A stretch of 56,672 bases of DNA from NCBI GenBank assembly GCA_947630485.1, contig CANRHU010000013.1, positions 1-56,672 on the forward strand, read 5' to 3'. Shown here piece after piece: positions 1 to 56,672 of the stretch. Made by a program: the position numbers and the translations under genes. Below the pieces are notes generated by a model, which worked only from the letters and a program-made list of their open reading frames with translations, did not search any database and was not told the DNA's origin. Every line of letters starts with the position of its first letter. The first letter of the stretch is position 1. Source of the stretch: an uncultured Lachnospiraceae bacterium. GTDB taxonomy: Bacteria; Bacillota; Clostridia; Lachnospirales; Lachnospiraceae.

Positions 1-366
1 GGCCCGTGCGTTCAAAAAGATGACGTGAACGAGATACGGCAGAAAATACTGGATGCGGACATGATGGTGTTTGTGACACCGCTTTACTATTATGGGATGA
101 GCGCTCAGCTTAAAACAATGATCGACCGGTTCTGCGCATTCAACAGCAGCATTCAGCGAAAGCACATGAAGTCTGCACTTCTGGCTGTTGCCTGGAATAG
201 CGACACATGGACGTTTGAGGCGCTGGAATCCCATTATCATACGCTTGTGAGGTATCTGAATCTGAAAGATCAGGGAATGGTCTTGGGGAAAGGATGCGGC
301 ACGCCGTCTATGACGCGGCATTCCAAATATCCGCAAATGGCGTATGAACTCGGCAAAAAATTGTGA
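1..366 (+). CDS. NAD(P)H-dependent FMN reductase / flavodoxin-fold protein, C-terminal part
   Basis: The reading frame is open from the first base, so the start lies left of the window; 121 C-terminal residues are visible. The segment ADMMVFVTPLYYYGMSAQLK followed by MIDRF is the flavin-binding strand and loop of NADPH-dependent FMN reductases and iron-sulfur flavoproteins (P-x-Y-x-x-x-x-x-x-x-x-K-x-x-x-D-R-F). Such proteins reduce small electron acceptors with a bound FMN in the cytoplasm. A Cys sits close to the left edge, but no full cysteine cluster is visible, so whether an Fe-S cluster is bound cannot be judged. The stop is 17 bases before the start of the DUF362 lipoprotein gene, so the two are probably co-transcribed. 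Confidence 0.8.
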   Translation, partial: GPCVQKDDVNEIRQKILDADMMVFVTPLYYYGMSAQLKTMIDRFCAFNSSIQRKHMKSALLAVAWNSDTWTFEALESHYHTLVRYLNLKDQGMVLGKGCGTPSMTRHSKYPQMAYELGKKL

Positions 367-382
367 CAAGGAGGTTTTAAGG

Positions 383-1519
383 TTGAGAAAACGGTTTTTA
401 CCTTTCTTCCTTACATTCCTGATACTGTTAATGGCATTCACAGGCTGCAGTACACAGAATGAAGCAGCAGGCAGTTCCGAAAACCAGGATCAAACATCGT
501 ACAGTGTAAATCCGTCCGTAATGGATTCTGAAAAGATTGCTGATTCAACCGACAGCGGAAATGACAGCCCGGAGAGCAGTGTGGACAACAGCCCGGAGAG
601 CAGCATGGACAACCCCCTGTCTGGTGAGCAAACGGATTCCGATTCGGATGTTCCGATCGTCTATTTCACATCCGACATCTCCCCGGAGGGGCTGATGGCG
701 GTTTATGAAGCCCTGGGATGGACGCCCACCGGCAATGTGGCGGTAAAGCTCTCCACCGGCGAACCGCCTGCAAGCAATTACCTTGACCCGCAGCTCATCA
801 AAGATGTGGTGGAGGCTGTGGGCGGTACGATCGTGGAGTGCAACACCGCCTACGGCGGCTCACGCTCCGAGACGGCCATGCACTATCAGGTAGCGGAGGA
901 TCACGGCTTCACCGAGATCGCGGATTTTCAGATTCTCGATGAAAATGGTTCTATGACGCTGCCCGTAGAGGGCGGCAGCGTTCTTACGGAAAACTATGTA
1001 GGCGCCGCGTTTGCTGACTATGATTCCTACCTTGTCCTCTCCCACTTCAAGGGCCATGCTATGGCGGGTTACGGCGGCGCGATCAAGAACATTTCCATCG
1101 AGCTTGGCTCCAGTGAAGGAAAGGCGTGGATTCACAGCGGCGGTACAGGAGGCAGTATGTGGAGCGGTGAGCAGGATGCCTTTCTGGAAGCTATGGCGGA
1201 GGCGGGAAAATCCGTGTCCGATTATCTTGGGAATGGCGAGAGAATCGTCTATATCAACGTGATGAACCGCCTGTCCGTGGACTGCGACTGCGACGGCAAT
1301 CCCGCCGAGCCGGATATGCACGACATCGGCATTCTGGCGTCCACCGATCCCGTGGCGCAGGATCAGGCTTGTATTGATCTTATCTACGCACAGAAGGACG
1401 GCGACGGAGCTTCCCTGGTACGGCGCATTGAATCCCGAAACGGTCTGCATACGCTGGAGCACGCCGAGAAAATTGGCCTGGGCAGCCGCACTTATAATCT
1501 GGTGAACATCGATGAATGA
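383..1519 (+). CDS. DUF362-domain lipoprotein
   Basis: The chosen start is TTG 383, because AAGGAGG lies at 368-374; an in-frame ATG at 344 sits inside the previous gene and has no such site. From TTG the product (378 residues) opens with a basic n-region, a hydrophobic stretch and the lipobox FTGC, so it is predicted to be a lipid-anchored surface protein. A Ser/Asp/Asn-rich linker (roughly residues 30-90) precedes a DUF362 domain with the characteristic DCDCDGNPAEP then DIGILASTDPVAQDQA motif. DUF362 proteins are linked to iron-sulfur or electron-transfer functions but have no settled reaction. The gene overlaps the following permease by 8 bases, which argues for translational coupling and a shared role. 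Function is unknown. Confidence 0.85.
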   Translation: MRKRFLPFFLTFLILLMAFTGCSTQNEAAGSSENQDQTSYSVNPSVMDSEKIADSTDSGNDSPESSVDNSPESSMDNPLSGEQTDSDSDVPIVYFTSDISPEGLMAVYEALGWTPTGNVAVKLSTGEPPASNYLDPQLIKDVVEAVGGTIVECNTAYGGSRSETAMHYQVAEDHGFTEIADFQILDENGSMTLPVEGGSVLTENYVGAAFADYDSYLVLSHFKGHAMAGYGGAIKNISIELGSSEGKAWIHSGGTGGSMWSGEQDAFLEAMAEAGKSVSDYLGNGERIVYINVMNRLSVDCDCDGNPAEPDMHDIGILASTDPVAQDQACIDLIYAQKDGDGASLVRRIESRNGLHTLEHAEKIGLGSRTYNLVNIDE

Positions 1520-2426
1520 GATATCCCAAATTCTGCGCCGGGAGTTCGTCTATATATGGTACTACTTCCTCCTTCAGCTCCGGCAGATCGCCGGTTACTG
1601 GATCCTCGGCATGGTCGTCGGCTCCCTGGTTTCGGTGTTCGCAAAGGATACCATCCACGGAGCCTTCGACCGTATCCGGGATAAGAAGTGGGGGCTGTGG
1701 GGCGTTGTTCCGGCAAGTCTGTTAGGCGTCGCCTCTCCGCTTTGTATGTACGGCACGATTCCCATCGCGGCATCCTTCTCCAAACACGGGATGAGGCACG
1801 ACTGGCTGGCGGCGTTTATGATGTCCAGCGTTCTTCTGAACCCGCAGCTTATCATGTATTCCACCGCTTTGGGCATGACGGCGCTTGTGATCCGTATCGT
1901 GTCCTGTACGGTCTGCGGGATCGTCGCGGGTATCGTGATACATATCTTTTATAAGGACAAGCAGTTTTTCAACTTTGAGGGCTTTGAGCCGAAGGCGAGC
2001 CACGACACCCACCCGAACCTGTTCCTGCGGTTTCTCTTTAATTTTGGCAGAAACATTAAGGCGACCGGGCTGTACTTTCTGCTGGGCGTTTTGCTTTCCG
2101 CCCTCTTCCAGCGGTATGTTCCAGCAGACAAATTTGCCGCTCTGTTCGGTGAGGCCAATGAGGGATTCGGCGTTTTGATGGCAGCGACCATCGGTGTTCC
2201 GCTCTATGCCTGCGGCGGCGGGACGATCCCGCTGATTCGGGAATGGCTTGCCATGGGCATGAGCCTGGGCAGCGCCTCGGCCTTTATGATTACCGGCCCG
2301 GCGACCAAGATCACAAACCTCGGCGCGCTGAAGATCGTGCTGGGGATGAAGCGTTTTTTGCTGTATCTCGCCTTTGTCGTGGTCTTTTCTTTGGTGACGG
2401 GGCTGATTGTGAATGCTGTAATATGA
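1512..2426 (+). CDS. Permease of the DUF318 / ArsP_1 family
   Basis: This is a 304-residue polytopic membrane protein with the duplicated signature of the DUF318/ArsP_1 (YraQ-type) permeases. The first half has SPLCMYGTIPIAASFSKHGM (about residues 74-94) and the second half ACGGGTIPLIREWLAMGMSL then FMITGPATKITNLG. Family members export arsenicals or metals, or have no known substrate; the paired Cys-x(n)-G-T-I-P motifs could bind soft metal ions. The start ATG 1512 has no good ribosome-binding site and lies inside the end of the DUF362 gene, so translation is probably coupled. With the flavoprotein and the lipoprotein it forms a three-gene set. The transported substrate cannot be told from sequence. 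Confidence 0.85.
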   Translation: MNEISQILRREFVYIWYYFLLQLRQIAGYWILGMVVGSLVSVFAKDTIHGAFDRIRDKKWGLWGVVPASLLGVASPLCMYGTIPIAASFSKHGMRHDWLAAFMMSSVLLNPQLIMYSTALGMTALVIRIVSCTVCGIVAGIVIHIFYKDKQFFNFEGFEPKASHDTHPNLFLRFLFNFGRNIKATGLYFLLGVLLSALFQRYVPADKFAALFGEANEGFGVLMAATIGVPLYACGGGTIPLIREWLAMGMSLGSASAFMITGPATKITNLGALKIVLGMKRFLLYLAFVVVFSLVTGLIVNAVI

Positions 2427-2451
2427 TTAGAATCATTGAACGAAAAATATC

Positions 2452-2480
2452 TTGTCATAATTTGTGGTTTGGGATAAAAT
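2452..2480 (+). promoter_or_regulatory. Sigma-A-type promoter of the decayed sugar locus
   Basis: TTGTCA at 2452-2457 and TAAAAT at 2475-2480 are separated by 17 bases. A start near 2487 would put the following palindrome just downstream of +1. It is one of the better promoter matches in the window, although the gene behind it is broken. Confidence 0.65.
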
Positions 2481-2494
2481 GAGCCTGTAATGGT

Positions 2495-2508
2495 TGGAAA
2501 CGTTTCCA
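2495..2508. promoter_or_regulatory. LacI-family operator palindrome
   Basis: TGGAAACGTTTCCA is a perfect 14-base palindrome with the central CG typical of LacI/GalR-family operators. It begins about 8 bases downstream of the inferred start site, a position at which a bound repressor would block transcription. A LacI-like protein fragment lies 370 bases downstream, which supports the reading. Confidence 0.75.
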
Positions 2509-2538
2509 GCATCATATTTTTATGATGGCTAGACAAGA

Positions 2539-2853
2539 ATGAAAAGGAGCGTTTTGGCAATTTTACTCACTGGCTTGCTGACGGTTTCTATGTTGGCGGG
2601 CTGCGGCGGCTCTGGCAGCTCGGCGGAATCGCAAGCTCCCGCAGAGAAAGATACGTCCGGCGCTCCCAAGGCTCTGGGTTTCTGCTATGAGTCTTTCGGA
2701 ATTATTGTAAACAAGAAGCTGCTTGAGCAGGCCGGCCATAGCTTGGATGAGATCAAGGATTTTGATTCCCTGAAGGCAGTAGAGGATGATATTCATGCCC
2801 GCGCAGGTGAGATGGGCTTTGACGTTTTCTCTGCTCCCTTACCTGGTGCTTGA
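2539..2853 (+). pseudogene. Sugar ABC transporter substrate-binding lipoprotein, internally deleted
   Basis: The frame encodes 104 residues; full binding proteins of this family have about 400-450. The first part is an intact lipoprotein signal (MKRSVLAILLTG, then LAGC) with a Gly/Ser linker. It then jumps at about residue 44 into a segment that reads like the middle of a family 1 sugar-binding protein (GFCYESFGIIVNKKLLEQAG then IKDFDSLK), and it stops soon after. So the signal peptide and an internal piece have been joined by a deletion and the C-terminal portion is missing. No transporter permease genes follow. A promoter and a LacI-type operator remain intact upstream, so a short exported peptide could still be made. 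Confidence 0.7.
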
Positions 2854-2875
2854 CCACACCAAATGCAGCTTTCCT

Positions 2876-3075
2876 GAAATGAAAAAAGTGGAGGAGCTTG
2901 GCTTTAAGCCCAATAACCACGCCCGGAGCTTAAAGCAGCATGTCAGCAGCGGTTACAGCATGATTGTCAGGGGCGACGGGAACCTGCTGTTTGCCGGGAT
3001 TATAGAGGGTTGAGAAATTTGAGAAGCAGCGGTGTGTTGATGTCCTGATACATCCCATATGGAAACTCTGCGTAT
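2876..3075 (+). pseudogene. LacI-family transcriptional regulator fragment, frameshifted
   Basis: The frame reading KKVEELGFKPNNHARSLK followed by MIVRGDGNLLFAGIIEG matches the end of the LacI DNA-binding domain, the hinge and the first strand and helix of the effector domain. It then hits TGA at 3011-3013. Shifting frame just there continues the family pattern as EKFEKQRCVDVLIHP, so a one-base change has disrupted the gene. Neither the helix-turn-helix start nor the ligand-binding remainder is present. It is most likely the ruin of the regulator that used the upstream operator palindrome. The right boundary is approximate. Confidence 0.6.
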
Positions 3076-3098
3076 CTAACCACGAACGGAGAAATATT

Positions 3099-6000
3099 AT
3101 GGCCAATCTTACTCTTGGCATCGTCGCCCATGTCGATGCCGGCAAGACAACGCTTTCCGAAGCGATTCTTTATCAGACCGGAACCATCCGCCGCCTGGGA
3201 CGGGTGGATACCCGCGACGCCTTTTTGGATACATATGCCCTTGAACGTGCCCGGGGGATCACGATTTTTTCCAAACAGGCTGTTTTTGATTTGGGGAATA
3301 CCCGGGTTACACTTCTGGATACTCCCGGCCATGTGGATTTCTCTGCTGAGATGGAGCGGACGCTCCAGGTTCTTGACTGCGCGGTGCTTGTGATCAGCGG
3401 CGCGGACGGTGTTCAGGGACATACCGAGACGCTCTGGAATCTGCTTAGGCGCTACCGTGTGCCGACGTTTCTTTTTGTAAATAAAATGGATCAGCCGGGG
3501 ACAGATTGGAAGGCGGTGCTGGAAGATCTGAGACGGCGTCTGGGGGACGGATGTGTTCCTTTTAACGGACTGTCGGAAGCGCGCACTCCGAAAATGGCAG
3601 GTATTCGGAAGTCAGCAGCCGGAGGCGGGGCGTTTGGGGACGGAAGCGTGATAGTACCGGTTCAGCGGAAGCAGTGGGAGTCCTCCGTGCTTTCGGATAT
3701 CGCGGGGCATGGGAGCCAGGCATTGGAAGAACTCGCCATGTGCGATGAAGCGGTTTTGGAGAATTATTTGGAACATGATATCATAACGGGCAGTGATGTC
3801 CGCCAGATGATTGCAGCCCGCAAGGTTTTTCCCTGCTATTTCGGATCGGCGCTAAAGCTTTGGGGCGTGGAAGAATTGCTGCAGGGGCTTGAGAATTTTG
3901 GAAGCGGGATGGCGCTGGCGGGCGGCGCGGAGAAAGACCCGCGGCTCTCCCGGCAGTTTGGAGCCCGCGTTTTCAAAATTTCCCGTGACGATCAAGGCAG
4001 CCGTCTGACACATTTGAAGGTAACAAGCGGCGTCCTGCGGGTGAAAGATACGCTTCCGGCAGCATCTGATATGGCTGATCCGGCCGGTGAGAAGGTGAAT
4101 CAGATTCGTATCTATTCCGGCGCAAAGTATGAGACGGTGAATGAGGCGGGTCCAGGGACTGTCTGCGCTGTGACAGGTCCGACGTCTACCTATGCCGGGC
4201 AGGCTTTGGGGGACGAGGCGGCCCGCGGATATGAGGAACCGGTGCTGGAGCCGGTTCTTACCTATCAGATTATTCTTCCGCCCGGAAGCGATGTTCATGC
4301 CATGCTGACAAAGCTCCGTCAGCTGGAAGAAGAAGAGCCGATGCTGCGTATCGCCTGGAATGAATCTCTGAGTGAAATTCAGGCTCAGGTTATGGGACCG
4401 GTGCAGCTTGAGGTGTTAAAAAGCCTGGTGAAAGATCGCTTCGGTGTCGAAGTGGAATTTGGAACGGGACATATTGTATATAAGGAGACGATTACGGCCC
4501 GTGTGGAGGGCGTTGGTCATTATGAGCCGCTGCGCCATTATGCGGAGGTTCACCTTCTTCTGGAGCCTGCGCCGCGCGGCAGCGGGCTGACTTTTGCGAC
4601 CGTCTGCAGCACGGATGTGCTGGATTTGAACTGGCAGCGCCTGATTCTGACCCATCTGGAGGAAAAGCGCCATATCGGCGTTTTGACTGGTGCGCCGATT
4701 GCGGATATGAAGATTACGCTTTTGGTGGGACGAGCCCATTTAAAGCATACGGAAGGCGGGGATTTCCGCCAGGCCACCTATCGGGCTGTGCGTCACGGAC
4801 TGATGCAGGCGCTGGCGGCGGGGAGTTATCAGCTTTTGGAGCCGTATTACCGATTCCGGCTGGAGGTTCCGATGGAGTCTGCCGGTCATGCGCTCTCTGA
4901 CCTCGAGCGCATGCATGCCCGATTCTCAGGCCCGGAAATGGATGGGGATATCGCCGTTATTACCGGTGAAGCGCCGGTCGCTTCCATGGGAAATTATCAG
5001 ATGGAGACGGCATCGTACACGAAAGGGCGGGGCAGGCTCCATTGCAGCGTGAAAGGGTATGAGCCGTGCCACAATACGGAGGAAGTTGTGCAGGCTATCG
5101 GTTACGATCCGGAGCAGGATTTGGAGAATCCCTGCGGCTCCGTGTTTTGTGCCCATGGAGCAGGTTTCCTGGTGGGATGGCGCGAAGTGAAATCCTATAT
5201 GCATTTGGAAAGTCCCATTGATCTGGCTGTCCGCAGAATGCATGCGGACGGAGAGAGCGGGATACAGAAAATCGCAGTGCAGAAAATCGCGATGCAGCCC
5301 GGTGCGGATGCGATTCGTGCAGATACGGTCAGCGCGAATGCCAAAGGAGGCGCGGACCTTCAAAAAAACGCAGAAGCTCAGAACGCGGTCAAGCCCCGGC
5401 CTGTTTCTGCCGCATCTGCGCCATGGGGCGCTGAGGATAAAGAGTTAGAAGCAATTTTTACCCGCACTTATGGGGAACCGAAACGCCGGCTTCCGGCTGA
5501 GACAAACGAACGCCGGGTCATTTACGGGCAGAAGAAGGCGGAGAAGGAGGCTGCCTCGCTGCCGGAAGAATATCTTCTGGTGGACGGCTACAATATAATC
5601 TATGCCTGGCCGGATCTTCATGAACTGGCGGAGGCTACCATTGACGGCGCCAGACAGCGGCTCATGGATATCCTGTGTAATTACCAGGGATATACGGGAT
5701 GCATTCTGATTTTGGTATTTGACGCATATAAAGTGGAGGGAGGCCTGGGACAGGCTATCCGATATCACAATATTAATGTTGTCTATACGAAGGAGGCGGA
5801 GACCGCGGATCAGTATATCGAGAAGCTGGCTCATCAGATGGGGCGTGAGCATCAGGTTACCGTGGCTACTTCCGATGGGTTGGAGCAGCTGATTATTCGC
5901 GGTCAGGGCTGCCGGCTGATGTCCGCTAAGGATCTGCGGGAGGCTGTGGACTACGTCAATGAACAGATACGAAGCCAGCATCTGCAGCAGTTTCCGGACC

Positions 6001-6113
6001 GCAATGGCAATTATCTCTTAAGTCATGCGGAAGGCGAACTGCGGGAATATCTGGAAGAAGTGAGACTTGGAAAAGAGGGAGAATATCATGGCAGAGCAAC
6101 TGACAAAAAGTGA
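3099..6113 (+). CDS. Tet(M)-like translational GTPase fused to a YacP/Rae1-type NYN nuclease domain
   Basis: The 1004-residue product has two parts. Residues 1 to about 710 follow the Tet(M)/EF-G plan: AHVDAGKTTL (P-loop), RARGIT (switch I), DTPGHVDF (switch II), VNKMDQ (guanine site), then domains II-V. After a variable linker, residues about 822-960 form a NYN/PIN-like domain (EYLLVDGYNIIYAW, LVFDAYKVEGG, ETADQYIEKL, VATSDGLEQL), the fold of YacP, known in Bacillus subtilis as the ribosome-dependent mRNA endonuclease Rae1. At the tip of domain IV, where Tet(M) has a Ser-Pro-Val loop before ADFR, this protein reads HLKHTEGGDFR, so a tetracycline-resistance role is doubtful. GGAG lies 8 bases before ATG 3099. 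The end overlaps greA by 26 bases. Likely job: binding the ribosomal A site and cutting mRNA there (inference). Confidence 0.88.
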   Translation: MANLTLGIVAHVDAGKTTLSEAILYQTGTIRRLGRVDTRDAFLDTYALERARGITIFSKQAVFDLGNTRVTLLDTPGHVDFSAEMERTLQVLDCAVLVISGADGVQGHTETLWNLLRRYRVPTFLFVNKMDQPGTDWKAVLEDLRRRLGDGCVPFNGLSEARTPKMAGIRKSAAGGGAFGDGSVIVPVQRKQWESSVLSDIAGHGSQALEELAMCDEAVLENYLEHDIITGSDVRQMIAARKVFPCYFGSALKLWGVEELLQGLENFGSGMALAGGAEKDPRLSRQFGARVFKISRDDQGSRLTHLKVTSGVLRVKDTLPAASDMADPAGEKVNQIRIYSGAKYETVNEAGPGTVCAVTGPTSTYAGQALGDEAARGYEEPVLEPVLTYQIILPPGSDVHAMLTKLRQLEEEEPMLRIAWNESLSEIQAQVMGPVQLEVLKSLVKDRFGVEVEFGTGHIVYKETITARVEGVGHYEPLRHYAEVHLLLEPAPRGSGLTFATVCSTDVLDLNWQRLILTHLEEKRHIGVLTGAPIADMKITLLVGRAHLKHTEGGDFRQATYRAVRHGLMQALAAGSYQLLEPYYRFRLEVPMESAGHALSDLERMHARFSGPEMDGDIAVITGEAPVASMGNYQMETASYTKGRGRLHCSVKGYEPCHNTEEVVQAIGYDPEQDLENPCGSVFCAHGAGFLVGWREVKSYMHLESPIDLAVRRMHADGESGIQKIAVQKIAMQPGADAIRADTVSANAKGGADLQKNAEAQNAVKPRPVSAASAPWGAEDKELEAIFTRTYGEPKRRLPAETNERRVIYGQKKAEKEAASLPEEYLLVDGYNIIYAWPDLHELAEATIDGARQRLMDILCNYQGYTGCILILVFDAYKVEGGLGQAIRYHNINVVYTKEAETADQYIEKLAHQMGREHQVTVATSDGLEQLIIRGQGCRLMSAKDLREAVDYVNEQIRSQHLQQFPDRNGNYLLSHAEGELREYLEEVRLGKEGEYHGRATDKK

Positions 6114-6591
6114 TGTGGAAAAGATTGAGGAAGAGATCCGTTACCGGAAACTCGTGGTCCGCAAGGAGGCTTTGGAGGCGGTCAAGGAAGCCCGTGCCCA
6201 TGGCGATCTGAGCGAGAATTTTGAATATCATGCGGCGAAAAAGGATAAGAATCAGAATGAGAGCCGTATCCGTTATCTGGAGAGAATGTTGAAGACTGCC
6301 CAGATTGTATCCGACGAGTCGAAGGATGATGAGGTGGGCATCAATAATACGGTGGAGCTTTATATGGAAGACGATGACGAGGTGGAGACCTACCGTCTTG
6401 TCACTTCCATCCGCGGCAGTTCGCTTAGAGGGCTTATCAGCACGGAATCTCCATTAGGCAAGGCGATCCTGGGAAGAAAGCTGGGGGATCGCGTGTATGT
6501 TCAGGTTAATGAGAATGCCGGATATTATGTGGAGATCCGTTCCATCGATAAGTCTACAGGCGACGAGGACGACCGGATCCGCAGTTTCTGA
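6088..6591 (+). CDS. greA: Transcription elongation factor GreA
   Basis: GreA enters the secondary channel of RNA polymerase and stimulates cleavage of backtracked transcripts. The 167-residue product has the N-terminal coiled coil with the tip motif ARAHGDLSENFEYHAAKK (acidic D and E beside the catalytic tip) and a C-terminal FKBP-like domain (SPLGKAILGRKLGDRVYV). ATG 6088 is preferred over an in-frame ATG at 6067 because AGAGGGAG lies just upstream at 6074-6081 and the shorter form matches the family N-terminus. The gene starts within the last codons of the GTPase-NYN fusion, in another frame, so the two share a transcript. The C-terminal half is somewhat divergent from well-studied GreA proteins. 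Confidence 0.9.
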   Translation: MAEQLTKSDVEKIEEEIRYRKLVVRKEALEAVKEARAHGDLSENFEYHAAKKDKNQNESRIRYLERMLKTAQIVSDESKDDEVGINNTVELYMEDDDEVETYRLVTSIRGSSLRGLISTESPLGKAILGRKLGDRVYVQVNENAGYYVEIRSIDKSTGDEDDRIRSF

Positions 6592-6615
6592 GCAGGGCGT
6601 CACTGGCGCTTTGCT
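6591..6615 (+). repeat. ACT-loop hairpin with conserved tail, copy A
   Basis: The arms 6591-6601 and 6605-6615 pair over 11 positions, three of them G-U, around the loop ACT. It directly follows the greA stop. The 3' flank reads GCATAGAAATG. Copies B (19283-19311) and C (29411-29439) share the loop, the GCGYC-ACT-GRCGC core and this tail. Confidence 0.6.
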
Positions 6616-6627
6616 TGCATAGAAATG

Positions 6628-6657
6628 AAAAAAGGGGCTGTTTTGCAACAGTCCCTT
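6628..6657 (-). terminator. Intrinsic terminator of the 106-residue wall-binding protein gene
   Basis: Arms 6632-6642 and 6647-6657 pair over 11 positions with one wobble and a 4-base loop. On the minus strand the hairpin is followed by a run of six T (6628-6633 as A on the plus strand). It may also stop greA transcripts coming from the left. Confidence 0.75.
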
Positions 6658-6674
6658 ACTCATCGGAAACAAAT

Positions 6675-6995
6675 CTATCGGACGCCTTTCATCTTGCCTT
6701 CGGAGTTTACATAATAATTATCGATCCATTTGTCTTTTGCCAAAACTCCGTTTTCATCGAAATAATACCAGGAGCCTTTTAATTTAAACCAACCGGTCTT
6801 TCGGTCGCCGTCTTCATCAAGGTAATAAGTTTTCTCGCCGTCTTCTATCCAACCGGTAAGGCTTTCGCCCTTATCATCTACATAGGTCCAGGTTTTATCT
6901 TCGTGCTCCGTCCATGTCCCGGCGTAAGCCGGCACAGCGGGGGTAAGCGCTATCAGAAAGGAAATCACGACTGCAAGTACACGTATTCGATTCAT
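6675..6995 (-). CDS. Small exported wall-binding repeat protein
   Basis: The 106-residue product starts with a signal peptide (basic start, hydrophobic core, cleavage near AYAG). The remainder is about four aromatic repeats of the choline-/cell-wall-binding type: WTYVDDKGESLTGWIEDGEK, YYLDEDGDRKTGWFKLKG, WYYFDENGVLAKDKWI, YYVNSEGKM. These repeats stack into a beta-solenoid that binds wall glycans or teichoic acid choline. There is no catalytic domain, so it is likely a wall-attached structural or adaptor protein. AAGGAGG precedes the start on the minus strand. It resembles the larger repeat protein at 8105-9496 and may be its paralogue. Confidence 0.8.
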   Translation of the reverse strand: MNRIRVLAVVISFLIALTPAVPAYAGTWTEHEDKTWTYVDDKGESLTGWIEDGEKTYYLDEDGDRKTGWFKLKGSWYYFDENGVLAKDKWIDNYYVNSEGKMKGVR

Positions 6996-7026
6996 TCGTA
7001 CAGCCTCCTTCCTTTTAATTGGCTAC

Positions 7027-7055
7027 ATTATAGCATAGTCCTTAGTGTTTGACCA
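7027..7055 (-). promoter_or_regulatory. Promoter of the small wall-binding protein gene
   Basis: On the minus strand TGGTCA (7050-7055) and a perfect TATAAT (7027-7032) are 17 bases apart. It sits about 30 bases before the start codon of the gene ending at 6675. Confidence 0.65.
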
Positions 7056-7256
7056 GCGAAAAAGCCACGCAAAATCTTACGATTTTCAGACGAGATTCTT
7101 ACTAAAAATATTTCGACAAAATCTGCCGCTGATCGCATGAAAAACAATTCCAGAAGTGGTATTTGAGGGTGTAACGGGGGGGTATATTTTGTGGTTGAAT
7201 CGTTTGAAAGAGTCAGGGGAGAACCCCTGGGTGTCGAAATGTGCGAGCAAAAGCTC

Positions 7257-7285
7257 TTTTCAAAAATTTTAAAATGTTCTATATT
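7257..7285 (+). promoter_or_regulatory. Probable promoter of the 47-residue coiled-coil gene
   Basis: TTTTCA (7257-7262) and TATATT (7280-7285) are spaced by 17 bases and lie about 30 bases upstream of the GTG start at 7317. The match is moderate. Confidence 0.45.
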
Positions 7286-7316
7286 GATAGGCAGGAACCA
7301 GAAAGGGGGGAACCAA

Positions 7317-7460
7317 GTGGCCGACGAGGAGAAAATGGTTATTCTGGAAGAGGAGAATCGCAGACTGAAGGAAGATAACGATAAACTGCTGGAGATTGTG
7401 GTACAGATGCGGGTGACGTTGAATCGCCTGGTTCTCCGGTATGTCACGGAGGATTGCTGA
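7317..7460 (+). CDS. Short coiled-coil protein (47 residues)
   Basis: GTG 7317 is chosen because AAAGGGGGG at 7302-7310 is an ideal ribosome-binding site; extending the frame leftward runs into AT-rich non-coding sequence. The whole product is a charged amphipathic helix (LEEENRRLKEDNDKLLEIVV, then QMRVTLNRLVLRYV) with leucines and hydrophobics at heptad positions, so it should dimerise or pair with another coiled coil. No membrane segment or signal is present. It converges on a gene at 7554-7949 whose product also ends in a coiled coil with similar wording, so the two could interact (inference). Family and function are unknown. Confidence 0.6.
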   Translation: MADEEKMVILEEENRRLKEDNDKLLEIVVQMRVTLNRLVLRYVTEDC

Positions 7461-7528
7461 AAGCAGTCTGCACCTCAAATTGCTGGTAGAAAAGAACCGG
7501 CCGAGAGCGGTTGTCGGTGATCCGAAAG

Positions 7529-7564
7529 AAAATGCGTAGGGAAAAATGTTTCCCTACGCATTTT
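7529..7564. terminator. Bidirectional intrinsic terminator
   Basis: Arms 7529-7544 and 7549-7564 form a perfect 16-base-pair stem (AAAATGCGTAGGGAAA and its complement) with a 4-base loop. Flanking A and T runs serve both convergent genes. The stop codon of the minus-strand gene lies inside the stem. Confidence 0.85.
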
Positions 7565-7949
7565 CCATTTTCTTCAGCCGGCTTTCCAATTCCCGGGTTT
7601 GACGCAGCTGTTCCCAGATTGTTTTATGCATCCAATCGACGGTTTGGTTCAGCTTTTGGTTTTCCTCTGTCAGGCGGGATATTTCCTGCGTGAGCCTGCC
7701 GACGAGTTCCCGCTGGTCGTAAAGTTTGGCGGGTTCGCAGATCCGTTGAACCAGAGTAGGAGTCATTTCAATGATTTTGAGGGAAATAAGCCGATCCCGC
7801 TCCTCGTAATCCAGATTCATGAAGTCCTGATAACGGATATCCAGAGGCGTCAGTTTGACGTGGCACCGATGACAGACGGCGTTCCTGGGCAGTTGAAAAT
7901 AGGCGTAATATCCGCATTTCTGGCAAAAGTACACTGATAGCTCTCTCAT
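7554..7949 (-). CDS. Zinc-ribbon plus coiled-coil protein
   Basis: The chosen start is ATG at 7949 (minus strand), giving 131 residues beginning MRELSVYFCQKCGYYAYF; upstream sequence in frame looks non-coding and AGAGGA sits at a usable distance. Residues 9-35 hold CQKC and CHRC, a four-cysteine zinc knuckle. The middle has a conserved-looking LDYEERDRLISLKIIE segment. The last 60 residues are a long coiled coil (LTEENQKLNQTVDWMHKTIW, LRQTRELESRLKK). No membrane anchor is present, so it should be cytoplasmic. The pairing of a zinc knuckle with a coiled coil suggests nucleic-acid or protein binding. I do not recognise a named family. Confidence 0.65.
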   Translation of the reverse strand: MRELSVYFCQKCGYYAYFQLPRNAVCHRCHVKLTPLDIRYQDFMNLDYEERDRLISLKIIEMTPTLVQRICEPAKLYDQRELVGRLTQEISRLTEENQKLNQTVDWMHKTIWEQLRQTRELESRLKKMENA

Positions 7950-8028
7950 CTTATCAAGTCCTCTAAGCATAAATATTCTGTATATATGCATAAACGCAAG
8001 AAAACACATTTTGTAACATAATTTTATG

Positions 8029-8062
8029 AAAAAAACTGCCAGAATATTCCTATTCTGGCAGT
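8029..8062 (-). terminator. Intrinsic terminator of the large wall-binding protein gene
   Basis: Arms 8035-8046 and 8051-8062 (ACTGCCAGAATA and its complement) form a perfect 12-base-pair stem with the loop TTCC. On the minus strand it is followed by a run of T (seen as the A run at 8029-8035). Confidence 0.85.
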
Positions 8063-8104
8063 GAAACGGGTTCTGTCTTTTGTAAAGGTTCACGCGTTCT
8101 GCGC

Positions 8105-9496
8105 TTATTGGACGATACCGTTTACGTCCACGGTCCACACGGTATCGTTGGCGTCGCGGACATCCCGGTAACCGGCGCCCAAATCCTCACGGGCCGCGGA
8201 TTTGGAGGTGGCGGTTGCCTTCTGGATGGTTCCGGATGCGTTGACCAGATATTTTTGACCTTCAAAGGTTACCGGCGCGTAGCGCAGGTCGCTGTCGGCG
8301 TCCAGGCGCAGACCGTGGTCATAAATTGCGTTTCCGCGGATACCGTGGAAGCCCTGACCGCGGTTTGAACCTTCCGTCTGGAAGAACCAGCTTTGGGTCA
8401 TCTCGGTGTCGTCGTTGAAAATCGTCTGCTTTCCGGTTTTCATGGCGCCGTTCTCTCCAAAATAGTAGTTGGCGGTGGAACCGTCGTCCAGCGTGACGAC
8501 AGTGAGTCCGGTCTGCATTTCGCCCTTATCATTAAACGCATAGCGGTCGGAACCGATACCGAATACCTGGATGCCGCCATTGGAGGCGAAATGGGGAACG
8601 CCGCTCTTGAAATAGAACCGGTAGGTTTCGTCTTCCGCGCTGACGCCTGGAATGCCGGTGATCGTCATCCAGCCGGAAGCACGGCGTCCGCTTTCTTCAT
8701 AGTACTGATAGCCGGCAGCCGGAGAGGCGGGCTTGGCGTCGGACTTGGCGGTAGCCGCTTCGGCTTCCTGGGCTGCTTCGCTTTCTGCGGCGGCAGAGGC
8801 CTCGGAGTCTGCGGTTTCTTCCGGATCGGCCGTTTCCGGCAGCTGATACCAGCCGGTAATCATGACGCCGTCCACAAATGTATAGTAACCGCCGTTGATC
8901 TTCTTATCCAGCTGGTTTTCGATTCGTTTGCCGTGGCTGTCAAAGTAGGACCATACCATTTCGTCATTGAATTCATCTTTTTGAGTCGGCAGCTGCAGCC
9001 AGCCTTTCACCATTGCGCCGCTTGGAGAGAAATAGTAGTTGGCGCCGTCGATTTCCCTCAGCCCTACTGCCATCCGGCCTTCTTCATCGAAATAGTAAGT
9101 GGCGTTGTCGATGTCCTTAAACTTGGATACGACCATTTTGCCGTTGCTTCCATAATAGAACCAGTCGATCTCCGGTGCGTCTTCATCCCAGATGTTTTCA
9201 TTTGCGACGGAGACCCATTGGTCGGCGGCCTGCTTGCCTTCGCCGTCCACATAGTAATCGTCGATCTGGCGGTTCAGCGCCAGGTTGCCGTTTTCATCCA
9301 GATAGTACCAGTAATCGCCGGATTTCTTCCAGGCATCTGTCAGGCAGTACCCGTCAGCGTCGTAGAATTTCCAGGTTCCGTTCTCCTGCACCCAGCCAGT
9401 CTCCTGTGCCCATACGTTGGCGGTGAATGCGGGAACCATAGCGGTCATAACTGCTGCCGCGGAAAGTGCGGCTGTCCATTTGATGCTCTTTTTCAT
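8105..9496 (-). CDS. Exported cell-wall-binding repeat protein
   Basis: The product has 463 residues from ATG 9496, with AAAGGAG 11 bases upstream; a GTG at 9508 is too close to that site. A signal peptide (MKKSIKWTAALSAAAVMTAM, cleavage after VWA) is followed by about ten aromatic repeats of the choline-/glucan-binding type (for example GTWKFYDADGYCLTDAW, YWYYLDENGNLA, TYYFDEEGRMAVG, NYYFSPSGAMVKGWLQLP). An Ala/Glu-rich spacer interrupts them near residues 225-265. There is no recognisable enzyme domain. The later repeats are irregular and spaced by longer beta-rich segments, as in many clostridial surface proteins. It probably decorates the wall polysaccharide whose genes follow on the opposite strand (inference). 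Confidence 0.85.
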   Translation of the reverse strand: MKKSIKWTAALSAAAVMTAMVPAFTANVWAQETGWVQENGTWKFYDADGYCLTDAWKKSGDYWYYLDENGNLALNRQIDDYYVDGEGKQAADQWVSVANENIWDEDAPEIDWFYYGSNGKMVVSKFKDIDNATYYFDEEGRMAVGLREIDGANYYFSPSGAMVKGWLQLPTQKDEFNDEMVWSYFDSHGKRIENQLDKKINGGYYTFVDGVMITGWYQLPETADPEETADSEASAAAESEAAQEAEAATAKSDAKPASPAAGYQYYEESGRRASGWMTITGIPGVSAEDETYRFYFKSGVPHFASNGGIQVFGIGSDRYAFNDKGEMQTGLTVVTLDDGSTANYYFGENGAMKTGKQTIFNDDTEMTQSWFFQTEGSNRGQGFHGIRGNAIYDHGLRLDADSDLRYAPVTFEGQKYLVNASGTIQKATATSKSAAREDLGAGYRDVRDANDTVWTVDVNGIVQ

Positions 9497-9642
9497 AAAA
9501 ATATACACTCCTTTATTGATTGACCTTGAATCCAGTTCTGCATTACGGTCAGATTATATACCATACGGGCAGCCCCTGAAAAGTGCAGGTTGATGGAAGA
9601 AAGAGAAGGAATGAACAGAATAGGATAGAACTAGAAAAATGC

Positions 9643-9671
9643 TTTCCACTGGACTGGTTTTGTGGTATACT
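9643..9671 (+). promoter_or_regulatory. Promoter of the polysaccharide cluster
   Basis: TTTCCA (9643-9648) and TATACT (9666-9671) are 17 bases apart. The leader carries a small hairpin, GCGCAC/GTGCGC at 9679-9696, before the GGAGG of the first glycosyltransferase. Confidence 0.55.
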
Positions 9672-9731
9672 CAAAAGAGCGCACTTTTGTGTGCGCAGGT
9701 CAGAGGCGGAACAGCACGATTGGAGGAAACC

Positions 9732-10784
9732 ATGAAGACCATCAGTGTACTGATACCCTGCTATAATGAGGAAGAAAATGTAGAGCCTATTGCCCAGGCC
9801 GTCATCGGCACTCTGGAGAACGATCTGCCGGAATATGACTATGAGATTATTTTTATAGATAACGATTCCCGGGATCAGACCCGTCCGATTCTCAGGAGAA
9901 TGTGCGCCGCCAATCCGCGGATCCGGGCGATTTTCAATGCCAGGAATTTCGGGCAGTTTAATTCGCCGTACTATGGGATGCTGCAGGCTTCGGGAGACTG
10001 TGTCATTTCTATGGTGGCGGATTTTCAGGATCCGGTGGAGCTGATCCCCCAGTATGTACATGCCTGGGAGGAAGGCTATAAGATTGTCATCGGCATAAAG
10101 ACAAGCAGTCAGGAAAATAAGATTATGTATTGGCTGCGGGGCTGTTATTATAAGATGATTCACCGGCTGTCGGACGTGGAACAGATTGAGCATTTTACGG
10201 GTTCCGGGCTTTATGACAGGGATTTTATTGAAGTGCTTCGCAATCTGGATGATCCGACGCCGTTTCTGCGCGGGATTGTGGCGGAGTTAGGATACCGCCG
10301 CAAGGAGATTCCCTATGAGCAGCCGAAACGGCGCGCCGGCAAGACAAGCAATAATTTCTATAAGCTGTACGATGCCGCCATGCTGAGTTTTACCTCCTAC
10401 ACGAAGGCAGGGCTGCGCATCGCCACTTTTATCGGGGCGTTTTGCTGTCTGGCCAGTTTCATCGTGGCTGTGGTTTATCTGGTAATGAAACTGATCTGGT
10501 GGGACCGTTTTCTCGCAGGTATGACGCCGATGCTTCTGGGAATGCTGTTTTTGGGTTCCGTGCAGATTTTTTTCATTGGGCTGATCGGGGAGTATGTGCT
10601 TTCCATTAATCAGCGGGTCATGAAGCGGCCGCTGGTGATCGAGGAGGAGCGGATCAATTTCCCGGCTTCCTCCAAGAAGGACAAGAAGAAAAAGAAGAAT
10701 GGCAAAGGCCGCGACGCGAAATCAGGCAAGGCAGAAAAAGCCGGTAAGGCAGAGAAGAAAGAAAAGGAATCGGCAGCGTCATGA
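9732..10784 (+). CDS. GT2 glycosyltransferase, polyprenyl-phosphate hexosyltransferase type
   Basis: ATG 9732 follows GGAGG at 9722-9726. The 350-residue product has a GT-A domain (SVLIPCYNEEENVEPIAQAV; DNDSRD; ADFQDPVELIP for metal and nucleotide binding) and, from about residue 226, two membrane helices ending in IGLIGEYVLSINQRV. This is the plan of GtrB/DPM1-like enzymes that move a sugar from a nucleotide donor onto polyprenyl phosphate at the inner membrane face. The last 35 residues are almost pure Lys/Gly/Ala/Glu, a basic tail that could bind lipid head groups. It opens a four-gene cluster and overlaps the next gene by 4 bases (ATGA). The donor sugar cannot be told. Confidence 0.88.
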   Translation: MKTISVLIPCYNEEENVEPIAQAVIGTLENDLPEYDYEIIFIDNDSRDQTRPILRRMCAANPRIRAIFNARNFGQFNSPYYGMLQASGDCVISMVADFQDPVELIPQYVHAWEEGYKIVIGIKTSSQENKIMYWLRGCYYKMIHRLSDVEQIEHFTGSGLYDRDFIEVLRNLDDPTPFLRGIVAELGYRRKEIPYEQPKRRAGKTSNNFYKLYDAAMLSFTSYTKAGLRIATFIGAFCCLASFIVAVVYLVMKLIWWDRFLAGMTPMLLGMLFLGSVQIFFIGLIGEYVLSINQRVMKRPLVIEEERINFPASSKKDKKKKKNGKGRDAKSGKAEKAGKAEKKEKESAAS

Positions 10785-13015
10785 AATATAAGATCGACAT
10801 CGTCAGGATACGGGAAAATTCGATTCAGCTGAACGGCTGGGTAATCGGAAAGACGCCGGAATCAAAGCCGGTGTTCCTTGTATTGGACGAGAACCGGCAG
10901 CAGATGGAGATCAGATATGTTCCTACGCGCCGGGACGATGTGAGCCAGATCTATTATAAGAAGATTTATGACCGGGATTTCGGCTTTGATATCCAGTTCC
11001 CTTATGAGCGCGGACGCAGCTATTGGCTGCTGATCCGCTGTGACGGCAGGACCAAGAAAATCCGGTTTAACGAAGAGCTGATTGCGAAGCGTTCCAGCGT
11101 GGCCCATAAGCGGATGGAGAAGATCCGCGACATGATGAATATGGAGACGGTTCATGTGGCGCTGGAATTCGGAAAAGAGCATGGTCTTAAGGCCCTGTTT
11201 CTGAAATCCAAGCATAAGCTCCAGGGAATTGACAATGATTATGAATATGCGGAGTGGTATGATCTGACGAAGCCGGCTGCGGAGGAATTGGCGCGGCAGC
11301 GGGCGGAGGACTGGCCGGACGGGCTGCTTCTGTCCATTGTTATGCCGGTATATAAGGCGCCGGAGGAATTCCTGCGAGTGATGCTGGACTCGCTTTTGAA
11401 GCAGACCTACTCCCGGTGGGAGCTCTGCATCGCAGACGGCAGCCCAAAGGGCGAGAGTGCGGCAAAACTGGTTGAAGCGTATGCTGCGGAGGATCCGCGT
11501 ATCCGCTACCGGGCGCTGGGCAGGAACGGAGGGATTTCGGAGAATACCAACGCGGCCATCGCTGATGCGCGGGGCGATTATCTTGTGCTGGCGGATCAGG
11601 ACGACGCCATGCCGGAGCACGCCCTCTATGAGATCGCGAAGGCTGTCCGTGAGCATCCGGACTGTGATGTGATTTATTCGGATGAAGACAAGATGGATAT
11701 GGACGGCGGCGCCCTGTTTGACCCGCATTTTAAGCCGGATTTCAATCCGGATCTGCTGTGCAGCGTGAATTATATCTGTCATCAGTTCGTGGTGAAGCGG
11801 GAGCTGATAGAGCGGATCGGCGGTTTCCGGCAGGAATATGACGGCGCCCAGGACTATGATCTGATTCTGCGCTGCACGGAGGCGGCAAAGGGGATTTACC
11901 ATATCCCGAAGGTGCTGTATCACTGGCGCTGCCATCAGGGCTCCACAGCCAGCAATCCCCAGAGCAAGCTCTATGCGTTTGAAGCCGGCGCGAGGGCGAT
12001 TATGGATCATTATGCCCGGCTGGGAATTCCGGCTGAGAAAGTGGAGAAGGGCGTGGATTACGGGATCTACCACACGAGGTTTGCGGTACAGGGCAGTCCC
12101 CTGGTTTCCGTGGTCATACCGAATAAGGATCATACGGCGGATCTGGATCTGTGCGTGCGTTCGCTCCTTACCAGGTGCACATACCGGAATTTGGAGATTG
12201 TGGTGGTGGAGAATAACAGCACAGACCCGCAGACCTTCGCTTATTACGAGAAGCTTCAGAAGGAGTTTGCGCAGGTACGCGTGGTACGCTGGGAACGGGA
12301 ATTTAATTTTTCCGCAATCAATAATTTCGGTGTGCGCCATACAAACGGGGACTATCTTCTGTTTCTGAATAATGATATAGAGCCGATCGCGCCGGACTTT
12401 ATCGAGGAGATGCTGGGCTTCTGCCAGCGTGACGATGTGGGCGCCGTGGGAGCCAGACTTCTCTATCAGGACGATACGATTCAGCATGCCGGCGTGGTCG
12501 TGGGCTTCGGCGGGATTGCCGGCCACACCTTCATCGGGCTGCACGAGGCGGAAAACAGTTATTTCCACCGGGCGATGTGCGCACAGGATTACAGCGCCGT
12601 AACGGCGGCCTGTATGATGAGCAGGCGGACGGTATTCGACGCGGCGGGCGGCTTTTCCGAGGAGCTGGCCGTGGCCTTCAATGACATCGACTACTGCATG
12701 AAGGTACGGAAGCTGGGAAAACTGGTGGTTTACGCCCCCTACGCAAAGCTTTATCATTATGAATCCAAGTCCAGAGGGCTGGAGGATACGCCGGAGAAGG
12801 TGGCGCGCTTCAACCGGGAAGTGGCGAAGTTTGCGAAGAAATGGCCGGATATCCTGAGAGACGGCGATCCATACTATAATCCGAACCTGACTCTGCGGAA
12901 ATCGAATTTTGCGCTGCGGGATCTTTTGAAGGAGAAAATCGGGGAACCTTATCCAATGCCGGAGGAGATCAGGCGGCTGATGGAGGAAGAAACAGAATGT
13001 CCGGGAAACAGGTAA
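10781..13015 (+). CDS. Two-domain GT2 glycosyltransferase
   Basis: The 744-residue product has an N-terminal domain of about 180 residues without a clear family (beta-rich, beginning MKYKIDIVRIRENSIQLNGW). Two GT2 catalytic domains follow. The first starts near residue 184 (LLSIVMPVYKAPEEFL, with LADQDDAMPEHALYE and IYSDEDK), the second near residue 442 (LVSVVIPNKDHTADLDLCVR, VENNSTD, LFLNNDIEPI). Tandem GT2 proteins of this layout build rhamnan or O-antigen-like chains, each domain adding one sugar. There is no membrane segment, so it works at the cytoplasmic face on a lipid-linked acceptor. It overlaps both neighbours (4 bases before, 19 bases after), so the three transferases are translated together. 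Confidence 0.88.
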   Translation: MKYKIDIVRIRENSIQLNGWVIGKTPESKPVFLVLDENRQQMEIRYVPTRRDDVSQIYYKKIYDRDFGFDIQFPYERGRSYWLLIRCDGRTKKIRFNEELIAKRSSVAHKRMEKIRDMMNMETVHVALEFGKEHGLKALFLKSKHKLQGIDNDYEYAEWYDLTKPAAEELARQRAEDWPDGLLLSIVMPVYKAPEEFLRVMLDSLLKQTYSRWELCIADGSPKGESAAKLVEAYAAEDPRIRYRALGRNGGISENTNAAIADARGDYLVLADQDDAMPEHALYEIAKAVREHPDCDVIYSDEDKMDMDGGALFDPHFKPDFNPDLLCSVNYICHQFVVKRELIERIGGFRQEYDGAQDYDLILRCTEAAKGIYHIPKVLYHWRCHQGSTASNPQSKLYAFEAGARAIMDHYARLGIPAEKVEKGVDYGIYHTRFAVQGSPLVSVVIPNKDHTADLDLCVRSLLTRCTYRNLEIVVVENNSTDPQTFAYYEKLQKEFAQVRVVRWEREFNFSAINNFGVRHTNGDYLLFLNNDIEPIAPDFIEEMLGFCQRDDVGAVGARLLYQDDTIQHAGVVVGFGGIAGHTFIGLHEAENSYFHRAMCAQDYSAVTAACMMSRRTVFDAAGGFSEELAVAFNDIDYCMKVRKLGKLVVYAPYAKLYHYESKSRGLEDTPEKVARFNREVAKFAKKWPDILRDGDPYYNPNLTLRKSNFALRDLLKEKIGEPYPMPEEIRRLMEEETECPGNR

Positions 13016-13983
13016 CAATCATCATACCGAATTATAACGGCTTACAGTTTATGGGGACGTGCATAGACGCCCTGGAGCGCCAGAACTGCCAGGATTTTGA
13101 AATCCTGGTAGTGGATAACGGATCCACAGACGGCAGTGTTGAATGGCTGAAAGCGCAGGGGATTCCGGCAGTATTTCTGCCGGAGAACACCGGCTTTTCC
13201 GGCGCGGTCAACACCGGGATCCGGGCGGCGAAGACGCCTTTCGTGCTGCTTTTGAACAACGATACGGAAGCCGCTCCGGATTTTGTGGGCGCGCTTTTAG
13301 CCGCTGTCAGGCGGTCCAAGCGGATATTTGCGGTCAGCAGCAAGATGGTTCAGATGTATCACCGGGAGCTGATGGATGATGCCGGAGATATGTACACTCT
13401 GATGGGGTGGGCCTATCAGAGGGGCGTGGGCAGAAGCAGCCGGGGCTATAACCGTCCGATGGAGGTGTTTTCGGCCTGCGCGGGCGCGGCGATCTACCGG
13501 CGCGAGGTGTTTGACGAGATCGGTCTTTTTGATGAGATGCATTTTGCTTATCTGGAAGATATTGACGTCTGCTACCGCGCGAAACTCCGCGGCTATCATG
13601 TGCGGTACTGTCCGGAGGCCGTGGTTTACCATGTGGGAAGCGGAACCAGCGGCTCCAAATACAATCCGTTTAAGGTGAGACTTGCGGCCCGCAACAATGT
13701 GTATCTGAATTACAAGAATATGCCGCTTGGACAGCTTGCGGTCAATTTTCCGATGATTGCGGCAGGAATCGCTGTGAAATACCTTTTTTTCCGAAAGATT
13801 GGATTCGGCAAAGAATATCTTGAGGGCGTGAAGGAAGGACTTTTGACTATGGGAAAGTGCCGGAAGGTGCCGTATGCGCCGGACAGGCTGGGAAACTATC
13901 TGTCGGTTCAGTGGGAGCTGATTGCAGGAACCTTCCTCTACGTATATGAGTTTTCCATGAGACAGCTGAAAAAATTAAGATAA
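12997..13983 (+). CDS. GT2 glycosyltransferase, rhamnosyltransferase-like
   Basis: The start ATG 12997 lies inside the end of the previous gene, with GGAGG 10 bases before it. The 328-residue product is a single GT2 domain: TIIIPNYNGLQFMGTCIDAL, VVDNGSTDGS, LLLNNDTEAAPDF (D-x-D-like metal site) and FDEMHFAYLEDIDVCYRAKL (catalytic acidic region). These features match the WbbL/RfbF-like rhamnosyl- or hexosyltransferases. A C-terminal stretch of about 90 residues (LAARNNVYLNYKNMPLGQLA onward) contains hydrophobic, possibly membrane-associated helices. It belongs to the cluster making a wall polysaccharide repeat unit. The acceptor and donor are not predictable. Confidence 0.87.
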   Translation: MSGKQVTIIIPNYNGLQFMGTCIDALERQNCQDFEILVVDNGSTDGSVEWLKAQGIPAVFLPENTGFSGAVNTGIRAAKTPFVLLLNNDTEAAPDFVGALLAAVRRSKRIFAVSSKMVQMYHRELMDDAGDMYTLMGWAYQRGVGRSSRGYNRPMEVFSACAGAAIYRREVFDEIGLFDEMHFAYLEDIDVCYRAKLRGYHVRYCPEAVVYHVGSGTSGSKYNPFKVRLAARNNVYLNYKNMPLGQLAVNFPMIAAGIAVKYLFFRKIGFGKEYLEGVKEGLLTMGKCRKVPYAPDRLGNYLSVQWELIAGTFLYVYEFSMRQLKKLR

Positions 13984-13988
13984 TTTTA

Positions 13989-14017
13989 ATACCACATAGC
14001 GCAATTTCGTGTATAAT
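13989..14017 (+). promoter_or_regulatory. Possible internal promoter before the priming transferase
   Basis: A perfect TATAAT at 14012-14017 lies 40 bases before the start of the next gene. The matching -35 region (ATACCA at 13989-13994) is poor, so activity is uncertain. Confidence 0.35.
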
Positions 14018-14057
14018 GTATGAGTCACGGCATCACATTATTTTAAGGTGAACGCGT

Positions 14058-15476
14058 ATGATAAAGAACAATCAGCAGATGTTGAATCGGCTGCATATCG
14101 TTTTGGATGTGCTGGTGATGGCGCTGTCCTACGCGCTTGCATGGTGCGGGCTGGTGATCCGCACATGGCTTTTTACTCCGGAGCGGGGACTGCTTTCGCC
14201 TCAGTACTATTTTTCAGCGCTGATCGTCATCATTCCGCTGTACCTGATTCTGTATACCGGATTTCATTTATATGAACCCAAACGGATTCAGTCGAGGCGG
14301 TATGAATTTGCCAATATCTGTAAAGCGAACCTGTTCGGCCTGATGATTCTCGCGGTGATTTATTTCGTATTCCGAAAGAATCCGTACCTGCGGGAATTTT
14401 CTACGCGGATGGTGTTCTATTTCTTCGCTGTCAATATTGTGGCGGAGACGGTGGAGCGGACGGCGATCCGCGTGATCCTTCGCGCCATGCGTGCGAAAGG
14501 ATACAATCAGAAACATATCCTGCTCATCGGATACAGCCGCGCGGCGGAAGGCTTTATTGACCGGGTGAAGGCGAATCCGGAGTGGGGGTATCATATATGG
14601 GGCATTCTGGATGATAAGAAGAGCCTTGGGGAAGAGTACCGGGGCGTCCGGATCATCGGAACGACGAGCGAGCTTGCATCCATTCTGGAACTGAATACGC
14701 TGGATGAGATTGCCATTACCCTGGGAATCGGGGAGTACGGCCGTTTGGAGACCATTGTGGCCGCCTGTGAGAAGTCGGGCGTTCATACAAAATTTATTCC
14801 GGATTACAATAACGTGATTCCCACGAGACCTTATACAGAAGACCTGCAGGGACTCCCGGTCATTAATATCCGGCATGTACCGCTCAATTATACGTTCAAT
14901 CGGATGGTAAAGCGGCTGGTGGATATTGTGGGGGCGTCGGCGGGTATCGTTATTTTTTCACCGGTAATGCTTGTGACGGCGGCGGTGATTAAGCTTACGT
15001 CGCCCGGCCCGCTGATCTTTAAGCAGGAGCGGGTGGGGCTTCATAACCGCCCGTTTCAGATGTATAAATTCCGCTCCATGGAGGTGCAGAAGCCGTCAGA
15101 GGAGAAGGATAAGTGGACAACCCCTCATGACCCGAGGGTTACGCCCTTTGGCAGGTTTATCCGTAAGTTCAGTATTGATGAGATACCGCAGTTTTTTAAC
15201 GTTCTGAAAGGCGAGATGAGTCTGGTAGGTCCGCGGCCGGAGCGTCCGTTTTTCGTGGAGCGCTTCAAGGAGCAGATCCCCAGGTACATGATCAAGCACC
15301 AGGTGCGGCCCGGCATGACCGGGTGGGCCCAGATCAACGGTTACCGGGGAGACACTTCCATTACCAAGCGGATTGAGCATGATTTGTATTACATCGAAAA
15401 CTGGACGCTGGGCATGGATTTTAAAATCATGTTTCTGACGATATTTAAAGGCTTTATCAATAAAAATGCGTATTAA
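14058..15476 (+). CDS. Polyprenyl-phosphate sugar-1-phosphate transferase (WbaP/WcaJ type)
   Basis: The 472-residue enzyme starts lipid-linked glycan synthesis by moving a sugar-1-phosphate from a nucleotide donor to undecaprenyl phosphate. About four or five membrane helices fill the first 110 residues. A Rossmann-like middle domain follows (ILLIGYSRAAEGFIDRVKAN, IIGTTSELASILE). The C-terminal catalytic module begins with KRLVDIVGASAGIVIFSPVM and has FKQERVG, MYKFRSM, FSIDEIPQFFNVLKGEMSLV followed by GPRPERP, and GMTGWAQINGYRG. These are the family's catalytic Asp-Glu and phosphate-binding motifs. AAGGTGA precedes ATG 14058. Its place after three glycosyltransferases and before an LCP ligase fits a wall-polysaccharide pathway. 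No flippase or polymerase is seen in the window. Confidence 0.92.
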   Translation: MIKNNQQMLNRLHIVLDVLVMALSYALAWCGLVIRTWLFTPERGLLSPQYYFSALIVIIPLYLILYTGFHLYEPKRIQSRRYEFANICKANLFGLMILAVIYFVFRKNPYLREFSTRMVFYFFAVNIVAETVERTAIRVILRAMRAKGYNQKHILLIGYSRAAEGFIDRVKANPEWGYHIWGILDDKKSLGEEYRGVRIIGTTSELASILELNTLDEIAITLGIGEYGRLETIVAACEKSGVHTKFIPDYNNVIPTRPYTEDLQGLPVINIRHVPLNYTFNRMVKRLVDIVGASAGIVIFSPVMLVTAAVIKLTSPGPLIFKQERVGLHNRPFQMYKFRSMEVQKPSEEKDKWTTPHDPRVTPFGRFIRKFSIDEIPQFFNVLKGEMSLVGPRPERPFFVERFKEQIPRYMIKHQVRPGMTGWAQINGYRGDTSITKRIEHDLYYIENWTLGMDFKIMFLTIFKGFINKNAY

Positions 15477-15512
15477 GAAAGCAGCTGGTTTTGCTGGAAT
15501 GAGGTTGGAGTT

Positions 15513-17564
15513 ATGAGTTTTGATTATGAGGACGAGTTGGGAGGTCCGGCCTCACAGGGCCGTGCGCGGGGGAGCGCAGGGCGGCAGGAAGCGTACGGGC
15601 GGCCGGAACAGGGTTATGCCCAGGGAAGCCGGGTGGGACAGCAGAGACCCTATCGGCCGACGATCAATGATCCGCAGGACGCTCAGATGCAGCGGCGGAC
15701 GGCGGGCAGCGGGCAGGATGCTCCGAGACAGCGGCAGACGGCAGGCGGCGAGCAGTATGCCCAGACACAGCGCCGGATGGCGGGCGGGAGACAGGACGGT
15801 CAGACACAGCAGCCTGTCGGGCGCCGGGTAAAACCGTACCGGCCGCCTGCAGAGGAGGAAACCTTCAGCGGCCGGGTCGCGCAGATCCGTGAGGACTTAA
15901 ACCGTAAGAAGAAGCGCAGGAGACGCATAATTGCCATGATTGTGGCGGAATGTCTTGTTCTGACTGCCATTTTTTCCTATGCTTACGTGAGCCGGATGTG
16001 GAATCTGATGCCTAAGCCCAATGTGAATAAGGAGAATGTAGAGAATCCGAATATTTCGCTGGAGTCCATCAACAAGATGCAGGGTTACTGGATGGTAGCG
16101 ATCTTTGGCGTAGACTCAGGTACGGGAACCTCCAGCGCCCGCGGCAACTCCTCAGACGTGAACATCATTGCATGCATCAATCAGGATACGGGAGAGATCA
16201 AACTGGTATCTCTTTACCGGGATACGTACTTAAAAGTCAACGACAAGGGGACTTACCGCAAATTCAATTACGCGTATTCAGAGGGCGGACCTGAGCAGGC
16301 GCTGAAGATGCTGAATGAGAATCTTGATCTGAATATTACCGAGTACATTATTTTCAACTGGAAAGCGGTGGCAGACGGGATCAATATCCTTGGCGGCGTC
16401 GACATGGAGATCACCAAGTCGGAGTTTAAATTTATCAATGCCTTTATCACAGAGACGGTTCAGGAAACCGGCGTGGCGTCCCGCCATCTGCAAAGTGCCG
16501 GCATGAACCATTTGGACGGCATTCAGGCAGTGGCTTACGGGCGTCTGCGTCTGATGGACAGCGATTATCAGCGCGTGGAACGTCAGAAGAAGGTCATCGA
16601 GGCGGCGTTTACCAAGGCAAAGAAAGCCGATTATTCGGTGCTGAATAACATCCTGGTGGTTTGCCTGCAGGAGGTTATGACAAATCTGGACTTCGGTGAT
16701 TTGACGAATGTAGCGCTTAACATGGGGAAATACCACATCGGCGATACGGCCGGTTTCCCGTTTGACCGGAGCGAGGCGAATCTGGGACAGGCCAGGGGCG
16801 CGTGTATTATTCCGCAGACGCTGACCTCCAATGTAAACCAGCTGCATCAGTTCCTGTTTGGTGATACGGAATATGAACCGACAGAGGCTGTGAAAAAGAT
16901 CAGCGAGAAGATTTCTTCGGATTCAGGCGTTTACGCGGTTCAGAGCCGCCCGTCCACGACAGAAGCCCAGACGGAATCCCGAAAAGAAGGATCCGAGACA
17001 GAAGATGACACGGAAGAGACGGATGAGGATGAGCGCGTCGCTGAAACGGATGAGAACGGCGTTATTATTGAATCGCGGCCGGGAATCGGCGAGACGGATG
17101 AAAACGGCGAGCTGATCGACGGTCCGGAGCCGGATGAGTCTGATTTTTATGATCCGGAGGCAGAGTCGCCGTCTCCCGGCTCGGAGGAGAATCATCCATC
17201 GCCCAATTGGCCGGGCGAATACCCGTCGCAGGGAGCTGCCGGGCCGGGCGTCGTCGGCCCCGGAAGTATGACATCGCCGGGCGGCCCCGGTTTCAGTGCA
17301 GGCGGTCCGGGGAATTATTCTGACAGAGGCTCGGGAGAAACCGGTGTGATTGTGCCGCCAGAAGAGGAGGATACTCCGGGAGGCGGTTCTCAATCTGTGG
17401 AGAATCCGGGCGGAGATGAAGGTGCTGAGGCCTCGGGAGGAGGAAATTCTTATGGGCCAGGCGGAGGCCCGGCAGGACCTGGGAGCGTCGGCGGAGATTC
17501 AAACGGAAGCATTACCGGGACTGGGGGCACGCTGTCGCCGACGATTCCGGACGGACCGGGCTGA
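15513..17564 (+). CDS. LytR-CpsA-Psr (LCP) family wall-polymer ligase with long disordered arms
   Basis: LCP enzymes transfer lipid-linked glycopolymers to peptidoglycan on the outer membrane face. In this 683-residue protein residues 1-125 are Gln/Arg/Gly-rich and disordered (repeats of the RRxAGGxQxxQxQ kind). A membrane helix spans about 140-162 after a KKKRRRR stop. The LCP domain runs from about 190 to 400: IFGVDSGTG, SDVNIIACINQDTGEIKLVS, LYRDTYLKV (catalytic Arg), YGRLRLMDSDYQRVERQ (second Arg site). From about 440 an acidic stretch and then a Gly/Pro/Ser-rich tail of more than 200 residues follow, far longer than in typical LCP proteins (300-400 residues). The tail may thread through the wall. 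It closes the polysaccharide cluster. Confidence 0.92.
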   Translation: MSFDYEDELGGPASQGRARGSAGRQEAYGRPEQGYAQGSRVGQQRPYRPTINDPQDAQMQRRTAGSGQDAPRQRQTAGGEQYAQTQRRMAGGRQDGQTQQPVGRRVKPYRPPAEEETFSGRVAQIREDLNRKKKRRRRIIAMIVAECLVLTAIFSYAYVSRMWNLMPKPNVNKENVENPNISLESINKMQGYWMVAIFGVDSGTGTSSARGNSSDVNIIACINQDTGEIKLVSLYRDTYLKVNDKGTYRKFNYAYSEGGPEQALKMLNENLDLNITEYIIFNWKAVADGINILGGVDMEITKSEFKFINAFITETVQETGVASRHLQSAGMNHLDGIQAVAYGRLRLMDSDYQRVERQKKVIEAAFTKAKKADYSVLNNILVVCLQEVMTNLDFGDLTNVALNMGKYHIGDTAGFPFDRSEANLGQARGACIIPQTLTSNVNQLHQFLFGDTEYEPTEAVKKISEKISSDSGVYAVQSRPSTTEAQTESRKEGSETEDDTEETDEDERVAETDENGVIIESRPGIGETDENGELIDGPEPDESDFYDPEAESPSPGSEENHPSPNWPGEYPSQGAAGPGVVGPGSMTSPGGPGFSAGGPGNYSDRGSGETGVIVPPEEEDTPGGGSQSVENPGGDEGAEASGGGNSYGPGGGPAGPGSVGGDSNGSITGTGGTLSPTIPDGPG

Positions 17565-17584
17565 GTGCGGAAGAACAATCCCTG

Positions 17585-17640
17585 TTTTCACAATTTTATG
17601 CTTTTTCTTTCACAATTTGGTCACAAAAGACTGTTATATT
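17585..17640 (+). promoter_or_regulatory. htrA control region with repeated TTTCACAATTT
   Basis: TTTCACAATTT occurs at 17586-17596 and again at 17608-17618, 22 bases apart, that is on the same DNA face. TATATT at 17635-17640 is a likely -10 with no good -35, as expected for an activated promoter. The repeat contains TTTTCACA (17585-17592), like the octamers I recall upstream of Bacillus subtilis htrA genes controlled by CssRS. Confidence 0.55.
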
Positions 17641-17691
17641 TAGACCATCGAAAGAAATGAACACAGTATCAACTGGAAAGGGGTTGTTATT

Positions 17692-19278
17692 ATGTACGAA
17701 GAAGAATATAAAGACAAGAACATGGAAGGCAGCGAAAATACGGACACCGGTCGTGAGACAGAGGGGACGGATTTCGTGATGAAGGATTCGGCGCAGCAGG
17801 CGTACAGCTATTCGGACCGCCCGGATTATCCGAACCAGCAGCCGCAGTATTATCAGCAGCAGAGGCAGGGATACTCGGATGGGGGACAGAATTATCAGGA
17901 ACAGCAAGGCGGTATGGGCTACGCAAATCCGACAGGCGGCTCGGGTTATCAGGGCTGGCAGAACGGACAGAGTTATCAGGGGCAGCAAGGCGGACAGAGC
18001 TATCAGAGTCAGATGGTACAGCCTCAGCCTCCGAAAAAGAAAGAGAAGAAGCATGGAATCTTAAAAAAGGCAGCAGGCATCACGGCAGCTGCGCTGCTGT
18101 TCGGCTTCGTGGCCGGAGGCACGATGGTCGGCGTGAACATGTTGGCGGATTCCATGGATCCGGAGACCCAGCCTGCGCAGACAGTCGGTCGGGCGGAGGA
18201 TCAGGTGACTCTGTCAGATGAGGAACTGAATAAGATTGCAGGCCGTTTGAATCTGAACGCGAACGGCACCGGAACGACGGCGATGGATGTGTCTGGCATT
18301 GTGGAGAGCGCGATGCCTTCCGTAGTGGCAATCAATAATACGATGCTGTACGAGAGTATAAATCCCTGGTTTGGCAGAACCCAGACCTATGAGGTGCCAA
18401 GTGCCGGTTCCGGCATTATTGTAGGACAGAATGATACGGAGCTTCTGATCGCGACGAATAATCACGTAGTGGAAGATTCAAATGAGCTTTCCGTAGTATT
18501 TATCGATGATACGGAGCTGGAGGCGTCGGTTAAGGGAACCGATTCCGAGAGTGACCTGGCGATTGTGGCAGTGCCGTTGGACAGTATTCCCGCGGATACG
18601 ATGAACAAGATTTCGATTGCGGAGCTTGGCGATTCCGAGGAGCTTAAAATCGGCCAGGGCGTGATTGCTATCGGCAATGCCCTTGGATATGGTCAGGCCG
18701 TGACCGTGGGTTATGTCAGCGCGCTGAACCGGGAAGTGCAGACAGACGGCAACAGCAAACGCCTGATTCAGACGGATGCCGCGATCAACCCCGGCAACAG
18801 CGGCGGCGCGCTCTTAAACATGCAGGGACAGGTGATCGGCATCAATGAGGCGAAGTATTCAGATACAGAGGTGGAAGGTATGGGATTTGCGATTCCCATT
18901 TCCCAGGCACAGGAGATTCTGGATACGCTGATGACCCGCCGCAGCGGCGAAAAGGTGAAGGAGGACGAGGCCGGATATCTGGGCATTCAGGGAGTAACTG
19001 TGGATGATACCATGCAGAAGCAGCTCGATATGCCTGCCGGCGTCTATGTCTACCGGATTGTGGAAGGCGGAGCCGCGGAGGAGACGGATCTGCATGAAAA
19101 GGATGTCATTACGAAGTTTGACGGTCAGCGGGTTACGACAATGGCCAGTCTGCAGGAATTGCTGAAGTATTATAAGAAGGGCGAGACTGTAGAGCTTGTT
19201 GTGGAATCGCTGGCAGACGGCGAATATGTGGAGCGCACGATCACCATTACGCTGGGCGGACAGGTGAGCGCGGAATAA
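17692..19278 (+). CDS. htrA: HtrA/DegP-type membrane serine protease with PDZ domain
   Basis: The 528-residue protein degrades misfolded exported proteins at the outer face of the membrane. An N-terminal cytoplasmic arm of about 125 residues is rich in Gln, Tyr and Gly (YSDRPDYPNQQPQYYQQQRQ). One membrane helix spans about 130-150. The trypsin-like domain shows the triad His in ATNNHVVED, Asp in ESDLAIVAV and Ser in NPGNSGGALL. One PDZ domain follows at about 425-515 (GYLGIQGV, GGAAEETDLHEKDVITKFDG). AAAGGGG precedes ATG 17692. The direct repeats upstream suggest control by a secretion-stress two-component system. Two hairpins, one a strong terminator, follow the stop. Confidence 0.93.
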   Translation: MYEEEYKDKNMEGSENTDTGRETEGTDFVMKDSAQQAYSYSDRPDYPNQQPQYYQQQRQGYSDGGQNYQEQQGGMGYANPTGGSGYQGWQNGQSYQGQQGGQSYQSQMVQPQPPKKKEKKHGILKKAAGITAAALLFGFVAGGTMVGVNMLADSMDPETQPAQTVGRAEDQVTLSDEELNKIAGRLNLNANGTGTTAMDVSGIVESAMPSVVAINNTMLYESINPWFGRTQTYEVPSAGSGIIVGQNDTELLIATNNHVVEDSNELSVVFIDDTELEASVKGTDSESDLAIVAVPLDSIPADTMNKISIAELGDSEELKIGQGVIAIGNALGYGQAVTVGYVSALNREVQTDGNSKRLIQTDAAINPGNSGGALLNMQGQVIGINEAKYSDTEVEGMGFAIPISQAQEILDTLMTRRSGEKVKEDEAGYLGIQGVTVDDTMQKQLDMPAGVYVYRIVEGGAAEETDLHEKDVITKFDGQRVTTMASLQELLKYYKKGETVELVVESLADGEYVERTITITLGGQVSAE

Positions 19279-19282
19279 AATA

Positions 19283-19311
19283 CAAACGAAGCGTCACTGA
19301 CGCTCCGTTTG
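19283..19311 (+). repeat. ACT-loop hairpin with conserved tail, copy B
   Basis: Arms 19283-19295 and 19299-19311 pair over 13 positions with one mismatch, loop ACT. The tail reads GCCTGGAAATAC. It lies 4 bases after the htrA stop and is followed by a separate terminator hairpin, the same arrangement as copies A and C. Confidence 0.65.
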
Positions 19312-19324
19312 CCTGGAAATACAG

Positions 19325-19357
19325 TCGGGCTTCGGTCTGGAACCGAAGCCCGATTTT
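19325..19357 (+). terminator. Intrinsic terminator of htrA
   Basis: Arms 19325-19336 and 19342-19353 (TCGGGCTTCGGT and its complement) form a perfect 12-base-pair stem, followed by TTTT. Confidence 0.85.
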
Positions 19358-19436
19358 GAACTCGATGATATACAGAGAAAGACTGCCGGCAGCAGGCTTT
19401 TTCTGCGTTAAAAAGACGGAGAAGAGGAGAGGGCGT

Positions 19437-20849
19437 TTGGACGAAAAAGATACAAAAATGGCGGATGATATGCATATGGAAAACGGCGGAGGCGGCGACG
19501 ATTCGTACGAGAAGATTTGCTACGCCTGCAGGCGCAGCGAGAGCAAGGCCGGCCCCATGATCAACATGCCGGGAGGCATGTGTCTTTGTCATGACTGTAT
19601 GCAGAAGGCGTTTGATACGGTACTCAAAAACGGCGTGGATTTCTCCAAAATCCAGAATATGCCGTTCCTGAATATGAACTTAAGCGATATTTCCCAGCTG
19701 AACATTCCGCAAACGGAGATTCCCCAGAAGCAGAGGATCAGGAAAAAGACGCCAAAGGAACAGCCGTCCTTTCATATCAAGGATATCCCTGCGCCTCATC
19801 GGATCAAGGCCAGCCTGGATCAGTATGTGATCGGTCAGGAGCAGGCCAAGAAGGTGATCTCCGTAGCGGTGTACAACCATTATAAGCGTGTGTTTGCCCA
19901 GGAGTCCCGGCAGGCGGGGGAGGATTCCGATGATGTGGTGATTGAGAAATCCAACATTCTGATGATTGGTCCTACGGGCAGCGGCAAGACTTATCTGGTG
20001 AAAACGCTGGCGCAGCTTCTGGATGTGCCGTTGGCGATCGCTGACGCCACGTCGCTTACTGAGGCCGGATATATCGGCGATGATATTGAGAGCGTGGTCT
20101 CCAAGCTTTTGGCGGCGGCGGATAATGATGTAGAGCGCGCGGAGCATGGTATCATTTTTATTGATGAGATCGACAAAATCGCCAAGAAGAAGGATATGAA
20201 CAGCCGCGATGTCAGCGGTGAGTCGGTACAGCAGGAGCTCTTAAAGCTTTTGGAGGGAAGTCTGGTGGAGGTTCCCGTGGGTACGAACCAGAAGAATGCC
20301 CTCTCGCCGACTGCGACGGTGAACACAGATCAGATTCTGTTTATCTGCGGCGGCGCCTTCCCGGATCTGGAGAGGATCGTGAAGGAGAGGCTGAATAAGA
20401 CTTCTTCCATCGGGTATCGGGCGGAGCTTAAGGACCGGTATGATGGAGATCCGGATATTCTGAGCCATGTGACTAACGCGGATCTGCGGGCATTTGGAAT
20501 GATTCCGGAGTTTCTAGGCCGTCTTCCGATTCAGGTAACGCTGCAGAAACTGACGGAGCCCATGCTGGTGAGGATTCTAAAGGAGCCGAAAAACGCGATT
20601 CTCAAACAGTACATAAAGCTGTTGGCGCTCGACGAGGTGAAACTGGTATTTGAGGATGAGGCGTTAGAGTGGATCGCGGCGGAGGCCCTCAAGAGGGAGA
20701 CCGGCGCCAGGGCTTTGCGCGCGATCATGGAAGAATTCATGCTGGATATTATGTTTGAGGTGCCGAAGGATCCGGGCATCGGCACCGTGGTTATTACAAG
20801 AAATTATCTGGAAAAGTGCGGCGGACCGCGGATTGAGATGCGCGGGTAG
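19437..20849 (+). CDS. clpX: ClpX-like AAA+ unfoldase, divergent form
   Basis: ClpX unfolds tagged proteins and feeds them to ClpP. TTG 19437 is chosen because AGGAGAGG lies at 19425-19432 and the frame further left is not family-like; ATG 19458 is an alternative. In 470 residues one sees a zinc-binding domain (C28, C31, C51, C54), a linker about 60 residues longer than usual, and the AAA+ core: YVIGQEQAKKV, GPTGSGKT, pore loop GYIGDD (usually GYVG), FIDEIDKIA, and GARALRAIMEE (sensor 2). The loop that reads RKH in classical ClpX is GTNQKNALSP here, and the ClpP-docking IGF is IGY. clpP and tig are not adjacent. It may be a second ClpX with its own substrates (inference). Confidence 0.88.
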   Translation: MDEKDTKMADDMHMENGGGGDDSYEKICYACRRSESKAGPMINMPGGMCLCHDCMQKAFDTVLKNGVDFSKIQNMPFLNMNLSDISQLNIPQTEIPQKQRIRKKTPKEQPSFHIKDIPAPHRIKASLDQYVIGQEQAKKVISVAVYNHYKRVFAQESRQAGEDSDDVVIEKSNILMIGPTGSGKTYLVKTLAQLLDVPLAIADATSLTEAGYIGDDIESVVSKLLAAADNDVERAEHGIIFIDEIDKIAKKKDMNSRDVSGESVQQELLKLLEGSLVEVPVGTNQKNALSPTATVNTDQILFICGGAFPDLERIVKERLNKTSSIGYRAELKDRYDGDPDILSHVTNADLRAFGMIPEFLGRLPIQVTLQKLTEPMLVRILKEPKNAILKQYIKLLALDEVKLVFEDEALEWIAAEALKRETGARALRAIMEEFMLDIMFEVPKDPGIGTVVITRNYLEKCGGPRIEMRG

Positions 20850-20869
20850 GCGTGTGCGGCTTTTCCGGT

Positions 20870-22606
20870 TCAGTTCCGCAGGGATAAGAGCGCTTGATAC
20901 AAATCCAGGATACCGTACCCCCACTCACGGCTGGGGTATGTGTAGCTTGGATTTCTTTTTGCCCCGCGGGTCAGGTAGGCCTTCACGACACTGTTGCTGA
21001 TATAGGGGTCATTGCCGTTTACGTATCCCCAGGAATACAGATCTGCTACGGCGCCGGCCAGATGTGCCGCTGCGGCAGAGGAGCCGGTAGCGCGGAGCAT
21101 CGGGTAGACGCCGGGGACGGACGAGATGCCCGGACCGTAGACCTCCACGCCCGGTGCGGCCAGGTCCGGTTTAATCCTTCCGTCGCGGGTGTAGCCCCTG
21201 CTGGAGTGGATATAGAGACTTTCGTTCAGATGACTGCAGGTACTGGCGGTGATGGCGAAAGGGGAATTTCCCGGCGAGGTAATCGTGGTGAAGGGGTCCG
21301 AGCGCAGGAAGACCGTGTCGTCCCGTACGAAGCCGTGGATTGGCAGCCACATATGGTAGATTCCGGTGATCGTGACGGTGGGATAGACGCGGATGCGCCA
21401 GATGCCCGGCGAAGGGTCCGTAAAGCGGAGAAGGGCCAGATAACTGTTCTGACCGCCGATGATATTTTCATAGACGACCGTCACCGTGCTGCGTTCAATG
21501 GCGAAACGCACGGTTTCCGTTTCCCCGGGACGCAGGGGGATACGGTCGATGGATTCGCCGGCCGGCGAGACAAGGCCGACGGTGTATATTTCCGGCAGAT
21601 TGGCCCACAGCTCCACGTCAAAGCCGCGTTCCTTTTCGCCGACGCGCAGCTCTGCCTCGTCATAGGCCGCTGTCTCGGGAATCTGTCCGACATAGTGGTG
21701 GTGCCGTCCGGCTTCATTGCCGGCAGCGCAGATGACGGACACTCCGAGGAAAATCTGCAGGCGGTTGATGACCCGGGCCAACGGCGAGAAACCGTCGTGA
21801 CCGCCCTGATTGCTTCCTACGCCCAAGCAGATTACCAGGGGCATTGCATAGCGGAAGGCCAGTGACAGAAGCCAGGTGATGCCCATCATGATATCGGTGC
21901 TTTGGAAGGCAGCCGCATCGTCCTGAATACGGTAGAATTCCCGCAGATACCGCTTGGCCGGTTTTAATTTGACGACGCCCAGGTAACAGGACGGTGCGGC
22001 CCCGATAAAGCTCATATCCGGCGCTTCACTGCCGGCCGCGATGCCGGCCAGAAAAGTGCCGTGGCCGTTTTCATCCGCGGAGGGGACAACCTGCAGCGGA
22101 TCCTCAGACCGCAGGGCTTCATTGATGGATGCCTGCAGAAATTCCCGCCCGTAGAGAAAGCGGAAGGGAAAGCCGCTGGAACCCGTGACTTCAAAACCGT
22201 CCCCGTTTAAGGTCTGATCCCAGATTCCCAGAATGCGCGTGCTGCCGTCCGGGTTTTGAAACAGCGGGTTGGTGTAATCGATGCCGGTATCGATAAAACC
22301 GATGATGACGCCTTCTCCGCGGGAATTGAGAGCCGGCTGGCGGAAGGCGGGGAGAATCCCGGAAGCTTCCATGCTGGTGCTGTCCAGAAGGCCATAGAGG
22401 GCCGGGATGGACGAATAGGGATAATTCTGCAGAGAGATGGGCGCAATTTCACGGAGAGGGACATGGAGGACGGCAAATTCTTCGTTGATGTAACTGAAGC
22501 ATCCGTTTTCCGTGAAGCGTTCCAGATCGGAAAGGCTGCTGTTGCCATGACGGTAGAGAAAATCGGCGTAGTCCTCGCTGGAGGGACTGCCGGTACAATC
22601 AGTCAT
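20870..22606 (-). CDS. Subtilisin-like (S8) serine protease of the Csp type
   Basis: The start ATG 22606 has AGGAGG 8 bases upstream on the minus strand. The 578-residue protein has no signal peptide. Residues 1 to about 80 form a prodomain-like region (FLYRHGNSSLSDLERF, CFSYINEEFAVLHVP). The protease shows all three catalytic residues: Asp in GFIDTGIDYTNPLF, His in NGHGTFLAGIAAG and Ser in ATGSSAAAAHLAG. A large insertion of beta structure sits between His and Ser, as in CspB-like clostridial proteases that act in spore germination. Cytoplasmic or forespore location fits the missing signal. It diverges from an LspA-like gene. Substrate is unknown; many Lachnospiraceae carry several paralogues. 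Confidence 0.88.
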   Translation of the reverse strand: MTDCTGSPSSEDYADFLYRHGNSSLSDLERFTENGCFSYINEEFAVLHVPLREIAPISLQNYPYSSIPALYGLLDSTSMEASGILPAFRQPALNSRGEGVIIGFIDTGIDYTNPLFQNPDGSTRILGIWDQTLNGDGFEVTGSSGFPFRFLYGREFLQASINEALRSEDPLQVVPSADENGHGTFLAGIAAGSEAPDMSFIGAAPSCYLGVVKLKPAKRYLREFYRIQDDAAAFQSTDIMMGITWLLSLAFRYAMPLVICLGVGSNQGGHDGFSPLARVINRLQIFLGVSVICAAGNEAGRHHHYVGQIPETAAYDEAELRVGEKERGFDVELWANLPEIYTVGLVSPAGESIDRIPLRPGETETVRFAIERSTVTVVYENIIGGQNSYLALLRFTDPSPGIWRIRVYPTVTITGIYHMWLPIHGFVRDDTVFLRSDPFTTITSPGNSPFAITASTCSHLNESLYIHSSRGYTRDGRIKPDLAAPGVEVYGPGISSVPGVYPMLRATGSSAAAAHLAGAVADLYSWGYVNGNDPYISNSVVKAYLTRGAKRNPSYTYPSREWGYGILDLYQALLSLRN

Positions 22607-22686
22607 ATGGTGCGCCTCCTGAAGCTCATTGCTATTAATATATGCGTACCGGATTATTAATTTTCTCTTAATGCATGAATCCTGAC

Positions 22687-22715
22687 TGGACGGAAAAAGA
22701 TATTTAGTGTATGAT
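22687..22715 (+). promoter_or_regulatory. Promoter of the LspA-like to glmS gene group
   Basis: TGGACG (22687-22692) and TATGAT (22710-22715) are 17 bases apart and lie 43 bases before the GTG start at 22758. Transcripts may run on through glmM and glmS. Confidence 0.5.
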
Positions 22716-22757
22716 GGTAAACAGAATTTCGTCCCAGGGAGAAAGGAGGACTTTATC

Positions 22758-23231
22758 GTGCTGCTATTGGCTTTGATTGCCATGGTCATTATTCTGGATC
22801 TGGGCGTCAAGGATACGATTGAACATACAGAAGATGACGCGTTTCCGAAAGAGCTTGCAGGAACAGGAGGATTCGTTACGGTCTTTAAGAGTCATAATCC
22901 GGGGCTGCCTTTTGGGCGGCTGGCGGCGTACCCGCAGCTGGTGCGGGAGATTCCGCTGGCGGTGGCAAGCGCGGCGTCCGGTATCTTTCTGTGGCTTCTT
23001 CCGCGGAGAGGAAGCAGGCTGCAGAAGCTGGGGCTGGCCCTGACGGTTGGCGGTGCGTTCAGCAATCTGTACGACCGGTTTGTACGCGGTTATGTGGTAG
23101 ATTATCTGAATGTCCGCATAGGCCGTTTCAGGAAGGTGATTTTCAATATCGGCGACGTCTGCATCCTGGCGGGGACGATACTGTTCTTTTGCGGCGAGAT
23201 GATCGCTGAGGCCAGGGAAGCGCGGCATTGA
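22758..23231 (+). CDS. lspA: Signal peptidase II-like membrane protein
   Basis: GTG 22758 follows AAAGGAGG at 22742-22749 by 8 bases and opens directly into a membrane helix. The 157-residue product has four predicted helices and the family's catalytic landmarks: GGAFSNLYDRFVRGYVVDYL (first Asp) and FNIGDVCILAG (second Asp), plus NPGLPFG where classical LspA has N-T-G-A-A-F-G. It would cleave signal peptides of lipid-modified prolipoproteins within the membrane. The N-terminal part (LDLGVKDTIEHTEDDAF) is unlike classical LspA, which has LDQ-x-x-K there, so this may be a specialised paralogue. It lies 53 bases upstream of glmM. Confidence 0.75.
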   Translation: MLLLALIAMVIILDLGVKDTIEHTEDDAFPKELAGTGGFVTVFKSHNPGLPFGRLAAYPQLVREIPLAVASAASGIFLWLLPRRGSRLQKLGLALTVGGAFSNLYDRFVRGYVVDYLNVRIGRFRKVIFNIGDVCILAGTILFFCGEMIAEAREARH

Positions 23232-23284
23232 CGGAATGGAAGGCATATGTTTAGAATGAAGAGATAAAAGTGGAGGATAAAATT

Positions 23285-24640
23285 ATGGCAAAGTATTTTG
23301 GTACGGACGGCTTTCGGGGGGAAGCGAATGTAACGCTGAACGTGGAGCATGCATATAAGATCGGGCGTTTCCTGGGATGGTATTATGGCCAGAAGCGGGC
23401 CAGCGGTCCGGCGAAGGTGGTTATCGGCAAGGATACGCGCCGCTCATCCTATATGTTTGAGTATGCGCTGGCCGCGGGACTGACGGCATCCGGAGCGGAC
23501 GCTTATCTTCTGCATGTGACGACTACGCCCAGCGTGTCCTATGTGGTGCGGTCGGAGGATTTCGACGGGGGCATCATGATTTCTGCCAGTCATAATCCTT
23601 ATTATGATAATGGAATTAAGCTGATTAACTATTACGGCGAGAAGATGGATGAAGATACCATTATGAAAGTGGAGGCTTATCTGGACGGTTATTCCGGCGA
23701 GATTCCTTACGCCACGAAGGAAAAGATCGGTCAGACGGTGGATTATGCTATCGGGCGCAACCGCTATATCGGGTATCTGATCTCTTTGGCGACACGCTCC
23801 TACCGCGGGAAGAATGTGGGCCTGGACTGCGCCAACGGAAGCGCCTGGATGATTGCCAAGAGCGTGTTTGACGCCCTGGGGGCCAAAACCTATGTGATCG
23901 GTGACGAACCGGATGGACAGAATATCAATGCTGACTGCGGCTCCACCCATATCGGAAACCTGCAGAAATTTGTGAAGGAAAACCATCTGGATGTCGGCTT
24001 CGCTTTTGACGGCGACGCGGACAGATGCCTGTGCGTGGATGAAAACGGCGAGGTGGTAGACGGCGATAAGATTTTGTACATTTACGGGCGCTATATGAAG
24101 GAACAGGGCGAACTGACCGGCAACAAGATTGTCACGACGGTTATGTCCAATTTCGGACTTTACAAAGCGCTCGATGCGGCCGGGATTGAATACGAAAAGA
24201 CCGCGGTAGGCGATAAATATGTCTACGAGAATATGGTTTCGAATAATTACCGGATCGGCGGCGAGCAGTCGGGGCATATCATTTTCCGTAAATATGCCAC
24301 TACCGGCGACGGAATTCTGACAGCCATTAAGATGATGGAGGTCATGCTGGAGAAAAAACAGCCCTTAAGCAAGCTGGCGGAGCCGGTTGTGACATATCCG
24401 CAGGTACTCAAAAACGTCCGCGTCAGGGATAAGAAGACGGCGCGGGAGGATACGGCTGTGCAGGCGGCGATCAACCGGGTATCGGAGGCTTTAGGCGACG
24501 AGGGGCGTATTCTGGTTCGGGAGAGCGGTACGGAGCCGGTAATCCGCGTTATGGTAGAGGCGGACAGTTTGGACAAATGTCAGGAATACGTGGACAGCGT
24601 GGTGCGTACCATTATCGAGAGAGGTCATCAGGAGGCGTAA
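23285..24640 (+). CDS. glmM: Phosphoglucosamine mutase GlmM
   Basis: GlmM interconverts glucosamine-6-phosphate and glucosamine-1-phosphate on the way to UDP-GlcNAc. ATG 23285 (MAKYFGTDGFRGEAN) has GGAGG 9 bases upstream; a GTG at 23270 overlaps that site. The 451 residues show the substrate and phosphate sites in order: FGTDGFRG, the phosphoserine loop GGIMISASHNPYYDNGIK, the metal-binding loop FAFDGDADRC, the sugar loop GGEQSGHII, and the phosphate loop LVRESGTEPVIRVMVE. All key residues are intact. Three bases separate it from glmS, whose ribosome-binding site lies within the last glmM codons, so the two are translated together. Confidence 0.96.
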   Translation: MAKYFGTDGFRGEANVTLNVEHAYKIGRFLGWYYGQKRASGPAKVVIGKDTRRSSYMFEYALAAGLTASGADAYLLHVTTTPSVSYVVRSEDFDGGIMISASHNPYYDNGIKLINYYGEKMDEDTIMKVEAYLDGYSGEIPYATKEKIGQTVDYAIGRNRYIGYLISLATRSYRGKNVGLDCANGSAWMIAKSVFDALGAKTYVIGDEPDGQNINADCGSTHIGNLQKFVKENHLDVGFAFDGDADRCLCVDENGEVVDGDKILYIYGRYMKEQGELTGNKIVTTVMSNFGLYKALDAAGIEYEKTAVGDKYVYENMVSNNYRIGGEQSGHIIFRKYATTGDGILTAIKMMEVMLEKKQPLSKLAEPVVTYPQVLKNVRVRDKKTAREDTAVQAAINRVSEALGDEGRILVRESGTEPVIRVMVEADSLDKCQEYVDSVVRTIIERGHQEA

Positions 24641-24643
24641 GAC

Positions 24644-26530
24644 ATGTGCGGAATTGTCGGGTTTACCGGCAGGCAGCAGGCGGCGCCGATTCTGCTTGAC
24701 GGTCTGGAGAAACTGGAATACCGCGGTTATGATTCGGCCGGCATTGCCGTGGCGGCAGCGGGCGGCGCTGGAACGCAGGATAAGCCGTCGGCACAGAGCG
24801 GTCTGCATACGGAGAAGGGCTCTTCCATTGAGATTGTGAAGGCAAAGGGACGGCTGAAGGTGCTTCGCGAGATGACGGACGACGGACGGTCGGTGCCCGG
24901 TACGTGCGGAATCGGACATACGCGCTGGGCAACTCACGGCGAACCTTCGGTGCTCAATGCCCATCCCCACTATGCGAAGGACAGGCGGGTCGCGGTGGTT
25001 CATAATGGAATCATTGAGAATTATCAGCAGATCCGGGAGAAGCTTACAAAGGAGGGGTTCTCTTTCCTGACGGCAACGGATACGGAAGCCGCGGCGCATC
25101 TTCTGGATAAGTATTACAGTGGGAATCCCATCGAGGCGATCAGTAAACTGATGTTTCATGTGAGGGGCTCTTATGCCCTGGGGATCTTGTTTGCGGACCG
25201 CCCGGGGGAAATCTATGCGGTGCGCAAGGACAGCCCGCTGATCGTGGGACGGTCGGAGCAGGGGAATTTCATCGCGTCGGATGTACCGGCGATCCTGAAA
25301 TATACCAGGGATGTGTGCTTTATCCCGAATCTGGAGATCGTGAAGCTGACCGAAACGGAGATCCATTTTTACAATGTGGATCAGGAAGAGGTTGAGGAGA
25401 CATTCTCCCAGATCAACTGGGACACAGAGGCGGCGGAGAAGGGCGGCTTTGCCCATTTCATGCTGAAAGAGATTTATGAGCAGCCGAAGGCCGTGCGGGA
25501 TACAGTGAGCCCACGGATCAGCGAAGGTCATGTGAATCTGGATGAGCTGGGCATGAGCCGTGAGGAGCTGGCGAAGGTTTCCCGAATCCAGATGGTAGCG
25601 TGCGGGTCGGCATATCATGTTTGTATGACGGCCAAATATATGATAGAGCAGACGGCCCGTGTGCCGGTGGATGTGGATCTGGCCAGCGAGTTTCGTTACC
25701 GGAATCCGGTGATGGAGAAGGATACGCTTGTGATTGTGGTCAGCCAGTCCGGGGAGACGGCGGACTCCCTGGCCGCTCTGAGGGAGGCGAAGAAGCTGGG
25801 GTATCATGTCCTCGGCATTGTGAACGTAGTGGGCAGCTCCATCGCCCGGGAAGCGGACAGTGTATTTTATACCTGGGCAGGGCCGGAGATTTCGGTGGCG
25901 ACGACGAAGGCCTACAGCACACAGCTGGCGGCGGTGTATCTGCTGGCGATTGGCCTGGGAAGGGCGAAAGGCGTCATCGATGAGATTGCGGAGACGGAGA
26001 TGGTGGAAGAACTTTCACGTCTCCCGGAGAAAATCGAGAGAATTCTGGAGGAGAAGGAGCGAATCCAGTGGTTTGCCAACAAATTTTCTCACAGCAAAGA
26101 TATTTTCTTTATCGGCCGCGGTCTGGATTACGCGTCTTCGCTTGAGGGCTCGCTGAAGCTTAAGGAAATCTCCTATATCCATTCGGAGGCGTATGCGGCC
26201 GGCGAGCTGAAGCATGGGACAATCTCGCTGATTGAGGACGGAATTCTGGTAGTCGGCGTGGCGACGCAGAAGAGTCTGTTTGAGAAACTGATCAGCAACA
26301 TGGTGGAAGTAAAGAGCCGCGGCGCCTACGTGCTGGGAGTAACCAGTTATGGGAACTACAGCATGGAGGACGTGGCGAATTATACGATCTATGTGCCGAA
26401 GACAATGGAATGTTTTGCGGCCAGCCTGGTGGTGGTGCCTCTGCAGCTGCTGGCATATTATGTGGCGTTAGGGAAAGGGCTGGATGTCGATAAACCGAGG
26501 AATCTGGCAAAATCGGTGACGGTGGAATAG
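24644..26530 (+). CDS. glmS: Glutamine-fructose-6-phosphate aminotransferase GlmS
   Basis: GlmS makes glucosamine-6-phosphate from fructose-6-phosphate and glutamine, the first step to cell-wall amino sugars. The 628-residue protein starts with the catalytic Cys2 (MCGIVGFTGRQQAAP) of the glutaminase domain, with CGIGHTRWATHGEPSVLNAH and NGIIENYQ further on. Two SIS isomerase domains follow (MVACGSAYHV, VVSQSGETADSLAAL, GRGLDYASSLEGSLKLKEIS, ELKHGTISLIEDG), ending DKPRNLAKSVTVE. A short insertion (about residues 40-67) interrupts the glutaminase domain. Unlike many Gram-positive glmS genes there is no room upstream for a glmS ribozyme, because glmM ends 3 bases before the start. Confidence 0.97.
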   Translation: MCGIVGFTGRQQAAPILLDGLEKLEYRGYDSAGIAVAAAGGAGTQDKPSAQSGLHTEKGSSIEIVKAKGRLKVLREMTDDGRSVPGTCGIGHTRWATHGEPSVLNAHPHYAKDRRVAVVHNGIIENYQQIREKLTKEGFSFLTATDTEAAAHLLDKYYSGNPIEAISKLMFHVRGSYALGILFADRPGEIYAVRKDSPLIVGRSEQGNFIASDVPAILKYTRDVCFIPNLEIVKLTETEIHFYNVDQEEVEETFSQINWDTEAAEKGGFAHFMLKEIYEQPKAVRDTVSPRISEGHVNLDELGMSREELAKVSRIQMVACGSAYHVCMTAKYMIEQTARVPVDVDLASEFRYRNPVMEKDTLVIVVSQSGETADSLAALREAKKLGYHVLGIVNVVGSSIAREADSVFYTWAGPEISVATTKAYSTQLAAVYLLAIGLGRAKGVIDEIAETEMVEELSRLPEKIERILEEKERIQWFANKFSHSKDIFFIGRGLDYASSLEGSLKLKEISYIHSEAYAAGELKHGTISLIEDGILVVGVATQKSLFEKLISNMVEVKSRGAYVLGVTSYGNYSMEDVANYTIYVPKTMECFAASLVVVPLQLLAYYVALGKGLDVDKPRNLAKSVTVE

Positions 26531-26531
26531 G

Positions 26532-26555
26532 GAAGGGGAGAGAAATCTCCCCTTC
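26532..26555. terminator. Hairpin terminator between convergent genes
   Basis: GAAGGGGAGA (26532-26541) and its complement (26546-26555) form a perfect 10-base-pair stem with a GAAA loop. The following T-run is weak (TTAAAAA). It lies in the 37-base gap between glmS and the convergent phospholipase-like gene. Confidence 0.6.
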
Positions 26556-26567
26556 TTAAAAATCCGA

Positions 26568-27371
26568 TCAGTTTTCTCCGAAAGTATGGTCCAGCCGCGC
26601 GTCCAGAGGAGTCATCCCTTCCGTATACGACTGGAAGTTCTGAATCAGTTCCACTGCGAAGGAAACCGCCCTTTCGTACAGCCGCAGCATCTCTTTGCAG
26701 ACCGGCGTGCTGCCGGGGAGAGGCTGGGGCGTGATGACCATATCGTGGATACTCCTCGGGCAGTGGACAAGCCGCATGAGGAACATGAGGATCCGGCGGC
26801 GGATGGCTCCCTTTGGGGCCAGAAGTTTCAGATCCGTTCGCTGGGAGCGGATGGCATGGAGAATCTGCCGGCGGGTAATGTCCGGGAAGAAGGCGGCGAT
26901 GATGCGGGAGTTAAAGCGCGAGGCATTTAAATGCCTGATCGGGCGGTAGCGGAGCGGGTTATAACCGTCCGCTTCCATCAGAATACGGTCAAACTCCGAT
27001 TCGATGGCAGAGTGGCTTAAGGGCGTCTCGCGGGCCGTCTGTTCCACATAGGGGTGGCAGGTGCTGTCCAGGGCGAAGTGGCATAAAAAGCCATAGAGAT
27101 AGGCCATGGATGGAGCGATATCCACGGAAGGAACCGCGTGAAGGATATCCTCTGCCCGCTCGAAAAACTCAAACCCGGGCCGCGCGTGCATGGCAAATCC
27201 GGTCTCGCTGACGGAGTTCTTCTTCCGGACTTTATAGTAGAAGAGAACATCCGGGCCATGAAGCCCGATACAGTAAAGGCCTAAGTAGGGCCGAATACTC
27301 TCCCGCAGTTCGCGGGGGAGGCTTTTGTAAACTTCTGTTCCGAAACGGTAGTGCGCATATGTTGTGGGCAT
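26568..27371 (-). CDS. Zinc-dependent phospholipase C family protein
   Basis: ATG 27371 (MPTTYAHYRFGTEVY) has GGAGG 9 bases upstream and shares one base with the stop of the preceding reductase gene. The 267-residue product matches the zinc-dependent phospholipase C family (PF00882): PTTYAHYRFG, GLYCIGLHGPDVLFYY, GFLCHFALDSTCHPYVEQ (His and Asp metal ligands) and AIESEFDRILM. No signal peptide is visible, unlike secreted toxins of this fold, so it is probably a cytoplasmic hydrolase of unknown substrate. The C-terminal half (DITRRQILHAIRSQRTDLKL onward) is helical and less conserved. It pairs with the FabG-like gene in a two-gene operon, perhaps in lipid turnover. Confidence 0.8.
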   Translation of the reverse strand: MPTTYAHYRFGTEVYKSLPRELRESIRPYLGLYCIGLHGPDVLFYYKVRKKNSVSETGFAMHARPGFEFFERAEDILHAVPSVDIAPSMAYLYGFLCHFALDSTCHPYVEQTARETPLSHSAIESEFDRILMEADGYNPLRYRPIRHLNASRFNSRIIAAFFPDITRRQILHAIRSQRTDLKLLAPKGAIRRRILMFLMRLVHCPRSIHDMVITPQPLPGSTPVCKEMLRLYERAVSFAVELIQNFQSYTEGMTPLDARLDHTFGEN

Positions 27372-28144
27372 CAGATCCAACCTCCATCCAGACCTATGAC
27401 CTGCCCGGTCAGATAGGAATTTGAGTGCGTCAGCTGCCAGACCAGATCGGCTGTCTCCTCCGGCGTCCCCAGACGGCCCGCGGGGATCTGATCGGTCAGC
27501 GCAGCAAGTTCTTCAGGCGACAGAAAACGATTCATCTCCGTGTCGATCGCGCCGCAGGCGATGGCGTTGACCTGGATATGGCTTGGGGCCAGTTCTTTGG
27601 CCAGGGCGCGGGTGAAGGCGTTTAGGGCGCCTTTGGAAGCGGAGTAGGCGGTCTCGCAGGAGGCGCCGACATTCCCCCATACGGAAGATATATTGATGAT
27701 GTGCCCGGCCTGGCGTCTGACCATGCCGGGGATGACCAGCTTGCTGAGACAGAAGGCGGCGGTCAGATTGGTTCTTATGATTCGATCCCAGTCTTCACAG
27801 CTCATATCCTGAAGCAGGCCGATATAGGAGATACCGGCGTTGTTGACCAGTATGTCGATATGGTCGAAGCGCTGCTGCGCCTGGGAAAAGAATTCCTGGC
27901 AGCAGGCCATGTCCCCCATGTCGCCGACGTAGGCGAGACAGCCGGCCGGTGTGTCTTTGCCGGCTGCGGACGGAGCCGGATGGGCATTCTGCAGCCTTTC
28001 GACTTCCGCTTTTGTCTCTGCCAGCCGCGACTCATTTTTCAGACAGCTGATCGCCACATTATCGTGTTCTCTTGCAAATCGCAGGGCGATGGCCTTCCCG
28101 ATTCCGCGGGAAGCGCCGGTCACCAGAACGGTTTTTCCGCTCAT
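27371..28144 (-). CDS. Short-chain dehydrogenase/reductase, FabG-like
   Basis: ATG 28144 follows AAGGAGA on the minus strand; a longer frame upstream has no ribosome-binding site. The 257-residue product has the classical SDR plan: VTGASRGIGKAIALRFARE (NADPH site), NNAGISYIGL, INISSVWGN (catalytic Ser), YSASKGALNAFTRALAKELA (catalytic Tyr-x3-Lys), and LTGQVIGLDGGWI at the end. This is closest to 3-oxoacyl-ACP reductases, but it is not near other fatty-acid synthesis genes, so a different keto substrate is possible. An insertion near residues 43-65 (AERLQNAHPAPSAAG-like) lengthens the region after the second strand. It is translated together with the phospholipase-like gene. Confidence 0.88.
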   Translation of the reverse strand: MSGKTVLVTGASRGIGKAIALRFAREHDNVAISCLKNESRLAETKAEVERLQNAHPAPSAAGKDTPAGCLAYVGDMGDMACCQEFFSQAQQRFDHIDILVNNAGISYIGLLQDMSCEDWDRIIRTNLTAAFCLSKLVIPGMVRRQAGHIINISSVWGNVGASCETAYSASKGALNAFTRALAKELAPSHIQVNAIACGAIDTEMNRFLSPEELAALTDQIPAGRLGTPEETADLVWQLTHSNSYLTGQVIGLDGGWI

Positions 28145-28268
28145 ACGGAGTCTCCTTGCAGCGGGTTTTCTTTTCATTTTCAATCATAACGCTGCTTTCT
28201 TATGATACCATGATAAGAGATGAAATGCAAGGCGGGCGCCCGGCAAAACTTCTCTTTTCGAAAAAACT

Positions 28269-28298
28269 TTGGATATATCGGAAGGAGTATGGTATACT
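28269..28298 (+). promoter_or_regulatory. Promoter of the thioredoxin reductase gene
   Basis: An extended -10 (TGG then TATACT at 28293-28298) lies 18 bases after TTGGAT (28269-28274). The expected transcript start is near 28305, giving a leader of about 98 bases. Confidence 0.6.
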
Positions 28299-28304
28299 AT
28301 TCCT

Positions 28305-28402
28305 GTAAGCGAAAACAGCCGGTCTCTGGGATGCCGCACAGCGGAACCGGGAACGCGGGCTGTGGCGCTACCCGTGAAAATATTTAAAAAGGAGACCTAC
28401 AT
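28305..28402 (+). promoter_or_regulatory. Structured leader before trxB
   Basis: The leader can fold into nested helices: CCGGT pairs with ACCGG around an inner CCGC/GCGG hairpin (about 28319-28352), followed by a CGGG/CCCG hairpin (about 28355-28375). The AAGGAG site at the end is left free. I do not recognise a known riboswitch class. Confidence 0.4.
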
Positions 28403-29380
28403 ATGGATAAAATCTACGACCTCCTGATTCTCGGCTCCGGTCCTGCCGGTTTGGCGGCCGGTATCTACGCGGAACGGGCCCGCCTGGATGCGATGGTGAT
28501 CGAGAAGGAATATGTCAGCGGCGGTCAGGTGGTAAACACCTACGAGGTAGATAATTACCCCGGACTTCCGGGTATAAACGGATTCGATATGGGCATGAAG
28601 TTTAGGGAACACGCAGACGGGCTGGGCGTGAATTTCGTCACGGACAAAGTCGAGCGTGTGGAAGCTCCGGGTAAAGAGGACCTGACCGGCGAGTGCGGCA
28701 GCACAGTACGTTCGGGCGGAGACGCGGCCGAGCAGCCTGTTTACCGGGTTGTCTGTGAGAATGAGACTTATGCGGCAAGAACCCTGATCATCGCGACCGG
28801 GGCCGTCCATCGAAAGCTTGGCGTGCCGGGCGAAGAGGAGATGGCGGGCATGGGCGTGTCTTACTGCGCCACCTGCGACGGAGCGTTTTTCCGCAATAAG
28901 GATGTGGCCGTAGTGGGCGGCGGCGATGTGGCCATCGAGGATGCCATTTTTCTGGCGAGGGCCTGCCGCAGGGTTTACGTGATCCATCGCCGCGACGAAC
29001 TGCGGGGTGCGAAGAGTCTGCAGGAGAAGCTTCTGCGTCTTCCGAATGTCGAAATGCTGTGGAATACGGTTGTGGAGAAGATTGAGGGCGATGGTCAGGT
29101 GAGCGGCCTGACGGTTAGAAACGTAAAGACCGGAGAGATTTCGGCGCTTCCGCTGCAGGGGGTTTTTGTCGCGGTGGGGATCGTGCCGAACAGCGGCATA
29201 TTTGAGGGACTGGTGGAGATGGATCACGGATATATTGTGGCGGACGAGACCGGAAGGACCTCCGCGCCGGGAATTTTTGCCGCGGGAGATGTGCGCACGA
29301 AAGCGCTTCGGCAGATTGTGACCGCTGTGTCAGACGGAGCGAATGCGGTGGCGTCGGTCGAGAAATATCTGGCAGGCTGA
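28403..29380 (+). CDS. trxB: Thioredoxin reductase
   Basis: The enzyme passes electrons from NADPH through FAD to thioredoxin. ATG 28403 has AAGGAG 8 bases upstream. In 325 residues one sees the FAD site (LGSGPAGLAAGIYAERARLD), the redox-active CATCDGAFF, the NADPH site (VVGGGDVAIEDAIFLAR, then HRRDEL) and the second FAD site (GIFAAGDVRTKALRQIVTAV). A stretch around residues 88-115 (EAPGKEDLTGECGSTVRSGG) is a charged insertion in the FAD domain not found in the best-known enzymes. The structured leader upstream hints at post-transcriptional control. No thioredoxin gene is adjacent. Confidence 0.93.
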   Translation: MDKIYDLLILGSGPAGLAAGIYAERARLDAMVIEKEYVSGGQVVNTYEVDNYPGLPGINGFDMGMKFREHADGLGVNFVTDKVERVEAPGKEDLTGECGSTVRSGGDAAEQPVYRVVCENETYAARTLIIATGAVHRKLGVPGEEEMAGMGVSYCATCDGAFFRNKDVAVVGGGDVAIEDAIFLARACRRVYVIHRRDELRGAKSLQEKLLRLPNVEMLWNTVVEKIEGDGQVSGLTVRNVKTGEISALPLQGVFVAVGIVPNSGIFEGLVEMDHGYIVADETGRTSAPGIFAAGDVRTKALRQIVTAVSDGANAVASVEKYLAG

Positions 29381-29395
29381 AGATAAAACATCGTG

Positions 29396-29412
29396 CATAC
29401 TGACGTAATACG
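29396..29412. repeat. Short repeat around TACTGACGTAA, copy 1
   Basis: This 17-base element, containing TACTGACGTAATAC, matches a second copy at 31272-31288 at 15 of 17 positions. Both border a hairpin (here copy C of the ACT-loop family). Confidence 0.45.
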
Positions 29413-29439
29413 AGGAGAGCGCCACTGGCGCTCTCCTCG
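29411..29439. repeat. ACT-loop hairpin with conserved tail, copy C
   Basis: Arms 29411-29423 (CGAGGAGAGCGCC) and 29427-29439 pair perfectly over 13 bases around the loop ACT. The tail reads GCATGGAAATAC. It lies 30 bases after the trxB stop and is followed directly by a terminator. Confidence 0.7.
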
Positions 29440-29447
29440 CATGGAAA

Positions 29448-29480
29448 TACAAAAAGAGCGTCGGCGACGCTCTTTTTGTA
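29448..29480. terminator. Bidirectional terminator between trxB and the esterase gene
   Basis: TACAAAAAGAGCGTC (29448-29462) and its complement (29466-29480) form a perfect 15-base-pair stem with a 3-base loop. The A and T tracts within the arms give a T-run in either direction. Confidence 0.85.
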
Positions 29481-29536
29481 TCTCCCTTCCGCGCTCCCGT
29501 ATGATCGGGGATAAGGGTATATTGGCGGTTGGATAT

Positions 29537-31099
29537 TTAGTGCTGTACCTTATCTTTATTTTCTTCGAACTTTTTCATGAACGCAGGGCCGGCTTCGCTG
29601 GCCATCAATGGGATCAGTTCCCGGTCATGGTTGCAGACGACGCGTGTGTTGGCGTCGAAGAGGATTGTCATCTCTTTTTCCGGCGTGCTGGCATCCCACT
29701 GGGGGATTCCCGCGTGGTTCGGGTTGCCGGAGCGGGCGAATGCCATCGCCGCGCCGAAGATCTCGCTCTCGAGCTTCTCCGTCAGGCCGCCCTCCATCTG
29801 GGTGTAGGGAGCCAGTTCCGTGTTGTGGAAGAAGAACGGCACATCCGAGCAGTGCCACGGTGTACGTCCGCCGTCAAGGGGCATATCCTGATTGAACAGA
29901 TAGGCGTAGGTGCAGGAATTCATCGCGCTTCTGATCTTGATGTACTGCTGCTCCGGCGCGCGGAAAATGAAATCCAGGGTCATCAGGTTGGCAGGATGGC
30001 GCTCCGGATAAGCCTTCTCGAACATGGGCAGGATGCGATCCGCCAGTTCTTTTCCAAGCAGGGCGCGAACCGCCTCACGGCCTGCTTCCGGCGTGGCCGT
30101 ATGTACGTCCACAGAGCTGGGCGCGAAGGAAGTGAACTCGCTGAATACGGAACCGACCATAAGCGGCACCTGCGAGGACTCCTTGCGGAAACCGTTGAGA
30201 ATCGGTTCGCCTGCGTAGTATTTGTTGGGGATCGGGGAGCCGCCTACGTACTTGCCCGCGGCGCGGAGCGCCGGCGTTACCTTTGAGTAGGCCGCCGCCA
30301 GTGACGCGTAGGGAACGGTCTCCAGATCTTTGACCTTGTCGATCTTTAATTCTTTCATCATCGCGTGAACCAGTTCTTCGCTGCTGCCCTTGCTGTCTGC
30401 CAGCACCGGACCGATGACGCCGCTCATATTGATGCCCTTGGCAAACAGGCCGTCTGCTGCCGGCATCTGCAGAAGCGTCGTGATCTTGGCGCCGCCGCCC
30501 GACTGGCCGAAGAGCGTCACATTGGCAGGATCGCCGCCGAATTTCGCGATATTGTCATGGATCCACTGAAGCGCCGCGATGATGTCGTCCATACCGGCAT
30601 TGCCGGAGTTGGCGTATTCCTCGCCGAAGGCGGACAGGTCGCAGAATCCCAACACGTTCAGGCGGTGGTTGATCGTGACGACCACCACGTCGCCGTGAAC
30701 GGCCATATTCTCGCCTTCATAGGCAATGTGCTCGATGGCGGAGCCGGCCGCAAAGCCGCCGCCGTGGAGCCACACCATAACGGGACGGGCCTTGTCGTCG
30801 CAGCCCGGGGTCCAGATATTCAGATTCTGGCAGTTTTCGTCCATGATCCAGTAGCGGTGTGGCACGAGAAGCTCGCCGTTGGGCTTAGGCATGTCCAGAA
30901 GCGGACAAACATAACCAAAGCTGGTGGTGTCCAGAACGCCCTCCCAGGGCGTGACCGGAACCGGTGCGTGGAAGCGCTTCGCCTGCGCGTAGGGAACACC
31001 CTTGAAAATGGACAGGTTCCGATATTCGTAACCACGGATCTTGCCCTGCGTGGTTTCGACTACGGCTGTCTGCGGGGTGTAGGAGAATGGATAGCTCAT
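29537..31099 (-). CDS. Type B carboxylesterase
   Basis: The 520-residue product belongs to the carboxylesterase type B family of alpha/beta hydrolases (PF00135). It has GKIRGYEYRNLSIFKGVPYA at the start, the oxyanion region PVMVWLHGGGFAAGSA, the nucleophile motif VTLFGQSGGGAKITTL (Ser in G-Q-S-G-G), an acidic residue in the VGSVFSEFTSF region, and a His in PWHCSDVPFFFHNTE near the end. AAGGAG precedes ATG 31099 on the minus strand. No signal peptide is present, so it is cytoplasmic and probably hydrolyses esters of plant or drug-like compounds taken up by the cell; the substrate is unknown. A 15-base palindrome over its promoter suggests control by a dimeric regulator. Confidence 0.92.
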   Translation of the reverse strand: MSYPFSYTPQTAVVETTQGKIRGYEYRNLSIFKGVPYAQAKRFHAPVPVTPWEGVLDTTSFGYVCPLLDMPKPNGELLVPHRYWIMDENCQNLNIWTPGCDDKARPVMVWLHGGGFAAGSAIEHIAYEGENMAVHGDVVVVTINHRLNVLGFCDLSAFGEEYANSGNAGMDDIIAALQWIHDNIAKFGGDPANVTLFGQSGGGAKITTLLQMPAADGLFAKGINMSGVIGPVLADSKGSSEELVHAMMKELKIDKVKDLETVPYASLAAAYSKVTPALRAAGKYVGGSPIPNKYYAGEPILNGFRKESSQVPLMVGSVFSEFTSFAPSSVDVHTATPEAGREAVRALLGKELADRILPMFEKAYPERHPANLMTLDFIFRAPEQQYIKIRSAMNSCTYAYLFNQDMPLDGGRTPWHCSDVPFFFHNTELAPYTQMEGGLTEKLESEIFGAAMAFARSGNPNHAGIPQWDASTPEKEMTILFDANTRVVCNHDRELIPLMASEAGPAFMKKFEENKDKVQH

Positions 31100-31176
31100 A
31101 ACATTTACTCCTTGTCATTTATTAATCACATGAACATACGGGAAACGCGCCGGCGGCACATTTCCCAGATGTTATT

Positions 31177-31207
31177 AGTATAGCATTAGAAATATTGCAC
31201 TGCAATA
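31177..31207 (-). promoter_or_regulatory. Esterase promoter with overlapping palindrome
   Basis: On the minus strand TTGCAG (31200-31205) and TATACT (31177-31182) are 17 bases apart. The perfect palindrome TATTGCA-C-TGCAATA (31193-31207) covers the -35 box, a position suited to repression. Confidence 0.6.
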
Positions 31208-31271
31208 GTCAAAATATCTTATTCATAACCGGCATATTTTCACATAGGCGATATTGGGTGACACGCTTTTT

Positions 31272-31288
31272 TGCGTACTGACGTAAAA
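31272..31288. repeat. Short repeat around TACTGACGTAA, copy 2
   Basis: It contains TACTGACGTAAAAC and is the partner of the copy at 29396-29412. It borders the hpf terminator hairpin. Confidence 0.45.
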
Positions 31289-31314
31289 CAGGGGACTGTC
31301 TTTCGACAATCCCC
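31286..31314 (-). terminator. Terminator of hpf
   Basis: Arms 31291-31300 and 31305-31314 pair with one wobble (G-U on the minus strand) around a 4-base loop. On the minus strand the hairpin is followed by TGTTTTAC. Confidence 0.6.
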
Positions 31315-31338
31315 ATTGTTCCGTCAGCAGGTTCGGTT

Positions 31339-31869
31339 TCAGAATTCCGGCTCGATTAAGCCGTAAGTATTTCCTTTGCGCTTGTACACCACATTCACTT
31401 GGTCGGTTTCCGCGTTCAGGAACATATAGAAATTATGTCCCAGAAGCTCCATCTCCACGCAGGCGTCCTCCGGGAACATGGGCTTCATGCCAAAACGTTT
31501 GGTCTTGACGATATTGATATCCTCGTCCTCCGCGGCTTCCTCAGATTCCAGGAACAGCTGGGAGAAGGACTGGGCAGACTGCTTTTTGTCAATAATCTTT
31601 TTCTTATATCTGCGCACCTGCCGCTCAATCACTTCCTCCACCAGATCGATGGATACGTACATATCGCTTGAGGCCTCCTCGGCCCGGATGATCCCTCCTT
31701 TGATCGGTATGGTTACTTCGATCTTTTGCTCACTGCGCTGGATGCTTAAGGTGACAATCACCTCCGTCGTAGGCGTAAAGTAATGCTCCAGCTTCCCAAG
31801 CTTCTCCTCGATGGCCTCTCTCAGCCCAGAGGATACTTCCATGTTTCTTCCGGTAATCGTAAAACGCAT
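31339..31869 (-). CDS. hpf: Long ribosome hibernation promoting factor
   Basis: The 176-residue protein is the long form of HPF, which binds the 30S subunit and joins two 70S ribosomes into inactive 100S dimers in slow growth. Residues 1 to about 100 are the RaiA/YfiA fold (MRFTITGRNMEVSSGLREAI, SDMYVSIDLVEEVIERQVRR YKKK). After an acidic linker (ESEEAAEDEDINIVKTKRF) the C-terminal dimerisation domain spans about 122-176 (KPMFPEDACVEMELLGHNFY, FLNAETDQVNVVYKRKGNTY, GLIEP). AAGGAG precedes ATG 31869, and a strong promoter lies just upstream on the minus strand. Confidence 0.95.
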   Translation of the reverse strand: MRFTITGRNMEVSSGLREAIEEKLGKLEHYFTPTTEVIVTLSIQRSEQKIEVTIPIKGGIIRAEEASSDMYVSIDLVEEVIERQVRRYKKKIIDKKQSAQSFSQLFLESEEAAEDEDINIVKTKRFGMKPMFPEDACVEMELLGHNFYMFLNAETDQVNVVYKRKGNTYGLIEPEF

Positions 31870-31900
31870 GCTTATCAGCTCCTTCTATTGGGATATTTAA

Positions 31901-31929
31901 AGTATACCATACATATTCTAAACATTCAA
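31901..31929 (-). promoter_or_regulatory. Promoter of hpf
   Basis: On the minus strand TTGAAT (31924-31929) and an extended -10, TGG then TATACT (31901-31906), are 17 bases apart. It lies about 30 bases before the start codon. Confidence 0.75.
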
Positions 31930-32079
31930 CCAAATTATGCAAAGTTTTCTGAATTTTACACAGCGGCCCGAACGGCGGGGAATAAAAAATTTGTCGAAAA
32001 TGTAAAGTTTATAAGATGTGAACAAAAATCTTTTTTTCGACGGAAAAATGGATTCGAACATACTTTTCTGATGAAAAAC

Positions 32080-32150
32080 GGTGGATAATGTGGATAAGTT
32101 GGTGTATAACTGGTATTTCACGAAAAATCGACATTTTTCCCTGTGGAAAA
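32080..32150. promoter_or_regulatory. Cluster of DnaA-box-like 9-mers
   Basis: GGTGGATAA (32080-32088) abuts TGTGGATAA (32089-32097), the exact complement of the classical DnaA box TTATCCACA. TGTGGAAAA follows at 32142-32150. The surrounding DNA is AT-rich. dnaA and dnaN are not present, so this is not the usual chromosomal origin layout. Confidence 0.45.
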
Positions 32151-32397
32151 ATGGAACCGGGAGCAGACGCAATCCGCCGCCGGCCGATTCGTTCGAACAT
32201 AATTTTTGTGCAATCTGTCTAAGTTACCATAAAAGAAAATGTTATGTCATCTTGACAAGCGGACAAAGATTGAAAATTTTCTCTGATACTGGAATTTTTC
32301 CGCGGTAAGCGTTATGATTAGTATATCAGTGAGGAATTGGCGAACCTGCTTTCTTGCAATCGGTTTTGGCTGACGGCAGGGGAAAGGAATGGAAACG

Positions 32398-33576
32398 ATG
32401 AATGAGGAATATAGCGTTTGGGCGCGGGATGTGCTTGCGCGGGTTGCGGAAAAGATGGAAAAGGTGAGCGTCCGCTCGGCGGACAAGATTCCCTACACGA
32501 CAAAGGACGGCGTCCACGACGACTGGTCAGGGGATGATAAGATTGGCTGGTGGACCAACGGCTTCTGGGGAGGCATGATGTGGCAGATGTATGAGCTGAC
32601 CGGGCAGGAGCGGTATAAGGCGATTGCGGAGGATGTGGAGCGGAAGCTGGACCGGGTGCTGATGGACGCTCAGTCCATGGATCATGACAGCGGCTTCAAA
32701 TGGCTGCCCACGTCGGTGAACAATTACCGGATGACGGGGAATCCGGCGTCGAGGAACCGGGCGCTTCTGGCGGCCAATAACCTGGCAGGGCGCTTTAACC
32801 ATGCGGGGCAGTTCATCCGCGCGTGGAACGACTGGGGCGACAATGGGCCTGACAGGCGGGGCTGGGCGATCATTGACTGTATGATGAACCTGCCGCTTCT
32901 CTACTGGGCGAGCGAGGAGACAAAGGATCCGCGCTTTGCGCAGACGGCCATGCGTCATGCGGATACGGCGGCACGGTGTTTTGTGCGGGAGGACGGTTCT
33001 GTAAACCATATTGTGGAATTCGACGTGGACAGCGGAGAAATGGTGCGGAGCTACGGCGGACAGGGATACGGCGACGGCTCGTCCTGGACCCGGGGGCAGG
33101 CCTGGGGGCTTTATGGATTCGCACAGAGCTTCCGGCATACGGGAAAGCGGGAGTATCTGGATACGGCTATGCGGATCGCGGATTATTTTGTCGCGCATAT
33201 CCCGGAGAACGGACTGATCCCGGTGGATTTCTGCCAGCCGGAGGAGCCGGTGTGGGAGGACTCGACGGCGTCGGTTATCGCGGCCTGCGGATTGCTTGAG
33301 ATCTGGAGACTGAGCGGGGCGGCCTCGTCCGGAAAGCAGGGGGAAGGAGCGGCAGAGGGAACCGTAAACGGGGCTGAAAAAGGCGCCGGAAACTATCGGA
33401 AGGCAGCCGTGAAACTTCTTCGGACCCTGGCCGGCCAGCGTGTCAACTGGAATGACGCGGACGACAATCTTCTTGAGAAATGCACTGCCGCTTACCATGA
33501 CAGGGAACACGAATTCTCCATCATTTACGGGGATTATTACTTGATCGAAGCGTTGATGAAATTGTCGCAACTGTGA
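32398..33576 (+). CDS. Glycoside hydrolase family 88 unsaturated glucuronyl hydrolase
   Basis: GH88 enzymes remove the 4,5-unsaturated uronic acid left by polysaccharide lyases, acting by hydration of the double bond. ATG 32398 is chosen over ATG 32389 because AAAGGA ends at 32388, too close for the latter. In 392 residues the alpha/alpha-barrel motifs appear in order: GWWTNGFWGGMMWQMYELTG, MDHDSGFKWLPTSV (first catalytic Asp region), DRRGWAIIDCMMNLPLLYWA (second Asp), SSWTRGQAWGLYGFAQSFRH, and WEDSTASVIAACGLLEI. There is no signal peptide, so the substrate is an imported disaccharide. A Gly/Glu-rich insertion (about residues 308-330) lies before the last helices. No lyase or transporter genes are adjacent. 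Confidence 0.92.
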   Translation: MNEEYSVWARDVLARVAEKMEKVSVRSADKIPYTTKDGVHDDWSGDDKIGWWTNGFWGGMMWQMYELTGQERYKAIAEDVERKLDRVLMDAQSMDHDSGFKWLPTSVNNYRMTGNPASRNRALLAANNLAGRFNHAGQFIRAWNDWGDNGPDRRGWAIIDCMMNLPLLYWASEETKDPRFAQTAMRHADTAARCFVREDGSVNHIVEFDVDSGEMVRSYGGQGYGDGSSWTRGQAWGLYGFAQSFRHTGKREYLDTAMRIADYFVAHIPENGLIPVDFCQPEEPVWEDSTASVIAACGLLEIWRLSGAASSGKQGEGAAEGTVNGAEKGAGNYRKAAVKLLRTLAGQRVNWNDADDNLLEKCTAAYHDREHEFSIIYGDYYLIEALMKLSQL

Positions 33577-33615
33577 TGCGTTCGTTAATTTTTTGTGAAC
33601 AACCTTTTTATCCGG

Positions 33616-33644
33616 TTGAATAAAACTGCGGTTGGTGGTACAAT
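33616..33644 (+). promoter_or_regulatory. Promoter of secA
   Basis: TTGAAT (33616-33621) and TACAAT (33639-33644), with TGG before the -10, are 17 bases apart. It is embedded in the palindrome at 33619-33677. Confidence 0.75.
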
Positions 33645-33677
33645 GAACAAGATTGTACCCAAATACGCAGTTTTATT
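33619..33677. promoter_or_regulatory. Large interrupted palindrome over the secA promoter
   Basis: Outer arms AATAAAACTGCG (33619-33630) and CGCAGTTTTATT (33666-33677) are exact complements, as are inner arms GGTACAAT (33637-33644) and ATTGTACC (33652-33659). Six-base unpaired segments separate inner from outer arms, with a 7-base centre. The inner left arm contains the -10 box. Confidence 0.7.
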
Positions 33678-33698
33678 ACGTTAGCAGGAGAGTGACAA

Positions 33699-36275
33699 AT
33701 GAATCTCGTAGAGAAGATTTTCGGTACCCACAGTGAGCGGGAACTGAAGATGATATATCCCATCGTGGACAAGATCGTGGCTATGCGGCCGGAGATGATG
33801 GCCTTAAGCGACGAGGAGCTGAGAGGGAAGACAAAGATATTTAAGGAGCGGCTGGCGGACGGGGAGACTTTGGATCAGATTCTGCCGGAAGCGTTCGCGG
33901 CTGTGCGCGAGGCGGCCCGCAGAACTCTCAATATGGAGCATTTCCCGGTGCAGCTGATCGGCGGCATCGTTCTTCACCAGGGGCGTATCGCCGAGATGAA
34001 AACCGGTGAAGGAAAGACGCTGGTGTCCACCTGTCCGGCTTATCTGAATGCGCTGGCCGGCAAGGGCGTCCATATCGTGACGGTCAACGACTACCTGGCC
34101 AAGCGTGACGCCGAGTGGATGGGCCGCATCCATGAATTTCTGGGCTTAAGCGTGGGGGTGGTGCTCAATTCCATGACTCCGGAGGAGCGCAAAAAAGCTT
34201 ATGCCTGCGATATCACCTATGTGACGAACAATGAGCTGGGCTTCGATTATCTGCGCGACAACATGGCCCTCTATAAGGAGCAGATGGTTCTGCGTGATCT
34301 GGACTACGCGATCATCGACGAGGTGGACTCGGTGCTGATCGACGAGGCCCGGACGCCGCTTATCATTTCCGGACAGAGCGGTAAGTCCACGAAGCTTTAT
34401 GAAGTCTGCGATATCCTGGCGCGGCAGCTGCAGCGGGGCGAGGCGTCCGGCGAGTTCACGAAGATGAACGCCATCATGGGCGAGGATATCGAGGAGACCG
34501 GCGACTTCGTGGTCAATGAAAAGGACAAGGTGGTGAACCTGACCGAGGAAGGCGTGAAGAAGGTGGAGGAGTTCTTCCACATTGAAAATCTGGCCGACCC
34601 GGAGAACCTGGAGATCCAGCACAATATTATCCTGGCCCTGCGTGCCAACAATCTGATGCACCGTGACAAGGACTATGTGGTCAAGGACGACGAGGTCCTG
34701 ATTGTCGATGAGTTTACGGGCCGTATCATGCCGGGCCGCCGTTATTCTGACGGCCTCCATCAGGCCATCGAGGCCAAGGAGCATGTCAATGTGCGCCGCG
34801 AGAGCAAGACCCTGGCGACGATCACATTCCAGAACTTCTTCAATAAGTTCCGCAAGAAGGCCGGTATGACCGGTACGGCACTGACGGAGGAGAAGGAGTT
34901 CCGCAATACCTACAGCATGGACGCCATCGAGATTCCGACGAATAAGCCGGTAATCCGCGAGGATCATAACGATGCTGTTTATAAGACGAAGAAAGAGAAA
35001 TTCAAAGCCGTTGTGGACGAGGTGGAGGAGGCCCACTCCAAGGGACAGCCCGTTCTGGTGGGCACCATCACCATCGAGACGTCCGAGATGCTGAGCAAGA
35101 TGCTGAACCGCAGGGGGATTCCGCACAAGGTGTTAAACGCCAAGTTCCATGAGCTGGAGGCGGAAATCGTGGCGGACGCCGGACTTCACGGCGCGGTCAC
35201 CATCGCCACCAATATGGCCGGCCGTGGTACGGATATCAAGCTGGATGAGGAATCCAGGGCGGCGGGCGGTCTGCGGGTCATCGGTACAGAGCGCCATGAG
35301 GCGCGGCGTATCGACAATCAGCTGCGCGGCCGTTCCGGACGTCAGGGAGACCCGGGCGAGTCCAGGTTCTACATTTCCCTGGAGGATGATCTGATGCGTC
35401 TGTTCGGCTCCGAACGGCTGATGGATATGTTCAACGCCCTGGGCGTGCCGGAGGGCGAGCAGATCGAGCATAAGATGCTGTCCAGCGCGATTGAGAAGGC
35501 ACAGAAGAAGATTGAGAATAATAACTACGGTATCCGCGAGAACCTGTTGAAGTACGATGAAGTCATGAACGAGCAGCGCGAAGTGATCTACGCGGAGCGC
35601 CGCCGGGTGCTTGACGGCGATAATATGCGCGATGTGATCCTTAAGATGGTGACGGACATCGTGGAACATGCGGTGGATATGGCGGTTTCGGACGACACGG
35701 CGCCGGAGAACTGGGACCTGAACGAGCTGAATTCGCTGCTTCTGCCGATCATTCCGCTGCCGCCTGTAGTGCTGAGTGATACGCAGAAGGAGCGGATGAA
35801 GAAGAAGGAGCTGGTTCATCAGTTAAAGGAAGCGGCCATCAAGCTGTACGAGGCGAAGGAGGCCGAGTTTCCGGACGCGGAGCAGATCCGTGAGATTGAG
35901 CGCGTGATCCTTCTGAAGGTTATCGATAATAAATGGATGTCCCATATCGACGATATGGATCAGCTGCGGCAGGGCATCGGGCTGCAGGCCTACGGGCAGA
36001 AGGATCCGCTTGTCGAGTACAAGATGAGCGCTTATGAGATGTTCGACGGCATGACGGCGGCGGTGAAGGAGGATACGGTCCGAATCCTGTTCCATATTCG
36101 CGTTGAGCAGAAGGTGGAGAGAGAGCCGGCCGCGAAGGTGACGGGCACCAACCGTGACGATTCCGTGGCGAGGGCGCCGGTGCGCAAGGAAGTGAAGAAG
36201 ATCTATCCGAACGATCCTTGTCCGTGCGGGAGCGGGAAGAAGTTTAAGCAGTGTCATGGGCGGAAGCCGGTCTGA
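33699..36275 (+). CDS. secA: Preprotein translocase ATPase SecA
   Basis: SecA drives export of unfolded preproteins through SecYEG using ATP. The 858-residue protein has the full domain set: [20 protein letters not shown] (Walker A), [38 protein letters not shown] (Walker B), the preprotein-binding domain, [52 protein letters not shown], and the helical scaffold. It ends with the zinc-binding SEC-C motif [14 protein letters not shown]. Length is normal. A strong promoter embedded in a long palindrome lies upstream. prfB follows after 92 bases, the common clostridial gene order. Confidence 0.97.
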
Positions 36276-36367
36276 AAATGAAACTGCGGGAAATCCCATG
36301 GAAAGCTGACATGGATGAGGCGTAGGTAACTATGAGGTTTGGCACAGCATAGAAAGAAGGTGACACA

Positions 36368-37490
36368 ATGGTTGAGCTTGATCAGTTCAAGTATACTTTA
36401 TCGACGTTTCAGAAACCATTAGTGGAAGTGAGGGATTCACTTTGACCTGGATAATAAGGTCAGGCGAATCGCGGAATTAGACCGTTCGATGGAGGAGCCG
36501 GGCTTCTGGGACGATCCGGAGCGGTCCACGAAGCTGATGAAGGAAGTCAAGAATCTGAAGGATACGGTGGAGGGCTTCCATAAGCTGGAACAGCAGTATG
36601 AAGATATTGAAGTCCTGATTGAGATGGGAAATGAGGAGAATGATCCGGAGGTGATCCCGGAGGTTCAGCAGATGCTTGCGGAGTTTTCGGCGGAGCTGGA
36701 GGACCTGCGGATCAGCACCCTGCTTTCGGGACAATACGACAATTACAATGCGATCCTGCGGCTGAACGCCGGCGCGGGCGGCACCGAGTCCTGCGACTGG
36801 TGCAGTATGCTGTATCGGATGTACTGCCGATGGGCGGATAAGAAGGGCTTTACGACAGAGGTTCTGGACTATCTGGACGGCGAGGAGGCCGGAATAAAGT
36901 CCGTGACGATTCAGATCAACGGAGTGAACGCCTACGGCTATCTGAAATCGGAGCACGGCGTGCACAGGCTGGTGCGCATTTCTCCGTTCAACGCGGCGGG
37001 CAAACGGCAGACTTCCTTTGTATCCTGCGACGTGATGCCGGATATTGAGGAGGATCTGGATGTGGATATCAATCCGGACGACCTGCGGATTGACACCTAT
37101 CGGTCCAGCGGCGCGGGCGGTCAGCATATCAATAAGACCTCTTCCGCGGTGCGCATTACCCATATCCCCACGGGCGTGGTGGTGCAGTGTCAGAACGAGC
37201 GGTCCCAGTTCCAGAACAAGGACAAGGCCATGCAGATGCTGAAAGCCAAGCTGTTTATCTTAAAACAGCAGGAGAACGCGGCAAACCTCTCCGATATCCG
37301 CGGCGATGTGGCGGATATCGCATGGGGCAGTCAGATCCGTTCTTACGTGCTGCAGCCTTATACGATGGTGAAGGATCACCGGACAAACGAGGAGAGCGGC
37401 AATGTGAGCGCGGTCCTGGACGGCGGCCTCGATCCGTTTATCAGCGCCTATCTGCGCTGGAGCAGGCTGGGCGGGGGAGAGAAGAAATAA
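36368..37490 (+). CDS. prfB: Peptide chain release factor 2, expressed by programmed +1 frameshift
   Basis: RF2 releases finished proteins at UGA and UAA. The gene starts at ATG 36368 (MVELDQFKYTLSTFQKPLVE), runs 25 codons to an in-frame TGA at 36443-36445, and continues in the +1 frame from GAC 36444 (DLDNKVRRIAELDRSMEEPG). The slippery site CTT-TGA-C is the classical one, so RF2 shortage lets the ribosome slip: autoregulation. The total is about 373 residues. Landmarks are the anticodon-like VRISPFNAAGKRQTSF (S-P-F selects UGA) and the catalytic SSGAGGQHINKTSSAVRITH (G-G-Q). The start has GAAGGTG upstream. A conceptual translation beginning later at 36489 would miss 40 residues. Confidence 0.95.
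36426..36446 (+). promoter_or_regulatory. prfB recoding site
   Basis: CTT-TGA-C lies at 36440-36446. Upstream is a short Shine-Dalgarno-like AGGG (36431-36434), weaker and 2 bases further away than the usual AGGGGG. AAGTGA (36426-36431) and TCACTT (36437-36442) are complementary and could form a small hairpin that includes the slippery codon. Confidence 0.8.
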
Positions 37491-37501
37491 AGCGGTATCC
37501 T

Positions 37502-37557
37502 GCGGCGACGGGAGAACGGCGATAGAAATATCGCGCGGAGAACCTGCCGCCGCTCTT
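37502..37557 (+). terminator. Possible terminator after prfB
   Basis: GCGGCG (37502-37507) can pair with CGCCGC (37548-37553), followed by TCTTTT. Inside is a neat GCGATA/TATCGC hairpin with a GAAA loop (37519-37534). The overall fold is irregular, so the call is tentative. Confidence 0.4.
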
Positions 37558-37646
37558 TTGCATCTGTAGGGGCTCGTTGTAAAATAGGCGAGCAATCAAA
37601 ATAGGTGAGCAATCAGCGGCTTTGCAGACAGGAGACGAGACAAAAC

Positions 37647-38660
37647 ATGATTTATACGGTGACGCTGAATCCCGCCATAGACAAGACGGCAGAGATTCCC
37701 TCTTTCGCTGTGGACGCGGTAAACCGGATTGTTCGTGTTCGGAAGGATCCGGGCGGAAAGGGAATTAACGTTTCGAAGGTAATCGAAAGTCTGGGCGGCG
37801 ACAGTGTGGCGTACGCGGTGCTTGGCGGGGATACGGGAAAGGAGCTGGAGAAGATGCTGTCCGGGCATCGGTTCCAGCTTGAAAGCATCCGGACGGAGTA
37901 TGAGACCAGGACGAATATAAAGATCGTCGATCCGACTCTGCACACCAACACGGACATCAATGAGCCGGGAACGGCGTTCGGAAGCGGAACCCTGGAAGAA
38001 TTGAAGCAGAGCCTGAGAAAGCGGCTTACAGAAGGTGATATCCTGGTTCTTTCGGGAAGTGTACCTGCCGGAACGGACAAAGGGATCTACGGGGAGCTGA
38101 CCGTGATGGGAAAAGAATGCGGCGCGAAGGTCTTTTTGGACGCGGACGGCGAGCTGTTTGCCAGGGGAGTGGACGCGGTTCCGTTTTTGGTAAAACCCAA
38201 TCGGTTTGAGCTAGAGCAGTATTTCGGCCGGCAGCTTAGGACGCGGGAGGAGCTTTGCGGGGCCGGAAGAGAGCTGCTTGAGAAGGGGATTCGTGTGGTG
38301 CTGATCTCGCTGGGTGCAGACGGAGCCGTCTTATGCCGGGACGATGGGAATGCCCGGGGGCAGGAAGCTGCATGCCGGAAGGCCGCGAGCCAGGAAACCG
38401 CGGTCTCTTTATGCCGCGGTGTATCGTATCTATGGGCGGAGGGCTTATCCGTACCGGTCGCCAGTACCGTGGGCGCCGGCGATTCCATGACGGCCGCCTT
38501 TGCCTACGGAGTTGACCGGAAAATGGATTGCGAGGACGCGTTCCGTCTGTCCGTTTCGGCCGGATCGGCGGCCGTAACCTGCTCCGGCTCTCAGGCGCCG
38601 GACGTGGAATTGATATGGAAGTTATATGAGCAGGTGAAGCTGCGCAGAAGCGGCGTCTGA
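37647..38660 (+). CDS. 1-phosphofructokinase family hexose kinase (PfkB fold)
   Basis: ATG 37647 (MIYTVTLNPAIDKTAEIPSF) has GGAGACGAG 8 bases upstream. The 337-residue product is a PfkB-fold kinase of the FruK/LacC branch: NPAIDKT at the N-terminus, PGGKGINVSKVIESLGG (substrate glycine-rich motif), VLSGSVPAGTDKGIYGEL, KPNRFELEQYFGRQL, and the catalytic VGAGDSMTAAFAYGV (Asp base, anion hole). It would phosphorylate fructose-1-phosphate or tagatose-6-phosphate with ATP. An insertion of about 30 residues (RDDGNARGQEAACRKAASQE) lies before the catalytic motif, in the lid side. No fru PTS or regulator lies next to it, so the substrate is not fixed. Confidence 0.85.
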   Translation: MIYTVTLNPAIDKTAEIPSFAVDAVNRIVRVRKDPGGKGINVSKVIESLGGDSVAYAVLGGDTGKELEKMLSGHRFQLESIRTEYETRTNIKIVDPTLHTNTDINEPGTAFGSGTLEELKQSLRKRLTEGDILVLSGSVPAGTDKGIYGELTVMGKECGAKVFLDADGELFARGVDAVPFLVKPNRFELEQYFGRQLRTREELCGAGRELLEKGIRVVLISLGADGAVLCRDDGNARGQEAACRKAASQETAVSLCRGVSYLWAEGLSVPVASTVGAGDSMTAAFAYGVDRKMDCEDAFRLSVSAGSAAVTCSGSQAPDVELIWKLYEQVKLRRSGV

Positions 38661-38718
38661 ATAGAAACGGATCCGAAACGGCGGAAAAGCCGGAGGATCA
38701 GAAAGGCGGTTTATCATT

Positions 38719-41208
38719 ATGGGAAAATGGCAGAGACATTTGTATCAGCCGGTACTCCCTCTGGGAGAGGACGGCAGGCGGGTGACCGGAAGCGAGGCGC
38801 ATATCGCGCTTTCCCGGAAGGCGGCAGGGGAAGGAATGGTGCTGCTGAAAAATGAGAAGGGGCTCCTTCCGCTTGCGGCGGGCGCAAAGGTAGCGCTGTT
38901 CGGCAAGGGAACGATCGATTATGTGAAAGGCGGCGGCGGAAGCGGCGACGTAACGGTGGCTTACGTGCGCAATCTGTACGAAGGCATGAAGCAGATGGAA
39001 GATCAGGGAAAGGTGGAACTGTTCCATGAACTTCCGTTGTTCTATGAAAAGGAGGTTGCCGCCCAGTACGCGGCGGGGGCGCTTCCGGGCATGACGAAGG
39101 AGCCGGCTTTGCCGGAGAAACTGCTTGAGCGGGCCGGTGAGGCAGCGGATATCGCGGTGGTAACCTTCTGCAGGTTCTCGGGTGAGGGCTGGGATAGAGT
39201 CAGCGCCGATGGGGCCACGCTGAGACAGAAGGCGGAGGAGAACCCGGTTCTGCGTATGGGAAAGGATATCTTTGAGCGCGGTGATTTCTATCTGACAAAG
39301 GCGGAGGAGGCGCTGCTTGCGGCGGTCTGCAGCCGGTTTCATCAGGTGGTCGTGGTGATGAACGTGGGCGGCATGGTGGACAGCAGCTGGTTTAAGGACA
39401 ACGCCCAGATCGACGCGGTGCTGATGGCCTGGCAGGGAGGCATGGAAGGCGGTCTGGCCGCTGCGGAGGTACTCTGCGGGGATGTAAATCCGTCCGGCAG
39501 ACTGGCGGATACCTTTGCGGCTTCTCTGGAGGATTATCCTTCGACAGCAGGGTTCCATGAATCGGATGATTATGTGGATTATACCGAGGATATTTACGTG
39601 GGATACCGTTACTTCGGGACGCTTCCTGGGGCGGCAGGGAAGGTCAATTATCCGTTCGGATTCGGACTTTCGTATACGGACTTTGATATAAGCGCTGAGA
39701 ACGGTTCGCAGCAGGGAGACGAGATTGTCTTTGACGTGCGGGTGAAGAATACAGGCTGCCGCGCAGGAAAGGAAGTCGTGCAGGTCTATTTCGGCGCGCC
39801 CCAGGGAAAGCTTGGGAAACCGGCTAGAGTACTTATCGCGTTTCAAAAGACGAAGCTGCTGGAACCGGGCGAGGAAGTGAGCCTTCGGCTGTCATTTCCG
39901 GCCGCGTCCATGGCCTCCTACGACGATACGGGGAAGGTCTGCGCGAGCGCGTACATACTGGAAGCGGGAGAATATACTTTCTATATCGGCGGAAATGTAC
40001 GCGATGCGGTGAAAGCAGATTTCGTATACCGGCAGGAGCAGGATAAGGTGACGGAGCAGCTGACGTCCCAGGCGGCGCCCCACAAGCTTTCCAGACGGCT
40101 TCTGGCCGGCGGAGACTATGAGAAACTGCCGGTGGACGAGGCGGAAGCAGGTGCGGGGCCTGTCCGTGGGGAGAAGACGGATGCGGCAGGACATTTGCGC
40201 TGTGTGAACGCGGAGTCAGAGAAAGCGGCAGCGGCGCTTCCGCCGCAGAACAGGGCGGAGCTGGAAGGCGTGCAGCCCGCCGTGAGAGGAACCGAGAGAA
40301 TACGCCGGGATCGGATTGGGGACAGGCCCCACCTTCAGGCTGTGGCGGAAGGCCGCATGACGCTAGATGATTTTATGGAAAAACTGAGCGACGAGGATCG
40401 GATCCATCTGCTGGGCGGCCAGCCCAATACCGGCGTGGCTAATACCTTCGGCATGGGCAACCTTCCGGAGTACGGCGTTCCGAACGTGATGACGGCAGAC
40501 GGACCGGCAGGTCTCCGCATCCGGAGACCGTGCGGGATCTTTACGACCGCGTTTCCCTGCGCGACTCTGCTTGCGTGTACCTGGGATCCGGCTCTGGCGG
40601 AGCAGGTGGGAGCCGCGGCGGCGGACGAGCTGAAGGAGAATAATCTTGGCCTTTGGCTGGCGCCGGCAGTCAATATCCATCGCAGTCCCTTATGCGGCCG
40701 GAATTTCGAATACTATTCTGAGGATCCGCTGCTGGCCGGCAAAATTGCAGCCGCAATGGTGCGGGGCATCCAGTCGAAAAAGATCGGCGCCTGTGCGAAG
40801 CATTTTGCCTGCAATAATAAAGAGACGAACCGCAAAGCCAGCGATTCCCGCGTGTCGGAGCGGGCGCTGCGGGAGATCTATCTGAAAGCGTTTGAGATCA
40901 TTGTGAAGGAATCGCAGCCGTACATGATTATGACCTCCTATAACCTGATCAACGGCGTGCAGGCCTCCGAGAATAAGGATCTTCTGACCGGTGTTCTGCG
41001 GGGCGAGTGGGGCTATGACGGGCTGGTGACGACGGACTGGTGGACTTACGGCGAGCATTACCGGGAGATCAAGGCCGGCAACGATGTGAAAATGGGAACC
41101 GGCTATCCGGAGAGGGTAAAGGAGGCTCTTGAGAAAGGATTAATCAGCCGGGAGGAGATCACCGCCTGCGCGAAGCGAGTCCTTGAAATGATACTCAAGA
41201 TGGAATAA
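38719..41208 (+). CDS. Glycoside hydrolase family 3 enzyme with permuted domain order
   Basis: The 829-residue protein has GH3 parts in reversed order. Residues about 27-310 are the usual C-terminal alpha/beta-sandwich (GEGMVLLKNEKGLLPLAAGA, LYEGMKQ, GGMEGGLAAAEVLCGDVNPS GRLADT). A fibronectin III-like domain follows at about 340-420 (GKEVVQVYFGAPQGKLGKPA), then a variable linker. The catalytic TIM barrel comes last, from about 550 (MTADGPAGLRIRRP, APAVNIHRSPLCGRNFEYYS, KHFACNNKETNR, YDGLVTTDWW with nucleophile D773). Beta-glucosidases of Butyrivibrio and Ruminococcus with this order are known. No signal peptide: it hydrolyses imported oligosaccharides. Whether it is a glucosidase, xylosidase or N-acetylglucosaminidase is open; the E/D acid-base region is in the N-terminal part. 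Confidence 0.92.
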   Translation: MGKWQRHLYQPVLPLGEDGRRVTGSEAHIALSRKAAGEGMVLLKNEKGLLPLAAGAKVALFGKGTIDYVKGGGGSGDVTVAYVRNLYEGMKQMEDQGKVELFHELPLFYEKEVAAQYAAGALPGMTKEPALPEKLLERAGEAADIAVVTFCRFSGEGWDRVSADGATLRQKAEENPVLRMGKDIFERGDFYLTKAEEALLAAVCSRFHQVVVVMNVGGMVDSSWFKDNAQIDAVLMAWQGGMEGGLAAAEVLCGDVNPSGRLADTFAASLEDYPSTAGFHESDDYVDYTEDIYVGYRYFGTLPGAAGKVNYPFGFGLSYTDFDISAENGSQQGDEIVFDVRVKNTGCRAGKEVVQVYFGAPQGKLGKPARVLIAFQKTKLLEPGEEVSLRLSFPAASMASYDDTGKVCASAYILEAGEYTFYIGGNVRDAVKADFVYRQEQDKVTEQLTSQAAPHKLSRRLLAGGDYEKLPVDEAEAGAGPVRGEKTDAAGHLRCVNAESEKAAAALPPQNRAELEGVQPAVRGTERIRRDRIGDRPHLQAVAEGRMTLDDFMEKLSDEDRIHLLGGQPNTGVANTFGMGNLPEYGVPNVMTADGPAGLRIRRPCGIFTTAFPCATLLACTWDPALAEQVGAAAADELKENNLGLWLAPAVNIHRSPLCGRNFEYYSEDPLLAGKIAAAMVRGIQSKKIGACAKHFACNNKETNRKASDSRVSERALREIYLKAFEIIVKESQPYMIMTSYNLINGVQASENKDLLTGVLRGEWGYDGLVTTDWWTYGEHYREIKAGNDVKMGTGYPERVKEALEKGLISREEITACAKRVLEMILKME

Positions 41209-41219
41209 TAAAAAAACAG

Positions 41220-41248
41220 TTGCATATCCCAGGCAAATATGATACTAT
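41220..41248 (+). promoter_or_regulatory. Promoter of the pheB-hom operon
   Basis: TTGCAT (41220-41225) and TACTAT (41243-41248) are 17 bases apart, with the expected start near 41255, 45 bases before the pheB ATG. Confidence 0.55.
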
Positions 41249-41298
41249 CTTTCCCATGGACACAGATGTGCTTGCCAGACGAACAGAGGGAGGCCTGC

Positions 41299-41742
41299 AT
41301 GGGAGAGAGCAACAGGTACTATGTGGTGACGAAGAAGGCGGTGCCGGAGGTGCTTCTTAGGGTAGTGGAGGCCAAGAGGCTTCTGGAATCCCAGAAGGTG
41401 CTGACGGTTCAGGAGGCCACGGATGCCGTGGGTATCAGCCGCAGTTCATTCTATAAGTACAAAGACGACATTTTGCCGTTTTATGATAATGCGAAAGGAA
41501 AGACAGTGACCTTTGTGACCATCATGGATGACGAGCGGGGGTTGCTGTCTGATCTTTTGCGCATCGTGGCGGTCTATAAGGCGAATATCCTGACGATTCA
41601 TCAGAGCATTCCGGTGAACGGCGTAGCGACGCTGACCCTGAGCGTGGAGGTGCGCTCTGACACCGGCGATATTTCCGCTATGGTGGAGGAGATGGAGGCC
41701 ATGAATGGCATTCACTCGGTGAAGATTATCGCCAGAGAGTGA
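41299..41742 (+). CDS. pheB: ACT-domain protein of the UPF0735 / PheB family
   Basis: ATG 41299 (MGESNRYYVVTKKAVPEVLL) has GAGGGAGG 5 bases upstream. The 147-residue product has an N-terminal helical region with a helix-turn-helix look (VQEATDAVGISRSSFYKYKD DILPF) and a C-terminal ACT domain (KTVTFVTIMDDERGLLSDLL, HQSIPVNGVATLTLSVEV). ACT domains bind amino acids. In many Gram-positive bacteria this family lies before homoserine dehydrogenase or phenylalanine genes, and the gene here precedes hom by 89 bases. It is likely a sensor or regulator of threonine/methionine synthesis; the ligand is not known. Confidence 0.9.
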   Translation: MGESNRYYVVTKKAVPEVLLRVVEAKRLLESQKVLTVQEATDAVGISRSSFYKYKDDILPFYDNAKGKTVTFVTIMDDERGLLSDLLRIVAVYKANILTIHQSIPVNGVATLTLSVEVRSDTGDISAMVEEMEAMNGIHSVKIIARE

Positions 41743-41831
41743 AGCGGGAAGCGACATGGCAGGGGAGCGGCGCGCGCGGAAGCGTGCCGCGGAAAGACAG
41801 AGAAAATATACAGCCAGGGAGTGAATGAAAT

Positions 41832-43076
41832 ATGGTATATGCAGCGATCATGGGATACGGAACCATTGGTTCCGGCGTATTCGAGGTGCTTACGGTCAAC
41901 CGGGCGCAGGTAGCGGCCGCGGCCGGCCAGGAGATTGAGGTGAAATATGTGCTGGATCTGCGGGATTTCCCGGGGAGTCCGGCTGAGGATAAGATGATCC
42001 ATGACTTTTCGGTGATTGTGAACGATCCCGAGGTGAAGCTTGTGGTGGAGACCATGGGCGGACTGAACCCGGCTTATCCGTTCGTGAAGGCGTGCCTGGA
42101 GGCGGGCAAGCATGTGGCGACTTCCAATAAGGCGCTTGTAGCTGCTTACGGAACGGAGCTTCTGGAAATTGCCCGCGAAAAGCATGTGAATTTCCAGTTT
42201 GAGGGCAGCGCGGGAGGCGGGATACCGATCATCCGGACGCTGTACCGCTGCCTTGGCGGCGAGCAGATTTCGGAGATTACCGGGATACTGAACGGCACCA
42301 CCAACTATATCCTGACGAAGATGGAACGGGAGGGAATGTCCTTTGAGCAGGCCCTTCGGCAGGCCCAGGAGCTGGGATACGCGGAGAAGGATCCGACAGC
42401 GGACGTGGAGGGCCACGATACCTGCCGCAAGATCGCGATCCTGACGGCAATGGCTTCCGGCAAAGAGGTGGATTACGAGGATATTTACACGGAGGGTATC
42501 ACGAAGATCCATGCTGCGGATCTGAAATACGCTGCCGCGATGGAGAAGGCCATCCGCCTGCTGGGTTCCGCCCAGATGGCCGGCGACGCGGTCTCTGCCT
42601 GGGTAGCTCCGGTGATGGTGGGGCGGGAGAACCCGCTTTACAGTGTGAACGATGTTTTTAACGGTATCCTGGTCCGCAGCAATATGCTTGGCGTCAGTAT
42701 GTATTACGGAAGCGGTGCCGGGAAGCTGCAGACAGCCAGCGCTGTGGTGGCGGATCTGATCGAGGAGACGGTTCATCTGAATGAGAATGTTCCCCTGGGC
42801 TGGGACAGCGAGAAGCTTTCCATCATGCCGGTATCCGATGTGCGCTGGGCGTATTTCCTGCGGATCAGCGGTGCTCATGACACGGTAAAAGATCTTCTGG
42901 CGGAGCACCTGGGCGAGTGCCGTGTGGTGACGCTGCCGGAGCTTCGCGGGGAGGAGTTCGGCCTGGTAACCGGCGTCAGGAGCGAGGGGCTGATGGACGC
43001 GGCGCTTGAGGCGTTGGTTCCGGCGCTTGAGGCAGTGGGAAGCGGGCTGAGGCAGAAGCTTCGCATGGAAGCATAG
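41832..43076 (+). CDS. hom: Homoserine dehydrogenase
   Basis: The enzyme reduces aspartate semialdehyde to homoserine, the branch to threonine and methionine. In 414 residues one sees the nucleotide site (AAIMGYGTIGSGVFEVL), VVETMGGLNPAYPFVKACLE, TSNKALVAAYG, FEGSAGGGIPIIRTL, the signature GILNGTTNYILTKMEREGMS and GYAEKDPTADVEGHDTCRKI with the catalytic Asp/Lys region. The C-terminal 75 residues form an ACT-like regulatory domain (VRWAYFLRISGAHDTVKDLL), which suggests feedback by threonine. GGGAG precedes ATG 41832. It follows the ACT-domain protein PheB in one operon. Confidence 0.96.
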   Translation: MVYAAIMGYGTIGSGVFEVLTVNRAQVAAAAGQEIEVKYVLDLRDFPGSPAEDKMIHDFSVIVNDPEVKLVVETMGGLNPAYPFVKACLEAGKHVATSNKALVAAYGTELLEIAREKHVNFQFEGSAGGGIPIIRTLYRCLGGEQISEITGILNGTTNYILTKMEREGMSFEQALRQAQELGYAEKDPTADVEGHDTCRKIAILTAMASGKEVDYEDIYTEGITKIHAADLKYAAAMEKAIRLLGSAQMAGDAVSAWVAPVMVGRENPLYSVNDVFNGILVRSNMLGVSMYYGSGAGKLQTASAVVADLIEETVHLNENVPLGWDSEKLSIMPVSDVRWAYFLRISGAHDTVKDLLAEHLGECRVVTLPELRGEEFGLVTGVRSEGLMDAALEALVPALEAVGSGLRQKLRMEA

Positions 43077-43189
43077 ACTGTACAGAATCCGGCCGCACGC
43101 AGGTGCAGGCTGACGGCTTCTGTCCGTGCAGAGACCGCGGAGTATTAAGCGTTTTGCACGGCGGATCGGATACGGGAGGACCGCAAGAA

Positions 43190-43549
43190 ATGGTTGAGAC
43201 TCTGAAATTATTATGGCAGATGCTGAAAGGGCAGGGTATTCCCTGCCCTTTCAAATTCCTGACGGGGCTTTATTGTCCCGGGTGCGGCGGAACCCGCGCG
43301 GTCTGGCTTCTGCTGACCGGACACATTTTCCGGAGCATCCAGTACCACCCGCTGGTATTCTACACAGCGTTTATGGCGGCGGTGGAACTGATCGGGTACG
43401 GGCTCGCGAAAAAACTGAGACGGCCCGGACTCTACCTGGGGCGCTATGGCCTTGTGGTGTCTGTCGGGGTCGCCATCGTACTGGTCAACTGGATTTTTAA
43501 AAACTATATGTTGGTGGCGCGGGGCGTGGATCTGCTGCCGCCGCTGTGA
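43190..43549 (+). CDS. DUF2752 membrane protein
   Basis: ATG 43190 has GGAGG 10 bases upstream; the frame further left is not protein-like. The 119-residue product has an early CPF and the family signature GLYCPGCGGTRAVWLLLTGH, then two or three hydrophobic helices (VFYTAFMAAVELIGYGLA and YGLVVSVGVAIVLVNWIFKN). DUF2752 proteins are small membrane proteins with a conserved C-P-G-C-G-x-T-R loop that may bind metal or form a disulfide; their role is unknown. It follows hom by 113 bases and faces the convergent zinc-ribbon membrane protein gene 19 bases away. Confidence 0.82.
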   Translation: MVETLKLLWQMLKGQGIPCPFKFLTGLYCPGCGGTRAVWLLLTGHIFRSIQYHPLVFYTAFMAAVELIGYGLAKKLRRPGLYLGRYGLVVSVGVAIVLVNWIFKNYMLVARGVDLLPPL

Positions 43550-43568
43550 AATGCCGTGAGGCCTGCTG

Positions 43569-44264
43569 TTATCTGTCGTAGATCGAATCAATATCTCCGC
43601 CGTAAATCGATTCATAGAGCGACTCGTATTCCTCAAATATATCCTCAAATTCGGGACTGTTTAAGAAATCCTGATACTGCGGACTGCGGACTATGCCGAT
43701 CATGATCGTCATCAGGATGCTTAACAGGATGGCGAAGATCGACATGATCAGTCCCGCGATCGCATAACCCTGGAGAGGTTTGCCGCGCTTGGAAAGGATC
43801 ATCAGCACGATGGAGGTTACCGCCAGCGGGAACTGGATCAGAGGGCTGCAGCAGCAGGTGATCAGGGCCAGGAGGCCGGTGATCATGGATGCTAATGCCA
43901 GGGGATTGTTCTCCTTCGCGGGGACCTGCTGGTATGGGGGCTGCTGATAGGAACCCTGCTGATATGGATTCTGCTGGTAGGAAGGTTGCTGCCAGTTATT
44001 CTGCGGTTGGCTGTTCGGGAACTGCCTGTTATTTTGAGGAGCAGGTTTGCCGCAGTAGGAACAGAAATTGCCGGTATTGACGGTGCCGCACGAACAGATC
44101 CAGCTGCCTGACGAAGGTGTGATGCGGGGCTGCTGCCAACTGTTCTGCGGCTGACCGCCGTTCTGCGGCGGGGCTCCTGCCGTTTCGTCATCCGGTTTAT
44201 GCCAGCCGTCTCCGGTGGGAACAGGTATTTCTTCATATTCATTGTGTTCTTTATATTCATCCAT
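43569..44264 (-). CDS. Zinc-ribbon membrane protein with a Gln/Pro-rich linker (DUF4190-like)
   Basis: ATG 44264 (MDEYKEHNEYEEIPVPTGDG) follows GGAGG on the minus strand. Of 231 residues, the first 50 are acidic and Asn/Gln-rich. A zinc ribbon spans about residues 54-76 (WICSCGTVNTGNFCSYCGKP). A low-complexity linker of Tyr-Gln-Gln-Pro repeats follows (YQQGSYQQPPYQQ). Two membrane helices (LALASMITGLLALITCC and YAIAGLIMSIFAILLSILMT) resemble DUF4190, and the acidic tail (FEDIFEEYESLYESIYGGDI) ends the protein. This plan is common in Clostridia and of unknown role, perhaps a membrane-bound sensor or scaffold. It is divergent from tex. Confidence 0.78.
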   Translation of the reverse strand: MDEYKEHNEYEEIPVPTGDGWHKPDDETAGAPPQNGGQPQNSWQQPRITPSSGSWICSCGTVNTGNFCSYCGKPAPQNNRQFPNSQPQNNWQQPSYQQNPYQQGSYQQPPYQQVPAKENNPLALASMITGLLALITCCCSPLIQFPLAVTSIVLMILSKRGKPLQGYAIAGLIMSIFAILLSILMTIMIGIVRSPQYQDFLNSPEFEDIFEEYESLYESIYGGDIDSIYDR

Positions 44265-44464
44265 TTTGTTGTCCTCCGTTACATTTGAAGTTTCGGTCGA
44301 AAAACGAACCATTGCTTCTTCAAATCTGTATTTCATCCTATCACAAAATGCACGCCTTGTCCAGATATGCGGGGGATATTATCCGGTTATTGCGGGGATG
44401 GCTATTGCGGGGACGGCTTTCCGGCTCTTTGGCTTCATGGATGGGACAAAATCAAATTACTGGC

Positions 44465-44493
44465 TAGACGCAAAGACATTTTCGGGCTATAAT
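44465..44493 (+). promoter_or_regulatory. Promoter of tex
   Basis: TAGACG (44465-44470) and a perfect TATAAT (44488-44493) are 17 bases apart, and the tex start follows 37 bases later. Confidence 0.65.
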
Positions 44494-44529
44494 GATGATG
44501 ATCGTCAATATCTGGAAAGGACTTTACGT

Positions 44530-46671
44530 ATGGATATCATCAAAGCTCTGCAGGAAGAATTAAAGATTACCCGCGGCCAGGTGGAGGCCGCCGTAAAGCT
44601 TATAGATGAAGGCAACACGATTCCGTTCATCGCCCGATACCGCAAGGAAGCCACCGGCTCCTTAAACGACGAGGCGCTGCGCACCCTGGATGAGCGCCTG
44701 CGCTATCTGCGGAATCTGGAGGAGAAGAAGGAGCAGGTGCTGGCTTCCATCCGGGAGCAGGACAAGCTGACTCCGGAACTGGAGAAGCAGATCGCCGACG
44801 CGGAGACGTTAGTAGCGGTGGAGGATCTTTACCGCCCTTACCGGCCGAAACGCCGCACCAGGGCTACCATTGCCCAGGAGAAGGGTTTGGCGCCGCTGGC
44901 GGATCTGATCGCGCTGCAGATGACGCGGGAGCCGCTGGAAGTATCGGCAGTCGCCTACATTTCCGGGGAAAAAGGCGTTGCGAGCGCCGAGGAGGCCATC
45001 GCCGGGGCGAAGGATATCCTGGCGGAGCGGATCTCCGACGAGGCCGATTACCGTACCTATATCCGCAATGTAACCATGAACCAGGGCCTTCTGCACTCTG
45101 AGGCGAAGGACGAGACGGCGGAATCCGTCTATGAGATGTACTATCATTATGAGGAGACCATCAAGAAGGCTGCCGGTCACCGGATTCTGGCGCTGAACCG
45201 GGGCGAGGACGAGAAGGTTCTGACTGTGAAGGTTCTGGCGCCGGAGGAGCAGATCCTGAGCTATCTGGAGAAGCATGTGATTATCCGGGACAATCCATAC
45301 ACGACGCCGGTGCTTCGCGAGGTTATCGAGGACAGCTACAGCCGTCTGATTGCGCCGTCCATCGAGCGGGAAGTGCGCAGTGCCCTCACGGAGATGGCTG
45401 AGGATGGCGCCATCAAGGTTTTCGGCAAGAACCTGGAACAGCTTCTGATGCAGCCGCCTATCGTGGGCCGCGTGGTTCTGGGTTGGGATCCGGCTTTCCG
45501 CACCGGCTGCAAGCTGGCCGTGGTGGACGCTACCGGCAAGGTTCTGGATACGGTGGTCATCTATCCTACCGCACCGCAGAACAAGGTGACGGAGGCGAAG
45601 ATGATTTTGAAGCGCCTGATCAGAAAATATAATATTTCCCTGATCTCCGTGGGCAACGGCACGGCTTCCCGCGAGTCGGAGCAGGTGATCGTGGAGCTGC
45701 TGCGGGAGATTCCGGAGAAGGTTCAGTATGTGATTGTCAATGAGGCCGGCGCGTCGGTCTATTCCGCCAGCAAGCTGGCGACGGAGGAATTCCCGAATTT
45801 TGATGTGGGGCAGCGGAGCGCCGCGTCCATTGCCCGCAGGCTGCAGGATCCGCTGGCGGAGCTGGTAAAGATCGACCCGCGTTCCATCGGCGTAGGCCAG
45901 TATCAGCACGATATGAATCAGAAGAAACTGAGCGAAGCCCTGCAGGGCGTGGTTGAGGACTGCGTGAATAAGGTGGGTGTGGATCTGAATACCGCCTCCG
46001 CCCCGCTTCTGGAGTATGTCTCCGGCATCAGCAAGGCGCTGGCGAAAAATATCGTGGCTTACCGGGAGGAGAACGGTGCGTTTACCAGCCGCGCCCAGCT
46101 TCTGAAGGTGGCCAAACTGGGGCCGAAGGCCTATGAGCAGTGCGCCGGATTTATGCGCATCATGGGCGGGAAGAATCCGCTGGACGGCACCTCCGTCCAT
46201 CCGGAGAGCTACGACGCGGCAAAGACGTTGCTGGCAAAGCTGGGCTACAAACCGGCAGAGCTCGCCGCGGGAGGGCTGACAGGGATCAGCCGGAAGGTGA
46301 CGGATTACAGGAAACTGGCGGAAGAACTGGGGATCGGTGAGATTACGCTGCGGGATATTGTGAAGGAGCTGGAGAAACCGGCCCGCGATCCCCGCGATGA
46401 GATGCCCAAGCCGATTCTTCGGACCGACGTGCTGGAGATGAAGGATCTGACGCCGGGCATGGTGCTCAAGGGAACCGTGAGGAATGTAATCGATTTCGGG
46501 GCATTTGTGGATATCGGCGTCCATCAGGACGGGCTGGTGCACATTTCCCAGATGTCTGACAAATACATTAAGCATCCCATGGAAGTGGTCAGCGTGGGGG
46601 ATATCGTGGAAGTAAAGGTGTTAAGCGTCGATCTGGCGAAGAAGAGGATCGCTCTGACGATGAAGCTGTAA
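44530..46671 (+). CDS. tex: Tex family RNA-binding transcription accessory protein
   Basis: ATG 44530 (MDIIKALQEELKITRGQVEA) has GAAAGGA 8 bases upstream and a good promoter just before; the frame to the left is not family-like. The 713-residue protein has the Tex plan: N-terminal helical domain (NTIPFIARYRKEATGSLNDE), YqgF/RuvC-like domain (LGWDPAFRTGCKLAVVDATG, ISVGNGTASRESEQ), helix-hairpin-helix domain (VDLNTASAPLLEYVSGISKA) and a C-terminal S1 RNA-binding domain from about residue 640 (GMVLKGTVRNVIDFGAFVDI, HQDGLVHISQMSDKYI). Tex binds RNA and is thought to assist transcription and translation. A YcxB-like gene follows after 53 bases. Confidence 0.96.
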   Translation: MDIIKALQEELKITRGQVEAAVKLIDEGNTIPFIARYRKEATGSLNDEALRTLDERLRYLRNLEEKKEQVLASIREQDKLTPELEKQIADAETLVAVEDLYRPYRPKRRTRATIAQEKGLAPLADLIALQMTREPLEVSAVAYISGEKGVASAEEAIAGAKDILAERISDEADYRTYIRNVTMNQGLLHSEAKDETAESVYEMYYHYEETIKKAAGHRILALNRGEDEKVLTVKVLAPEEQILSYLEKHVIIRDNPYTTPVLREVIEDSYSRLIAPSIEREVRSALTEMAEDGAIKVFGKNLEQLLMQPPIVGRVVLGWDPAFRTGCKLAVVDATGKVLDTVVIYPTAPQNKVTEAKMILKRLIRKYNISLISVGNGTASRESEQVIVELLREIPEKVQYVIVNEAGASVYSASKLATEEFPNFDVGQRSAASIARRLQDPLAELVKIDPRSIGVGQYQHDMNQKKLSEALQGVVEDCVNKVGVDLNTASAPLLEYVSGISKALAKNIVAYREENGAFTSRAQLLKVAKLGPKAYEQCAGFMRIMGGKNPLDGTSVHPESYDAAKTLLAKLGYKPAELAAGGLTGISRKVTDYRKLAEELGIGEITLRDIVKELEKPARDPRDEMPKPILRTDVLEMKDLTPGMVLKGTVRNVIDFGAFVDIGVHQDGLVHISQMSDKYIKHPMEVVSVGDIVEVKVLSVDLAKKRIALTMKL

Positions 46672-46724
46672 ATGAAGCGGGAGAATAGCGGCTGAAATGT
46701 GTGAGAAGAAAGAAGGAGATTTCA

Positions 46725-47231
46725 TTGGATCAGAAGAAGGAGATCCGTTTCCGCGTCCGTATGACGGCGAACGATCTGTGGCGTTTTTCCATGTACCATG
46801 CCAATAAGGGCTATCTGGGCGTTTTCAATGTGCTGTTTACGCTGGCGGCGCTGTTTCTGCTGTTTTTTCAGGGAGGGCAAATGCTGCTGCCCCAGCGCCT
46901 TCTTTTGGTGGTGTGCGCGCTTATGTTCACTGTGTGGCAGCCCATGCTTCTGCTGGTGAAGGCCCGCAGGCAGGCCGCGGGGCGCGGGATGAAGGAGCCG
47001 ATCGACATGATCTTCACAGCAGACGGTATCCGCGCGGAACAGGGCGGCGAGAGCGTGGAGCTTGTCTGGGATGACGTGCGGAAGGTGAAGAGGATACCAG
47101 GTGAACTGATCATTTATACGGACCGCATTCACGCCTATTTGCTGCCTGACACCGCGGTAGGCGGTCAGAGGGAGGAGTTAAATAAGCTGCTCCATGAGAA
47201 ACTGCCGAAGGAGAAGTGCGGGAAAATCTGA
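46725..47231 (+). CDS. YcxB-like membrane protein
   Basis: TTG 46725 is preferred because AAGGAG lies 6 bases before it (46713-46718); GTG 46701 lacks such a site. The 168-residue product has a short N-terminal beta segment (KKEIRFRVRMTANDLWRFSM), two membrane helices (about residues 32-55 and 58-78), and a C-terminal domain (IDMIFTADGIRAEQGGESVE LVWDDVRKVKRIPGELII) that matches YcxB-like proteins (PF14317). The family has a PH-domain-like soluble part on the cytoplasmic face and no known function. It follows tex and precedes the t6A genes, separated from tsaE by 137 bases in which I see nothing notable. Confidence 0.75.
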   Translation: MDQKKEIRFRVRMTANDLWRFSMYHANKGYLGVFNVLFTLAALFLLFFQGGQMLLPQRLLLVVCALMFTVWQPMLLLVKARRQAAGRGMKEPIDMIFTADGIRAEQGGESVELVWDDVRKVKRIPGELIIYTDRIHAYLLPDTAVGGQREELNKLLHEKLPKEKCGKI

Positions 47232-47368
47232 GAGGAGCCTGCGCGGCGCCGCAGTCCGGCAGCGGATGCCTGCCCAGAGCGCTGCGCCGTCTGCGGATGA
47301 TTGCAGGCAATGCTCAAAGTGGTCTTGGAATGATTGTGAAGACGCGGGAACAGAGAACGGAGTCAGAC

Positions 47369-47791
47369 ATGAAGATATATGAGACGGCCTCGCCCCAGGA
47401 GACCTGGCAGCTGGGCTATGATATGGGAAAATGTGCCGCAGCGGGGCAGGTTTACTGCCTGGACGGAGATCTGGGAACGGGCAAGACCGTGTTCGCCCAG
47501 GGTTTCGCGGCGGGGCTAGGCGTTGCAGGGCCGGTGAACAGCCCTACCTTTACGATTCTGCAGGTGTACGAGGAGGGGAGGATGCCGCTTTATCATTTTG
47601 ATGTGTACCGGATCGGGGACGTGGAGGAAATGGATGAGATCGGCTATGAAGACTGTTTCTACGGCGAGGGCGTGTGCCTGGTCGAATGGTCGGAACTGGT
47701 GCGGGAGATTCTGCCGGAGGGAGCGGTTCATGTGCGGATCGAGAAGGATGTGGAGAAAGGGTTTGATTATCGCAGGATCACGGTGCTGTGA
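47369..47791 (+). CDS. tsaE: tRNA t6A biosynthesis ATPase TsaE
   Basis: TsaE is the ATPase that resets the TsaB-TsaD complex after N6-threonylcarbamoylation of adenosine 37 in tRNAs reading ANN codons. ATG 47369 (MKIYETASPQETWQLGYDMG) has GGAG 6 bases upstream. The 140 residues contain the P-loop GDLGTGKTVFAQGFAAGLGV, the switch-like VNSPTFTILQVYEEGRMPLY, HFDVYRIGD, and a Walker B-like VCLVEWSE. All catalytic elements are present. It heads the cluster tsaE-tsaB-rimI, with tsaD 3 kb further on, an arrangement common in Gram-positive bacteria. Confidence 0.95.
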   Translation: MKIYETASPQETWQLGYDMGKCAAAGQVYCLDGDLGTGKTVFAQGFAAGLGVAGPVNSPTFTILQVYEEGRMPLYHFDVYRIGDVEEMDEIGYEDCFYGEGVCLVEWSELVREILPEGAVHVRIEKDVEKGFDYRRITVL

Positions 47792-47861
47792 CTCAGTGCA
47801 GATCAGGCCGCCCGTGCATAAGTTTTTTCAACAATAAATGGCAGAATGGAGCTTTGAAAGC

Positions 47862-48605
47862 ATGAAGATTCTCGGTATTGAAAGTTCATCCCTGGTTGCG
47901 TCTGTGGCGGTCGTGACGGACGATGTGGTGACGGCGGAATTCACGGCGAATTTCAAGAAAACCCATTCGCAGACGCTGCTGCCGATGCTGGATCAGATGG
48001 GGAAGCTGATTGAATTGGATATGAAGACGCTGGACGCTATCGCGGTGGCCGCGGGGCCGGGGTCCTTTACAGGTCTGCGTATCGGCGCGGCCACGGCCAA
48101 AGGGCTGGGGTTGGCGCTTGGCAAACCGCTGGCTGCCGTGCCTACGCTGGAGGCGCTGGCCTGTAATCTTTGGGGCTGCGCCGGCGTGGTTTGTCCGATA
48201 CTGGACGCCCGCAGAGATCAGGTGTATACCGGTGTATACCGGGTGGGACAAAGCGGCGCGGCGGAGAAGGAAAAAGCGGATGTGATGCTGCCCGAGATCA
48301 TCCTGGATCAGTGCGCGCTGGATATCGCCGGGCTTATGCGGAAGCTGGAGGAGATCGGCGAACCGGTCACATTCTTAGGCGACGGCGTTTCGGTATTTCG
48401 TGAGCGGCTTTCGGCGGAGCTGAAAGTGCCGTATACGTTTGCGCCGGCTCAGAATAACCGGCAGCGCGCCGCGTCTGTGGCGGCTCTCGGCACGGAGTAT
48501 GTGAAATGCGGCAGAACTGTGACTGCCGCGGAATTCAAGCCTGATTATCTCCGCAAATCCCAGGCGGAGCGGGAGAGGGAAGAGAAGGAGGAACAGAAAC
48601 GGTGA
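47862..48605 (+). CDS. tsaB: tRNA t6A biosynthesis protein TsaB
   Basis: TsaB is the inactive ASKHA-fold partner on which TsaD and TsaE assemble. ATG 47862 (MKILGIESSSLVASVAVVTD) matches the conserved N-terminus; an ATG at 47838 adds eight residues without a better ribosome-binding site. In 247 residues one sees KKTHSQTLLPMLDQM, DAIAVAAGPGSFTGLRIGAA TAKGL (family signature) and CPILDARRDQVYTGVYRVG. The long C-terminal half ends in a charged helix (RKSQAEREREEKEEQKR). It overlaps rimI by 4 bases (GTGA), so both proteins are made together. Confidence 0.95.
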   Translation: MKILGIESSSLVASVAVVTDDVVTAEFTANFKKTHSQTLLPMLDQMGKLIELDMKTLDAIAVAAGPGSFTGLRIGAATAKGLGLALGKPLAAVPTLEALACNLWGCAGVVCPILDARRDQVYTGVYRVGQSGAAEKEKADVMLPEIILDQCALDIAGLMRKLEEIGEPVTFLGDGVSVFRERLSAELKVPYTFAPAQNNRQRAASVAALGTEYVKCGRTVTAAEFKPDYLRKSQAEREREEKEEQKR

Positions 48606-49105
48606 ACGATCTTTCGGATATCCGTGTCCGTCCTATGACTTCCGCCGATCTTTCGGACGTCTGGCGGCTTGAGCAGGAATGTTTTTCTGATGCCTGGTCC
48701 GTGAAGCTTCTGGCGGATGCCCTGACGAATGAATACGATTATTTCTGGGTTGCGGAATGCGCTGCGGCTTCCCGTTTCTGCGGTTATGCCAATCTTCGCG
48801 TCCTCGCCGGGGAAGGGGAGATCGAGCGGATTGCGGTGGATCCGGCCCTGCGCCGGCGAGGCATCGGCCGTAAACTGATGGAAGCGATGACAGCATTTGC
48901 CGGCAAGGAGGGGGTGGAAGATGTGACCCTGGAGGTGCGGGCCGGCAATATCGCGGCCCTAAAGCTCTATGAATCCTTTGGTTTTGCTGTGGAAGGCAGG
49001 CGGAAGGGGTATTATCGGAATCCGGAGGAGGACGCGCTGATCCTTTGGCGTCGGGGCATATTTTCCTGCGGAAAAGCTGACGCGAATCCTTTAATTACCA
49101 CTTAA
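48602..49105 (+). CDS. rimI: Ribosomal protein S18 alanine N-acetyltransferase RimI
   Basis: RimI acetylates the N-terminal alanine of ribosomal protein S18, using acetyl-CoA. GTG 48602 overlaps the tsaB stop; GAGGAACAG of tsaB serves as ribosome-binding site. The 167-residue GNAT protein has IRVRPMTSADLSDVWRLEQE CFSDAW, the acetyl-CoA loop ERIAVDPALRRRGIGRKLME (Q/R-x-x-G-x-G/A form), LEVRAGNIAALKLYESFGFA (catalytic Glu-Tyr region) and GRRKGYYRNPEEDALILWR. The C-terminal 15 residues are non-conserved. A hairpin with a T-run follows (49133-49164), which probably ends the tsaE-tsaB-rimI transcript. Confidence 0.93.
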   Translation: MNDLSDIRVRPMTSADLSDVWRLEQECFSDAWSVKLLADALTNEYDYFWVAECAAASRFCGYANLRVLAGEGEIERIAVDPALRRRGIGRKLMEAMTAFAGKEGVEDVTLEVRAGNIAALKLYESFGFAVEGRRKGYYRNPEEDALILWRRGIFSCGKADANPLITT

Positions 49106-49130
49106 AATTCGACAGAAAACGATTTATAAT
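49102..49130 (+). promoter_or_regulatory. Promoter before the 80-residue zinc-ribbon gene
   Basis: TTAAAA (49102-49107) and a perfect TATAAT (49125-49130) are 17 bases apart, overlapping the end of rimI. Transcription would start near 49137, at the base of the hairpin that follows. Confidence 0.5.
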
Positions 49131-49132
49131 GT

Positions 49133-49164
49133 AAGGGTATCTGTGAGAGGCAGGTATCCTTTTT
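49133..49164 (+). terminator. Hairpin with T-run, possibly a conditional terminator
   Basis: AAGGGTATCT (49133-49142) pairs with AGGTATCCTT (49152-49161), two of ten pairs being G-U, followed by T residues to 49164. A later GGGATACCCC (near 49210-49219) can pair with either arm instead, so the hairpin may be switchable. Confidence 0.55.
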
Positions 49165-49262
49165 CCTATTTGGGAGGCATAGAGCTGGCAGATAAAACTG
49201 GGGTGGGCCAGAGGGATACCCCTTCGCGGGAGTTCAGGATGAAAAAGAAAGGTGAGCGTAAG

Positions 49263-49505
49263 ATGAGGAAGTACACAAAGAACGGTGAATTGGAGGCTGT
49301 AATCTGCAACCATTGTGCGAAGAAACTGGCAGTGAAGGACGGTATTGTCCGGGAAGGCGTGCTGATGATCGATCACGTCTGGGATTATTTTTCCGAGAAG
49401 GATGGAGAGGTGCATCATCTGGATCTGTGCGAGGAGTGCTACGACCAGCTGATCCAGGGACTGCGCCTGCCGGTAGACGTGGAGGAGAGGACGGAGCTTT
49501 TATAA
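49263..49505 (+). CDS. Small zinc-ribbon protein of unknown function
   Basis: ATG 49263 (MRKYTKNGELEAVICNHCAK) has AAAGGTGAG 5 bases upstream; the frame to the left is not conserved-looking. The 80-residue product carries CNHC near residue 15 and CEEC near residue 58, a split four-cysteine zinc site, with VREGVLMIDHVWDYFSEKDG EVHHLDLCEECYDQLIQGLR between and after. The short, acidic fold has no membrane segment. It sits alone between the rimI and rnz units, with its own promoter and a leader that can form alternative hairpins. I recognise no named family; a role in RNA or metal sensing is only a guess. Confidence 0.65.
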   Translation: MRKYTKNGELEAVICNHCAKKLAVKDGIVREGVLMIDHVWDYFSEKDGEVHHLDLCEECYDQLIQGLRLPVDVEERTELL

Positions 49506-49561
49506 AAGCTATTTTCTGCGCGGATTCCGTTTCGTACAGGCGCTGTATTTTCGGGCAGCAC

Positions 49562-49618
49562 TCTTTCTGTCTGAGGCGGGCGAATCAGTGTCTTTCTGTC
49601 TGAGGCGGGCGAATCAGT
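49562..49618 (+). repeat. Tandem 28-base direct repeat upstream of rnz
   Basis: Two identical 28-base units, 49562-49589 and 49591-49618, start with TCTTTCTGTC and end with CGAATCAGT; one G separates them. The last base of the second unit is the first T of the TTGACA of the rnz promoter. Confidence 0.85.
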
Positions 49619-49646
49619 TGACAAAGTGACTCTTTGCGGGTAAAAT
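49618..49646 (+). promoter_or_regulatory. Promoter of rnz
   Basis: A perfect TTGACA (49618-49623) and TAAAAT (49641-49646) are 17 bases apart. The leader of about 110 bases up to the rnz start is GC-rich and can fold into short hairpins (for example around GCAGGAGGC, 49681-49700). Confidence 0.8.
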
Positions 49647-49763
49647 ATCCGTATTATGCGAATTGCGCGGGGTGCCGCGCTGCAGGAGGCGGCCCCTGCC
49701 CGGCAGGAAGGATGCAGCTTCTCAGTGCCGCACCCTGCGCTTCATGATTGGAGAGTAACACTT

Positions 49764-50675
49764 ATGCTTGATGTATGTCTTCTGGGAACAGGCGGTATGA
49801 TGCCGCTGCCGTACCGGTGGCTGACGTCGCTTCTGACCCGCTGCGGCGGCAGTAATCTGCTGATCGATTGCGGCGAGGGAACCCAGATTGCGCTGAAAGA
49901 AAAGGGCTGGAGTCCTAAGCCCATTGATATCATATGCTTTACCCATTATCACGCCGATCACTGCAGCGGCCTGCCCGGCCTTCTTCTGACCATGGGGAAC
50001 GCGGAGCGGACTGAGCCTGTGGTGATGGTCGGCCCGAAGGGGCTTAAACGGGTAGCGGACGCGTTGCGTATCATCGCGCCGGAGCTGCCGTTTGAGCTGC
50101 GCTATGTGGAATTGGCGGAGAACCGGGAGCATTTGCATATTGGCCCCTACAATATTGACGCCTTCAAAGTGAACCATAATGTAACCTGTTACGGCTACTC
50201 TGTTTCCATTCCCCGCAAAGGGCGGTTCGATGTGGAGCGGGCGAAGAGCCAAAATGTACCGATGAAAGCCTGGAGCCATCTGCAGAAGGGGGAAAATGTG
50301 CTTATGGACGGCGTCACATACACGCCGGACATGGTGCTTGGGCCGCCGAGACGCGGGCTGAAGGTGACCTATTGTACCGATACCCGGCCGGTGCCGGTGA
50401 TCGCCGAGTACGCGGCAGACGCAGATCTGTTTATTTGCGAAGGTATGTATGGTGAGGACGGCAAGGAGGAGAAGGCCCGGGATTACAAGCACATGACCAT
50501 GTATGAGGCAGCCCGTCTGGCGAAGGAGGCGCAGCCGAAGGAAATGTGGCTGACCCATTACAGTCCGTCGCTGACCCGGCCGGAGGAATATATCGAGAAG
50601 GTCCGCGGGATCTTTCCGCGGAGCATGGCGGCGCGGGACGGACGGAGCACGGAGCTGGGATTTGATGAGGACTGA
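49764..50675 (+). CDS. rnz: Ribonuclease Z (tRNA 3' processing)
   Basis: RNase Z cuts the 3' trailer from tRNA precursors lacking an encoded CCA. ATG 49764 (MLDVCLLGTGGMMPLPYRWL) follows GGAGAG at 49750-49755. The 303-residue product is a metallo-beta-lactamase fold with the zinc motif FTHYHADHCSGLPGLLLTMG, a His in FKVNHNVTCYGYSV, TYCTDTRP (Asp ligand), GMYGEDGKEEKARDYKHMTM and LTHYSPSL (last His). The lid (RAKSQNVPMKAWSHLQKGEN) corresponds to the exosite or PxKxRN-like region. It lies between a zinc-ribbon gene and tsaD, among other tRNA maturation genes. Confidence 0.92.
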   Translation: MLDVCLLGTGGMMPLPYRWLTSLLTRCGGSNLLIDCGEGTQIALKEKGWSPKPIDIICFTHYHADHCSGLPGLLLTMGNAERTEPVVMVGPKGLKRVADALRIIAPELPFELRYVELAENREHLHIGPYNIDAFKVNHNVTCYGYSVSIPRKGRFDVERAKSQNVPMKAWSHLQKGENVLMDGVTYTPDMVLGPPRRGLKVTYCTDTRPVPVIAEYAADADLFICEGMYGEDGKEEKARDYKHMTMYEAARLAKEAQPKEMWLTHYSPSLTRPEEYIEKVRGIFPRSMAARDGRSTELGFDED

Positions 50676-50733
50676 AAATGTGAGTCAGCAGGATGCGTGA
50701 GCTTGCAGACGTGAGAAACGAGGCGCTGAATCT

Positions 50734-51774
50734 ATGATGAAGAAGAACACAATTCCCGAGGACGTCTATATCCTCGCGATTGAAAGCTCCTGTGACGAGA
50801 CCGCGGCGGCAGTCGTTAAGAACGGCCGCGAGATCCTGTCCAATGTGATCGCTTCCCAGATTGATCTCCACACGCTCTATGGAGGCGTGGTGCCGGAGAT
50901 CGCTTCACGGAAGCATATTGAAAAGATCAACCCGGTGATCGAGACTGCTCTGTCCGATGCCGGAATGACTCTTGATCAGACGACGGCGATCGCCGTGACT
51001 TATGGCCCAGGACTGGTGGGAGCTCTTTTAGTGGGCGTGGCGGAAGCAAAGGCCATCGCCTACGCGGCGGGCAAGCCGCTGGTGGGAGTCCATCATATCG
51101 AGGGTCACATTTCCGCTAATTTCATTGAGCATCCAGATCTGGAACCGCCTTTTGTTTGCTTGGTGGTTTCCGGCGGACACAGCCATCTGGTGGTGGTGAA
51201 GGATTACGGCGAGTTTGAAATCCTGGGACGGACCAGGGACGACGCGGCCGGGGAGGCATTTGACAAGGTGGCCCGCGCCGTGGGGCTGGGCTATCCCGGC
51301 GGCCCGAAGATCGACAAGGCGGCGAAGGAAGGCAATAAGAAAGCGATCCATTTTCCAAGGGCGAAGGTGGAGGGCTCCGTCTATGATTTCAGCTTCAGCG
51401 GCCTGAAATCAGCGGTACTTAACTATCTGAACCACGCGCAGATGACCGGCGAGGAGGTAAACATCGCCGATCTGGCGGCGTCGTTTCAGTATGCGGTGGT
51501 GGATGTGCTTGTCACCCATACGATCGCCGCGGCGAAGGAGCGGGGCTATGACAAGGTGGCTATCGCGGGCGGCGTAGCGTCCAATTCGGAGCTGCGCAGC
51601 GAGATGAAGAAGGCCTGTAAGAAGGCCGGACTGACCTTCTATTATCCGTCGCCGGTTTACTGTACCGACAATGCGGCCATGATCGGGACGGCGGCTTATT
51701 ACGAGTATATCAACGGCGCCCGCAGCGGATGGGACTTAAATGCGGTGCCGTATCTGAAACTTGGGGAGCGGTAA
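50734..51774 (+). CDS. tsaD: tRNA N6-adenosine threonylcarbamoyltransferase TsaD
   Basis: TsaD transfers the threonylcarbamoyl group to A37 of tRNA in the complex with TsaB and TsaE. The 346-residue protein has the ASKHA nucleotide site ([20 protein letters not shown]), [33 protein letters not shown], the metal ligands of [11 protein letters not shown] (His-x3-His), [37 protein letters not shown] and the end [30 protein letters not shown]. All key residues are present. GAGGCG precedes ATG 50734. ispD starts 25 bases after the stop. Confidence 0.97.
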
Positions 51775-51799
51775 ATTCCGGGAAAGGCGGGCGGATATC

Positions 51800-52558
51800 A
51801 TGAGCGACAGGATCACCGCTATTGTCCTTGCCGCCGGGCGCGGCAGACGCATGGGAAGCAGTATTCAGAAACAGTATATGCAGCTGGCTGGTCAGCCGCT
51901 CATCTGTCATACTCTGCGGGCCTTTGAAAAGAGTCCGGTGGACGATATCATTCTGGTGTGCGGTTCCGGCGAGGTGGATTACTGTCGGACGCAGATTGTT
52001 GATGTCTGTGGATTTACAAAGATCCGCGCCATTGTCTGCGGCGGGGCCGAGCGTTACGATTCGGTTTATGAGGGGCTGAAAGCTGCGGCAGGCTGTGATT
52101 ACGTTCTGATCCATGATGGTGCCCGTCCCTGTGTGACAGATGCGGTTATCCGCGCGGCTATCGATGGGGCGCGGCAGTACGGAGCCTGCGTCATCGCTGT
52201 GCCTGTGAAGGATACGATCAAGGTGGCTGACGCTGACGGCTTTGCTGTTGAGACACCGCCGCGCAGCAGTCTCTGGGCGATGCAGACGCCGCAGGCGTTC
52301 GCCTATTCGCTGGTTTATGAGGCGTACCAAAGATTTTTGGATCCGGCTGCGGATCAGCGCGGCAGCGCGGTGATCGCGCCGGGTGGCCGGCTTTCTGCCG
52401 TTACCGACGACGCCATGGTCGTTGAACGTATGACTGGTGTGAAGGTGCGTCTGATTCGCGGCAGTTACGAGAATATCAAGGTAACCACGCCGGAGGATCT
52501 GGCGGTGGCGGAAGTATTTTTATCTCATTTATCCCAAGAATTCGGCGATAGATCTTGA
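51800..52558 (+). CDS. ispD: 2-C-methyl-D-erythritol 4-phosphate cytidylyltransferase IspD
   Basis: IspD couples methylerythritol phosphate to CTP in the non-mevalonate isoprenoid pathway, which also supplies undecaprenyl phosphate. ATG 51800 (MSDRITAIVLAAGRGRRMGS) gives the conserved N-terminus; a GTG-type start at 51761 would begin inside tsaD. The 252 residues show the nucleotide site AGRGRRMGSSIQKQYMQLAG QPL, HDGARPCVTDAVIRAAIDG, VPVKDTIKVAD, LWAMQTPQAF, TDDAMVVERMTGVKVRLIRG and the closing NIKVTTPEDLAVAE. Catalytic Arg and Lys are in place. It ends where the next promoter starts. Confidence 0.95.
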   Translation: MSDRITAIVLAAGRGRRMGSSIQKQYMQLAGQPLICHTLRAFEKSPVDDIILVCGSGEVDYCRTQIVDVCGFTKIRAIVCGGAERYDSVYEGLKAAAGCDYVLIHDGARPCVTDAVIRAAIDGARQYGACVIAVPVKDTIKVADADGFAVETPPRSSLWAMQTPQAFAYSLVYEAYQRFLDPAADQRGSAVIAPGGRLSAVTDDAMVVERMTGVKVRLIRGSYENIKVTTPEDLAVAEVFLSHLSQEFGDRS

Positions 52559-52584
52559 CAAAGAAGGAACTTTACTGATATGAT
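52555..52584 (+). promoter_or_regulatory. Promoter of the amidohydrolase operon
   Basis: TTGACA (52555-52560) and TATGAT (52579-52584) with a TG extension are 18 bases apart. It overlaps the ispD stop, so the operon has its own start. Confidence 0.8.
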
Positions 52585-52592
52585 TTTTAAAT

Positions 52593-52632
52593 GGCAAAGG
52601 AGTCTGACAGGAGGGCTACTTTGCCGTTTTTT
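52593..52632 (+). terminator. Attenuator-like hairpin in the amidohydrolase leader
   Basis: GGCAAAG (52593-52599) pairs with CTTTGCC (52619-52625); after one mismatch AGTC (52601-52604) pairs with GGCT (52614-52617). GTTTTTT follows directly (52626-52632). It lies between promoter and ribosome-binding site, so it may stop most transcripts early. Confidence 0.65.
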
Positions 52633-52653
52633 ACATCTAAAGGAGGTCACGCA

Positions 52654-53880
52654 ATGATTAACACAACTACGTTTCTTGAGGAAGCAGCGGCCAACCAGCA
52701 GATGATCGTGGAGACCAGACATTACCTGCACGCTCATCCGGGGACAGGATTTGATCTGGCGGAAACGGTCGCTTATGTGAAGAAGGCACTTGAAAATATG
52801 GGATATGCTCCGAAGGAGTGCGGCAAGGCCGGACTTACGGTTACCGCAGGCGGTAAGAATCCGGGTAAGGTCTTCCTGATCCGCGCGGATATGGATGCCC
52901 TGCCCATCACTGAGGAGTCCGGCGTGGAATTTGCCTCCTGCAATGGTAAAATGCATGCCTGCGGCCACGATATGCATACATCCATGCTCCTCGGTGCTGC
53001 GAAGCTTCTGAAAGCTCACGAGGACGAGATTCAGGGTACGGTCAAGCTGATGTTTGAGCCTGCGGAGGAGATTTTCCAGGGCGCCGATGACATGATCAAA
53101 GCGGGAGTTCTTGAGAATCCTCATGTGGACGCGGCCCTTATGATCCATGTGATGGCAGGCGTTCCGTTCGAACCGGGTACGGCGGTGGTTTGCGACGGAG
53201 GCGTCAGCGCCCCGGCCGCGGATACATTTGAGATTCGGATTCAGGGGAAGGGATGCCATGGCTCCATGCCTCAGAACGGCGTCGATCCGATCACGGCGGC
53301 GGCCCACATCATCACGGCGCTTCAGGAACTTCATGCCAGGGAGTTGGCCATGGCTGACGAGGCGGTGCTGACGATCGGCAGCATCCAGGCCGGCGTTGCT
53401 CCCAATGTGATCCCCGACACGGCGGTGATGGGCGGAACGATCCGCACCTACGACGAGGAGATCCGCGAACTGCTGAAGAGTCGTATGCAGGAAATCAGCA
53501 CCGGGATTGCCGCGGCGTTCCGTGCGTCGGCGGAGGTCGTCTTCGGCAGCGGCTGTCCGACTCTTTTAAATGATGGCCAGCTTTCCGGCGAGGTGGTTGG
53601 GTATATTCGTGAACTGAACGGTCCGGCGAAGGCATTTACCACCGGTCAGCTGCAGGCTATGTCAGGCGGTTCCGGCACCTCCAAATCCACCGGTTCCGAG
53701 GATTTCGCCTATGTAAGCCATCAGGTGCCGTCCATCATGCTGGCGTTTGCGGCTGGCACGCCGGCCGAAGGTTACGCTTACCCGCAGCATCATCCGAAGG
53801 CCCGTTTCTCCGATGAGGTTTTAGCAACCGGCAGCGCGGTCTATGCTTATACGGCCATGCGGTGGCTGGAGGAGCACTGA
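52654..53880 (+). CDS. M20-family amidohydrolase
   Basis: ATG 52654 (MINTTTFLEEAAANQQMIVE) has the ideal site AAAGGAGGTCAC upstream. The 408-residue product belongs to the M20D amidohydrolases (hippurate hydrolase/IAA-amino acid hydrolase-like), two-metal enzymes that cut N-acyl or aminoacyl amides: RHYLHAHPGTGFDLAET, IRADMDALPITEESGVEFAS, CNGKMHACGHDMHTSMLLGA (metal Asp-Cys-His set), LMFEPAEEIFQGADDMIKAG, HVMAGVPF and a lid domain. It lies in an operon with two small membrane proteins that may import or export its substrate or product. An attenuator-like hairpin precedes it. Substrate unknown. Confidence 0.9.
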   Translation: MINTTTFLEEAAANQQMIVETRHYLHAHPGTGFDLAETVAYVKKALENMGYAPKECGKAGLTVTAGGKNPGKVFLIRADMDALPITEESGVEFASCNGKMHACGHDMHTSMLLGAAKLLKAHEDEIQGTVKLMFEPAEEIFQGADDMIKAGVLENPHVDAALMIHVMAGVPFEPGTAVVCDGGVSAPAADTFEIRIQGKGCHGSMPQNGVDPITAAAHIITALQELHARELAMADEAVLTIGSIQAGVAPNVIPDTAVMGGTIRTYDEEIRELLKSRMQEISTGIAAAFRASAEVVFGSGCPTLLNDGQLSGEVVGYIRELNGPAKAFTTGQLQAMSGGSGTSKSTGSEDFAYVSHQVPSIMLAFAAGTPAEGYAYPQHHPKARFSDEVLATGSAVYAYTAMRWLEEH

Positions 53881-54019
53881 TTGCCGGGATGTGTCTGCTG
53901 CATCCGGCGCGGCGCCGAAGGGCAAAAAACGATCTTCTTCCGTTAGCTGCGGAAGACGGCGTCTGCGCGGCGTATCGCGAAAAGATACGAATAATCCGTA
54001 AGAAAGAAGGCAACGAATC

Positions 54020-54739
54020 ATGGCAACAATGAAAGACATTATCTCCAGCCCCCTCCTTCTGGCCCTTGTGGCGGGCGGACTGCTCTACATCGCGGGATTT
54101 TCCCTGGTGTATCTTAAGAAGGCCTACACCCGCTGCATTGAGCTGGGCATTTCCAAAGAGGATCTTAAGAAAGTCATCAAATCCAGCTTGGTATTTTCCA
54201 TCGTCCCCAGCCTCTCCATCGTGGTCGGCCTGTTCGCGCTGATTGCTGTCATGGGCGTGGTGTGGTCCTGGTGGCGTCTTTCCGTGATCGGCTCCCTGTC
54301 CTATGAGACGATGATCTCCAGCAGCGTGGCTTCTGCCATCGGCTATGCCAACAGCGCGGAGATGCTTGAGATGGCCAGCGGACGTGATTTCGGTGTGGTA
54401 ATGATCCTGATGAGCGTCGGCATGCTCAGCGGATTTCTTGTCCTGATTCCCTTTGGCCGCAAGCTCTCCAAAAGTGTGGATAAATCCGACACCGGCAATA
54501 CCTGGAAGCATGTTCTCAGCGGCACCTTCATGCTCTGTCTGTTCGCCGTCTATATTCCGGTGCTGATCTTCGGCGATACGATTCAGATGCTGGTTATGCT
54601 GACCGGTCTGGTCATTGCCGTAGGCCTTGGCGTTCTGGCGAAGAAGCCGGGGCTTAGGTGGCTCAATGAGTTTATTATGGCGTTTTCCATGATCGGCGGC
54701 ATGGTGTCGTCGCTTTTGTGGGTGAAGCTGTTTTCGTAG
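54020..54739 (+). CDS. DUF5058 family membrane protein
   Basis: The 239-residue protein has about six membrane helices: LLLALVAGGLLYIAGFSLVY, SLVFSIVPSLSIVVGLFALI, a WSWWRLSVIGSLSYETMISS segment, VMILMSVGMLSGFLVLIPFG, HVLSGTFMLCLFAVYIPVLI and two at the end. GAAAGAAGGCAACG lies just before ATG 54020. The features fit the DUF5058 family, whose members are uncharacterised and often sit beside peptidase or amidohydrolase genes. A small amphipathic region with Ser-Ser-Ser-Val-Ala-Ser could line a pore. It follows the amidohydrolase by 139 bases and precedes another membrane protein by 102 bases. Confidence 0.8.
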   Translation: MATMKDIISSPLLLALVAGGLLYIAGFSLVYLKKAYTRCIELGISKEDLKKVIKSSLVFSIVPSLSIVVGLFALIAVMGVVWSWWRLSVIGSLSYETMISSSVASAIGYANSAEMLEMASGRDFGVVMILMSVGMLSGFLVLIPFGRKLSKSVDKSDTGNTWKHVLSGTFMLCLFAVYIPVLIFGDTIQMLVMLTGLVIAVGLGVLAKKPGLRWLNEFIMAFSMIGGMVSSLLWVKLFS

Positions 54740-54841
54740 AGTATCAGCGAGAGACAGTGAGGCGAAGGCAGATGTACGGCGCGGCGCAGTCGCCGGCCAG
54801 GCCGCTGCCCTGCGTTTTCTGGTGAAAGGAAGGGGAAGAAC

Positions 54842-55603
54842 ATGAGCAAGAATAATACCAAATCCGTACATACCATGGATCCGTTTCAGGAATGGTGCCA
54901 TAAATGGGGCCGCGTCGGAACCGTTATCGCGCTGGTTTACATGATTGCGATCCCATTTGTCGTGCTGACCTATTATGACTGTGTACCGTCTGTCGGTCAG
55001 GTCATTAACCTTTCCACGATCAGTATCCTGCTGATCTATATACCGGTTGGATTTTCCGAGGCGCTGAGCTATACCCCGATTCTGGGCTGCTCCGCCTATT
55101 TAACCTTTATCACCGGCAATATCATGAATTTGAAGCTGCCCTGCGCGGCCAACGCGATGAAACTGGCGGAGAAGGAGCCCAACACCCCCGAGGGCGAAGC
55201 GATTTCCTCGGTGGCCGTGGCGTCCTGCTCCATCATGACGATCCTTATTCTGGCCCTTGCGGCGCTTTTCAGCACCTGGATCATGCCGGTATTTGAACTT
55301 CCCCAGGTAAAGACTGCGTCGGAGTATTTGATTCCCGCCCTGTTCGGTTCCCTCACACTGGGACTGTTCGCCAGCACCAATTCCGGCACCAAGGTGGTTA
55401 AAAACGGCATCATGGGTGTCCTGCCTGTTCTGATTATCGTATCTGTTTTGGCTCTGGCGGTACGTCTGATGGGCGGCGGTTCCCTGTTTGGAGCGGTTGG
55501 ATTTTTGATTCTGTTCATGCTGCCGGTGGCGATTATTTCCTCCCGCATCATGTGGAAAAAAGGCATTATCAAAGTAGTGGACAAGGAGACCGGAAAAGAG
55601 TAG
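54842..55603 (+). CDS. Polytopic membrane protein, partner of the DUF5058 protein
   Basis: The 253-residue product has an N-terminal soluble segment (MSKNNTKSVHTMDPFQEWCH KWG) and about seven hydrophobic segments. A polar stretch between helices (ILGCSAYLTFITGNIMNLKL PCAANAMKLAEKEPNTPEGE) has a G-N-I-M-N-L-K-L-P-C-A-A-N motif that could be a substrate or re-entrant loop. Other segments are SVAVASCSIMTILILALAAL, IPALFGSLTLGLFASTNSGT and VLPVLIIVSVLALAVRLMGG. AAAGGAAGGGG precedes ATG 54842. I do not recognise a characterised family. With the DUF5058 protein it looks like the second half of a two-subunit transporter serving the amidohydrolase (inference). Confidence 0.7.
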   Translation: MSKNNTKSVHTMDPFQEWCHKWGRVGTVIALVYMIAIPFVVLTYYDCVPSVGQVINLSTISILLIYIPVGFSEALSYTPILGCSAYLTFITGNIMNLKLPCAANAMKLAEKEPNTPEGEAISSVAVASCSIMTILILALAALFSTWIMPVFELPQVKTASEYLIPALFGSLTLGLFASTNSGTKVVKNGIMGVLPVLIIVSVLALAVRLMGGGSLFGAVGFLILFMLPVAIISSRIMWKKGIIKVVDKETGKE

Positions 55604-55778
55604 AATATTCCTGAAAGTATTTTCCACGCGGCAGAAGCATGGCAGATTCAATGCGTTTTTGCCGAAAGAATAGGAGGAATAGTGTGAAAGAAAGTAGAGG
55701 AAAGCCATAAAGTGGCGCACTGAAACAAGCTATTGAAAAATAGCCGTTTGAGAAAAAGTTGATTTTAGAAACAGTAGG
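55604..55778. other. Gap between the membrane-protein gene and the IS110-type element
   Basis: The 175 bases hold the probable left boundary of the insertion element. A hairpin at 55729-55744 is the only clear structure. I could not place the exact end, because IS110 elements lack long terminal inverted repeats. Confidence 0.4.
55729..55744. repeat. Short hairpin downstream of the transposase gene
   Basis: GCTATT (55729-55734) and AATAGC (55739-55744) pair perfectly around GAAA. It lies between the membrane-protein gene and the IS110-type element and may belong to the element's end. Confidence 0.45.
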
Positions 55779-56672
55779 CTAAGAAGCAAGCAGGGGTTGT
55801 TCAATAAGCCCCTCTGCAATTAAAAGTTTCATAGCCTGTTTGATTGCCTTTTCCTTCTGTTTATTTTTCAGGGGTTCAGGCATGTCAATCTTGTAAAGAT
55901 CGGTCGGATTCCATACTTCTCCAGTAGACAGCATCTGGAAGATGGCAGTGAGGATCATCCGGGCGATCGCAATGATGGCACGTTTCTTACCGCGGCGTTT
56001 CATGATGCGTTCATATTTGGCCTTGTAGTAAGGAGACTTGTTGGATTTCACGGCTGCATGGGCGACTTGCACCAATGCAGGTTTGAGGTAGACACCGGCA
56101 CGTGTGATCCGGACAGATTTCTTCTTACCCGCGGACTCATTATTGCCGGGAGTCAGGCCGGCCCAGCAGCATAAACGCTTGGAATTAGAGAACTGTGACA
56201 TATCAGTACCAATCTCGGAAATGATAGTAACCGCACTGTTGCGGTCAACGCCGGGGATGGTACAGAGCAACTGGACAGCATTTTCATAAGGTTCCACCAG
56301 AGAATCGATCATAGAGTCTATATCATTTATCGCAAATGTGGTACAATCCATATGTGCGTGGACGAGGCGCATACGGTATTTTTGGGGATCAGTCATCTGA
56401 TACCCTTCGATGGACTCGATGACACTCTCAGACTTCTTCTTGAGTGAACGGAACAGTCTGGAGGCGATTTCTTCGTGGTTGATGGAATCAGAGGAGTGTC
56501 CAAGGAGGTAATCGATCACAGAGGTGGCTGATTTCCCGAAGATATCGGAAACGACCGAATCCAATGCGACATTACAGACAGTAAGCGCATTCTGAAATCG
56601 ATTCTTCTCACTGCTTCTGCAGGAAGTCAGTTTATACCGGTACCGCGTAAACTCCCTGAGGATACGGATCGG
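55779..56672 (-). CDS. IS110-family transposase, N-terminal part outside the window
   Basis: The minus-strand frame is open to the right edge, with 297 C-terminal residues visible; it continues leftward from PIRILREFTRYRYKLTSC, typical of the coiled region after the RuvC-like domain. The visible part holds the helix-hairpin-helix-like VQLLCTIPGVDRNSAVTIIS EIG and the Transposase_20 domain (FSNSKRLCCWAGLTPGNNES, then AGKKKSVRITRAGVYLKPAL VQVA), where the Ser of NESAGK is the likely catalytic serine. IS110 elements recombine DNA guided by a structured bridge RNA made from their own end. The DEDD catalytic half and, if it follows IS621, the bridge-RNA region would lie to the right. The reading frame looks intact. 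Confidence 0.88.
   Translation of the reverse strand, partial: PIRILREFTRYRYKLTSCRSSEKNRFQNALTVCNVALDSVVSDIFGKSATSVIDYLLGHSSDSINHEEIASRLFRSLKKKSESVIESIEGYQMTDPQKYRMRLVHAHMDCTTFAINDIDSMIDSLVEPYENAVQLLCTIPGVDRNSAVTIISEIGTDMSQFSNSKRLCCWAGLTPGNNESAGKKKSVRITRAGVYLKPALVQVAHAAVKSNKSPYYKAKYERIMKRRGKKRAIIAIARMILTAIFQMLSTGEVWNPTDLYKIDMPEPLKNKQKEKAIKQAMKLLIAEGLIEQPLLAS

Follow-up and report, generated by a model that had tools for sequence, protein, structure and literature searches.

A translational GTPase of a KHTEGG clade fused to a Rae1/YacP-type nuclease in gut Clostridia

The window, a 56,672-nucleotide stretch of DNA from an uncultured Lachnospiraceae bacterium (contig CANRHU010000013.1), encodes an EF-G/Tet(M)-type GTPase joined to a NYN domain in a single unbroken open reading frame that starts with ATG and specifies 1004 amino acids. 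The initial annotation had proposed this architecture for one gene, and it is borne out by the open reading frame, by Pfam domains, and by recurrence of the fusion in relatives. The further suggestion of the initial annotation, a single machine for GTP-dependent mRNA cleavage or rescue on stalled ribosomes, is supported in part. We propose, with a probability of about one in two, that the GTPase recruits a nuclease of the Rae1 type to ribosomes that have an accessible A site, where mRNA would be cleaved in a translation-dependent manner. In this proposal, ribosome binding is taken from the EF-G and Tet families and A-site mRNA cleavage from the Rae1 family; the order of events and a role in mRNA turnover or rescue we only infer.

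The fusion itself has been in print since 2015. Excerpts of Atkinson 2015 (PMC4342817) report 'Tet proteins' with NYN domains from ten species of Clostridiales and already propose an RNase role for the Tet-NYN fusion. In our literature search for earlier accounts of the fusion, this was the only one found, and Condon 2018, on the distribution of Rae1, may discuss it. As judged by the architecture described in those excerpts, the proteins are alike in combining an EF-G/Tet-like GTPase with a YacP-type NYN domain in Clostridiales, but they are classed there as Tet proteins, whereas the GTPase described here falls outside Tet and the fusion occurs in 98 of 291 genomes sampled from the class. New relative to that account are the non-Tet KHTEGG clade, the split homologues with one fusion and one loss, the frequency of about a third in the class, the absence of yacP from the cysS-mrnC-rlmB cluster of the window genome, and a conserved linker motif.

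Architecture and conservation of the fusion protein

All five EF-G domains are complete and, like NYN_YacP, score above their Pfam cut-offs (Table 1). The domain ranges first suggested (residues 1-710 and 820-960) were roughly correct, with the NYN domain extending to approximately residue 989 by Pfam. All of the best 80 relatives carry the fusion in frames of 886-1105 amino acids, indicating that it is not an assembly artefact. The 3' end of the gene overlaps greA by 26 bases if the ATG at 6088 is the greA start.

Table 1. Features of the fusion gene and its downstream neighbour
Feature	Residues	Position	Strand	Basis
Whole gene, KHTEGG-type translational GTPase fused to YacP/Rae1-type NYN nuclease		3099..6113	+	ORF, Pfam, relatives
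G domain (GTP_EFTU)	4-265	3108..3893	+	Pfam 174.5 bits, cut-off 26.5; motifs
EF-G domain II (EF-G_D2)	287-370	3957..4208	+	Pfam
EF-G domain III (EFG_III)	384-455	4248..4463	+	Pfam
EF-G domain IV (EFG_IV)	458-571	4470..4811	+	Pfam
Domain IV tip GRAHLKHTEGGDF	544-556	4728..4766	+	Alignment
KHTEGG within domain IV tip	549-554	4743-4760	+	Alignment
EF-G domain V (EFG_C)	578-659	4830..5075	+	Pfam
GTPase C-terminal extension (SVFCAHGAGF...W..V..YMH)	660-704	5076..5210	+	Alignment
Variable linker	705-825	5211..5573	+	Alignment, dN/dS
Short conserved linker motif EDKELEAIFTRTYGEPKR	779-796	5433..5486	+	Alignment, pattern count
NYN_YacP (Rae1-type) nuclease domain	826-989	5574..6065	+	Pfam 170.7 bits, cut-off 24.6
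greA, neighbour outside the system (ATG at 6088 presumed start)		6088..6591	+	ORF list, neighbour search

The GTPase half belongs to the EF-G-like translational GTPases, as indicated by domains II-V above Pfam cut-offs and by intact motifs G1-G5 in the alignment (AHVDAGKTT, RGITI, DTPGHVDF, NKMD, and GSALK). It shares with EF-G the domain layout and a histidine (H547) in the EF-G tip histidine column, but it has additional C-terminal parts and is only 26.5% identical to the separate EF-G encoded in the window genome. Stand-alone relatives of the GTPase terminate near the equivalent of residue 704, after the C-terminal extension. KHTEGG was invariant in an 81-sequence alignment comprising the window protein and all 80 loci of the best 80 relatives (alignment A1 comprised 55 of the 80 and the window protein).

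The NYN half matches structures of B. subtilis YacP (5mq8 and 5mq9) in sequence comparison with an E-value of about 3e-27, which together with its Pfam score upholds the resemblance to Rae1 that had been noted at the outset. In contrast to B. subtilis Rae1, which has the same domain and catalytic acids in a small separate protein (PDB chain of 181 residues), the nuclease here forms the C-terminal part of a larger GTPase protein, and this fused copy is the only YacP in the window genome. Alignment was used to check the acidic residues, which we take to be catalytic from what is known of NYN/PIN nucleases. All are present in the window protein and conserved in fused and separate sequences, so that the lack of acidic residues named in the initial annotation as grounds for refutation was not seen: D829, D875, D904, and D926 occur in 94/94 fused and 65/65 separate YacP sequences, and E899 and E901 in 90 and 85 of the 94 fused sequences, respectively. 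Fused NYN domains partly lack the basic residues of separate YacP, with drift at positions 921 and 940. Position 940 is arginine in 65/65 separate YacP sequences versus 44/94 fused domains, and the median net charge is -1 versus -4, where the separate set comprises 25 sequences from among the best-scoring, and hence consensus-like, and 40 more. Such a loss would be expected were docking now left to the GTPase, and the change at R940 may reflect shared descent only.

Both halves are under purifying selection. Among the 14 closest fused pairs, dN/dS was 0.025-0.068 for the NYN domain and 0.052-0.145 for the GTPase, with the NYN value the lower in 13 pairs; for the linker, computable in 13 of the pairs, the range was 0.142-0.364. 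These pairs have members in common and several have high dS. With their motifs and catalytic residues kept, the GTPase half and the NYN half each look functional. The linker is loose and variable, with approximately 120 residues, yet it holds a short conserved motif that matched a strict pattern in 74 of the 81 fused proteins.

Distribution and origin of the fusion

About a third of the sampled class genomes (98/291) encode the GTPase in a frame of at least 780 amino acids, all with a YacP match; in the 87 of these for which the YacP match was listed, it likewise lay in a long frame. A second YacP-type match was found in 4 of the 98 genomes, in one case (G423) because two fused copies are present. 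A search for split homologues, which had been suggested as a check, recovered both stand-alone KHTEGG GTPases and separate YacP. A GTPase tree with 23 fused sequences, from which two truncated stand-alone sequences and one truncated fused sequence were omitted, required two changes in the fused state, one gain and one loss. The same was true of a GTPase tree with 26 fused sequences, from which seven were omitted (the same three, two further truncated frames, and two EF-G sequences). In the NYN tree, where every fourth of loci L032-L111 represented the fused state, support was weak and three changes were needed. The stand-alone YacP of genus g7 was nearest to the fused NYN domains in that tree. 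Most simply, these sequences would trace to a single event in which a stand-alone KHTEGG GTPase was joined to a Rae1/YacP nuclease.

A fusion of two factors can reflect co-regulation only. It is possible, though we consider it rather unlikely, that two independent ribosome factors share one chain for equal dosage and proximity alone, with the GTPase freeing the A site of, for example, a tRNA, a stall, or a natural product and the NYN domain acting as Rae1 normally does. Seven class genomes encode a stand-alone GTPase without a YacP match; six of these are at least 95% complete, and in one (G522) the GTPase frame is only 293 amino acids. An eighth such genome (G421) is a 65%-complete assembly. 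The seven genomes are the main evidence against an obligate machine, and they suggest that the GTPase has a role without the nuclease. YacP without a KHTEGG-type GTPase is also common (75 genomes of the class sample), which likewise argues against an obligate machine. Moreover, a stand-alone GTPase gene of Ligilactobacillus salivarius is nested inside the fused clade, suggesting that the NYN domain can be lost, and separate GTPase and YacP genes are unlinked (on different contigs or more than 1 Mb apart) in all 29 genomes with both places listed, out of 30 order-sample genomes that have the two genes. Against independence of the two factors, nearly all observed descendants retain the fused state, only one loss being seen on the tree, and the linker motif is strict in most fused proteins; retention of the fusion and of this motif suggests that the halves work together. 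Co-occurrence of separate GTPase and YacP in the order sample was rejected as proof of linkage since 30/32 genomes (hand count) versus a YacP base rate of 256/295 is too weak a difference.

Tetracycline protection, gene neighbourhood, and mobile elements

The Ser-Pro-Val loop at the domain IV tip of Tet proteins is the drug-displacing loop. The initial annotation held that the tip lacks this loop and has KHTEGG instead, and that the protein would probably not confer tetracycline protection. Alignment with Tet(M/O/W/S) confirmed the former: the Tet proteins show GLYYSPVSTPADF at the tip columns (SPVSTPADF-type sequence), and the SPV columns are LKH in the window protein. The latter is supported by the tip, by the tree, and by the NCBIfam cut-off, all of which indicate that the protein is probably not a tetracycline-protection protein. 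The closest whole-length NCBIfam model was tet_protect, with 417.6 bits, below its cut-off of 775 bits, whereas two controls exceed it, Tet(M) at 878.1 and the tet-like L173 at 964.2; scores for the remaining 8 of the 10 proteins tested were 380-468. In the GTPase trees, the Tet M/O/W/S sequences formed one clade (99*) and the KHTEGG sequences another, placing the GTPase, by phylogeny, in a separate KHTEGG clade outside the Tet proteins. Thus, although the protein resembles Tet(M)/Tet(O) in its five-domain EF-G-like GTPase (27-29% identity) and in DFR after the tip, it differs in tip, score, and clade and in having its own C-terminal extension and a NYN domain.

Tetracycline resistance was consequently rejected as the main reading, and RNase-assisted ribosomal protection against tetracycline or another A-site drug, as proposed in excerpts of Atkinson 2015 (PMC4342817), is improbable. 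Besides tet_protect being the closest model, it has in its favor that those excerpts class these proteins as Tet, that NCBI names some copies TetM family, and that stand-alone relatives lie on L. salivarius plasmids and fused copies in two plasmid-labelled records. Against it, in addition to the sub-cut-off score, the LKH columns, and the separate clade, the gene is single-copy, as a core gene would be, in 42 of the 48 genomes sampled from the window's family, and no obvious common leader was seen among 17 upstream regions, a comparison that is weak because gene starts were guessed. A search of the window for an RNA leader gave no Rfam match. The expectation that databases would call the protein a tetracycline-resistance protein held in part: a fused homologue of Agathobacter rectalis and stand-alone homologues of L. 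salivarius are annotated as TetM/TetW/TetO/TetS family, but the fusion in Monoglobus bears the name 'translation factor GTPase family protein', and the window protein receives no tet call from the NCBIfam models.

Excerpts of PMC6613710 report that B. subtilis Rae1 is co-transcribed with yacO/rlmB, and an RlmB frame lay within approximately 1.4 kb of stand-alone YacP in 18 of 25 loci; the setting is common but not strictly required. It is not found in the window genome, where the cysS-mrnC-rlmB-ldh cluster lacks yacP, which speaks for the proposed reading. The neighbourhood of the fusion gene gives that reading no support. An operon with greA was rejected as not conserved: 12 loci had a GreA frame as one of the three frames that follow the gene (69 loci had more than 2.5 kb downstream). 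A role in ribosome assembly or in rRNA/tRNA maturation, with the GTPase checking ribosomes and the NYN domain trimming rRNA, would accord with an older NYN proposal (Anantharaman and Aravind, 2006, quoted in excerpts of Atkinson 2015, PMC4342817) and with the frequent adjacency of stand-alone yacP to rlmB, an rRNA methylase gene, but is very unlikely given that Rae1 is reported, in excerpts of PMC6613710 and PMC12320835, to be a translation-dependent endonuclease cutting mRNA in the ribosomal A site of B. subtilis.

Two records labelled 'Bacteriophage sp.' contain fused homologues; of ten neighbouring frames, the eight with a Pfam match were ordinary bacterial genes (among them FeoB, a Glu/Gln-tRNA synthetase, a Csp-type protease, and a sugar kinase), so that these records look like mislabelled bacterial contigs and a phage gene was rejected. 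Viral contigs yielded 51 matching loci, several of them short N-terminal fragments. Three longer relatives (L257 and L258 at 48% identity and L288 at 42%) cover only approximately residues 1-704, and the remainder are at the EF-G/Tet level (26-30%). Among plasmid-labelled records, 1377 had some match and two had a match spanning more than 80% of the query, a 518-kb record of Monoglobus and a 252-kb record of A. rectalis, for which plasmid status is the record label only. A PADLOC search for anti-phage defence gave no match.

Proposed action on the ribosome and implications

Entry into the A site has been proposed both for domain IV of EF-G-like factors and for Rae1; since they could not occupy it together, the two would have to act one after the other or on adjacent ribosomes. 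Under the proposed recruitment of the nuclease by the GTPase, the GTP-bound protein would bind paused or stalled ribosomes with an accessible A site, domain IV with its KHTEGG tip would probe the decoding site, and the GTPase would release upon GTP hydrolysis. The NYN domain, tethered by the linker, could then cut mRNA in the vacated A site or on an adjacent ribosome that has collided with the first. More tentatively, the protein may be a one-chain, GTP-gated mRNA quality-control factor that recognizes ribosomes whose A site is stuck, probes or clears that site, lets the tethered Rae1 domain cut there or on the collided neighbour, and so passes ribosomes to rescue. It would then be a bacterial rescue nuclease with a translational GTPase of its own to recruit it, and stand-alone KHTEGG GTPases would form a distinct branch of translation factors that is as yet undescribed.

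The fusion protein is chromosomal and common among gut Clostridia. KHTEGG GTPases carry a TetM family label in some records, and resistome surveys should not score them as tetracycline resistance genes before a test. If the proposed recruitment is correct, about a third of the sampled class genomes would cut mRNA on ribosomes by means of a self-docking GTPase-nuclease, and the way in which Rae1-type nucleases select ribosomes would become directly testable with one purified protein.

Domain organization and placement of the GTPase

The initial annotation described one gene joining an EF-G/Tet-type GTPase to a YacP (Rae1)-like NYN domain, and this arrangement was borne out by Pfam domains within a single open frame and by the B. 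subtilis YacP structures 5mq8/5mq9, which match the NYN part alone (E ~3e-27). The flanking regions include, upstream, a short frame resembling a lipoprotein, without a Pfam match, and a broken regulator-like stretch (recognized by eye), and, downstream, two secreted-looking proteins with cell-wall-binding repeats (Pfam scan of the smaller one).

Coordinates of the fusion gene, the domains of its product, and flanking features
Feature	Position	Strand	Basis
Fusion gene, open frame of 1004 aa	window 3099-6113	+	
G domain	residues 4-265	+	Pfam
EF-G domain II	residues 287-370	+	Pfam
EF-G domain III	residues 384-455	+	Pfam
EF-G domain IV	residues 458-571	+	Pfam
EF-G domain V	residues 578-659	+	Pfam
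NYN_YacP domain	residues 826-989	+	Pfam, 170.7 bits vs cut-off 24.6
Apparent decayed remnants	window 2539-3010		
Two secreted-looking proteins	window 6675-9508	-	

The closest NCBIfam model to the fusion protein is tet_protect, whose score of 417.6 bits falls short of its cut-off of 775. Among ten proteins scanned, this cut-off was passed by Tet(M) (878.1) and by L173 (964.2), a tet-like protein from the order to which the window belongs; the eight KHTEGG-type proteins (the clade named after its domain IV tip), fused and stand-alone, scored 380-468. In trees of 61 and 77 rows, Tet rows formed one clade (99*) and KHTEGG rows another. The Ser-Pro-Val loop of Tet proteins displaces tetracycline. 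Such displacement has been ascribed to the Tet tip loops (Atkinson 2015, PMC4342817). In the columns of the tip, Tet M/O/W/S have GLYYSPVSTPADF, the window genome's EF-G has GSYHEVDSSEMAF and the fusion protein has GRAHLKHTEGGDF, in keeping with the initial observation that Ser-Pro-Val is missing; the EF-G tip histidine column holds H547. Score, separate clade and tip place the GTPase of the fusion outside Tet. The initial caution about databases that call it tetracycline resistance proved partly apt, since the Agathobacter rectalis fusion and Ligilactobacillus salivarius stand-alone genes are annotated as TetM/TetW/TetO/TetS family but the Monoglobus fusion is recorded as 'translation factor GTPase family protein'. 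L171 and L172 (31-32% identity, tip HKFHTHPLDF) represent another group of Tet-related GTPases, which fell with neither Tet nor KHTEGG in the trees.

In the window genome (3.26 Mb assembly, completeness 94.8%), the sole YacP is the NYN domain of the fusion protein. The genome's closest relatives bearing a name are uncultured Lachnospiraceae. Six further genomic matches to the GTPase part were identified at E 1e-10 or better, comprising two full-length proteins (25-28% identity) with EF-G-type tips and four partial matches; among these matches, therefore, neither a second KHTEGG-type GTPase nor a full-length Tet protein was seen.

Conservation, selection and distribution

All 80 of the best relatives, drawn from at least 581 stretches encoding some kind of relative, have frames of 886-1105 aa. 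In the alignment of these 80 with the window protein, residues 549-557 (KHTEGGDFR), G544 and H547 are invariant (81/81). The acidic NYN residues, whose lack the initial annotation held to be fatal to its reading, are present, with D829, D875, E901, D904 and D926 in 81/81 rows and E899 in 79/81. The GTP-binding motifs are as well conserved as the tip and acids, and the linker is mostly gaps. Among the 14 closest pairs, dN/dS ratios were 0.025-0.068 for NYN and 0.052-0.145 for the GTPase; the linker, with values from 13 pairs, gave 0.142-0.364. All these values are rough, given that pairs have members in common and dS is high in several. The GTPase and NYN ends are therefore both under selection.

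The linker is variable, yet contains a motif resembling ED-KELE-IF-RTYG--KR, found under a strict pattern in 74 of the same 81 proteins, altered in six and apparently lost in L061. It begins 29-130 residues after the GTPase and lies 34-70 residues before the NYN domain. In a set of seven fused frames that are highly divergent or unusual, the motif or a variant was identified in L252, L253, L242 and L176, and was not found by the pattern used in L179, L175 and L180.

In the class sample (291 genomes; 1e-40 or better), the GTPase was detected in 122 genomes, with frames of at least 780 aa in 98. All 98 have a YacP match, which lies within the long frame in all 87 for which rows were listed. The fusion is therefore much more widespread than the ten species of the 2015 paper would suggest, although the figure of about a third applies to the class sample only. 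A second YacP-type match occurred in four of the 98, one a genome with two fused copies; this genome, G423 (61% complete; long copies in C16 and C48), is perhaps a mixed assembly. YacP without a KHTEGG GTPase was identified in 75/291 genomes, and 21/299 genomes of the phylum sample matched at 1e-30. In the order sample (295 genomes; domain IV/V matched at E ≤ 1e-40), KHTEGG sequences were detected in 121 genomes, 83 of them in frames of at least 780 aa. Within the window's family, 42 of 48 genomes are fused (41 long frames and one truncated frame with both matches), four have separate genes, one has YacP only, and one has neither.

Origin of the fusion and apparent relocation of the nuclease

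The initial annotation suggested looking for split homologues, and stand-alone GTPases of ~640-690 aa were found that stop where the linker of fused proteins starts. Their tips are KHT-x-GD in most, with some KHTSGGDF, KHTEPGDF or QYTDGGDL. The larger tree (77 rows) implies one gain and one loss of the fused state, the loss being an L. salivarius plasmid gene on a long branch. Sister branches of the fused clade consist of stand-alone genes, and some of these come from genomes that lack a YacP match. The NYN tree is broadly consistent with the GTPase tree, but has weak support and requires three changes of state.

On L. salivarius plasmid pR1 (L193, 4530-6920), the stand-alone KHTEGG-type gene adjoins rpsN (S14) and is annotated TetM-family, yet scores 380 against the cut-off of 775; several other L. 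salivarius plasmids also carry such a gene. Two provirus contigs (L257, L258) have one (48%) at their very start, as if near an integration site. Fused homologues in two 'Bacteriophage sp.' records (MT835563.1, MT835514.1) were rejected as phage; they look bacterial chromosomal, with FeoB, a tRNA synthetase, a Csp-type protease and others as neighbors.

An RlmB frame lay within ~1.4 kb either side of 18 of 25 stand-alone YacP loci and was not found within that distance in seven. B. subtilis co-transcribes yacO (rlmB) with rae1, and mutants of the two genes act as one pathway (PMC6613710). The window genome has an IspF-like frame (by eye), cysS, mrnC (ribonuclease III domain), rlmB and lactate dehydrogenase in that order, and yacP is absent from the cysS-mrnC-rlmB-lactate dehydrogenase locus. 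Gene order therefore suggests that the nuclease left the rlmB neighborhood and seems to survive in this genome only as a fused domain.

Comparison of 94 fused NYN with 65 separate YacP sequences showed D829, D875, D904 and D926 in 94/94 fused sequences. Position 940 is R in 65/65 separate versus 44/94 fused, and position 921 is T in 87/94 fused, whereas separate YacP has R in 42/65 and T in 11/65. Median net charge is -4 in fused versus -1 in separate sequences. This drift, partly confounded by descent, may reflect less need for Rae1's own docking once fused.

Proposed mode of action

Domain IV of EF-G-like factors reaches the A site. Rae1 cuts mRNA in the ribosomal A site (PMC6613710, PMC12320835). 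Beyond the parts of the protein, their conservation and their history, which the analysis showed, we propose that the GTPase would lead delivery to the ribosome and cleavage would come after. Because domain IV and Rae1 cannot share one A site, the two would act there one after the other, or cleavage would take place on an adjacent ribosome. What argues most strongly against an obligate machine is that some genomes have the stand-alone GTPase yet lack any YacP match: seven of the 291 class genomes searched, among them G522, whose GTPase frame spans just 293 aa. An eighth case, G421, is a contig-edge fragment in a 65%-complete assembly.

The GTPase-NYN architecture is already in print, and an RNase-based resistance mechanism was proposed for it there (Atkinson 2015, PMC4342817). 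Literature searches, with most subscription papers outside their coverage, returned no other paper on the fusion. To that account, our analysis adds the placement outside Tet, the tree, the apparent relocation of the nuclease, and the linker motif.
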